Positions 1-40,691 of a DNA stretch of 40,691 bases are shown piece by piece; positions within the stretch are counted from its first letter, which is position 1, and the number at the start of each line of letters is the position of its first letter. A program made the translations under genes and the position numbers. Source of the stretch: Smithella sp. (lineage in GTDB: Bacteria > Desulfobacterota > Syntrophia > Syntrophales > Smithellaceae); contig JAAYKU010000147.1 in the NCBI GenBank assembly GCA_012522275.1, forward strand, positions 1 to 40,691. The letters are read 5' to 3'. The notes beneath the pieces were generated by a model. The model was given only the letters and a program-made list of their open reading frames with translations. It was not told the origin of the DNA and made no database searches.

Positions 1-126
1 AGCCTGAAAAGGAAATATGACCGTATGTACACAGCGGAAGTGGTCGGCGTCTTCGCCCTTTACACCATCTTGATGGCGCTGTTTACCAACCCGGTTATCG
101 ATGTGGTCAAAAACATCGTGACCTGA
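1..126 (+). CDS. C-terminal end of an unidentified membrane protein (5' truncated)
   Basis: The window opens inside a reading frame that runs for 41 residues to a TGA at 124-126. The visible part has a basic stretch (SLKRKYDR) followed by a hydrophobic segment (VVGVFALYTILMALF) and a short tail ending KNIVT, which looks like the last transmembrane helix of an integral membrane protein. It lies 53 nt before the AtpZ/AtpI-like gene on the same strand and probably shares its transcript and terminator. The fragment is too short to name a family. An ion transporter or energy-coupling membrane subunit would fit the neighbour, but that is only a guess. Confidence 0.6.
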   Translation, partial: SLKRKYDRMYTAEVVGVFALYTILMALFTNPVIDVVKNIVT

Positions 127-179
127 TTAAAACACGATTAATATACATGAAACTATAAGGTATAAAGGAAGGAAGAATT

Positions 180-419
180 ATGATCGCCATACAAAAAATA
201 ACCCCGAGGCAGTATAGAAGTTTTACCAGTGTGCTGATGTTCTCGATCTGGGGTATGGGTATGGTGATCGGTTCCCTTGTCTTTTTGTATCTCGGCTACC
301 GGCTCGATGAGGTCTTCGGGACTGAACCGCATTTTATGCTGGGACTATTTATCTTGACAATTTTTGTCTGTAACGTCCGCTTGTATCGGGAAGCCAAATC
401 AAGGATCGAAGATTTGTAG
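180..419 (+). CDS. AtpZ/AtpI-family small membrane protein
   Basis: This 79-residue protein has two predicted transmembrane segments (about 18-40 and 50-68). They flank the pattern GYRLDEVFGTEPHF, which resembles the LGYWLD...GT.P.F signature of the AtpZ/AtpI family. The family assists F0F1-ATPase assembly or Mg/Ca transport and normally sits just before atpB. Here no ATP synthase gene follows: a strong terminator and panC do. The ATG is preceded by AAGGAAGGAAG (about 167-177), a good ribosome site. The family assignment rests on motif and length. A role in ATP synthase is inferred, and the upstream membrane gene is too truncated to help. Confidence 0.65.
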   Translation: MIAIQKITPRQYRSFTSVLMFSIWGMGMVIGSLVFLYLGYRLDEVFGTEPHFMLGLFILTIFVCNVRLYREAKSRIEDL

Positions 420-446
420 TCCGTGCACTTTGAAACATGATCTGTT

Positions 447-486
447 GAAAAAACCCTCAGGCGATCGCCGGAGGGTTTTTCTTTTT
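447..486 (+). terminator. Strong intrinsic terminator after the AtpZ-like gene
   Basis: A ten-pair stem (AAAAACCCTC at 449-458 with GAGGGTTTTT at 471-480) is extended inside by GGC/GCC pairing and followed by more T residues (482-486). The A-rich left arm means it could also work on the other strand. It closes the transcript of the first two genes. Confidence 0.85.
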
Positions 487-521
487 ATCGGAAGGATTAT
501 TGTTATTGGAGTATATCAGAC

Positions 522-550
522 TTGACAAAAAAAGATATGATTGCTAGCGT
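522..550 (+). promoter_or_regulatory. Possible sigma70 promoter for the panC leader
   Basis: A perfect -35 hexamer TTGACA (522-527) is followed after 17 nt by a weak -10 (TAGCGT, 545-550). It lies between the upstream terminator and the structured panC leader, where a promoter is expected. The poor -10 keeps confidence low. Confidence 0.35.
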
Positions 551-631
551 CCGCGTGAAATTTCAGTCCACGCAGGCCCGGACAAAACTGGACGATACGT
601 AAAGCCTTTCTTATTGCGGGAGGCTTTTTTT
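549..631 (+). promoter_or_regulatory. Attenuator-like structured leader with intrinsic terminator before panC
   Basis: The leader contains a helix GTCCG (549-553)/CGGAC (579-583) enclosing CGTG (554-557)/CACG (569-572). A terminator hairpin follows (601-610 with 618-627, 7-nt loop) running into a T tract ending at 631, only 13 nt before the panC start. AGGC at 574-577 could instead pair with GCCT at 604-607 and disrupt the terminator arm, so alternative folds are possible. This is the layout of a transcription attenuator or riboswitch, but I do not recognise a known class. The hairpin itself is clear; regulation is inferred. Confidence 0.5.
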
Positions 632-644
632 GTGGAGATAAAAA

Positions 645-1496
645 ATGAGAGTAATAAAAACGATCAAGGAAATGCAGGCCAACGGAGAGAGTGTCAGAGC
701 TTCCGGTAAAAGAATATCTTTCGTGCCGACGATGGGGTATTTTCATGAGGGACATTTATCGCTGATGAAACGAGCCAGGCAGGTGGCCGATCATGTTGTT
801 GTCAGTATATACGTAAACCCTACACAGTTTGGTCCCAAAGAGGACTTTTCGCAGTATCCACGGGATTTTGAACGTGATGCTCAGATGGCCCAGGAGGTCG
901 GTGTGGACGTCATTTTCTTCCCCTCCAACGAGGAGATGTACCCCGAGGGATATCAAACATATGTTGATGTGGAGAAAGTGACTAAAAACCTCTGTGGTAT
1001 GTCCAGGCCGCATCATTTTCGCGGTGTAACCACCGTTTGTTGTAAATTATTCAATATTGTCAAGCCGCACAATGCCGTGTTCGGAAAAAAGGACTTTCAG
1101 CAGCTTGCGGCTATCCGGCGCATGGTTGTTGATTTGAACCTTGATCTGGAAATAATCGGTTTGCCGACCTACAGGGAGCAAGACGGTCTGGCGATGAGCT
1201 CCCGCAATGTCTATCTGAAAGAAGAAGAACGAAAATCGGCGCTGACTCTCGTCGGGGCTCTTAAACTGGCGCAGAAATTATATGCTGAAGGCCAGACAGA
1301 TGCAGCCCTGATTATAGACAAAGCTAAACAGCTCATCGAGGCCGCGCCTTTCACCCAGATTGATTACATTAAAATTTGTGATGCCTCCAGCCTCGAAGAT
1401 GTGCACAGAATCGAGGGCAAGACGGTGATGGCTCTGGCGGTCAGGGTCGGGAAAACAAGATTGATTGACAATTCGGTTTTGGGAGAGGAAATCTGA
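645..1496 (+). CDS. panC: Pantothenate synthetase (pantoate--beta-alanine ligase)
   Basis: PanC joins D-pantoate and beta-alanine with ATP to make pantothenate, the coenzyme A precursor, in the cytoplasm. The 283-residue length is normal. The nucleotidyltransferase HIGH-type motif is visible as HEGHLSL (34-40) after FVPTMG, and the C-terminal KMSKS-like region appears as AMSSRNVYL. The substrate-site sequence YVNPTQFGPKEDF and the FGKKDFQQL stretch are typical. The ATG at 645 follows GGAGA (634-638). No panB or panD is adjacent, so the gene stands alone behind its attenuator-like leader. Identification is secure. Confidence 0.97.
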   Translation: MRVIKTIKEMQANGESVRASGKRISFVPTMGYFHEGHLSLMKRARQVADHVVVSIYVNPTQFGPKEDFSQYPRDFERDAQMAQEVGVDVIFFPSNEEMYPEGYQTYVDVEKVTKNLCGMSRPHHFRGVTTVCCKLFNIVKPHNAVFGKKDFQQLAAIRRMVVDLNLDLEIIGLPTYREQDGLAMSSRNVYLKEEERKSALTLVGALKLAQKLYAEGQTDAALIIDKAKQLIEAAPFTQIDYIKICDASSLEDVHRIEGKTVMALAVRVGKTRLIDNSVLGEEI

Positions 1497-1739
1497 CCGT
1501 TTTATTTGACGGCCTTTATACACTTCCCGGTTAATTTTATAACCCGTCGCCAATCATGGATGCAGCCGGTCGAAAATCGCCCATCAGTTGCGGGCGGCAT
1601 CTGAAAAAACGGTCTGTATTTTTTTGCACCGGGCTGTACGGCGCCGACAATCCGGTTGAATCAAAACAGCCGGTATGCTATCGGTATCAGGCGTTTTATC
1701 AGGAATCATGCAAAAAAAACAATTTATTCTGGAGGGAAT
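1497..1739 (+). other. panC-ahcY intergenic region without a recognised element
   Basis: This 243-nt stretch contains a small CCGT/ACGG hairpin just after the panC stop and several GC-rich short inverted repeats. There is no T-tracted terminator, no clear promoter and no match to the SAH or SAM riboswitch cores that I can see. It may hold the ahcY promoter and leader. Confidence 0.4.
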
Positions 1740-3164
1740 ATGTCCTTTATAGAAATTGACACTGCATTGAAATATAGAGTAGCGGATTTGTCGCTTGCCG
1801 AGTGGGGCACAAAAGAGATGGATCTGGCGAAAAATGAAATGCCCGGACTGATGGCTGTACGTAAGAAATACGGCCGTAAAAAACCCCTCAAAGGGATGAA
1901 GATTACCGGCAGCCTGCACATGACGATACAGACGGCTATGCTTATCGAAACCCTCAAGGAGCTCGGGGCGGATATCCGCTGGGCGTCGTGCAATATTTTT
2001 TCCACCCAGGACCACGCGGCGGCGGCGGTTGCCGAGGCGGGCCTGGCAAATGTTTTTGCCTGGAAGGGCGAATCTCTCGAAGAGTACTGGTGGTGTACCG
2101 AGCAGGCCCTGACCTGGCCTGATGGCTCCGGGCCCGACCTCATCGTGGACGACGGAGGCGATGCCACTCTTTTTATTCATCAGGGCGTGAAAGTTGAAAA
2201 GAATCCCGGATTGCTCAAACAGAAGCACGCCAACAAAGAATTTGCCCTTGTCATGGAGCGCCTGGCTCGCTCATACAAAAAAAATCCGACACGCTGGCAG
2301 AAGACAGCCGCCAGTATTCGCGGGGTGTCGGAGGAGACGACCACCGGCGTCAACCGCCTGTATCAGATGCTGGCCGCGGGAGAGCTTTTGTTTCCCGCCA
2401 TCAACGTAAATGATTCCGTCACCAAATCGAAATTCGACAATCTCTACGGCTGCCGCGAGTCTTTGGCCGATGGTATTAAAAGGGCCACCGATGTCATGAT
2501 CGCCGGCAAGATGGCCGTAATCTGCGGCTACGGTGATGTCGGTAAAGGCAGCGCCCAGTCGATGAGAGGGTTCGGCGCACGCGTGGTCGTTACGGAAATC
2601 GACCCTATCTGCGCCCTGCAGGCGGCGATGGAAGGCTACGAGGTTAAAAAGCTCGAAGAGGTCGTGTCCATGGCGGATATTTTCGTGACGGCTACCGGCT
2701 GCTGCGACGTCATTACCGGCAGGCATATGGAAATGATGAAGAATGAAGCCATTATCTGTAACATCGGTCATTTCGACAGTGAAATAGAAATGAATTATCT
2801 GGAAACGAGCAGGGATTGCCGCAGGGAAAATATCAAGCCGCAGGTGGACAAATGGACGCTCAAGTCAGGCCGCTCGATTATCGTTCTGGCCGAGGGGCGT
2901 CTGGTCAATCTGGGCTGCGCCACCGGACATCCAAGCTTTGTGATGAGCACCAGTTTTACCAACCAGACGCTCGCGCAAATCGAGCTGGCCACAAAACAAT
3001 ATGATATCGGCGTCTACACGCTTCCGAAGAAACTCGACGAAGAGGTGGCCCTGCTTCATCTTGACAGACTTGACGCGAAAGTTACCAGACTGACAAAAAA
3101 ACAGGCTCAATATCTGGGTGTGCCGATCGAAGGGCCTTTCAAGGCGGATCATTACAGGTATTGA
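1740..3164 (+). CDS. ahcY: Adenosylhomocysteinase (SAH hydrolase)
   Basis: AhcY reversibly hydrolyses S-adenosylhomocysteine to adenosine and homocysteine, clearing the by-product of SAM-dependent methylation. The 474-residue protein has the substrate domain with SLHMTIQTA and DHAAAA, the [14 protein letters not shown] signature (about 224-237), the NAD-binding GYGDVGKG loop (263-270), and the usual C-terminal ...FKADHYRY. The start is the ATG at 1740, directly after GGAGGG (1731-1736). An in-frame TTG at 1656 lacks a ribosome site and adds residues not found in the family. The 243-nt gap from panC has small hairpins but no SAH riboswitch that I can recognise. Family identity is certain. Confidence 0.97.
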
Positions 3165-3209
3165 GTTTTGCAGGCGTAAAAATGGCCGGCATAATCTGTT
3201 CGCGCTTTT

Positions 3210-4289
3210 TCAGGTTTTCATACGGACGAACAGAAAAGCCGCCAGGCAGGCAAACAGTATGTTTGAACCCCAGGCCGCCAGGCAGGGAGGCAATACGCCG
3301 GATTTCCCCACAGACATCAATAGCGCGTGAACGATCCAGTAGGAAAAGCCGATCACGATACCGACGCCTATGCTTTGCATGACGCCGCCGCTGCGCTCGG
3401 AGCGCAGTGAAAAGGACATGCCGATGATCACGAGGATGAAGGTGACGAAGGGGTAGGCGATTTTTCCGTGCAAATCCACCAGATATTTTGAAACCTGATA
3501 TCCTTCCGCCCGTATTTTTTCGATATATTGCTTCAATTCGAAGTATCCCATCATATCCGCGTCTTTTTGAAGTTTTTTAAAGTTGTCCGGAGTTTCCGGA
3601 AGGTCGATCACTTGTTCTTTGTGCCACTGCGGAAAAGGAGCCTGATTCTCGTCAAAAGATGTTATCAGCAAATCATGAAACACCCAGTGGTTGCCCTGCC
3701 ATTCGGCGCTGCGCGCGTCAATGCGCGTTTTCAGCGTGAAGTCAGGATTCATCCGGTGGATGGTGACCCCGCGCAATATGTTTTTCTCGGTATCAAACAT
3801 TCTGTAACTGTAGATCGTTTTACTGCCATGATACCAGATTTTGTTGAGCATGAATAAGCCGCGAATTTTTTGTTTCTGGATATCTTCTTTGACAATACGG
3901 TTGGTTTCCTGGATGGAAGCCGGCGTTATGAGTTCATTGAAAAAGAAAAGAAAGATGGACAAAACGGCAGCGACGGCCAAAGCAGGCACGGACAGCCTGT
4001 AGAGACTGATTCCGTTGGCCTTCATGGCGGTTATTTCACTGAACCTGGACAGGGAGCTGTAGGTGAGCAAAGATGCCAGGAGGACGGCCGCCGGCAGCAC
4101 AAAAGAAATGATCTGGGGGACTGAATGCACCATGTAGGAGGCCATCTGGATGATGGAGGCATGATTGCTCAAAAACATTCTGAATCTCTGGAAGAAATCA
4201 ACAATCATGTACAAGCTGATAAATGACATGAAGGTGATTATGAAAAAGTTCAGATATGTTTTGAAAATGTATCTGTCTAGAAGTTTCAC
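3210..4289 (-). CDS. lptG: LPS export ABC transporter permease LptG
   Basis: LptG is one of the two inner-membrane permeases of the LptB2FG transporter, which extracts lipopolysaccharide and passes it to the LptC/LptA bridge. The YjgP/YjgQ-family layout is visible: three N-terminal transmembrane helices (LDRYIFKTYLNFF onward), a periplasmic beta-jellyroll domain (about 135-250), and three C-terminal helices ending FACLAAFLFVRMKT. I choose GTG at 4289 (359 residues) because GAGGA at the end of lptF sits six bases upstream. A TTG two codons earlier (4295) is too close to that site. It follows lptF by a few bases in one operon and converges on ahcY. LptF and LptG are homologues, so the F/G names rest on gene order and N-terminal style. 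Confidence 0.88.
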   Translation of the reverse strand: MKLLDRYIFKTYLNFFIITFMSFISLYMIVDFFQRFRMFLSNHASIIQMASYMVHSVPQIISFVLPAAVLLASLLTYSSLSRFSEITAMKANGISLYRLSVPALAVAAVLSIFLFFFNELITPASIQETNRIVKEDIQKQKIRGLFMLNKIWYHGSKTIYSYRMFDTEKNILRGVTIHRMNPDFTLKTRIDARSAEWQGNHWVFHDLLITSFDENQAPFPQWHKEQVIDLPETPDNFKKLQKDADMMGYFELKQYIEKIRAEGYQVSKYLVDLHGKIAYPFVTFILVIIGMSFSLRSERSGGVMQSIGVGIVIGFSYWIVHALLMSVGKSGVLPPCLAAWGSNILFACLAAFLFVRMKT

Positions 4290-4298
4290 GTCCAATCC

Positions 4299-5459
4299 TC
4301 AGTTCGATGCTCTTTTTTCCAGCACACGAGTATAAAGCATGTGTAAAAATGAAAATTCACGGTTGGAGGCGCAGAAAATGTAGGCGCCGGCAATGGCAAA
4401 AATCATATTTGGCATCCATGCCCCCATGGCAGGAGGCAAGTGTCCGTTTTCCACCAGCGCTGCGCCGCCGACGCGCAAAAGATAATAGACGCCGACGATT
4501 ATCAGTCCGACGGCAAAGGCCTTCGATTTGACTGCACGGTGGCTTTTTATCCCCAGAGGAAGGGCAAGCAGACCGAAAAAAATGCACACAAAGGGGGTTG
4601 CGAATCTCGTGTGTATTTCCAGCATGATTTCTCGTATTGAAGCATTCTGGAGCTCCTGTTTTTTAATTGCTGCCGCAAGTTCAGATATGGTCATTTCTTC
4701 AATTTCTTTGTATTTGTCGGTAAATTTGGCCAGGATTGTCGCTCCCAGGTGAAGGTTTATGTCATAAGTTGTAAAATCAATCTTGCGGTAATTTTTCAGA
4801 TCCTGGCTAACCGTATGGATGGATCCGTCCTCCATCCTGAGTTTGACGATCATCGCTTCCTGGTCGGCGACGACAAACGCCTTTTTCGCGATGATGATAT
4901 TTTCTTCGCCGCGAAGGCGGCTGTCCGAAACGAACACTCCCTCCATGTATTCGCCGTCGGCGGGAATTTTATCGGCATAAACCAGCAGGCCGATAAAATG
5001 TATATTGAAGGCTTTTTCTTTCAGGGCAATAGTCGCGTTTTTGGTCACCTGTTCGAACAGCAGGCGCTTGATGGCGTAATTACCGGTCGGCGCCAGAATA
5101 TTGGACATGACGATGGTAATGACAAAGGCGATCATGGAGACCACAGCGGCCGGGTAGAGCATCTGCAGCAGGCTGATGCCGGATGATTTCAGCGCCGTGA
5201 TTTCATTGTCAGCGGAAAAGCGCCCCATGGCGATCAAGATAGAGATTAAAAGAGCGATGGGAATTGTGAAAATCATCAATGAAGGCATGATGAGCATGAT
5301 CATGTGCAGGACGGACAAGACGCTGATGCCCTTGTTGATGATCAAATCCATGATTTGAAGCATTTTGCCCATGAGCAGGACAAACGTCATGACGAAAAGA
5401 ATTATGATAAAGCTGATGGAAATTTCTCGAAATATGTAGCGGTTGATGATTTTCTTCAT
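4299..5459 (-). CDS. lptF: LPS export ABC transporter permease LptF
   Basis: This is the partner of LptG in the LPS exporter. It has 386 residues: N-terminal helices beginning INRYIFREISISFIIIL, a central periplasmic domain (VFVSDSRLRGEE and DGSIHTVSQ region), and C-terminal helices with LPLGIKSHRAVKSKAFAVG, typical of the YjgP/YjgQ family. The ATG at 5459 lacks a strong Shine-Dalgarno sequence. Its stop overlaps the ribosome site of lptG, which suggests translational coupling. The ATPase LptB and LptA/C are not in the window. The gene is first in its operon and divergent from the M23 peptidase across a 400-nt AT-rich gap. Confidence 0.88.
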   Translation of the reverse strand: MKKIINRYIFREISISFIIILFVMTFVLLMGKMLQIMDLIINKGISVLSVLHMIMLIMPSLMIFTIPIALLISILIAMGRFSADNEITALKSSGISLLQMLYPAAVVSMIAFVITIVMSNILAPTGNYAIKRLLFEQVTKNATIALKEKAFNIHFIGLLVYADKIPADGEYMEGVFVSDSRLRGEENIIIAKKAFVVADQEAMIVKLRMEDGSIHTVSQDLKNYRKIDFTTYDINLHLGATILAKFTDKYKEIEEMTISELAAAIKKQELQNASIREIMLEIHTRFATPFVCIFFGLLALPLGIKSHRAVKSKAFAVGLIIVGVYYLLRVGGAALVENGHLPPAMGAWMPNMIFAIAGAYIFCASNREFSFLHMLYTRVLEKRASN

Positions 5460-5645
5460 ATCATGATTGAAAGTTTTTAGGAAACTAGCATGTATTGGCG
5501 ATTTTGCACAAGCAAAACATCATGTAATTTAGATATCCGGACAAGAGACATTCAACGCCATATTATTTTAAATAAATTGTTTCCGAAAGTTGTCGTACCG
5601 CTGTATCCAGAGACTATTTATTGTCAGCCCGTAACCGTGCCGCTA

Positions 5646-5675
5646 TTGACAATATCGTAATAATATAAATATGTT
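5646..5675 (+). promoter_or_regulatory. Candidate sigma70 promoter
   Basis: TTGACA (5646-5651) is followed after 18 nt by TATGTT (5670-5675) on the + strand in the divergent intergenic region, about 185 nt upstream of the M23 peptidase start. The hexamers are good, but the distance to the gene and the AT-rich background leave doubt. Confidence 0.35.
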
Positions 5676-5698
5676 ACCGCGTTTAACCTGTTGCGCAT

Positions 5699-5714
5699 CG
5701 TGATCGTGGTCACT
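5699..5714. promoter_or_regulatory. Crp-like palindrome CGTGA-N6-TCACT
   Basis: CGTGA and TCACT are separated by six bases, matching 8 of 10 positions of the E. coli CRP box TGTGA-N6-TCACA, including the whole GTGA/TCAC core. It lies in the lptF/M23 divergent region. The Crp-family regulator at 21445-22143 keeps the residues that read this core. Chance occurrence of one core in a window this size is quite possible. Confidence 0.35.
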
Positions 5715-5859
5715 GAAAACATCAAATATATTAAAGGTTAAGCCGTTAATGACGATCTTGTAATGAAGTCGACTTGTGCTTGACATTGCTTTTTTGCTGT
5801 GTTAGTGGCACAAAATCTTCTTATTTTTGATAATCTTTGAGCACTCAGGGCAGGTGAAG

Positions 5860-6765
5860 ATGTCGGATAATTTATTTACTCTGATGATTATACCTCGCAG
5901 AAAGAGCGCGGTGACCAAAATATCCCTTTCCGGCAAGGTGGTGCGCTGTCTGGTTGTCGGATCACTTCTGGCCGTCCTTTTAACCCTGTACATAATTTAT
6001 GATTACGCCGGTATTAAGCGCGACCGGGCGGAACTGACTCACCTGAGACAGCGAACTGCCCTGCAGGCAAAAGAGATCAACAGCCTGGCGCTTAAAATAG
6101 ATGAATTTTCAGACCGCATGGAGGAATTCCGGCAGTTCGACCAAAAAATAAGAATACTGGCGAAAAGCCAGACGGGCAAGGGGCAAAAAGTTCCCCTGGG
6201 CATCGGTGGCCCCAGCAGTGAGCAGATTCGGTTAAAGGAAATGCTCGATCAGGACTCTGAAAAACTCGTCGCCGGCATGTACAAAAGCATCGGCCAGCTC
6301 AGCAAAGACGCCGACGAGAGAGAACACAGCTTCCGGGAACTGTTGAAATTCCTGCAGGAGCAGAAATCACGCCTTGCCGCAACTCCATCCATCTGGCCGG
6401 TCAGAGGTTGGGTGACCTCTGAATTCGGGCCACGGGAAAATCCTTTTTCATCCGGCGTCGAATTTCATAAAGGCATAGACATCGCGACCCGCATGGGGAA
6501 GGAAGTTGTGGTCACCGGCGACGGTATGGTCATCGACGCTTCCTATAATGCCGCTGACGGCAACATGGTCAAAATAGATCACGGCTACGGCATTGCGACA
6601 AGTTACCTGCACCTGTCCAAAACGGCGGTTCAAAAAGGAATCCGCGTCAAAAGAGGAACAGTCATCGGCTATGTCGGAGACACGGGCAGAAGCACCGGAG
6701 CGCATCTGCATTATTCGGTTTTTGTGAATGATATTCCTGTCAATCCAAGAAAATACTTGAAATAA
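5860..6765 (+). CDS. M23-family peptidoglycan endopeptidase (membrane-anchored)
   Basis: The 301-residue protein has a short cytoplasmic start with the FTLMIIPRRK motif common in this subgroup, one transmembrane helix (about 28-48), a coiled coil (about 50-105 and 125-170) and a C-terminal LytM/M23 domain (about 180-300). The zinc and catalytic residues are present: H203 and D207 in HKGID, H251 in YLHLSK, and H282/H284 in AHLHYS. It is therefore likely an active periplasmic cell-wall endopeptidase, though similar proteins can act as amidase activators. The ATG at 5860 follows AGGTG; an upstream in-frame TTG at 5827 lacks support. It is followed by secA, an order seen in Geobacter-type genomes. 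Confidence 0.9.
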   Translation: MSDNLFTLMIIPRRKSAVTKISLSGKVVRCLVVGSLLAVLLTLYIIYDYAGIKRDRAELTHLRQRTALQAKEINSLALKIDEFSDRMEEFRQFDQKIRILAKSQTGKGQKVPLGIGGPSSEQIRLKEMLDQDSEKLVAGMYKSIGQLSKDADEREHSFRELLKFLQEQKSRLAATPSIWPVRGWVTSEFGPRENPFSSGVEFHKGIDIATRMGKEVVVTGDGMVIDASYNAADGNMVKIDHGYGIATSYLHLSKTAVQKGIRVKRGTVIGYVGDTGRSTGAHLHYSVFVNDIPVNPRKYLK

Positions 6766-6892
6766 ACAATCGATCTGCATTACTATACTATTCACTTTTT
6801 AAATGGTCCGTTTCCGCAAGGACCGTGTCACGGGATTAATTATACCTTATAAATTGGGGTTTTCCCTGGACGGGCAAGTATGTTAATATGCG

Positions 6893-6917
6893 CCGGTAAA
6901 AGTTACCGGTTTTTTTT
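6893..6917 (+). terminator. Intrinsic terminator just before secA
   Basis: CCGGTAA (6893-6899) pairs with TTACCGG (6903-6909) around a 3-nt loop and is followed by eight T residues (6910-6917). It ends 13 nt before the secA start, so it would stop transcripts entering from the peptidase gene or attenuate secA. An extended -10-like TGTTAATAT lies immediately before it (6881-6889). Confidence 0.75.
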
Positions 6918-6930
6918 GTGAAGGTGTACA

Positions 6931-9450
6931 ATGCTGGATGCGATCCTTAAAAAAATTGTCGGGACAAAAAATGATCGGGAGCTCAAGAGGCTGTCCGTCA
7001 TTCTAAACGAGGTCAATTCCTTTGAAAACGCTATGATGTCCCTGACGGACGGTGAGCTTAAGTCAAAAACCGATTATTTCCGTGAAAAACTACAAAACGG
7101 CCTGACGCTGGACGATATTTTACCGGAGGCCTTCGCTGTGGCCCGGGAGGCATCTCGCCGCACGCTGATGATGCGTCCCTTTGATGTACAGATACTGGGA
7201 GGTATCGTATTGCATGAAGGCAAGATTGCGGAAATGAAAACAGGTGAAGGCAAGACACTTGCCGCGACCATGCCGCTCTACCTTAATGCCCTGGAGGGAA
7301 AAGGCTGCCACGTCGTGACGGTTAATGATTATCTGGCGGGGCGAGACGCGGAATGGATGGGGCCTGTTTATCGCTTTCTCGGTTTGACCGTCGGCGTGAT
7401 CGTGCACGGTGTGGATGACGAACAAAGACAGGCGGCTTACGCGGCAGATATCACTTACGGTACAAACAATGAATTTGGCTTTGACTATCTGCGGGACAAC
7501 ATGAAATTCAGCCTCGATGAATATGTGCAAAGAGAGTTCAACTATGCGATTGTCGACGAGGTGGACAGTATCTTGATTGATGAGGCGCGCACACCGCTTA
7601 TTATCTCCGGGGCTTCCGAGGAGTCCACTGACAAATATCACAAGATCAACCAGATTATTCCGCGGCTGAAAAAAGAGACGGACTATTCGGTTGACGAGAA
7701 GAGCAAAACCGTTGTGCTGACCGAGGAAGGGGTGGCTCATGTAGAGAAGCTTCTGAATGTTCAAAACCTGTATGAGCCGAAAAACATTGAAATAGTTCAC
7801 CATGTCAACCAGGCCCTGCGTGCCCACACTCTTTTTAAGAGAGATGTTGATTATCTGGTTAAAGACGGTCAGGTTGTGATCGTTGATGAATTCACGGGGC
7901 GTGTCATGCCGGGCAGACGCTACAGCGATGGTTTGCATCAGGCCCTCGAAGCGAAAGAAAAGGTGAAAATTGAAAAGGAAAACCAGACGCTCGCCTCGAT
8001 TACCTTCCAGAACTATTTCCGGATGTATAAAAAACTGGCGGGTATGACAGGCACCGCCGATACGGAAGCCGAAGAATTTAAAAAGATATACAATCTCGAA
8101 GTCGTGGTTATGCCGACCAATATGCCCATGATCCGTGATGACCATAACGATCTGATTTATAAAACCGAACAGGAGAAAATAAAAGCAGTCATTGAAGAGG
8201 TGAAAGAACTCAACAAAGCCAGGCGTCCTGTTCTTATAGGAACCATATCGATCGAGAAGTCTGAACTTTTAAGCAGATACCTCACGAGGGCGGGCGTAAA
8301 GCATCACGTCCTCAACGCCAAAAACCACGAGAAAGAGGCTGAAATAGTCGCGCAGGCCGGACAGCCGGGCCAGGTGACCATTTCCACGAACATGGCGGGG
8401 CGTGGCACGGACATTAAACTGGGAGAAAAGGTCGCGGAAGTAGGAGGTTTGCACATTTTAGGCACGGAGAGGCATGAAAGCCGCCGTATAGACAACCAGC
8501 TCAGGGGAAGGTCCGGACGCCAGGGGGATAAAGGCTCATCGAGGTTCTATCTTTCACTCGAAGATGATCTGCTGCGTGTATTCGGCGCGGAGCGGATAGC
8601 TTCCGTAATGGATACGATAGGCATCGAAGAGGGCCAGCCCATCGAACATAAATACATCTCTCGCGCGATAGAAAACGCCCAGAAACGCGTGGAAGGGCAG
8701 AACTTTGATATCAGGAAACATCTGCTCGACTATGATGACGTGATGAATAACCAGAGAAAAGTAATCTATGAGCAGCGCAAAAAAGTTCTGCGTGGCGAAA
8801 ACTTATGGGCCGACATTGACGAAATGGTTGAGGAAATCACGGATGATCTTATCTCTGAATTCATAGATGACAAAAAACGTCCGGAAGAAGAGGACCTCAA
8901 AGCCCTTCACGAGGCCCTGTATAAGCAATTTAATTTGCGCATTGATTTGAACGACACTCACGACTCCGGGGCGGCCGATGGGCTGCGCGGGCAGATCATT
9001 TCCGCAGTCGAGAGGCACCTGCGCGACAAGGAAAAGGAATTTGCCCCCGAGCTGATGAGCTACCTGATGAAGGTTATCATGCTCCAGGCCATCGATGTGC
9101 ACTGGAAAGAACATCTGCTGTCGATGGACCATTTAAGGGAGGGCATCGGTCTGCGCGGTTACGGACAGAAGGACCCGATCAGAGAATACCAGCGTGAGGG
9201 ATATTCCATGTTCATGGAGATGATCGGTCGCATTAAGATGGACACACTCGAAAAGCTATGCCTGGTCAGAATCCAACGCGAGGAGGAGGTGGAGGAAATC
9301 CGCCGGAAGCAGAATCAGGATTATGTTTTAAGTCGCGGTGAAGACGCGCCGGTGAGCAAAACCGTCAGGCGCAGCCAGGACAAAGTGGGGCGCAATGATC
9401 CCTGTCCGTGCGGCAGCGGGAAAAAGTATAAAAAATGTTGTGGAGTCTAG
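6931..9450 (+). CDS. secA: Preprotein translocase ATPase SecA
   Basis: SecA is the motor that drives unfolded preproteins through SecYEG at the inner membrane. The 839-residue length is normal. The Walker A motif MKTGEGKT is at 102-109, followed by the [15 protein letters not shown] segment, the second nucleotide-binding fold with [14 protein letters not shown] and the [20 protein letters not shown] motif. The C-terminal zinc-binding SEC-C tail is [19 protein letters not shown], which binds SecB and phospholipid. The ATG at 6931 has AAGGTG upstream. argJ follows after 22 nt and is probably cotranscribed. A terminator hairpin sits directly upstream, so regulation at the leader is possible. Confidence 0.98.
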
Positions 9451-9472
9451 ACAAAGACGAGGAGTGGCTTAA

Positions 9473-10672
9473 ATGGCGAAAACAGCAGTTAAAATAAGCG
9501 TTCCCGGGTTTTTGGCGGGCGGTGTGTCCGCAGGCATTAAAGATGGCGGCCATAAGGACCTGGGATTGATTTTCTCTACAGTCCCGGCCAGGGTCGCCGC
9601 GATGTTTACAAAAAACACATTCAAGGCAGCGCCGGTACTCATCGACACGGAAAGGGTTAAAAGAGGGATTGCACAGGCAATTTTCACCAACAGCGGCTGT
9701 GCCAATGCGGCTACCGGAAAAGAAGGCATTGCAGACGCGCTGGCCGTTTCCGCGGCGGCCGCCAGACAGCTTAAAATTCCTGAAGAGCATCTGCTGGTGT
9801 GTTCTACGGGCATGATCGGCAAAAGGCTGCCGGTCAAAAAAATTGAAGCGGGCATTCCCAGGCTGGTCAAAAGCCTCAGTGAAAACGGCATTGAAGACGC
9901 GCAGGAGGCGATGATGACTACAGACAGTTTTCCCAAAATCGCCATCCGCAGGGGCATTGTTGGAGCCAAAGACGTCACGGTGTGCGGCATAGCCAAGGGC
10001 GCGGGTATGATCGAGCCGAACATGGCGACGCTGCTTACGTACGTGATGACCGACGCGCTGGTGGACGCCAAGGCGCTCAATACAGTTTTTCGTCAGACGA
10101 TCGATACAACCTTTAATGCCGTCAGCGTTGATGGGTGTATGAGCACCAACGATACGGCCATAATTCTGGCCAATGGTCTGGCCGGCAACAATCCTCTGGA
10201 GCGGGCGCAGGCGAGGCTTCAGAGATTTCGCGAGATGTTGATGGATGTTCTGACGGAACTGGCCCGTGCGGTGGTTAAAGACGGGGAGGGCGCAACTAAA
10301 TTTATCACAATTGTCGTGGAAGGGGCGAAATCGAAGTCGGACGCACGCCGCGTTGCCTATGCTGTGGCCAATTCCAACCTGGTCAAGACGGCTTTTTTCG
10401 GTGAAGACCCCAACTGGGGGAGAATTATCGCCGCCGTCGGCGCATCGGGTGTGTCGCTCGAGAAAGAGAAAGTGAGCCTTTCCGTCGGGAATATGACCGT
10501 TTTCTCACAGGATGCGCCGGCTGAGTTTCAATTTGCCAAACTCAAGGAAATCATCCGTAAGGGAGAAATTGAAATACGCATCAGCCTGGGCGGCGGAGAC
10601 AAATCCTATGAAATGTGTACTTCAGATCTTTCCCATGCGTATGTGAAAATAAATTCCGCCTATTCGACATAA
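9473..10672 (+). CDS. argJ: Bifunctional glutamate N-acetyltransferase / ornithine acetyltransferase ArgJ
   Basis: ArgJ moves the acetyl group from N-acetylornithine to glutamate, running the cyclic arginine pathway, and in bifunctional forms also starts it from acetyl-CoA. The 399-residue proenzyme shows the self-cleavage motif NMATLLTY, with the catalytic threonine at about residue 186, after GMIEPN. The oxyanion-site region STGMIG (about 111-116) and the C-terminal GDKSYEMCTSDLSHAYVKINS...YST are typical. The ATG at 9473 follows GAGGAG. Whether it is mono- or bifunctional cannot be read from the sequence alone. It is linked to secA by a 22-nt gap, a known pairing in Deltaproteobacteria. 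Confidence 0.95.
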   Translation: MAKTAVKISVPGFLAGGVSAGIKDGGHKDLGLIFSTVPARVAAMFTKNTFKAAPVLIDTERVKRGIAQAIFTNSGCANAATGKEGIADALAVSAAAARQLKIPEEHLLVCSTGMIGKRLPVKKIEAGIPRLVKSLSENGIEDAQEAMMTTDSFPKIAIRRGIVGAKDVTVCGIAKGAGMIEPNMATLLTYVMTDALVDAKALNTVFRQTIDTTFNAVSVDGCMSTNDTAIILANGLAGNNPLERAQARLQRFREMLMDVLTELARAVVKDGEGATKFITIVVEGAKSKSDARRVAYAVANSNLVKTAFFGEDPNWGRIIAAVGASGVSLEKEKVSLSVGNMTVFSQDAPAEFQFAKLKEIIRKGEIEIRISLGGGDKSYEMCTSDLSHAYVKINSAYST

Positions 10673-10673
10673 G

Positions 10674-10693
10674 CCGGGTGGCAAAGCGCCCGG
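10674..10693 (+). other. GC-rich hairpin after argJ
   Basis: CCGGGTG (10674-10680) pairs with CGCCCGG (10687-10693) around a 6-nt loop, starting one base after the argJ stop. No T tract follows, so it may be a factor-assisted 3' end or RNA-stabilising hairpin. Confidence 0.45.
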
Positions 10694-10720
10694 GGCTTCC
10701 GCAAAAGACGTTAATTAAAC

Positions 10721-10749
10721 TTGAACAAACAAATGATTTGTGATAATTC
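10721..10749 (+). promoter_or_regulatory. Candidate sigma70 promoter for the rpsB cluster
   Basis: TTGAAC (10721-10726) and TAATTC (10744-10749) are 17 nt apart; the overlapping GATAAT or ATAATT gives shorter spacers. The rpsB start is about 100 nt downstream, leaving a leader of the kind used for S2 autoregulation in other bacteria. Confidence 0.5.
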
Positions 10750-10851
10750 TTACCAGATTTCACACACTCTCTGATTGGCGGCATGTTGCTTAGAAATTAA
10801 GTGTGCCCTCAAGGGGACGGGGGTGGAGGACTAAAAACGAAGGAGAAGAAA

Positions 10852-11667
10852 ATGTCAGTTATTTCTATGAAACTGCTGCTCGAGGCAGGCGTCCATTTCG
10901 GACATCAGACTAACAAGTGGAACCCCAAAATGAAGCCCTATATTTTCGGGGCCCGTAACAACATCTACATTATTGATCTGCAGCAGACCGTCGGTATGTT
11001 TCAGACGGCCTACAATTTTGTGATCGATACAGTCGGTCAGGGCAAAGAGATTCTTTTTGTCGGCACCAAAAAGCAGTCGCAGGAGGCAATTCGCGAAGAG
11101 GCGACGCGCTGCGGCATGCCTTACGTCAATCAGCGCTGGCTGGGCGGTATGCTCACCAACTTTGTGACGGTTAAAAAGAGCGTGGATCGTCTCAACAGCC
11201 TCAACAAGATGTTTGACGATGATTCGATCAAGGCCTTCCCCAAAAAAGAAATCGCCCGCCTGCAAAAAGAAACGGAGAAGCTCGAAAATGTTTTGGGAGG
11301 CATTAAAAACATGAAAACTCTGCCGGCGGCCGTCTTCATCGTCGATCCCAACCGGGAGCACATAACGGTCCGGGAGGCAAAAAAACTGCAAATTCCGCTT
11401 ATCGCCATTGTAGATACAAATTGCGATCCAACTGATATCGACTATGTCATCCCGGGAAATGACGACGCCATCCGTGCCATCAAATTGTTTTCTTCCAAGT
11501 TTGCCGACGCGGTCGTTGAAGGTAAAAAAAGATTTGAAGAGAAGATAGCGTCCGAATCCAACAAGGAAGCGGGTGAGGATATGTCTGAGGGGACAGAGGA
11601 TACCGAAGCGGACATTCCTGAAAGTGTCGAAATGGCGGATGCTTCTCCCGTGTCTACAGATGTTTGA
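10852..11667 (+). CDS. rpsB: 30S ribosomal protein S2
   Basis: S2 binds late to the small subunit near the 16S head-body junction. The protein starts [20 protein letters not shown] and carries the family signatures [29 protein letters not shown] and [21 protein letters not shown]. It has 271 residues, with an acidic C-terminal extension after about residue 228 that is rich in Glu, Asp and Ser; such tails vary between species. The ATG at 10852 follows AAGGAGAAG; an earlier GTG at 10801 is in the leader and unsupported. It begins the conserved rpsB-tsf-pyrH-frr block. Confidence 0.97.
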
Positions 11668-11726
11668 TACGCAGGCGGCATGCCGATAATTTGATATTAG
11701 AAACAGCAGCTCAGGAGGATATTACA

Positions 11727-12332
11727 TTGGAAATCACGTCAACGATGGTAAAGGAATTGAGAACGAAAACAGGCGCCGGGATGATGGATTGTAAAGAGGC
11801 GCTTATCGCGGTAAAAGGGGACTTTGAAAAAGCCATTGATTTTTTGAGAACCAAAGGGCTTTCCGCAGCGACCAAGAGATCGTCTAAAGCGGCCAAAGAC
11901 GGAACCGTCGCTTCATATATTCATATGGGAGGTAAAATCGGTGTGATGGTGGAAGTCAACTGTGAAACTGATTTTGTCGCCAAAACCGAGGATTTTCAAA
12001 CGATGGCCAGGGACATTGCCATGCATGTCGCCGCTTCCTGTCCCCTGTATGTACGCAGCGAGGAAATTCCTGTCGACGCGCTGGAGAGGGAAAAAGAAAT
12101 CTACCGCACTCAGCTTCGCGAAGAGAAAAAGCCGGAAAAGATCTGGGATAAAATCATCGAAGGCAAGCTCAAAAAGTATTATGAAGATGTTTGTCTGATG
12201 GAGCAGAAGTTTGTTAAAAACCAGGATATCACCATCGCCACGCTGGTCAGCAACATGATAGCCAAAACAGGTGAAAACATTGTCATTCGTCGTTTTGCCC
12301 GTTTCCAGCTCGGCGAAGAAATCACGCAATAA
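11727..12332 (+). CDS. tsf: Translation elongation factor Ts
   Basis: EF-Ts is the guanine-nucleotide exchange factor that reloads EF-Tu with GTP. The protein shows the N-terminal UBA-like domain with [23 protein letters not shown] and the exchange-loop signature [23 protein letters not shown]. At 201 residues it is the shorter bacterial form. I choose the TTG at 11727 because AGGAGG lies eight bases upstream and the family begins [11 protein letters not shown]; the longer frame from 11664 adds unrelated residues. Its stop codon shares one base with the pyrH start (TAATG), which suggests coupled translation. Confidence 0.95.
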
Positions 12333-13057
12333 TGAGCGAGAAAAGAAAAGCCGCTTATAAAAGAATTCTCCTCAAGCTCAGCGGCGAGGCGCTGATGGGG
12401 GGGAAATCATCCGGAGTGGATCCGGATGTGGCCAATTTTATAGCAGGCGAGATAAAATCGCTTTCCGACCTTCGTGTACAGACAGGCATTGTCATCGGAG
12501 GCGGCAATATTTTTCGCGGTATTGAAGCCAGCGCCAAAGGCATGGACCGGACGACCGCTGACAATATGGGGATGCTCGCTACGGTCATCAACAGCCTCGC
12601 GCTACAGGGGGCGCTCGAGGCCAGGGGAATTCCCACGCGCGTACAGTCCTCGATTGAAATGCATAAAATCGCGGAGCCCTTCATCCAGAGGCGCGCCATA
12701 CGCCATCTGGAAAAAGGAAGAATTGTCATTTTTGCCGGTGGTACAGGCAATCCCTATTTTTCTACGGATACGGCAGCATGCCTGCGCGCCATGGAAATAC
12801 AGGCGGATGTGATTATGAAGGCAACCAAGGTCGATGGAGTTTACGATGCCGATCCTGTAAAAAACCCTGACGCGAAGATGTTCAAAAATATAAGTTATAT
12901 CGATGTATTGACGCGAAGCCTTAAAGTGATGGATTCGACAGCGATCACGCTTTGCCGTGATAATTTCCTGCCGATTATCGTGTTCAATATGCAGAAGAAG
13001 GGAAATATCCGAGGCGTTGTTTGTGGTAAAAAAATTGGAACCTACGTAGGAGAATGA
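12332..13057 (+). CDS. pyrH: UMP kinase
   Basis: PyrH phosphorylates UMP to UDP, feeding RNA, DNA and sugar-nucleotide (cell wall and LPS) synthesis. It belongs to the amino-acid-kinase fold. Visible signatures are [11 protein letters not shown] near the N terminus, the glycine-rich [12 protein letters not shown], the [14 protein letters not shown] stretch and [16 protein letters not shown], with [11 protein letters not shown] near the nucleotide site. The 241-residue length is standard. It overlaps tsf by one base and frr by a few bases inside the conserved cluster. The enzyme is usually GTP-activated and UTP-inhibited. Confidence 0.97.
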
Positions 13058-13059
13058 TG

Positions 13060-13617
13060 ATGAAAGAGCAGATTTTTTCAAAGTTCAAAGATGAGATGGA
13101 AAAGACGATATCGTCTCTGGAGAAATCATTCAGCAGAGTGAGAACCGGTCGCGCCTCCGTTTCCTTGCTTGACGGAATCCGTGCCGAGTATTACGGGACA
13201 CCGACTCCTATCGCGCAACTGGCCACCCTTTCCGTTCCCGAAAGCCGTCTGATCGTAATAGCTCCGTGGGATGCTTCTGCCATCAGCGCGATTGAAAAAG
13301 CCATCCAGAAGTCCGATTTGGGGCTGATGCCGTCCAATGACGGGAAAGTTATCCGTCTGCCGATTCCGCAGTTGACGGAGGACCGTCGCAAGGAACTGGT
13401 CAAACAGGTGAAAAAAATGGGGGAGGAGGGCAAGGTCAAGCTGCGCAATGAACGCCGCAGCGCCAATGACGGATTGAAAGACTTAAAGAAAAACAGCAAA
13501 ATCAGCGAAGATGAAATGCATACTTCGCAAGACGAAGTACAGAAAATGACCGACAAATACATCGAGCAGGTTGATAAGCTCCTGGCGGACAAAGAAAAAG
13601 AAATCATGGAGATTTAA
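13060..13617 (+). CDS. frr: Ribosome recycling factor
   Basis: RRF splits post-termination ribosomes together with EF-G. The protein of about 185 residues has the two-domain RRF pattern: a helical start (EMEKTISSLEKSFSRVRTGRAS), the domain II segment YYGTPTPIAQLATLSVPESR, and the long C-terminal helices with LTEDRRKELVKQVKKMGEEGKVKLRNERR (split across 375-425 nt into the gene). Three successive in-frame ATGs (13054, 13057, 13060) overlap the pyrH stop. The third has the best spacing from AGGAG (13048-13052), though 13054 cannot be excluded. An intrinsic terminator follows. Confidence 0.96.
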   Translation: MKEQIFSKFKDEMEKTISSLEKSFSRVRTGRASVSLLDGIRAEYYGTPTPIAQLATLSVPESRLIVIAPWDASAISAIEKAIQKSDLGLMPSNDGKVIRLPIPQLTEDRRKELVKQVKKMGEEGKVKLRNERRSANDGLKDLKKNSKISEDEMHTSQDEVQKMTDKYIEQVDKLLADKEKEIMEI

Positions 13618-13642
13618 CCAAAAACAGATGTGAAGTTTAAAC

Positions 13643-13675
13643 GGGGAGTCAAAGGCTCCCCTTTTGTTTTTGAAC
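13643..13675 (+). terminator. Intrinsic terminator between frr and uppS
   Basis: GGGGAG (13643-13648) pairs with CTCCCC (13656-13661) and is followed by TTTTGTTTTT. It divides the translation genes from the lipid/envelope genes of the cluster, so part of the transcripts should end here. A separate uppS promoter or readthrough would be needed. Confidence 0.8.
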
Positions 13676-13690
13676 ATACCTGGCAATCTG

Positions 13691-14446
13691 ATGACAAAGA
13701 TCGAACCTGATAATCTTCCGCGGCACATCGCCATCATTATGGACGGAAATGGCCGTTGGGCGAAGCGCCACGCAATGGGGCGGATTAGGGGGCACAAAAA
13801 AGGCGCTCAGGCAGTCAGGGCGACCGTAACTGCGTGTCGGGAGCTCGGCATTGAATATCTGACCTTATACGCTTTTTCCACAGAAAACTGGGGCAGGCCG
13901 GATGACGAAATAAAAGCCCTGATGTCTCTTTTGAGAGAATATCTGGAAAAAGAGGAGAAAGCCCTCCAGAAAAGAGAAATAAAACTGACGACCATCGGCG
14001 ATATCGACAAACTCTACCCTGCCGTGAAAACAAAACTCAAAGAAGTAATGAGGGAAACGCAAAATAATCGGAAAATGGTCCTGAATCTCGCTTTGAGCTA
14101 CGGAAGCCGGGATGAAATAATCGCAGGCATAAAAAAGATGATGGAGGACAACCTTAAAGGAAAACTTGAGATATCCGAAGTAAACGTAGATGTAGTAGAA
14201 CGTTATCTGTTTACACACGACATGCCGGACCCTGATTTGTTAATCAGGACCAGCGGCGAATACCGTATCAGTAATTTTCTTTTGTGGCAGCTTGCCTATA
14301 CGGAGCTTTATTTCACCGACGTTTTGTGGCCTGATTTTAAAAAAGAAGACTTGTTGAAGGCGATTCACGCCTATCAGCAGCGTGAGCGGCGTTTCGGGTT
14401 GACCGGTGAGCAGACGGATAAAAACAAGGTTTCGGTAAAAAAATAA
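13691..14446 (+). CDS. uppS: Isoprenyl transferase (undecaprenyl diphosphate synthase)
   Basis: UppS extends farnesyl diphosphate with isopentenyl units in cis to give undecaprenyl diphosphate, the lipid carrier for peptidoglycan and O-antigen. The 251-residue protein has IIMDGNGRWAKRHAMGR with the catalytic Asp, TLYAFSTENWGRP, and the C-terminal RTSGEYRISNFLLWQLAY signature. The ATG at 13691 is the natural start; a TTG at 13664 lies within the terminator T tract. The ribosome site is weak. It abuts cdsA without a gap. The terminator just upstream means its expression may be partly independent of frr. Confidence 0.96.
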   Translation: MTKIEPDNLPRHIAIIMDGNGRWAKRHAMGRIRGHKKGAQAVRATVTACRELGIEYLTLYAFSTENWGRPDDEIKALMSLLREYLEKEEKALQKREIKLTTIGDIDKLYPAVKTKLKEVMRETQNNRKMVLNLALSYGSRDEIIAGIKKMMEDNLKGKLEISEVNVDVVERYLFTHDMPDPDLLIRTSGEYRISNFLLWQLAYTELYFTDVLWPDFKKEDLLKAIHAYQQRERRFGLTGEQTDKNKVSVKK

Positions 14447-15262
14447 ATGACGCACAAAAATTCCAACCTTCAAAGATGGGCGACAGGACTTGTTTTGGCG
14501 GCTGCCCTGCTGGCTGTCATAATTTTCGGCTCCCTCGAGGTTTTGACTGTCCTGATCGCACTGGTTGTGACCGGCGGCTTGTGGGAGTACAACCGTATCG
14601 TCTTCGGGCCGGGTTTTTTGAAGGAAAAAATCACGGGCCTCATTTTTTCCCTTTTTATTCCCTGTGTCTTTTATCTGGGGGATTTTCAGATGCTGGCAGC
14701 CTGTGTGGCTTTCATGGTGATGGCCGTTTTCATTATATTTCTGTGGCGAGTCAATGAACAGACCCTCGACGTTCTCAGTGTGGCCAAGGTTGTTTTAGGC
14801 GTGGTTTATGTTTCCTTCCTTACTTCACATTTCATTTTACTGCGCAAGCTCGAAGAAGGGATTTACTGGATCATTCTGGTACTGGTGATCGCAATTATCG
14901 GAGATACCGTGGCTTTGTACGTCGGCAAATCACTCGGAAAAAGAAAACTGATTCCTGCGGTGAGCCCCGGCAAGACGGTTGAAGGCACGCTTGGACTGAT
15001 CGCAGGGGCGACCTTCGCCTCTTTAATTTACGGATATTTTTTCCTTCGCTGCATACCTGTTTTTCATTTTGCCATTTTGGGGCTGGTCGGCGGTATTATC
15101 GGTCAGTTGGGCGATCTTTGTGAATCCGCTATAAAGAGGCACTATGGGCGCAAGGATGCCAGTGCGCTGCTGCCGGGGCACGGAGGGCTGCTCGACAGGC
15201 TCGACAGCCTGATTTTTGTGGCGCCTTTCGTTTACTACTACCGTGTTTTCGTGATTGGGTGA
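14447..15262 (+). CDS. cdsA: Phosphatidate cytidylyltransferase
   Basis: CdsA makes CDP-diacylglycerol from phosphatidate and CTP, the branch point for membrane phospholipids. The 271-residue protein is strongly hydrophobic, with about seven or eight transmembrane helices. The C-terminal signature ESAIKRHYGRKDASALLPGH is followed by GGLLDRLDSL, which carries the conserved acidic and basic residues of the family. The ATG at 14447 follows the uppS stop directly, and the stop overlaps the dxr start by one base (TGATG), so the three are probably translationally coupled. Confidence 0.96.
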   Translation: MTHKNSNLQRWATGLVLAAALLAVIIFGSLEVLTVLIALVVTGGLWEYNRIVFGPGFLKEKITGLIFSLFIPCVFYLGDFQMLAACVAFMVMAVFIIFLWRVNEQTLDVLSVAKVVLGVVYVSFLTSHFILLRKLEEGIYWIILVLVIAIIGDTVALYVGKSLGKRKLIPAVSPGKTVEGTLGLIAGATFASLIYGYFFLRCIPVFHFAILGLVGGIIGQLGDLCESAIKRHYGRKDASALLPGHGGLLDRLDSLIFVAPFVYYYRVFVIG

Positions 15263-16425
15263 TGAAAAAGATTACCATCCTGGGGGCAACCGGCTCCATA
15301 GGGATTGGCGCGCTCGATGTTGTCGCTAAAAACCCGAAAAAATTCAAGGTTGTGGCCCTTACCGCGGGCGGCAACATCAAGGAGCTGGCCCGCCAGATTG
15401 CCCTGTTTAAACCATCCGTTGCCGCATGTGCCACGAAGCAGGCGGCCGGGGAGCTCAAGCGCCTGACGGGAAACTCAAGGACAAGGATACTTTACGGTGC
15501 ATCAGGCATCGAGGAAGCAGCTGCCAGCCCGCGTGCCGACATTGTGCTTTCCGCTATTTCCGGGGCTGCCGGTCTGAAGCCGACGCTGGCGGCCATCGAG
15601 GCAGGAAAAACCATCGCTCTGGCCCACAAGGAAACCCTGGTGGCGGCCGGGCAGATCGTGACCAGAAGAGCGAAAAAAAAGAAAGTCATGATTCTGCCGG
15701 TGGACAGTGAGCACAGTGCTATTTTCCAGTGCCTGTCCGGACAGAAAAAAAATCTGCTCAAGAGACTGATTCTGACCGCTTCGGGCGGGCCGTTTTATAA
15801 TCTGACGCAGGCCGGACTAAAAAAAGTGACGGTGGCGCAGGCACTGCGTCACCCGCGCTGGAAAATGGGCAAAAAAATCACGGTGGATTCCGCCTCCCTG
15901 ATGAACAAGGGGCTTGAGGTGATTGAAGCCAGATGGCTTTTTGATGTGGACATTTCACGTATTGATGTTTTAATTCACCCTCAGAGCGTCGTTCATTCAC
16001 TCGTGGAAATGATCGACGGGTCGGTTCTGGCGCAGCTCGGGATTGCCGATATGCGTATTGCCATAGCATACGCGCTGGCCTATCCGCAGCGTATCCAAAA
16101 TGATTTGCCGGCGCTTGACCTCTCCAAGGAGGGGCGGCTGGATTTTTATCCGCCTGATCTGCGCAGATTTCCCTGTCTGGAGCTTGCTTTTGAAGCGGGG
16201 CGAAGGGGAGGGGCGGTTCCGGCTGTGATGAATGCAGCCAACGAAATCGCTGTGGGGGCATTTCTGGAAGAGAAAATTCGTTTCGTGGACCTGCCGGACA
16301 TTATTGCAAGGGTGATGAGCAGATGCCCGGCCGTGAAGAACCCGTCACTGGCGGATGTGCTGGCGGCTGACGGGGAGGCCAGACGGCAGGCAAATCAGGC
16401 CATTGAGCAAATGAAGAGAGGGTGA
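15262..16425 (+). CDS. dxr: 1-deoxy-D-xylulose-5-phosphate reductoisomerase
   Basis: Dxr converts DXP to MEP with NADPH, the committed step of the MEP isoprenoid pathway. This indirectly supplies UppS, encoded two genes upstream. The 387-residue protein has the NADPH loop GATGSIG (8-14), the metal-site segment PVDSEHSAIFQCL, GPFYNLT and the STEM-like helix region, with SASLMNKGLEVIEARWLF. The start is the ATG at 15262, overlapping the cdsA stop. rseP follows after 4 nt. The identification is firm, and fosmidomycin would be the expected inhibitor class. Confidence 0.97.
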   Translation: MKKITILGATGSIGIGALDVVAKNPKKFKVVALTAGGNIKELARQIALFKPSVAACATKQAAGELKRLTGNSRTRILYGASGIEEAAASPRADIVLSAISGAAGLKPTLAAIEAGKTIALAHKETLVAAGQIVTRRAKKKKVMILPVDSEHSAIFQCLSGQKKNLLKRLILTASGGPFYNLTQAGLKKVTVAQALRHPRWKMGKKITVDSASLMNKGLEVIEARWLFDVDISRIDVLIHPQSVVHSLVEMIDGSVLAQLGIADMRIAIAYALAYPQRIQNDLPALDLSKEGRLDFYPPDLRRFPCLELAFEAGRRGGAVPAVMNAANEIAVGAFLEEKIRFVDLPDIIARVMSRCPAVKNPSLADVLAADGEARRQANQAIEQMKRG

Positions 16426-16429
16426 CACA

Positions 16430-18070
16430 TTGGTAACCTTAATATCTTTTGTTGTTTTACTCGGGATACTCATTTTCGTACATGAACTGGGGCATTTTCT
16501 GGTGGCGCGCGCCTGCGGTGTCGGCGTGGAGAAGTTTTCCCTGGGCTTCGGACGTAAAATTATCGGGAAAAAAATAGGAGAAACTGAATATGTCATCTCC
16601 TGGATCCCCCTGGGCGGGTATGTAAAGCTTCTCGGGGAAGCAGGTGCGGAGGAACTTCCCCCCGAAGATGCAAAGCGCTCCTTTTCCGTCCAACCGCCGT
16701 GGAAGCGTCTGCTTATCGTGCTGGCCGGGCCATTTTCCAATTTTTTTCTGGCGCTGGTCATCTTCTGTATTGTGTTTGTTTATGGTCTTCCTAACCTGGC
16801 CCCGATTGTCGGAATGACTTTGCCCGGCTCGGCTGCGGGAGAGGCGGGCATTGTTGCCGGGGACACCATCACCTCCATTGATGGCAAAAAAATATCCTAC
16901 TGGACAGAAATCGACGAGATCTTACAGGCCTCCAAAGGAAAAGATCTGTCGGTGGGTGTCCGGCGCGGCGATGAAGAAAAAACCGTCATGGTAAAACCGC
17001 GCCTTACCGGCGTGAAAGATATCTTCGGCAAGGAAGATTCCGTTTACCGTCTGGGGATTTCTCCTGTGAGCCATACATTGGCGGTGATCGGTGAGATGCC
17101 GGAAGGCTCCGCCGCCAAGGAGGCGGGGATGCTCCGGGGCGATACGATACTTTCCATCGACGGTCGGAAAATAACCTACTGGGATGAGATCAGGCCGGTC
17201 GTGTTCGCTTCTGAAGGCAAAGAACTTGAGGTGATCGCCCGAAGAGGCGCCGTGGAGAAAACCTTTACCGTCAAACCCAAAGCATCCCGTGAAAAGAATG
17301 TGTTAGGCGAAGAGGTCTCCGTTTATCTCATTGGAATCCAGGCGGCGGGAAATACTCATGCCGTCGTCGGGCAGATAAAACCGGATTCGCCGGCCCACAA
17401 AGCTGGTTTCCTGCAGGGTGATAAAATCATTTCAGCCGACGGAAAGAAGGTTTTTTGCTGGGAGGACATGGAGGACATTTTTAAAGATGCTTCCGGCGAC
17501 GGGCTGCAATTCGTCGTGCTGCGCGGCGGGAGGCAAATGACTTTAACTGTAACGGGCGGGCGGAAAGGTCCGGCCGGCATCGGAAAAGAAACGGCCGCCA
17601 TGGGGTTATACCCGGAAAAGGGCGAAGTCATCGAAAGAAAAAATCCCGCGGCTGCTTTTGTTTCCTCATTGGACAGGACATGGGAATTCAGCAAACTGAC
17701 GGTTGTCGTCATTGCAAAGATGATCAAAGGCGCAGTTTCGCCGCGGACGCTCGGAGGCCCGATCTTCATCGCTCAGACAGCGGGCAGGCAGGCCAGGGAG
17801 GGCGTCGTCAGTTTTATCCTTTTTATGGCCATTCTTTCCATCAATCTCGGTGTCATCAACCTCTTTCCCGTGCCTGTTCTGGACGGGGGGCATGTCCTTT
17901 TCTACCTTATTGAAATAGTGACCAGAAGGGCGATTCCACAGAAGGTGAAGGAGTGGTCGACTCAGATTGGTTTCGTTGTTTTACTGATGCTGATGCTGTT
18001 TGTCATCATGATCGACATCGAAAGACTAGATATCAAGTTTATCAATGACGCACTGAAATTTTTCAAATAG
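16430..18070 (+). CDS. rseP: RseP-type site-2 intramembrane zinc protease with three PDZ domains
   Basis: RseP cleaves transmembrane segments of anti-sigma factors and remnant signal peptides at the inner membrane. The catalytic HELGH is at 18-22, the GGYVKLLGE beta-loop at 62-70, and the third zinc ligand region NLFPVPVLDGGH at 477-488. Between them lie three PDZ-like units (about 123-190, 215-283, 310-375). Units 1 and 2 also share linkers of the VKP...VYRLGIS/VYLIGIQ type, pointing to internal duplication. At 546 residues it is longer than the usual single- or double-PDZ forms of about 350-450. The start is a TTG at 16430 after GAGAGGG, with no better alternative. tsaB follows directly. 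The substrate is unknown. Confidence 0.93.
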   Translation: MVTLISFVVLLGILIFVHELGHFLVARACGVGVEKFSLGFGRKIIGKKIGETEYVISWIPLGGYVKLLGEAGAEELPPEDAKRSFSVQPPWKRLLIVLAGPFSNFFLALVIFCIVFVYGLPNLAPIVGMTLPGSAAGEAGIVAGDTITSIDGKKISYWTEIDEILQASKGKDLSVGVRRGDEEKTVMVKPRLTGVKDIFGKEDSVYRLGISPVSHTLAVIGEMPEGSAAKEAGMLRGDTILSIDGRKITYWDEIRPVVFASEGKELEVIARRGAVEKTFTVKPKASREKNVLGEEVSVYLIGIQAAGNTHAVVGQIKPDSPAHKAGFLQGDKIISADGKKVFCWEDMEDIFKDASGDGLQFVVLRGGRQMTLTVTGGRKGPAGIGKETAAMGLYPEKGEVIERKNPAAAFVSSLDRTWEFSKLTVVVIAKMIKGAVSPRTLGGPIFIAQTAGRQAREGVVSFILFMAILSINLGVINLFPVPVLDGGHVLFYLIEIVTRRAIPQKVKEWSTQIGFVVLLMLMLFVIMIDIERLDIKFINDALKFFK

Positions 18071-18071
18071 T

Positions 18072-18773
18072 ATGCTGACACTCGCTTTTGACACATCGGC
18101 CAAAACCGCTTCCGTTGCCGTTCTAGAAGATGACATTGTCGTATATGACGTAATGATCAACGCCGGGAAAAACCATTCAGAGGTTCTCCTGCCCGCAATC
18201 GGGCAGGCCTGCGCCGGCAGCGGTGTTCACATACGGCAGATCGATCTGTTTGCCTGCACGCTGGGGCCCGGCTCCTTTACCGGCTTGCGCATCGGGCTGA
18301 GCACGCTCAAAGGGCTCATGATGGCGACAGGAAAACCCGGTGCGGGAGTTTCGTCCCTGCATGCTCTGGCGTTAAACGCGCGCCATAGCACGGGCACTGT
18401 TGCTGCGATGATGGATGCGGGCCGCGGCCAGGTCTATCTGGCCTATTTCCGTTCAGATGAGGACGGTTTTTTGCATCCGCTCGGCCCGGAGACGGCAACG
18501 GCGCCGCAAAATATTGCTGATTGCCCTTATGAAGAGGTTGTTTATGTAGGCGACGGGGCCGTTAAATATGCCGCGGTGATCAACTCGTCTCCCGGAAGGA
18601 ATCAGCTTGTCTTTGCCGAAAGTCAGTTTATTCGCGCCTGGGCTGTAGGGCTGTTGGCCGTGGAAAAATATCGGAGCCGCGATCTTTTAGATATACAAAA
18701 AACCACACCTGTTTACTTGCGGCCTGCGGATGCAGCGCCGGGTAAGCCTGTTTTTCCGCGTCAGACTGTTTAA
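18072..18773 (+). CDS. tsaB: tRNA threonylcarbamoyladenosine biosynthesis protein TsaB
   Basis: TsaB is the non-catalytic partner of TsaD in forming t6A37 of ANN-decoding tRNAs. The 233-residue protein has the ASKHA-fold start LAFDTSAKTASVAV, the NHSEVLLPAI segment and the family signature GPGSFTGLRIGLSTLKGL. The ATG at 18072 is one base past the rseP stop, so it ends the long + strand cluster. Its last four bases overlap the end of the convergent TPR gene. TsaD, TsaC and TsaE are not in the window. Confidence 0.95.
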   Translation: MLTLAFDTSAKTASVAVLEDDIVVYDVMINAGKNHSEVLLPAIGQACAGSGVHIRQIDLFACTLGPGSFTGLRIGLSTLKGLMMATGKPGAGVSSLHALALNARHSTGTVAAMMDAGRGQVYLAYFRSDEDGFLHPLGPETATAPQNIADCPYEEVVYVGDGAVKYAAVINSSPGRNQLVFAESQFIRAWAVGLLAVEKYRSRDLLDIQKTTPVYLRPADAAPGKPVFPRQTV

Positions 18774-19690
18774 GAAGATGTCCGGCTTTTTCTTTCTTCC
18801 TGGATCTTGTCCAGGAGCTTTTCCGCTTTGGGGTGGAAAGGGTTCAATGAAATGACAAAATTCAGTCTGCGGATGATTTCATCTAGTTTGGCGTTTTCCG
18901 GCGAGACGCGGAAAAGAGCGTACTGCAAAGCGGCCAGATTGAAATTTGTCTCTTCGTGGAAGGGATTGATTAAAAGTGATTTCCGGTAAAAGTCCAGCGC
19001 TTCCGGATATTCCTTGCTGAATTCTCGAATCAGGCCCAGGCTGTTGCAGACTGAGGCGTTTTCCGGATCCAGTTTGAGAACTTTTTTGAACAATGCCTCG
19101 GCCGCCGCATAATTTCCCCATTGAAAATTAATTCTGCCCATGTTGTAGAGGGATTTGATGTGACCGGGATTCTTTCTGGTGATCTCCTCGTACTGCTGTA
19201 TCGCCTCATCAAACATATCGTGTGTGTCATATAAAACAGCCAGGCAGAAGCGGGGTGTTTCATTGTCCGGGTCCATGTCCACGGCTTTTTTATACTGTTT
19301 GACCGCGTCGTGATAATTTCCCTGCAGCTCGTAAAGATGACCGATGTTGATGACGGCCTCCAGGTTGCCGGTATCCACGGACAGGGCCTTTTCATAATAC
19401 TGCCTGGCCATGTCCGGCCTGTCCATTTTTTCATAGACATAGCCTGTGTTGTTAAAGGCCCCGGCGGTGTGCGGCGCGATTTCAAGTATCTTGAGAAAGC
19501 ATTTCAATGCCTCTTCGAAATCTTCTTTTTCCAGGTAAATGAAGCCCATATTGGTGTAGGCATCGGTCACATTTTCGTTTTTGGTAATGAGGTTTTTGTA
19601 GTGGGAAATGACAAGTTCATAATCTTCAGCATGACGTTCCTTATTTTTTCCAGGACGTTTTTTTTGTGCGGCTTTATCCGTTTTTATCAT
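18770..19690 (-). CDS. Tetratricopeptide repeat protein
   Basis: The 306-residue protein is made almost wholly of TPR units from about residue 27 to 290. Examples are VTDAYTNMGFIYLEKEDFEEALKC, AGAFNNTGYVYEKMDRPDMA and ASVCNSLGLIREFSKEYPEA (helical pairs with the W/L-G-Y-A-F pattern). It has a basic N terminus (KTDKAAQKKRPGKNKERH) and no signal peptide, so it is probably a cytoplasmic or membrane-associated scaffold. The ATG at 19690 follows AGAAGGG. It lies 24 nt after the ExeA-like ATPase gene and is probably its cotranscribed partner. TPR proteins act as adaptors; the specific function is unknown. Confidence 0.85.
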   Translation of the reverse strand: MIKTDKAAQKKRPGKNKERHAEDYELVISHYKNLITKNENVTDAYTNMGFIYLEKEDFEEALKCFLKILEIAPHTAGAFNNTGYVYEKMDRPDMARQYYEKALSVDTGNLEAVINIGHLYELQGNYHDAVKQYKKAVDMDPDNETPRFCLAVLYDTHDMFDEAIQQYEEITRKNPGHIKSLYNMGRINFQWGNYAAAEALFKKVLKLDPENASVCNSLGLIREFSKEYPEALDFYRKSLLINPFHEETNFNLAALQYALFRVSPENAKLDEIIRRLNFVISLNPFHPKAEKLLDKIQEERKSRTSS

Positions 19691-19714
19691 AGTGAACCCT
19701 TCTGAACGGCAAAG

Positions 19715-21235
19715 TTACATCGACAGCCTTTTGAGTATGGAGTCTTTTATTTCATTCCAGATATAGACCGGGTCCGACTGCGGCGAAGCGGTGAGCTGCG
19801 GGTTGTTTTTCAGAAGCTTTGCGGCCCAGAAGCCGGCCGACTTCAGTGCGCTTTCCCGGTTGAAGGATTTTACCCGCTGCAGTATCTCTTGGGGAATGTC
19901 CAGGCGTATCGTATGCCCGCCGATGGTGATTTCATCAATTTTTCCCTCGTCGTCTGATGCCGGTTTTTCATCGTCAGGCGGAAGCTCTTCTTTGGATGTT
20001 TGTGTTTCAGCTCCCGCTTCAGTTTCAATAATTATACTTTCCGCTTCTGCGTCACCTTCGTGCCGGGCTAGGGATTCAGGATTCAATTTCGGCGCGGCGA
20101 CTGTTTCAGCATCGTCAACGACTGCAGGCAGAGAATCCCGTGCGTCAGTCCCCTGTGTCAGCAAAGGGGCGGGGGGAGGCTCAAAACCGACAGGAGTTTC
20201 AGTTTCAGTTTCCTGTGCGGCAAACGGCGTCTGTCCGGCATCTCTCGACTCCGTTGCATCAAGCGGGGGGTTCTCCTCAACCGGTTTTTTTTCATTATCG
20301 GCGGTTGACTGAGCGGAGATCATCTCGATGACCTCTTCGGTCATTTCAACAACATCTGAGATCTCAAAATCATCGGGAGCGCAGCGTGGTTTGCGTCTTT
20401 GAATGGCCGCCTCGCCCAGTTTCTTAAATCTTTGGGCCGCCTGCGAGACCAGTTCGGCAGATACCTGTGTTAAACCGCCGCCGGCGGCTTCTATCATACA
20501 CAATTTGCATATCCTGTTGACAAGACGCGGCACCCCCTCGTCCGAATTTTCCCAGATGGCCCGGATACTTTCAGTCGGGAAAATCATTTTTTGTGTGCCG
20601 GCCAGATGCAGCCTCGTTTCGACATATTTTTTTACCGCTTCCGGCGACGGGAGTTTATCGATACGGCCGTAAATGCCGATGCGCTGAAACAGATTCTCCC
20701 TTTTGGGATGTTCGAGGCGACGCGCCAGTTGTGTCTGGCCGGCCAGCACCAGAGTGAAAAGATTTCTCTGATCATCCTGCATGCTGGTCAGAAGGCGCAA
20801 ATTGTCCAGATTGGCAGGTGACAGTGAATCAGCCTCATCGATGAAAATAACGATTTTCCGCCCTTTTTCCATTGTCTTGAACAGGAGACGATGAAAGGTC
20901 TGCAGCAGATGGACTTTTCTGTTCTCCGCGCACGGTTCACCGGTAATCTGGCTGATGATTTCCTTAAGCAGCCGGGCAAAAGGTATGGAAGGGCTTGTGA
21001 TCAGGACAGGCTTGTATTTATCTGTCTCAAGGGAGTCCATAATCACCTTGAGCGCGAGCGTCTTGCCGGATCCGACCGCGCCGATGATGACGACAAAGTC
21101 CTCATCGGCCTGTTTGATTCCGAAAACCGTTTCCGCAATCACCTTTTCCATGGATTCGTGGCAATCCGCGTACATGGAAGGATCCGGCACATTGTCAAAC
21201 GGCGCTTTTTGTAAATTCCAGTAGTCTAAATACAT
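19715..21235 (-). CDS. ExeA/GspA-like AAA ATPase with unusual C-terminal part
   Basis: The N-terminal 280 residues match the ExeA/GspA group of AAA ATPases. These include the start YLDYWNLQKAPFDNVPDP, Walker A GAVGSGKT (52-59), Walker B IVIFIDEAD (128-136) and sensor-like LVLAGQTQLARRL. ExeA proteins place type II secretion secretins through peptidoglycan. Here the protein (506 residues) has a long Glu/Pro/Thr-rich linker (about 300-430) and a C-terminal segment (about 435-506) with no peptidoglycan-binding motif I recognise. No transmembrane helix is obvious. It leads an operon with a TPR gene, and no gsp genes are near. Related ATPases occur in exopolysaccharide and pilus systems, so the system it serves is open. 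Confidence 0.82.
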   Translation of the reverse strand: MYLDYWNLQKAPFDNVPDPSMYADCHESMEKVIAETVFGIKQADEDFVVIIGAVGSGKTLALKVIMDSLETDKYKPVLITSPSIPFARLLKEIISQITGEPCAENRKVHLLQTFHRLLFKTMEKGRKIVIFIDEADSLSPANLDNLRLLTSMQDDQRNLFTLVLAGQTQLARRLEHPKRENLFQRIGIYGRIDKLPSPEAVKKYVETRLHLAGTQKMIFPTESIRAIWENSDEGVPRLVNRICKLCMIEAAGGGLTQVSAELVSQAAQRFKKLGEAAIQRRKPRCAPDDFEISDVVEMTEEVIEMISAQSTADNEKKPVEENPPLDATESRDAGQTPFAAQETETETPVGFEPPPAPLLTQGTDARDSLPAVVDDAETVAAPKLNPESLARHEGDAEAESIIIETEAGAETQTSKEELPPDDEKPASDDEGKIDEITIGGHTIRLDIPQEILQRVKSFNRESALKSAGFWAAKLLKNNPQLTASPQSDPVYIWNEIKDSILKRLSM

Positions 21236-21258
21236 AGCTTCCCGTTATTTTTTCTAAC

Positions 21259-21287
21259 AATATACCCGGCCTTGCCGGAAAAAACAA
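21259..21287 (-). promoter_or_regulatory. Candidate promoter of the ATPase-TPR operon
   Basis: On the minus strand TTGTTT (21287-21282) and TATATT (21264-21259) are 17 nt apart, with the -10 about 24 nt upstream of the ATPase start. The spacer contains a CCGGCAAGGCCGG-like inverted repeat. The -35 is only partly conserved. Confidence 0.45.
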
Positions 21288-21433
21288 CCCCCGCCCGTTT
21301 ACGACAGATTAAATCACAGACATTTACGGGTAATCCAAGTTTGTAAAAGCCGCGCCGCTGCAACTAACTTACGGATTAAAATCGCTCCCAATACTGTTAT
21401 CGAATTAATTCAATGAAAACTAAATTAACCGGG

Positions 21434-21449
21434 GGTGACCTCAGTCACA
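21434..21449. promoter_or_regulatory. Crp-like palindrome GGTGA-N6-TCACA
   Basis: GGTGA and TCACA with a six-base spacer match 9 of 10 conserved positions of the E. coli CRP box. It overlaps the stop codon of the Crp/Fnr-family gene and lies about 190 nt upstream of the proposed ATPase-operon promoter. The same bases form a GTGAC/GTCAC hairpin in the crp-like mRNA, so an RNA 3'-end role is an alternative. Confidence 0.4.
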
Positions 21450-22143
21450 AAACCCTGACTCTGTCGAAGAAGGAGTGCTTTAAAAGGAAATATTTGTGGT
21501 CGATCATTTCTATTTCCCCTGCTTTCATCATGGAACTGATGATCCTGCTGGCCGTCTCCCGGGAGACGGCTGCAAAGTTAGCTACATCCTTATGGGTCAG
21601 TTTGATATGAATGATCGTGCCGTTTTTTTCATCAGTGCCGAATTTCTGGCTGAGCATCTTCAAAGCGGCGCGCACTTTGTCACCTGCTTCCGCAAAACCG
21701 AAAATATTCAGCATGGACCAGGCATCCCTGAGCCGCAGACACAGAAGCGAGATGATCTGCTGGAGACTTTTTTCATTGCTCATGATGAATTTGTTAAAAT
21801 TGGCCCTGGTCATAAAACCGATTGTGCAGTCATCCATCGCGATAATCGTGGCCGGCGATGTCCTGCCGTCCAGAATGGCCATTTCGCCGAAATAGTCGTA
21901 CCGCTTGTGAATGGCCAGCATCAGCTCTTTGCCCGCTTCATTGTACCTGATGACCTTGACTCTGCCGGTAATTATGAAATAAAAATACGACGGGTCGTCC
22001 TCTTCGAGCAGAATCACCTGATTCTTCAGAAATTTTCTGACAATGACCACGGATTCAATTTCTGACAGCTCTCTGGGTGAAAGGCACGCCAGAAAGGGTA
22101 TATTTTTGCAAATTTTCAAAAACTCATCTGTTGTGAATTTCAT
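21445..22143 (-). CDS. Crp/Fnr-family transcriptional regulator
   Basis: The 232-residue protein has an N-terminal cyclic-nucleotide-binding beta-barrel, with the phosphate-binding cassette FGEMAILDGRTSPATI (Gly-Glu and Arg-Thr as in cAMP binders), a dimerisation helix, and a C-terminal winged helix. The recognition helix is AAVSRETASRIIS, whose Arg-Glu...Arg spacing equals R180/E181/R185 of E. coli CRP. It has no Fnr-type N-terminal cysteine cluster, although C11 and C19 are present in KICKNIPFLACLS. I take the ATG at 22143; a GTG at 22200 adds 19 residues outside the domain. It is divergent from the cyclotransferase gene across 87 nt. Whether it binds cAMP or another ligand is unknown. Confidence 0.87.
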   Translation of the reverse strand: MKFTTDEFLKICKNIPFLACLSPRELSEIESVVIVRKFLKNQVILLEEDDPSYFYFIITGRVKVIRYNEAGKELMLAIHKRYDYFGEMAILDGRTSPATIIAMDDCTIGFMTRANFNKFIMSNEKSLQQIISLLCLRLRDAWSMLNIFGFAEAGDKVRAALKMLSQKFGTDEKNGTIIHIKLTHKDVANFAAVSRETASRIISSMMKAGEIEMIDHKYFLLKHSFFDRVRVL

Positions 22144-22230
22144 GTATTTAATTTTACAGGAAATAATTTCAGATAGCAAATGCTTTATTGGAGAGCGCAC
22201 TTATTGTATAAAAACCAGGGGGGCATACGG

Positions 22231-23097
22231 ATGAAATCTCATTGTTTCACAGATATAAAACCAGTGCGTGCAGGTGTCATCGTATTCGTCGTTACACTGA
22301 TGCTGATTTTTCTGCCCGAGGCGCTTGAGGCAAATCACGTAAACCGCAAAATGCAGTCAGCCTTTTTAAAATCGCTGAAAACCGTGGCTCCGGTAGCCTC
22401 TGTCCGCGTCAAAAACGTCTATCCGCATGATGCAGGTGCTTTCACTCAGGGACTGTTTTTTTATCAGGGGCATTTTTATGAGTCGACCGGCCTTTACGGC
22501 AAGTCGGTGCTGGCCCGCAAGGATATACAAACAGGAAAAACCCTTCGCGAAATCCGTCTCCCTGACAAATATTTCGGTGAAGGCATTGCCCTGCTGAAAG
22601 GGAAAATATACCAGCTGACCTGGCGGGAGCGGACCGTCTTTGTCTATGAAGCGGACTCATTGAAAAGAACCGATCAATTCGCCTGTCCGGGTGAGGGTTG
22701 GGGATTGACCACCGACGGCAGACATCTGCTGATGAGCGACGGCTCATCGGCAATCACCTTCCGGGATCCGGATACGTTTGCCGTGATCAGGGCCATAACC
22801 GTCCATGACGGTGACACGCCCGTAGGCGGCCTCAACGAACTGGAATACATCGCGGGCGAAATTTGGGCAGTTGTTTTCATGCAGGACGTCATTGCCCGGA
22901 TATCCCCGGCCGACGGCCGGGTTGCCTCCTGGGTTGACTTAAGCTCGCTTCGCCGCCTGATTCAACCTCATGTTCAGGCGGATGTGTTAAACGGGATTGC
23001 TTATGACGCAAAGACGGGGCGGGTTTTTGTGACGGGAAAATTCTGGCCGCAGTTATTCGAAATCCAGTTGGTCCCGGCAGGCTCAGCAAAACCTTAA
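22231..23097 (+). CDS. Exported glutaminyl-peptide cyclotransferase (plant/papaya type)
   Basis: This enzyme family turns N-terminal glutamine of peptides into pyroglutamate, using a five-bladed beta-propeller. The 288-residue protein has an N-terminal signal peptide (hydrophobic core about 14-28, likely cleavage after ALEA near residue 34), then family motifs: YPHDAGAFTQGLFF, YESTGLYGKS, YFGEGIALL, GEGWGLTTDG, LNELEYI, and VLNGIAYDAKTGRVFVTGKFWP near the end. The ATG at 22231 is set by AGGGGGG seven bases upstream. It should act in the periplasm. The divergent Crp-like regulator suggests shared control. The natural substrate in bacteria is unclear. Confidence 0.9.
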   Translation: MKSHCFTDIKPVRAGVIVFVVTLMLIFLPEALEANHVNRKMQSAFLKSLKTVAPVASVRVKNVYPHDAGAFTQGLFFYQGHFYESTGLYGKSVLARKDIQTGKTLREIRLPDKYFGEGIALLKGKIYQLTWRERTVFVYEADSLKRTDQFACPGEGWGLTTDGRHLLMSDGSSAITFRDPDTFAVIRAITVHDGDTPVGGLNELEYIAGEIWAVVFMQDVIARISPADGRVASWVDLSSLRRLIQPHVQADVLNGIAYDAKTGRVFVTGKFWPQLFEIQLVPAGSAKP

Positions 23098-23175
23098 TTG
23101 CCTTGACCTTGCGGGTATTATGCAATATAAACGCGCCAGCTTACATTAAAAAAGAACAGGGAGCCGTAAAAAACA

Positions 23176-23823
23176 ATGCGCATCATACTTCTGGGCGCAC
23201 CGGGCGCGGGTAAGGGCACGGTGGCCAAACTGCTTGAGGAGTTTGACGGTTCAGTGCAGATTTCCACGGGCGATATTCTGCGCAGTGCCGTTAAGGAAGA
23301 AACGACACTCGGGAAGAAAGCGAAAGATTACATGGACCGGGGGGATCTGGTGCCTGATTCTCTGATTATGGAAATCATGGAGGCAAGGCTCAAAGAACCT
23401 GACTGCCAGAAGGGTTTTATTCTCGACGGTTTCCCGCGGACAATTGCACAGGCCGAAGAGCTCAAAAAACTGCTCGGCAGGCTGGGTGTCAGTCTGGATT
23501 TTGTGGCCAACCTCGAAGTGCCCCGGGAAATCATTCTAGAGCGGTTGACGACCCGTCGCACCTGCTGCAATCCATCTTGCCAGGCCATTTACAATCTTAA
23601 AAATAATCCCCCCCGGCAGGACGGAACCTGTCTGCTGTGCGATCACGAAACCATACAGAGGGACGACGAAACGGTCGAGGCCATCAATAACCGTCTGGAA
23701 ATTTACAATCAGAAAACGGCGCCCCTGATCGGCTATTACGAAAAAGAAGGATTGTTAAAAAATTTTCTCTCACTCGTCGCTGATGACACGGTCTCAGAAA
23801 TCAAGAAGGCCATAAGCGCCTGA
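23176..23823 (+). CDS. adk: Adenylate kinase
   Basis: Adk interconverts AMP+ATP and 2 ADP. The 215-residue long-type enzyme has the P-loop GAPGAGKGT, the AMP-site STGDILR and GFILDGFPRT segments, and a LID domain carrying four or more cysteines (RRTCCNPSC and GTCLLC), so it probably binds structural zinc as in Gram-positive and many deltaproteobacterial enzymes. QRDDETVEAINNRLEIY gives the LID/core hinge residues. The ATG at 23176 has AGGGAG further upstream. It is not in the usual ribosomal secY-adk context; the helicase gene follows after 14 nt. Confidence 0.96.
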   Translation: MRIILLGAPGAGKGTVAKLLEEFDGSVQISTGDILRSAVKEETTLGKKAKDYMDRGDLVPDSLIMEIMEARLKEPDCQKGFILDGFPRTIAQAEELKKLLGRLGVSLDFVANLEVPREIILERLTTRRTCCNPSCQAIYNLKNNPPRQDGTCLLCDHETIQRDDETVEAINNRLEIYNQKTAPLIGYYEKEGLLKNFLSLVADDTVSEIKKAISA

Positions 23824-23837
23824 GCGCAGTTCTTTCA

Positions 23838-25796
23838 ATGATCAACTATGAAACCGAACTCAATTCCGAACAATACCGCGTTGTAATGGAAAAAGGGGGG
23901 GCGCTGCTGGTTTTGGCGGGTGCGGGAAGCGGGAAAACCAGGACCCTGACCTACCGTGTGGCACGCCTGATCGAGTCGGGCGAGCCGGCACAAAGCATTC
24001 TTTTGGCCACCTTTACCAATAAAGCGGCGCGTGCCATGCTGGGGCGGGTGGAGGAAATCGCTCATTGCTATACGGGAAAAATTACGGGCGGTACATTTCA
24101 TTCCATAGCCCATCGCTTTTTACGGCAGTACGCCTTTCGCCTCGGCTATCAAAACAGTTTCTCCATCGCGGATAGTGAAGACGCCAGACAGGTTATAGCC
24201 TCAGCCATGGCTGATCTCAAAATAGACGTCAAGTCCACAAAATTTCCAAAAAGTAATATCATCGCGGAAATAATCTCTCTGGCCGTCAATACCCAAACCA
24301 CGCTGGAGGAAGTGATTGCCACGCGCTATCCCTTCTTTTTGCATTTCACTGACGAAATACAGCAGATCGCCTGTCTTTACCTGCAAAAAAAAAATGACCT
24401 CAATGTGATGGATTTTGACGACCTGCTTTTCAACTGCCGCAGGCTTCTTGAGGAGCATCCGGACGTTTTACACGCGCTTTCGAGCCGTTTTCGTCATGTG
24501 CTGGTGGATGAGTACCAAGACACGAATATCATACAAGCCGATATTGTGGATATGCTGGCCTCGGTTCATGGCAATCTGATGGTGGTTGGCGATGATTCGC
24601 AAAGCATCTATTCTTTTCGTGGCGCGAATTTCGAAAACATCATCACCTTCCCCAAGCGCTATCCGGATTGTAAAATATTCAAACTGGAAACCAATTACCG
24701 CAGCACGCCGGAAATTCTGCAGATGGCCAATCTGAGTATCAACAACAACGAAAACCAGTACCCCAAAGCGCTGAAGGCGGTGCGTCACAAAGGGATGAGG
24801 CCGGTGATTGTCGTCGCGCAGAATGTTTTAAGGCAGGCGGATTTTGTCGCCCAGCGTGTTGCAGAGCTTGCCCGCAGCGGCGTGCCTTTTAGCGAAATAG
24901 CCGTCTTGTACCGCGCCCACTATCATTCGATGGAAGTGCAGATGGAATTTGTCCGGCGCGATATCCCTTTCGAAATACGCTCCGGTATCAGGTTTTTCGA
25001 GCAGGCGCATATCAAGGATGTGACTTCATACATGCGCATTCTGACGAATCCGCATGACGAGCTGGCCTGGCGCAGAATACTGATGTCATACCCGAGAATC
25101 GGTAAAGTCACTTGTGAGAAAATATGGCGGCTTCTCAAACCAGAGACAAACCCGCTAATGGTGTTTGCACAACAAGAATTTGAATGCCACCTCCCTAAGG
25201 CGGCGAAAGCCGGAGCGGAAAAGTGCCGCAAGACGCTGTTGGAGCTGCTGGTGATTGACCGCGCTGAACGTACACCTGAACGGATCATCAGCGAGCTGCT
25301 TAACCGCGGCGGATATCGTACCTACCTTCAGTCTGTCTACAGCGACGCGTCGGCCAGAGAAGAGGATTTAATCCAACTCGGGCAGTTTTCCTCCAGGTTC
25401 GACAGCATGGAAGATTTCTTAAATGAACTGGCGCTTTTGACCAATATGTCACATGAGGAGGAGAGCGCAGTCGGGACGGATAAAGTTGTTTTGAGCACGA
25501 TCCACCAGGCAAAGGGACTGGAATGGTCATATGTGTTTTTGATCTGGTGCGCCGACGGCATGATTCCGCTTGCCCGCGCCCTCAAGGAGGAGGGGGGCGA
25601 GCAGGAGGAACGCAGGTTGTTTTATGTCGCCCTCACGCGCGCCAGAGACCAGCTTTATCTGAGCTATCCGGCCGTTGACTATTCCGGCCGGGGACCTCTT
25701 GCCCTGGCTCCGTCGCGGTTCATACAGGAAATATCGCCACAGAAAACTAAAGACGCGAAGAGTCCTTTCGATCAGTGGAGGCTGTTTGGCGACTGA
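23838..25796 (+). CDS. UvrD/Rep/PcrA-type superfamily 1 DNA helicase
   Basis: This is a 3'-5' ssDNA translocase/helicase of the UvrD family. All motifs are present: Q-like NSEQYRVV, Walker A GAGSGKT (28-34), motif Ia ATFTNKAA, motif II LVDEYQDTN, motif III GDDSQSIYSFRGA, motif IV LETNYRSTPE, motif V STIHQAKGLEW and motif VI FYVALTRARDQLYLSY. At 652 residues it is shorter than UvrD or PcrA (about 720) and lacks their C-terminal Ku-interaction/Tudor-like tail. It may act in repair or replication restart. It follows adk at 14 nt, and its start ATG lacks a strong ribosome site. The subfamily cannot be set without alignment. Confidence 0.93.
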   Translation: MINYETELNSEQYRVVMEKGGALLVLAGAGSGKTRTLTYRVARLIESGEPAQSILLATFTNKAARAMLGRVEEIAHCYTGKITGGTFHSIAHRFLRQYAFRLGYQNSFSIADSEDARQVIASAMADLKIDVKSTKFPKSNIIAEIISLAVNTQTTLEEVIATRYPFFLHFTDEIQQIACLYLQKKNDLNVMDFDDLLFNCRRLLEEHPDVLHALSSRFRHVLVDEYQDTNIIQADIVDMLASVHGNLMVVGDDSQSIYSFRGANFENIITFPKRYPDCKIFKLETNYRSTPEILQMANLSINNNENQYPKALKAVRHKGMRPVIVVAQNVLRQADFVAQRVAELARSGVPFSEIAVLYRAHYHSMEVQMEFVRRDIPFEIRSGIRFFEQAHIKDVTSYMRILTNPHDELAWRRILMSYPRIGKVTCEKIWRLLKPETNPLMVFAQQEFECHLPKAAKAGAEKCRKTLLELLVIDRAERTPERIISELLNRGGYRTYLQSVYSDASAREEDLIQLGQFSSRFDSMEDFLNELALLTNMSHEEESAVGTDKVVLSTIHQAKGLEWSYVFLIWCADGMIPLARALKEEGGEQEERRLFYVALTRARDQLYLSYPAVDYSGRGPLALAPSRFIQEISPQKTKDAKSPFDQWRLFGD

Positions 25797-25810
25797 ACAT
25801 GCCGGGGTAG

Positions 25811-25832
25811 CCTCTGCATGAAGCAGGGGGTT
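25811..25832. terminator. Possible bidirectional hairpin between convergent helicase and aspS genes
   Basis: CCTCTGC and GCAGGGG can pair around a short loop in the 59-nt gap between the two stop codons. There is no T tract in either direction, so it is at best a weak or factor-assisted terminator. Confidence 0.3.
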
Positions 25833-25855
25833 CCAACCTGATGAGCAAACCCGCC

Positions 25856-27628
25856 TTAAACGATTTTGAGCGACAATTCCGCCAGCTGTTCGCTGCTGAC
25901 TTCAGAAGGAGCTTCCGACATCAGGCAGGCGGCTTTCTGCGTTTTCGGAAAAGCGATGACATCACGTATGGAGTCAGCGCCGGTCATGATCATCGTCAGG
26001 CGGTCCAGACCGAAAGCCAGCCCGCCGTGAGGCGGCGCCCCGAATTCGAGCGCGTCGAGCAGAAAGCCGAATTTCTCTCGTGCGTCTTCGTCGCCGAGCC
26101 CCAGCGCGCTGAACACCTGCGCCTGAATGTCCCTGCGGTGGATGCGGATGCTTCCGCCGCCTATTTCCGAACCGTTGAGCACCAGGTCGTAGGCGCGGGC
26201 GCGCACCCTGGCTGGGTCAGTGGCCAGAAAAGGCAGGTCCTCGATAAACGGAGATGTGAACGGGTGGTGCGTGGAGACGAACCTTTGTTCCGTTTCTGAA
26301 AATTCCATAAGTGGAAATTCGGTGACCCAGGTGAAGGCGAGCGCTTTCGGGTCGATCAGATTGAGCTTTTTTGCCAGGTGCAGGCGCAGATTTCCCAGCA
26401 CGTCACTGACGACTTTCTGCGTGCCGGCGGTAAAAAGAATGAGATCCCCCTCCGTGGCATTCATCGCCAGGCCGATCGTCTCTGCCTCCTGCGGCGTGAG
26501 AAATTTGAAAGCGGGCGAAGTCCAGTCGGCGGCATTGACTTTGGCCCATACCAGCGTCGCGGCTCCGTAAACCGCGGCAAAGTCCTTCAAGCCGTCGAGC
26601 TCCTTGCGCGACAAAGAGGCGGCACCCTCGGCCCTGATTGCTTTGACCGCTCCCCCGGAGCCTGCCGCGTCGGAAAAAACTTTGAATCCGGAATTTTTGA
26701 CAATATCGGTCAGATCGACAATTTCCATGCCGAAGCGGATGTCCGGGTTGTCCTTCCCGTAACGGCTTATGGCGTCGGCATATTTCAGGCGGGGGAAGGG
26801 CAGCAGAAGGTCTATATCCAGGCAGGTCTTGAAGACGGTTTTCATCAGGCCTTCCATCATGTTTATAATGTCGTCCTCTGTAATGAAGGACATTTCCACG
26901 TCGATCTGCGTGAATTCCGGCTGGCGGTCGGCCCGCAGGTCTTCATCGCGGAAGCATTTGACGATCTGGAAATAGCGGTCAAACCCGGACACCATCAAAA
27001 GCTGTTTGAATATCTGCGGCGACTGGGGCAGGGCATAAAAAGCGCCTTTGGTGATGCGGCTCGGGACGAGATAATCTCTTGCCCCCTCCGGGGTGCTCTT
27101 GCCCAGAAACGGGGTTTCTACTTCAATGAACCCGTTTTCGTTGAAATACTGCCTTGTGGCGATGGCCAGCCGGCTGCGCAGGATCAGGTTTTTCTGTATG
27201 GCCGGGCGGCGCAAATCGAGATAACGATATTTCAAGCGGAGGTTTTCGGAGACATCTTCGTCCTCGGGGGAAAAAGGCAGAGTTTTGGCTTCATTGAGTA
27301 TCTCAAAGGCGGAAACGGTGACCTCAATCTGCCCGGTGAACATATGCGGGTTTTCCATACCGGCAGGCCGTCTGCGCACTTCACCTCTGACCGCAAGAAC
27401 GTATTCACCGCGTATTTTACGTGCCTCTGCGTGAAGCGCCTCGTCGGAATCAGGGTCGAAAACAATCTGGACGATGCCCTCGCGATCGCGCAGATCTACG
27501 AAGATAAGTCCACCGAGATCCCGGCGTCGCTGCACCCAGCCGAACAGGACGACTTGATTGCCTTCGTCGCGGGCGCTCACCTGACCACAATAATGAGTTC
27601 TTTTTTCTTCTTCGATAAAGCGGCTCAC
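25856..27628 (-). CDS. aspS: Aspartyl-tRNA synthetase
   Basis: AspS charges tRNA-Asp, and in non-discriminating forms also tRNA-Asn. The 590-residue bacterial-type class II enzyme has an N-terminal OB fold ([23 protein letters not shown]), motif 2 ([23 protein letters not shown]), the GAD insertion domain in the middle, and motif 3 ([15 protein letters not shown]). The residue in RRRDLG is Leu, as in E. coli, whereas non-discriminating enzymes often have His there. The following RRRPAG segment differs from E. coli, so specificity is undecided. The start is GTG at 27628, eight bases after AGAGGT. It follows hisS by a 6-nt gap. Confidence 0.97.
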
Positions 27629-27634
27629 CGTTAT

Positions 27635-28897
27635 TTACCTCTTTTTGATGATCTTCACCAAAGCCGGACAAATATCTTCCAGAGGAAGGCTCTGTTGCTG
27701 TTTGGTGTTCATGTCGCGCAGCTCGGCGCGGTTTTCTTCTATTTCTCTTTCCCCGATGATGAGCGTGTAAGAGCTGTTTTGTCTGTCGGCGCGCTTCATC
27801 TGGCTTTTCAGACTTTTGTCTGAATAATCCATGGCCGCGGAAATGCCGGCGCGGCGCAGTTCATTAGTCAGTCGGAAACCGATTTTTTGCGCCGGTGCTC
27901 CCAGCGCGGCAACGAAAATATCCGTGCTGAATTTCCCGGCAGGGTCGGCAGGCAGGCAGGCGATGAGTCTTTCCATCCCGATGCCGAAGCCGATGCCCGG
28001 CACTTGCGGGCCGCCCAGGAAGCTGACCAGGCCGTCGTACCGGCCACCGCCGGCCAGAGAATTTTGCGCCCCCAGAGAGCCTGTCTTTACCTCGAAGGCG
28101 GTTTTTGTGTAGTAGTCCAGGCCGCGCACCATTTTGGGGTTCACGGTGAAAGACATCTTCAGGTCTGCCAAAAGCGACTTGACGGAGGCAAAATGCGTGT
28201 CGCAGTCTGTGCACAGATACTCCGTAATCAAGGGAGCGTCCATGATGACGGAAGCGCAGTCCTCCACTTTGCAGTCGAATACGCGCAGCGGATTGGTGTG
28301 GATGCGCCGCTGGCAGTCAGGACAAAGGGAGCTTTCAGAGCCCTTTAGAAAATCGACCACAGCTTTTGAAAATTGCGGCCGGCAGGCCTTACAGCCCAGT
28401 GAATTGATCTCGAGCGACAACTGATTCAGGCCCAGCGTTTCGAAAAAATGGATCAACATGAAAATGACTTCCGCGTCGGCAGCGGGGGTTTCGTCGCCGA
28501 AAAGCTCGACGTCGATCTGGTGAAACTGGCGGAAACGCCCTTTCTGTGGGCGCTCCCGGCGAAACATCGGCCCGAATGTGAACAGTTTCACAATGGAGTC
28601 GGCCGCGGCCATATTGTGTTCGATATAGGCGCGGATGATCGAGGCGGTGGCTTCCGGGCGCAATGTGAGAAGCTCGTCATCGCGATCGCGAAAGGTGTAC
28701 ATCTCTTTTTCCACGATGTCCGTAGTCTCGCCGATGCTGCGCTGGAAAAGAACGGTTTTTTCCATAATCGGCACACGGATTTCGCGAAACCCGAAGCGCT
28801 CAAATATGTCCCGGGCCACTGTTTCCACTTTGTGCCATACCGGGGCGTCTGCCGGGAGGATGTCTTTGATGCCTTTGATGGCGGTGATTTTGTTCAT
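27635..28897 (-). CDS. hisS: Histidyl-tRNA synthetase
   Basis: HisS charges tRNA-His. The 420-residue class II enzyme has the N-terminal AIKGIKDILPADAPVW, the motif 2 region FTFGPMFRRERPQKGRFRQF, histidine-binding motifs GLDYYTKTAFEV and AGGGRYDGL, motif 3 (GIGFGIGMERL) and a C-terminal anticodon domain (IFVAALGAPAQKIGF onward). A CxxC pair (SSLCPDCQ) and further cysteines lie in the insertion domain. The ATG at 28897 has only a weak ribosome site. hisS-aspS adjacency is common in Firmicutes and Deltaproteobacteria. Confidence 0.97.
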   Translation of the reverse strand: MNKITAIKGIKDILPADAPVWHKVETVARDIFERFGFREIRVPIMEKTVLFQRSIGETTDIVEKEMYTFRDRDDELLTLRPEATASIIRAYIEHNMAAADSIVKLFTFGPMFRRERPQKGRFRQFHQIDVELFGDETPAADAEVIFMLIHFFETLGLNQLSLEINSLGCKACRPQFSKAVVDFLKGSESSLCPDCQRRIHTNPLRVFDCKVEDCASVIMDAPLITEYLCTDCDTHFASVKSLLADLKMSFTVNPKMVRGLDYYTKTAFEVKTGSLGAQNSLAGGGRYDGLVSFLGGPQVPGIGFGIGMERLIACLPADPAGKFSTDIFVAALGAPAQKIGFRLTNELRRAGISAAMDYSDKSLKSQMKRADRQNSSYTLIIGEREIEENRAELRDMNTKQQQSLPLEDICPALVKIIKKR

Positions 28898-28989
28898 ATC
28901 TTAATTACAATAAAAGGTTTTGTAATGCCTGTGGACTCACAGCGGCGCATGCCTCACTCATCGTAGCAATACGTTGCACGCAAGGTGGC

Positions 28990-29023
28990 ATCCGGGGTCA
29001 AAGCAGCTTTGCTGATTCCGGAT
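28990..29023 (-). other. Hairpin in the ndk-hisS gap
   Basis: ATCCGG (28990-28995) pairs with CCGGAT (29018-29023), and an inner AGCA/TGCT can pair as well. It lies downstream of ndk and upstream of hisS on the minus strand. With no clear T tract it could be a 3' end of ndk mRNA or part of a hisS leader. I do not see a T-box specifier layout. Confidence 0.4.
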
Positions 29024-29078
29024 ATCTGTTTCCGGAGGCATGTCTGACGCACGTTCAATTTATGAGACTGTTTCTGAA

Positions 29079-29585
29079 TCAGGCCCAGACGATTTTTTGA
29101 ACATCGTTTAGCGTTACCTGCTTTACCGGATAAATATCTTCGATGATCTCTTCAGGTTCAAACCATAGTTTGATTTCTTTTTCCGCGTCTTCTTCACTTG
29201 AGGAGGCGTGAACGACGTTTTCAAAAACACCGGTAGTCGTTATCCTGCCGTAGGCGCCCCTGATGGAGACGGGATTGGCGTTTTCCGGGTTGGTATCTCC
29301 AACGATATCGCGGATTTTGGCAATCGCGTCCTCTCCCTGGTAAACCAGTGCGAGCACCCGGTGGGTTTTATGCACATCTCCCACGATATATGAGATCAGC
29401 TCTTCAAAAAAAGGCATGTCTTTAAGATGTTCATAATGTTTGGCCGCCTGTTGCCTGCTGACGCGCACGACTTTCGCGCCCATGATGGTCAGTTTCGCTT
29501 CGGCCAGACGGGAAATGATGTTTCCGGTCAATGATTTTACCAGGCCGTCCGGTTTAATGATAATCAGTGTCTGTTGCATGGACAT
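29079..29585 (-). CDS. ndk: Nucleoside diphosphate kinase (C-terminally extended)
   Basis: Ndk transfers the ATP gamma-phosphate to other (d)NDPs through a phosphohistidine. The protein starts MSMQQTLIIIKPDGL and has RGAYGR and the active-site histidine in ENVVHASSSEEDAEKEI. The usual HGSDS/HASDS motif has Ser instead of Asp at its fourth position here. At 168 residues it exceeds the common length of about 140, with a tail LWFEPEEIIEDIYPVKQVTLNDVQKIVWA-like region (last 29 residues) seen in longer bacterial forms. The ATG at 29585 is supported by AGGAG eight bases upstream. It is a single gene with its own candidate promoter. Confidence 0.93.
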   Translation of the reverse strand: MSMQQTLIIIKPDGLVKSLTGNIISRLAEAKLTIMGAKVVRVSRQQAAKHYEHLKDMPFFEELISYIVGDVHKTHRVLALVYQGEDAIAKIRDIVGDTNPENANPVSIRGAYGRITTTGVFENVVHASSSEEDAEKEIKLWFEPEEIIEDIYPVKQVTLNDVQKIVWA

Positions 29586-29616
29586 ATGTGCTTCTCCTGT
29601 AAATTAAAGTTGCGTC

Positions 29617-29645
29617 CCTATAGCTTAAAAACTGACGTTTTACAA
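29617..29645 (-). promoter_or_regulatory. Candidate promoter of ndk
   Basis: On the minus strand TTGTAA (29645-29640) and TATAGG (29622-29617) are separated by 17 nt, about 32 nt before the ndk start with its AGGAG site between. Each hexamer matches consensus at four positions. Confidence 0.4.
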
Positions 29646-29677
29646 TAATTATTGATATTTTAGATGAATGCCGGCGG

Positions 29678-32149
29678 TTATTGCTTAAACGGAGCGACAC
29701 TGAGATTTTCGCCGTCTGTTTGCACCATGATTGCCCCCAGGCGGTCGGTGCGCAATACCTCAACTCCCCGTGATAAGTACCGTTCGAGAACCCGTGGATG
29801 GGGATGGCCGAACATGTTTTTTCTGCCCGCACTGATAAGTGCGTAACGGGGCGAAACAGCTTTGATGAAATTCTCCGAGCTGGAATGAACGGAGCCGTGA
29901 TGAGGCACAAAAAGAAGATCTGCCTTCAGATTATGCCCCCGATCAATCAAGGCGGTCTCGACAATACGGGAAATGTCACCCGTGACGAGAAAACTTGCTT
30001 TGTCGAAGACTATTTTAAAAACGAGAGAAGTGTCATTGACTTCGTTGTGTGAGAGGTATTGACCTGCCTTCGCCGGCAGTGGTCCGGGCCACAGGCACTC
30101 AAAAGTGACGCCGGAAATGATCACCGGCGCGTCCCCCGCCGAGAGAACTCTCGGTTTTATGCCATGGTCGCTTATCGCTTTTTCGAAAAGCCGGAAAAGA
30201 TCGTCATCCGTTTTTATGCCGTTGTACCACACTTCACGGACATGAAAATTGTTCACAATATAAATAAGTCCCTGAAGGTGGTCCGGATGCGGGTGGGTGA
30301 GTACGACAATGTCTATTTTACCGATTCTTTCGGCGTATAAGACGGGGGCGATGACGGACTTGCCCATGTCAAATGAGGAGTCGTGAAACCCTCCGCCGTC
30401 GATCAGCATATTGACGCCACCGGGCATCCGCACCAGTGTTGACGATCCTTGTCCCACGTCAATGGCCGTGATTGTAAGCTGCCGGCTGAACCTGTCTTTT
30501 GCGATCCAATAAGCGGCGTCGATGATGAAAAAAAGGGCGCAAATGAGCACAATCGCTTTCACAACACGCAAGTGACGTGCAGTGAGGCCGTCCGGTGCTT
30601 TTTTGCCCGCCGGCGTGAATATCTCTGCCAGAGCAAACACAAGGATGTAGAAAATGATTATTTCTACAATGGTCGGCTTGAAAATGGCAAAAGAGGCAAA
30701 AGACGGTGCAGCCAGCCTGTTGATGATCGACACGGAAATTTCAGTGAAAAATGCCGCTGTTTTGATGAAAAAACCAGCCGCGGCCGGCCAGAAAAAAGCA
30801 ATCGGTACGGCACAAAGCGCAGGAATCAAAACCAGCATGCTCATCAGAGGTACGGCAATGAGATTGGCAGCCAGGGTCACAACGGAGATACGGTTAAAAT
30901 AAAAAGCGATGAGCGGCAATGTACCTGCCGTGGCGGCGGCGGATACTACAAACAGAAGGTATGTGCGCCTGACCAGTGATTTTACAGGACCGGGCGTGCC
31001 GGATAAAAAGGGAATTTGCACATTGCTGAATTTCGGGACAATATGGATAAGGGCAAAAACCGCGGCAAAAGACAGCTGGAAGGAGATTTCAAACACAGCC
31101 TCCGGCATTGCGGTTAAAATAAGCAACGCCGCGAGAAAAAGAGTCTGGTACAGGTCTTTTTGTCTGCCGATGAGCAATGCGGTAAAAAAAGCCAGCGCCA
31201 TAAGCGCGGAGCGCAGCACGGGTGTTCCCATACCGGCGATAAGGGCATAGGCGGCAACCGGGATGAACGAGGCGGCCGTGGCCAGTTTGATCACGTTGAA
31301 TCTGAGCATCAGGTATTCGGAAGTTTTCATGAAAAGAAGAAACAGGAAAAAACAGCTTGCCGCCACCATGCCTACGTGCAGCCCCGATATCGCCAGAATG
31401 TGAGCCGTGCCTGTTTTGGCGAAAGAGTCCCGCACATCTGCGGGGATCGATTTTTTATTCCCCAGGATCATCGCTTCGATGATCTCGCGTTGCGGCGATG
31501 AGGCATTGGCGTAAATAAGTTTTGTCAGTGACAGACGGTGGTTTTCCAACTTGCGTACGAAGGGATTTGCCGCGCCTTGCCTTATCAGTACAATGCCGGC
31601 CCGGCCGGACACATATCCTGAAACGTAAATGCCCTTTCGACGCAGGTGGCGCCCGTAATCAAAGCAGCCCGGGTTGTTAAAACTTTCAATTTTTCTGACC
31701 TGTGTATGGAAGCGGATGAAGTCCCCGTAGTGGAAATTCATATCAGCGGGAAAGGTCAGGCGGATATTGCCGGTGACCGGAGTATAAAGATTGTTGCGGA
31801 GTGTGCGCCTGCAGCTCACCACGGCGCCGTGATAAGTCGCCGAAAGGGGTTCAATCTTCACGACGACGCCTTCGACGGTGAGCTCACCCTGACCGGCCAG
31901 GTGCACAATGTGCCGGTGGTCCGCGGCCTTGTACGCCTGCCTCTGAATATTGAACATGCCGACCAGACACATAAACAGGAGGATAAGGGCGAAAGCCGCA
32001 CGGCAGCTTTGTGACCTGACGGCCGGCAGCAGCAAAAGAAGTACTGCCGCAAAGGCCGTCAAAAGACAAACAGCCGGTAAAAACGTCCGGTCCCCGATCA
32101 GTATGCCGCCGATCATCGCGATGAGCGGATACAGTAAAGGCCTGCGCAT
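29678..32149 (-). CDS. comEC: ComEC/Rec2-family DNA-uptake channel protein
   Basis: ComEC moves single-stranded transforming DNA through the inner membrane. The 823-residue protein has the full three-part layout: N-terminal helices with an OB-like periplasmic domain (about 1-200) holding cysteines such as C113 and C162; the competence-domain helices with HILAISGLHVGM (about 250-261) and more to about 510; and a C-terminal metallo-beta-lactamase domain (about 556-810) with LTHPHPDHLQG, VTGDIS and PHHGS motifs, a likely nuclease. The ATG at 32149 has a weak AAAGG site. It is divergent from the pilS-like gene. Natural competence is not proven by ComEC alone. Confidence 0.94.
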   Translation of the reverse strand: MRRPLLYPLIAMIGGILIGDRTFLPAVCLLTAFAAVLLLLLPAVRSQSCRAAFALILLFMCLVGMFNIQRQAYKAADHRHIVHLAGQGELTVEGVVVKIEPLSATYHGAVVSCRRTLRNNLYTPVTGNIRLTFPADMNFHYGDFIRFHTQVRKIESFNNPGCFDYGRHLRRKGIYVSGYVSGRAGIVLIRQGAANPFVRKLENHRLSLTKLIYANASSPQREIIEAMILGNKKSIPADVRDSFAKTGTAHILAISGLHVGMVAASCFFLFLLFMKTSEYLMLRFNVIKLATAASFIPVAAYALIAGMGTPVLRSALMALAFFTALLIGRQKDLYQTLFLAALLILTAMPEAVFEISFQLSFAAVFALIHIVPKFSNVQIPFLSGTPGPVKSLVRRTYLLFVVSAAATAGTLPLIAFYFNRISVVTLAANLIAVPLMSMLVLIPALCAVPIAFFWPAAAGFFIKTAAFFTEISVSIINRLAAPSFASFAIFKPTIVEIIIFYILVFALAEIFTPAGKKAPDGLTARHLRVVKAIVLICALFFIIDAAYWIAKDRFSRQLTITAIDVGQGSSTLVRMPGGVNMLIDGGGFHDSSFDMGKSVIAPVLYAERIGKIDIVVLTHPHPDHLQGLIYIVNNFHVREVWYNGIKTDDDLFRLFEKAISDHGIKPRVLSAGDAPVIISGVTFECLWPGPLPAKAGQYLSHNEVNDTSLVFKIVFDKASFLVTGDISRIVETALIDRGHNLKADLLFVPHHGSVHSSSENFIKAVSPRYALISAGRKNMFGHPHPRVLERYLSRGVEVLRTDRLGAIMVQTDGENLSVAPFKQ

Positions 32150-32151
32150 GG

Positions 32152-32158
32152 AAGGAGG
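32152..32158 (+). promoter_or_regulatory. Near-perfect Shine-Dalgarno AAGGAGG
   Basis: This ribosome site lies nine bases before the ATG at 32168 and only three bases from the divergent comEC start. It cannot serve the sensor kinase frame, which has a TAG at 32187-32189, so it points to translation of a short leader ORF. Confidence 0.55.
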
Positions 32159-32167
32159 TTACCTTTT

Positions 32168-32236
32168 ATGATGAAGTTCAAAATATTAGCGAAAAGTGGA
32201 AAAATACTATACAATCATCTCTCAGGAATCAACTGA
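32168..32236 (+). CDS. Possible 22-residue leader peptide before pilS
   Basis: ATG ATG at 32168 opens a 22-codon frame (MMKFKILAKSGKILYNHLSGIN) ending at a TGA at 32234-32236, with AAGGAGG nine bases upstream. Its stop lies 19 nt before the preferred kinase start, and it overlaps the alternative GTG start at 32196. The peptide is basic and amphipathic. It might couple translation to the kinase or act as a small protein. No homologue is known to me, and a chance match to the SD is possible. Confidence 0.35.
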   Translation: MMKFKILAKSGKILYNHLSGIN

Positions 32237-32255
32237 AAAATATTCGGGAATCAAT

Positions 32256-33917
32256 ATGCCGCAGGCCGATGTGCAGGATGAAAGGACCAGACGAAGACTC
32301 AAACTGCTGATTGTCATCAGGATGATCATACTGTCCGCGCTGCTGGCGTTCACTTTTTTCCTGGACACGTTAAAGCAGGTTTTTTCCGTCCCGGCAGGTG
32401 CTTTGTATCTGACTTATGCTGTAATTGCCGTCATGTATTTTCTGTCGGCAGGCTACACACTGCTTTTAAGAAAAGTAAAGTACCATCAACTGAATGTATA
32501 CACACAGGTAGTGATCGACATCGCGCTTGTGTCCTTCCTGGTTTATCTGACCGGCAGCTTCTCAAGCAATTCTTCGCTTTTGTACACTTTGGTGATTATC
32601 TATTCCGCTATTTTTCTCGGCAGAAGGGGAACATTAGTCGTTGCGTCTTTATCGAGCATCTCTTACATTCTGATTCTGGAGCTTGAATACTTCAATGTCG
32701 CCCCTGGTTTTTATATTATGGGACGTGATTATGTGCTCAAGGCAGGTGACGTTGCGTTGAGGATCGTTGTTCACGTCCTTTCATTTTATATCGTCGCCTT
32801 TCTCGCCAGTTTTGTCGTCGAACAGGAGAAAAAAACAAGGTCGCTTCTGGCGGAGCGGGAATCAGCCTTCGATCAGCTCGACGTTCTTTTCCGCAGCATC
32901 ATCGAGTCGGTCGAGACAGGTATCATGACAACGAATCTGCAGGGGCGTATCAAGACTTTCAACAAGGCGGCCCAAAACATCACCGGCGTGCAGTTTGGTG
33001 ATATTGAAAACCGCCCGATCAGCGATGTTTTCCCCGAATTCGGGATGTTTTTCGACAAGGAAGTTGACACGGGGCGAAGCAGAAAGGAAGTTAAAATAGC
33101 GATTGGGGAGGGGGCACAGGTTCCCCTGGGGTGCTCGGTTTCTTCCCTGAAGGACGGCCGCGGCCGCCATATAGGCTTTATCCTTATCTTCCAGGACCTT
33201 ACCGAAATCAAGCACATGGAAGAAAGTCTCGAAAAAAGCAGAAAGCTTGCCCTGATCGGTGAGATGGCCGCGGGCCTCGCGCATGAAATGAGAAATCCGC
33301 TCGCCTCCATTACCGGCTCCATCGAGCTGCTGTCGCAGGGAACCGGACTCGAGGAGACAGACAGGCGACTGATGCAGATTATCATGCGCAGCAAAAACCG
33401 CCTCGAAAATTTTGTGCGTGATTTTCTGATGCTCGCCCGCCCGATACCGGCATCCAGACAAGTAATCGATATCGTTGATGTTGTCGAGGAAGTCGTGGAA
33501 AATATCAGAATGTCGGGCGACTGGAAAGAGGGGGTGGATCTGAAAAGAAATTATGCGGGACACAATATGATTCAGGCAAACACAGAACAGATACGTCAGG
33601 TCATTCAAAATTTGATGACCAATGCCCTGCAGGCCGTCGGCGACAGTGGAAATATATGGATCGCAATCAGCCCCGGGAAACTGGAAGATAGCAAAAATTA
33701 CATAATGATAAAAATCAGTGACGATGGATGCGGCATTGAAGAAAAAGATATGAATAATATTCTTGATCCGTTTTACACCAATAAGGAAAAGGGAACGGGC
33801 CTGGGGCTGGCCATCGTCAGCCGTATCGTTGACGGTTACGGCGGCAGGCTGAAGATCGCCAGCCGCCCCGGTGAGGGTACACACGCGATGGTCTGGCTCC
33901 CGTCTGAACAGAAGTGA
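32256..33917 (+). CDS. pilS: PilS-type membrane sensor histidine kinase
   Basis: The 553-residue kinase has about six N-terminal transmembrane helices (first about 15-37), a PAS domain (about 210-325), a HisKA domain with H343 in LAHEMRNPLASITGS, and an HATPase domain with N-box QNLMTNALQAV, SDDGCGI and GTGLGLAIVSRIV. This is the PilS/NtrB architecture, and the next gene encodes an NtrC-class partner of PilR type. I prefer the ATG at 32256, with GGGA six bases upstream and first helix spacing typical of the family. A GTG at 32196 (573 residues) is possible. In relatives the pair controls sigma54-dependent type IV pilin genes; pilin genes are not in this window, so the name is by similarity. 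Confidence 0.82.
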   Translation: MPQADVQDERTRRRLKLLIVIRMIILSALLAFTFFLDTLKQVFSVPAGALYLTYAVIAVMYFLSAGYTLLLRKVKYHQLNVYTQVVIDIALVSFLVYLTGSFSSNSSLLYTLVIIYSAIFLGRRGTLVVASLSSISYILILELEYFNVAPGFYIMGRDYVLKAGDVALRIVVHVLSFYIVAFLASFVVEQEKKTRSLLAERESAFDQLDVLFRSIIESVETGIMTTNLQGRIKTFNKAAQNITGVQFGDIENRPISDVFPEFGMFFDKEVDTGRSRKEVKIAIGEGAQVPLGCSVSSLKDGRGRHIGFILIFQDLTEIKHMEESLEKSRKLALIGEMAAGLAHEMRNPLASITGSIELLSQGTGLEETDRRLMQIIMRSKNRLENFVRDFLMLARPIPASRQVIDIVDVVEEVVENIRMSGDWKEGVDLKRNYAGHNMIQANTEQIRQVIQNLMTNALQAVGDSGNIWIAISPGKLEDSKNYIMIKISDDGCGIEEKDMNNILDPFYTNKEKGTGLGLAIVSRIVDGYGGRLKIASRPGEGTHAMVWLPSEQK

Positions 33918-33939
33918 TTTATCTTGTAAGGAGCGTTGT

Positions 33940-35307
33940 ATGGCGAAAATTCTGGTACTCGATGATGATCAGGAAATGAGAGAATTTCTGGGCATCATGC
34001 TGACCAAGGAGGGCTATGAGGTCACGGTGGCGGACCGGCCGGAAAAAGCGATCAGTCTGTGTCGTAAAACAGCGTACGATCTGGTCATCACGGACCTGAG
34101 AATGCCCAAAATAGACGGTATTGAATTTCTCAAAACAATCAAAGACCACCGCCCCGACACGACAGTAATCCTGATGACCGCCTACGCCTCGGGCGAAACG
34201 GCCGTAAATGCCATGAAAGAGGGAGCTTATGACTATGTGGAAAAAGGCGGCAGCAACGAAGAGCTGATCCGGATTGTCCGTCAGGCCCTGCTCAGAAGAG
34301 GTCTGATGAACTCACAGGAAGCTGCAGACATAAACGTGCAGGAGGAGTCTTTCTGCGGCATGATCGGCGTGAGCAGAGAGATGACCAAAATATTTTCCAC
34401 TATCAAAAAAGTGGCGGATACACCGGCCAATATCCTTATTTTAGGGGAAAGCGGCACGGGCAAGGAACTGGTTGCCCGGGCGATTCATACCAATTCATCA
34501 CGCTCGGCCATGCCTTTTATGGCCATCAACAGCGGTGGAATACCGGAGAATCTGCTCGAGAGCGAGCTTTTCGGTTATATGAAAGGATCGTTTACCGGTG
34601 CTTATGCCGATCGGGCGGGGCTTTTTGAGCTGGCCAGGGGTGGTACGATATTTCTCGATGAAATCGGAGAGTTACCGCCGGTTCTTCAAGTAAAGCTTTT
34701 AAGAGTTGTCCAGGAAAAAACCTTCCGTCGCATCGGTGGCGCGGAGGATATAAAAGTGGATGTACGCATTATTTCCGCCACCAATCAGGATCTGCCTGAA
34801 AAAGTGAAAAAGGGCGAGTTTCGCGAGGACCTTTATTTCCGCCTCAATGTTATTCCCATTTACATGCCGCCACTGAGGGAAAGAAAAGAGGACATCCCCA
34901 TTTTAACCCGCCATTTCATCGAAAAATACGCTCATGAATTCGGCAAGGAGGTCAGAACGATCTCCTCCTACGGCATGGAGCTGCTCATGGGGCACGCCTT
35001 TCCCGGCAATATCAGAGAGTTGGAAAACATCATCGAACGCGGCGTGGCGATGGAAACTTCGAACATCATTTTGCCCGAAAATCTGACCCTGACCACCGGA
35101 GCGGACCGGGAGGAAGTCGAAAAGCCCATTGATCTGGACATTCCGGACGGGGGGATCGACTTGAATGCCGAACTGGAAAAAATTGAAAAGAGGGCCATTG
35201 AAAAGGCGCTGGTGAAAACAAAAGGTTCGAAAACAAAAGCGGCGGAGATGCTGAGTGTTACATTTGACTCACTGCGCTATCGGATTGAAAAGCTGGGCGT
35301 GGAGTGA
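33940..35307 (+). CDS. pilR: PilR-type sigma54-dependent response regulator
   Basis: The 455-residue protein has a receiver domain (D8/D9, phospho-acceptor D52 in ITDLRMP, T80, K102 in EKGGS), an AAA+ sigma54 activation domain with Walker A GESGTGKE (169-176), a GSFTGA loop (216-221) in place of the usual GAFTGA, Walker B GGTIFLDEIGE, and a Fis-type helix-turn-helix ending TFDSLRYRIEKLGVE, which closely resembles PilR. The ATG at 33940 follows AAGGAG, 22 nt after the kinase stop. It should activate sigma54 promoters when phosphorylated. The target genes are outside the window. Confidence 0.88.
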   Translation: MAKILVLDDDQEMREFLGIMLTKEGYEVTVADRPEKAISLCRKTAYDLVITDLRMPKIDGIEFLKTIKDHRPDTTVILMTAYASGETAVNAMKEGAYDYVEKGGSNEELIRIVRQALLRRGLMNSQEAADINVQEESFCGMIGVSREMTKIFSTIKKVADTPANILILGESGTGKELVARAIHTNSSRSAMPFMAINSGGIPENLLESELFGYMKGSFTGAYADRAGLFELARGGTIFLDEIGELPPVLQVKLLRVVQEKTFRRIGGAEDIKVDVRIISATNQDLPEKVKKGEFREDLYFRLNVIPIYMPPLRERKEDIPILTRHFIEKYAHEFGKEVRTISSYGMELLMGHAFPGNIRELENIIERGVAMETSNIILPENLTLTTGADREEVEKPIDLDIPDGGIDLNAELEKIEKRAIEKALVKTKGSKTKAAEMLSVTFDSLRYRIEKLGVE

Positions 35308-35308
35308 A

Positions 35309-35329
35309 CCGCGTGTTTTTCAAACGCGG
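35309..35329. terminator. Possible bidirectional terminator between pilR and the acylphosphatase gene
   Basis: CCGCGT (35309-35314) and ACGCGG (35324-35329) pair around a loop in the 30-nt gap between the two convergent stops. T tracts are short, so efficiency is uncertain. Confidence 0.4.
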
Positions 35330-35337
35330 CCTGCCGG

Positions 35338-37941
<2,604 letters not shown>

Positions 37942-37944
37942 TGC

Positions 37945-37970
37945 AAAAGCCTCCGCGAAGCGGGGAGGGC
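37945..37970 (-). terminator. Probable terminator of the zinc-finger/TPR membrane protein gene
   Basis: On the minus strand CCTCCCCGC/GCGGAGG pairs around a TTC loop with a two-base bulge, then runs into CTTTT. It lies just after the stop codon at 37983 and directly before the -35 of the next promoter. Confidence 0.5.
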
Positions 37971-37982
37971 GTCCGGCAGATG

Positions 37983-39449
37983 TCATAATCTAATTTTTCT
38001 GACATAAGCACGGACAAATTGTGTATTTTCGTGAAAGGGATATTTTTTGAGCAGCCCTTCGATAATTTTTACCGCGCGATCCGCTTTGTCCAGGTGTTCA
38101 TTGAAAATCCTGGCCATCATGAAAAATGCGTCCGGCGTCATCGGGTGGTCGCGGTACAACTCGATAAATTTGTCATAAATTTTCAACGCAGCTATCGGAT
38201 GGCCTCCCTCCAGGAGGGTTTTTCCCGCGGAAAGCAATAAAGCCGGGTCATTGTCGAGCGCGACCGGGTTGATCTTTTCCGCCTTCAGGCAGGCGGCAAC
38301 GAGCCTGTCCTTGCGGCCTGCCCGGTCCATTATTTTGATGTAATGAGGGAGAAAATCCGCCTGGTCCGCGTTGCTCTCCGTTAAGTCAAGAATGTCATAG
38401 TACTGACCGGCAAGCACCGGATCGGTAACCGGCCCTCCGGAGGCTTTGCGGATCTCCATGAGCGCCTCCTGGTAAGCGCCGTTTTCGATCAGGGAGGGAA
38501 TTGCACTTGGCTCACCTCCGGCCATATCCTGAGCAGGCTCCTTTGACGATGACACACTGTTTTGATGGAACACGCTTTCAAAATCGACCTTGTAGCCGGC
38601 TTTTTCCTGGTACTGGAAAAGAAAGTAGCCCAGCAGGTGATACGAGGTGATCAGATAATAGCAGGCAAAAAGAGCGGCAATCAAGTGGCCTGCGGCCAAA
38701 GGCAGCGTGTCCCATATGACGCGGATAAAAGCAGAGGGAATAAGAAGGAAAATGAAAAGAAAGAAACACATTGCCGGATAAGGCCATCCGATGCGCCAGG
38801 CCAGGCGGGAAATTATGTTCGGCAAAAGGGACGCAAAAAAGCTTCCTGTGACCATAAGCATGATGATGATTGCCGGCATTATTAAAAAAAGGACAGCGGC
38901 GCAGATAATTACGGTAAGGGATGTCGGCTGCAGGCCGAAGTATTCGAGAATGACGGGCAGTAATTTGTAGAAAAAAGCGCCGACTGCCAGAAAAAGAACG
39001 ATCTGCTGCAAAGCGAAGTTCGTGATCTTTTGCACAGATTGTCTGTTGATGACAGGCTGCGTGAGTCTGCCGTTGGCCGTGGCGCTCATCACCAGGCTTG
39101 CATAGGCCAAAAGGACGGCAAAACTCAAAAAATGAACCAGCAGGTCCGGCAGCGCCCCGTCCGTGAAGAAAGACTGGACAAGCGCCAGCACGACCGCCAG
39201 TAAGGCGGGCTGAATCTGCAGCGGATAGGCTAAAAAAGAAGGCAGGCGCATCCAGAAAGGCTCAAAGGCCGTCATCAGCGGGAGCTTTTCCAGAAAGATA
39301 TTGCACTCGGAGCAAAGATAGACGTCTCTGGTGTGTCCGAAATATTCATGCTTCCTTACCGCAATGCATGACGGGCATAAATTGGCATGACACTTCGGGC
39401 AGGTGAATACGGCATTGAGACGGGGATGGTTGCTGCAATATACGGGCAT
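37983..39449 (-). CDS. Zinc-finger, multi-helix membrane and TPR-like protein of unknown function
   Basis: The 488-residue protein has three parts. Residues 1-50 form a B-box-like zinc-binding region with C5, H8, C17, C20, C25, C28, H34/H39, C46 and C49. Residues about 75-280 contain five or six hydrophobic helices resembling the YIP1/DUF4013 type of membrane domain. Residues about 315-488 form TPR-like helical repeats (ENGAYQEALMEI, GHPIAALKIYDKFIELY, DKADRAVKIIEGLLKKYP). The ATG at 39449 begins MPVYCSNHP; a longer frame from 39590 adds 47 residues without domain features and would collide with the divergent gene. It is probably an inner-membrane scaffold. Function is unknown. Confidence 0.8.
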   Translation of the reverse strand: MPVYCSNHPRLNAVFTCPKCHANLCPSCIAVRKHEYFGHTRDVYLCSECNIFLEKLPLMTAFEPFWMRLPSFLAYPLQIQPALLAVVLALVQSFFTDGALPDLLVHFLSFAVLLAYASLVMSATANGRLTQPVINRQSVQKITNFALQQIVLFLAVGAFFYKLLPVILEYFGLQPTSLTVIICAAVLFLIMPAIIIMLMVTGSFFASLLPNIISRLAWRIGWPYPAMCFFLFIFLLIPSAFIRVIWDTLPLAAGHLIAALFACYYLITSYHLLGYFLFQYQEKAGYKVDFESVFHQNSVSSSKEPAQDMAGGEPSAIPSLIENGAYQEALMEIRKASGGPVTDPVLAGQYYDILDLTESNADQADFLPHYIKIMDRAGRKDRLVAACLKAEKINPVALDNDPALLLSAGKTLLEGGHPIAALKIYDKFIELYRDHPMTPDAFFMMARIFNEHLDKADRAVKIIEGLLKKYPFHENTQFVRAYVRKIRL

Positions 39450-39595
39450 GATTTCATGTCCTGCCGGGATATTTTCTTTCGTTGCAATATCAGTGATAAT
39501 GGCCGTCCAATACCACTTAAGCCGGAAATATTCCACAATAAATACGCAAATATCGCTTGAGTTTTTTTTGTCTTGCCGATAATGAAACATGAAGA

Positions 39596-40093
39596 ATGAA
39601 AGCGGATAAAAAGCTGAAGATAGGCGTCATCTCCGACACGCATCTTACAGGCCCCGACGGAGTGTTAAAAACTTTCCTTGAAGAACATTTTGCCGATGCG
39701 GACATGATTTTTCACGCGGGCGACCTGGTTGATTTGAAGGTCCTGGAGATGTTCGGGGACAAGGACGTCCGCGCCGTTTACGGCAATATGGACAATGCCC
39801 GGACCAGACGGGAGCTGCCCGAACAGTTACTCATGGAGATCAACGGATTTAAAATCAGTCTGATGCACGGTTGGGGCGCGCCTCAGGGAATTGAAAAAAG
39901 GCTGGTCGAAAAGCTGGGCAGGCCGGATTGTATCGTTTTTGGACATACTCATTATCCGGTAAACAGGGTCATGGAAGGCATCTATTTTTTCAATCCGGGC
40001 TCTGCCGTGGATAAGCGCTTCGCACGTGACACAAGCGTCGGCATCATCGAAATAGGATCAAAAATAGAAGGAAAGATCATCGCGCTGCCCTGA
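39596..40093 (+). CDS. YfcE/MJ0936-type metallophosphoesterase
   Basis: The 165-residue protein is a compact calcineurin-like phosphodiesterase with all metal-site motifs: SDTH (13-16), HAGD (about 40-43), GNMD (about 63-66), MHGW and GHTHYP, and the late FNPGSAV. Relatives such as E. coli YfcE cleave phosphodiesters in vitro with Mn; the natural substrate is not established. The ATG at 39596 follows a short AAGA site. A HIT gene follows after 30 nt and is probably cotranscribed. Confidence 0.92.
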   Translation: MKADKKLKIGVISDTHLTGPDGVLKTFLEEHFADADMIFHAGDLVDLKVLEMFGDKDVRAVYGNMDNARTRRELPEQLLMEINGFKISLMHGWGAPQGIEKRLVEKLGRPDCIVFGHTHYPVNRVMEGIYFFNPGSAVDKRFARDTSVGIIEIGSKIEGKIIALP

Positions 40094-40123
40094 TGAAATC
40101 AGTCGCGTTTTGGTGTTGGAAAT

Positions 40124-40618
40124 ATGGAAACCATGTTTGCGCCGTGGAGAATGGAGTATCTCGTGTGTGAAAGGCAGGAAGGCTGTGTTTTTTGCAAGTG
40201 CTCGACCCGCTGCGACGATTACGTACTGTTCGAGGGAAAGCACTGCTTTATCATTCTCAACCGCTACCCTTATGTCAACGGGCATTTGATGATTATTCCC
40301 GAACGGCATCTGGGAGGCTTCGAAGAGCTGACCGCCTTGGAGCGCACGGAAATTTTCGATTTGCTTGACGTGGCGGTCAAAGTTTTGAAGGAGGCCATGC
40401 AGCCGGACGGCTTCAATGTCGGCATGAATCTGGGCAAGGCGGCCGGCGCCGGGATTGCCGAGCATGTACATATGCATGTGATCCCTCGCTGGGAGGGAGA
40501 CACAAATTTTATGACCGTGGTTGGAAATGTGCGTGTCGTGCCGGAAGATCTGGCCGTGACCGCGGCAAAGCTGATACCTTTGTTTGAGAAATACACCCGG
40601 GGAGGGGAAAAACGATGA
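40124..40618 (+). CDS. HIT-family nucleotide hydrolase/transferase
   Basis: The 164-residue protein has the histidine triad EHVHMHVIPRW (H-x-H-x-H) and the family start FAPWRMEYL, with a CVFC pair as in Ap4A-phosphorylase-like and related HIT proteins, and NRYPYVNGHLMIIP. These enzymes hydrolyse or transfer from dinucleoside polyphosphates or AMP conjugates. An alternative ATG at 40133 is only three codons downstream. The stop overlaps the next gene by four bases (ATGA). The exact substrate class cannot be set here. Confidence 0.92.
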   Translation: METMFAPWRMEYLVCERQEGCVFCKCSTRCDDYVLFEGKHCFIILNRYPYVNGHLMIIPERHLGGFEELTALERTEIFDLLDVAVKVLKEAMQPDGFNVGMNLGKAAGAGIAEHVHMHVIPRWEGDTNFMTVVGNVRVVPEDLAVTAAKLIPLFEKYTRGGEKR

Positions 40619-40691
40619 AAATATTTTATTTGCTTCTTCTGATCATTTTTGCTTTTTTCATTGTAACCTTTTCAAAGTTCAACGATCAGCC
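40615..40691 (+). CDS. Start of a small membrane protein, LapA-like (3' truncated)
   Basis: The ATG at 40615 overlaps the HIT stop and is preceded by GGAGGGG. The visible 25 residues are one hydrophobic helix (KIFYLLLLIIFAFFIVTFSKF) followed by NDQ. This pattern and the position after a HIT gene resemble LapA-domain (DUF1049) proteins of Deltaproteobacteria, but the fragment is too short for certainty. Confidence 0.6.
   Translation, partial: MKIFYLLLLIIFAFFIVTFSKFNDQ

Follow-up and report, generated by a model that had tools for sequence, protein, structure and literature searches.

The rseP-like gene of the Smithella sp. genome analysed here encodes a predicted Group I site-2 protease with three tandem PDZ domains, and with a probability of roughly 0.75 we regard it as an ordinary, vertically inherited RseP in which head-to-tail duplication of a 93-residue unit expanded a single periplasmic PDZ domain to three before this species and its sister species, represented by the genome G010, diverged. 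The analysis was made on a stretch of 40,691 nucleotides (the window) of contig JAAYKU010000147.1, which belongs to a 2.53-Mb draft genome of 315 contigs (G000). The gene is located at 16430..18070 on the + strand, starts with TTG and encodes a product of 546 residues; the full reading frame considered in the genome comparisons was 551 aa. The product showed 410.2 bits against TIGR00054 (RIP metalloprotease RseP), for which the curated cut-off is 147.55, and 235 bits against Peptidase_M50 (PF02163), confirming the assignment as an RseP homologue made in an earlier note on this DNA. In contrast, the score of 360.1 bits against PRK10779 (sigma-E protease regulator RseP, E. coli type) was below the equivalog cut-off of 477.

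Both catalytic motifs were intact in Smithella sp. RseP, the HELGH zinc-binding motif in the first helix (residues 18-22; 16481..16495, +) and the LDG motif (residues 484-486; 17879..17887, +). The residues H18, E19, H22, D485 and G486 were invariant in alignment A1, consisting of 62 sequences altogether with 61 of the 80 genome_contigs loci taken in. The structure predicted by AlphaFold2 (mean pLDDT 89.5, pTM 0.83) contained a beta-hairpin of strands E33-49 and E52-67 at residues 33-67 (16526..16630, +), probably corresponding to the membrane-reentrant loop, a name taken from PMC7728848. The long helix H406-433 after the PDZ array (17645..17728, +) appears to stand at the place of PCT-H1, described in that paper as an amphiphilic H1 helix in the region after the PDZ domains. 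PMC7728848 and PMC10202637 ascribe one or more PDZ domains to Group I site-2 proteases, and the definition in the former places them between TM helices 2 and 3. The PDZ domains of Smithella sp. RseP (residues 127-375 by HMM) follow the model helix 90-118 and precede the helices 444-457 and 459-477, and these regions would be the TM2 and TM3 flanks of the array. A second, short M50 peptidase was also observed in the same genome (G000:C10:292-789, 218-aa frame).

Structural comparison of the model agreed with a predicted site-2 protease fold. The top matches included the RasP model 9a6w (Z 32.4), and E. coli RseP (7w6x) was aligned over 431 residues with Z 31.8 and rmsd 8.0 (Foldseek E 1.3e-37). 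The RseP entries of Aquifex aeolicus gave Z 30.2-31.0, with Z 30.2 and rmsd 6.5 for 9j82, and the identity to this protein over the structural alignment was 37%; the value for M. jannaschii S2P (3b4r) was Z 10.5. Smithella sp. RseP has in common with the E. coli protein the fold, the core with HExxH and LDG, and the placement of the PDZ domains ahead of the final helices of the core, and with the A. aeolicus protein (9j82, 3wkm) the fold. Both of these proteins have two PDZ domains, one fewer than the three of Smithella sp.

The segment 16781-17563, corresponding to residues 118-378, had been described in the earlier note as three successive PDZ-like repeats. Indeed, the three motifs quoted there were found in the translation, and domain prediction as well as the AlphaFold2 model gave three PDZ folds rather than only two. 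Pfam detected three stretches for each of PDZ_2 (PF13180), PDZ_6 (PF17820) and PDZ (PF00595), and an HMM built without the sequences of the window and G010 detected three domains with 84.7, 88.0 and 69.0 bits. When the PDZ segment was shuffled 1000 times, a separate PDZ profile of this study gave 44 weak matches with a maximum of 5.7 bits. Unit 1 (residues 120-212; 16787..17065, +) and unit 2 (residues 213-305; 17066..17344, +) were supported by Pfam, HMM, unit alignment and model, and unit 3 (residues 306-398; 17345..17623, +), which was divergent and borders the post-array region, by Pfam, HMM, unit alignment, model and fold match. The S-[AP]-A motifs beginning at residues 134, 227 and 320 defined an exact period of 93 residues, close to the length of about 95 noted previously for a duplicated unit; the duplication itself held for units 1 and 2 at least. 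The model contained three groups of strands and helices resembling PDZ domains, the least certain being unit 3, with blocks of pLDDT 74-89 and 51 at residues 381-390. The PDZ tandem of A. aeolicus (3wkm) fitted units 1-2 with Z 19.0 and rmsd 2.5 over 170 residues, and PDZ1 of E. coli RseP fitted residues 308-397 in unit 3 with Z 14.9 and rmsd 1.6.

Units 1 and 2 were identical at 45 of 93 positions when the tails were counted in, and unit 3 shared 26 and 27 of 93 positions with units 1 and 2, respectively. As the DNA identity between the units in the window was 41-54% and the repeat search in the DNA found only repeats of 15-18 nt among them, the duplication is old. The sister species G010 carried the same three units in a protein with 73% identity to that of the window. 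An assembly artefact was rejected, as the three units were present in this second assembly and their DNA in the window was only 41-54% identical.

The window and 17 of the 19 family regions examined, including that of G010, had the gene order uppS-cdsA-dxr-rseP-tsaB, and the two remaining regions (G003 and G001) were cut by contig ends. The neighbours are the ORFs at 13664..14446, 14447..15262, 15259..16425 and 18072..18773, all on the + strand and each in the same relative place in relatives, which we take from their sequences to be putative uppS-, cdsA-, dxr- and tsaB-like genes. The one-PDZ members of the genus had the same operon as the window. Farther along the window on the - strand, we observed an ATPase at 19715-21235 with similarity to the model of the XrtA/PEP-CTERM-associated ATPase (150 bits, short of its cut-off of 324.5), an adjoining TPR-repeat protein at 18770-19690, and a 535-aa ORF at 37983-39590 that gave no NCBIfam match at E 1e-10.

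In the tree built from the protease core after removal of the PDZ region, the window and G010 were sisters with an SH-aLRT of 99, and the pair was located inside a genus clade of 25 rows (99), in which the other rows had one PDZ except for the contig-cut G003. This tree was constructed without L001, L004, L015, L042, L061 and L087, and included L023 by its N-terminal part only. The tree of the four neighbouring genes, rooted by midpoint, also joined the window and G010 (100/100) and placed them next to 13 further members of the genus (92/90); one more genus member, G006, fell outside and had a long branch. The agreement of the two trees on the pair and on its place beside the genus gave no support to a horizontal replacement of the entire gene. 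Between the window and G010, the identity of the same units was 61, 62 and 48 of 93 positions, higher than the 22-44 of 93 between different units, indicating that the three units predate the split of the two species. With the same operon in relatives and the core nested among one-PDZ orthologues, one PDZ domain would have become three in place, and we consider the three-PDZ architecture together with this expansion in place to be very probable. The earlier note had assumed one extra unit; since the nearest relatives have one PDZ, two units were added. The one-PDZ proteins of MAGs of Smithella and Smithellaceae, such as L037 and L038, were 72% identical to the window protein (alignment A1), and their frames were 368 and 371 aa, compared with 551 aa for the three-PDZ frame in the window.

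The PDZ domains of E. coli RseP have been proposed to act as a size filter in PMC7728848 and PMC10202637. By analogy, Smithella sp. RseP would act on transmembrane segments once another protease has made a first cut, and its PDZ array would roof the active site and hold back bulky periplasmic domains, in the way suggested for the E. coli protein. The two further units would enlarge or reposition this roof, and could add peptide-binding grooves. We consider the chances of a size-filter role for the array to be about even, and a size filter changed through the extra units appears plausible. Clearance of signal-peptide remnants, named as an RseP function in PMC7728848, may be an alternative role here.

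RseA_N (PF03872) was matched in none of the 13 family genomes, in a weak test with a match in only one of the 14 control genomes. Likewise, a search for zf-HC2 anti-sigma factors gave no match in G000 or G010; this test was also weak, with matches in 3 of 13 family genomes and 5 of 14 controls. Four sigma-70-type matches were found in G000. PDZ domains generally bind C-terminal peptides. This property is in favour of extra units that serve the binding of ligands or partners, and thus sensing, instead of size exclusion, as is the result of the two weak tests, in which no RseA-like substrate needing a filter was detected; we consider such a role possible, if somewhat unlikely.

The divergence of the units between the window and G010 was compared with that in 23 pairs of one-PDZ proteins of equal core divergence, for which the mean PDZ identity was 0.605 (sd 0.060, minimum 0.521). 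Units 1 and 2, with identities of 0.656 and 0.670, diverged at the pace of single PDZs, and the identity of 0.516 for unit 3 was just under the minimum of the 23 pairs. All three units appear to be maintained. The extra PDZ domains could be neutral ballast with no functional effect, in line with the fast divergence that the PDZ domains of the family show anyway, but the retention of three units in two species with 85% identical cores, the identities of units 1 and 2 like those of single PDZs, with that of unit 3 only slightly lower, and the prediction of three PDZ folds make this account unlikely.

The three units differed in their relation to the single PDZ of the genus. With the profile of the one-PDZ proteins of the family, units 1 and 2 reached 112-118 bits; with three other profiles they reached 67-97 bits, lower by more than 15 bits in each case, and these scores indicate that both derive from the single PDZ of the genus. 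Unit 3 could not be traced to this PDZ in the same way: it scored 55-62 bits on all four PDZ profiles without preference and stood on a long branch in the PDZ-unit trees, which were constructed from 73 of 141 units, with 45 of those 73 used for the AU tests. A mosaic, with units 1 and 2 as copies of the genus PDZ and unit 3 acquired by recombination from the RseP of another lineage, could account for both the missing preference and the long branch. However, unit 3 conforms to the period of 93 residues and retains the junction with the region that follows, and besides its own orthologue its best match among the 16 matches listed was a one-PDZ RseP of the genus (L006, 57 bits). The AU tests did not reject a grouping of unit 3 with the genus (p 0.221) or of all six units together (p 0.385), so that a single origin was neither rejected nor shown. 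The other PDZ proteins of G000 and G010 were absent among the 16 matches listed for unit 3, which also speaks against the mosaic, and for the same reason the derivation of unit 3 from a different PDZ protein in the same genome was not favoured. We consider a mosaic quite unlikely, and unit 3 may likewise be a copy of the genus PDZ.

The PDZ domains were counted by HMM in 120 rows, in which the window gene was present three times (P0001, L001 and L004) and several species were doubled through two collections. The closest genome_contigs matches were mostly MAGs titled Smithella, Smithellaceae, Syntrophaceae or Deltaproteobacteria, and one was titled Bacillota. Among the 20 genomes of the genus, including that of the window, 18 gave a match: 15 had one PDZ (14 by HMM and G001 by alignment coordinates), two had three PDZs, namely the window and G010, both with 551-aa frames, and one (G003) was cut by a contig end. 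The neighbouring genes of G003 grouped it with the one-PDZ species, and no RseP match was obtained for G002 and G017 in this search of 20 genomes. At the family level, matches were obtained for 46 of 51 genomes and no RseP match for the other five; two proteins had three PDZs, 42 had one-PDZ lengths or alignments, and two (G003 and G071) were cut. The counts and lengths show the three-PDZ state in one sublineage of the family among the genomes examined.

In the order outside the family, 23 of 24 genomes were matched, with frames of 357-428 aa except for G043, whose 693-aa frame had one PDZ. The phylum sample comprised 148 genomes, 140 of which matched the N-terminal part of RseP, and three PDZs were present in only three of the 140 (the window, G157 and G085, the last two belonging to another family), in accordance with the expectation of the earlier note that this architecture is not the norm in the phylum. 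Frames shorter than 500 aa were taken to have fewer than three PDZs, with 13 of them counted, and some matches cut by contig ends were not judgeable for PDZ number (e.g., G075 and G188). All seven frames of at least 500 aa were counted; three had three PDZs, G101 had two, and G126, G137 and G171 had one PDZ and were extended. That three PDZs were ancestral in the RseP of Syntrophales, with two lost in most relatives, is very improbable even with an operon tree rooted by midpoint, as the one-PDZ lengths in the order and the rarity of three PDZs in the phylum demand many parallel losses.

Three PDZs between the core halves, as in the window, were also found in L034, L191-L194, L140, L146, L065, L082, L195 and L196. 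In the phylum that includes L034, which is titled as an 'Oligoflexia' MAG and has the gene at L034:5989-7647, all five genomes examined had a three-PDZ RseP with frames of 546-572 aa, L191-L194 being the further members, and three PDZs may thus be the rule in this small group. In the phylum of L065, titled WOR-3, 75 of 80 genomes were matched, with 70 frames of 415-464 aa and five of at least 503 aa. Four of the latter had three PDZs, including G364, which is the locus L065, and G450 with weak units, and one had two. The matched frames of five of the 75 (G432, G401, G430, G405 and G400) contained one stop (TAG, TAA or TGA), for which sequencing error, a broken gene and an end-of-frame effect are all possible. 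The three-PDZ RsePs at L140:2946-4634 and L146 correspond to G157 and G085, respectively, which belong to one genus of the family f32 in the phylum of the window; their middle unit was weak, with about 34 bits compared with 63-68 bits for the outer units.

In a core tree of 126 rows, 16 of them with three PDZs, the three-PDZ label needed at least four changes, which may be gains or losses, and three of them were forced by well-supported branches, many of the deep branches being weak. The tree was constructed without 24 rows, which were repeats, cut rows, and L086, L090 and L197, for which the PDZ count was unsure. The three-PDZ RsePs of other lineages differed from that of the window in their places in the core tree and in the spacing of the units, and probably represent independent arrivals.

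In a literature search with most subscription journals outside its scope, no paper was found that dealt with three PDZ domains in an RseP or a site-2 protease, with domain duplication in RseP, or with RseP in Smithella. The supplementary list of 111 homologues belonging to PMC7728848 may include three-PDZ proteins. Variable PDZ number is already known for the group, and members with three PDZs recur in public genomes. The expansion in Smithella sp. is a modest one in an otherwise ordinary housekeeping enzyme. It is conceivable, though doubtful, that a one-PDZ gate was turned into a three-PDZ gate, with PDZ number in RseP acting as a dial turned repeatedly. The fast-diverging unit 3, next to the adaptor helix, would then have taken over the contact with the core, and units 1 and 2 would constitute an additional outer gate that has a ligand specificity of its own; the substrates chosen would thereby differ from those of the one-PDZ sister species. 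The presence of one-PDZ and three-PDZ orthologues in one genus and in one operon offers a natural comparison for asking if the size filter of RseP is set by the number of its PDZ domains.
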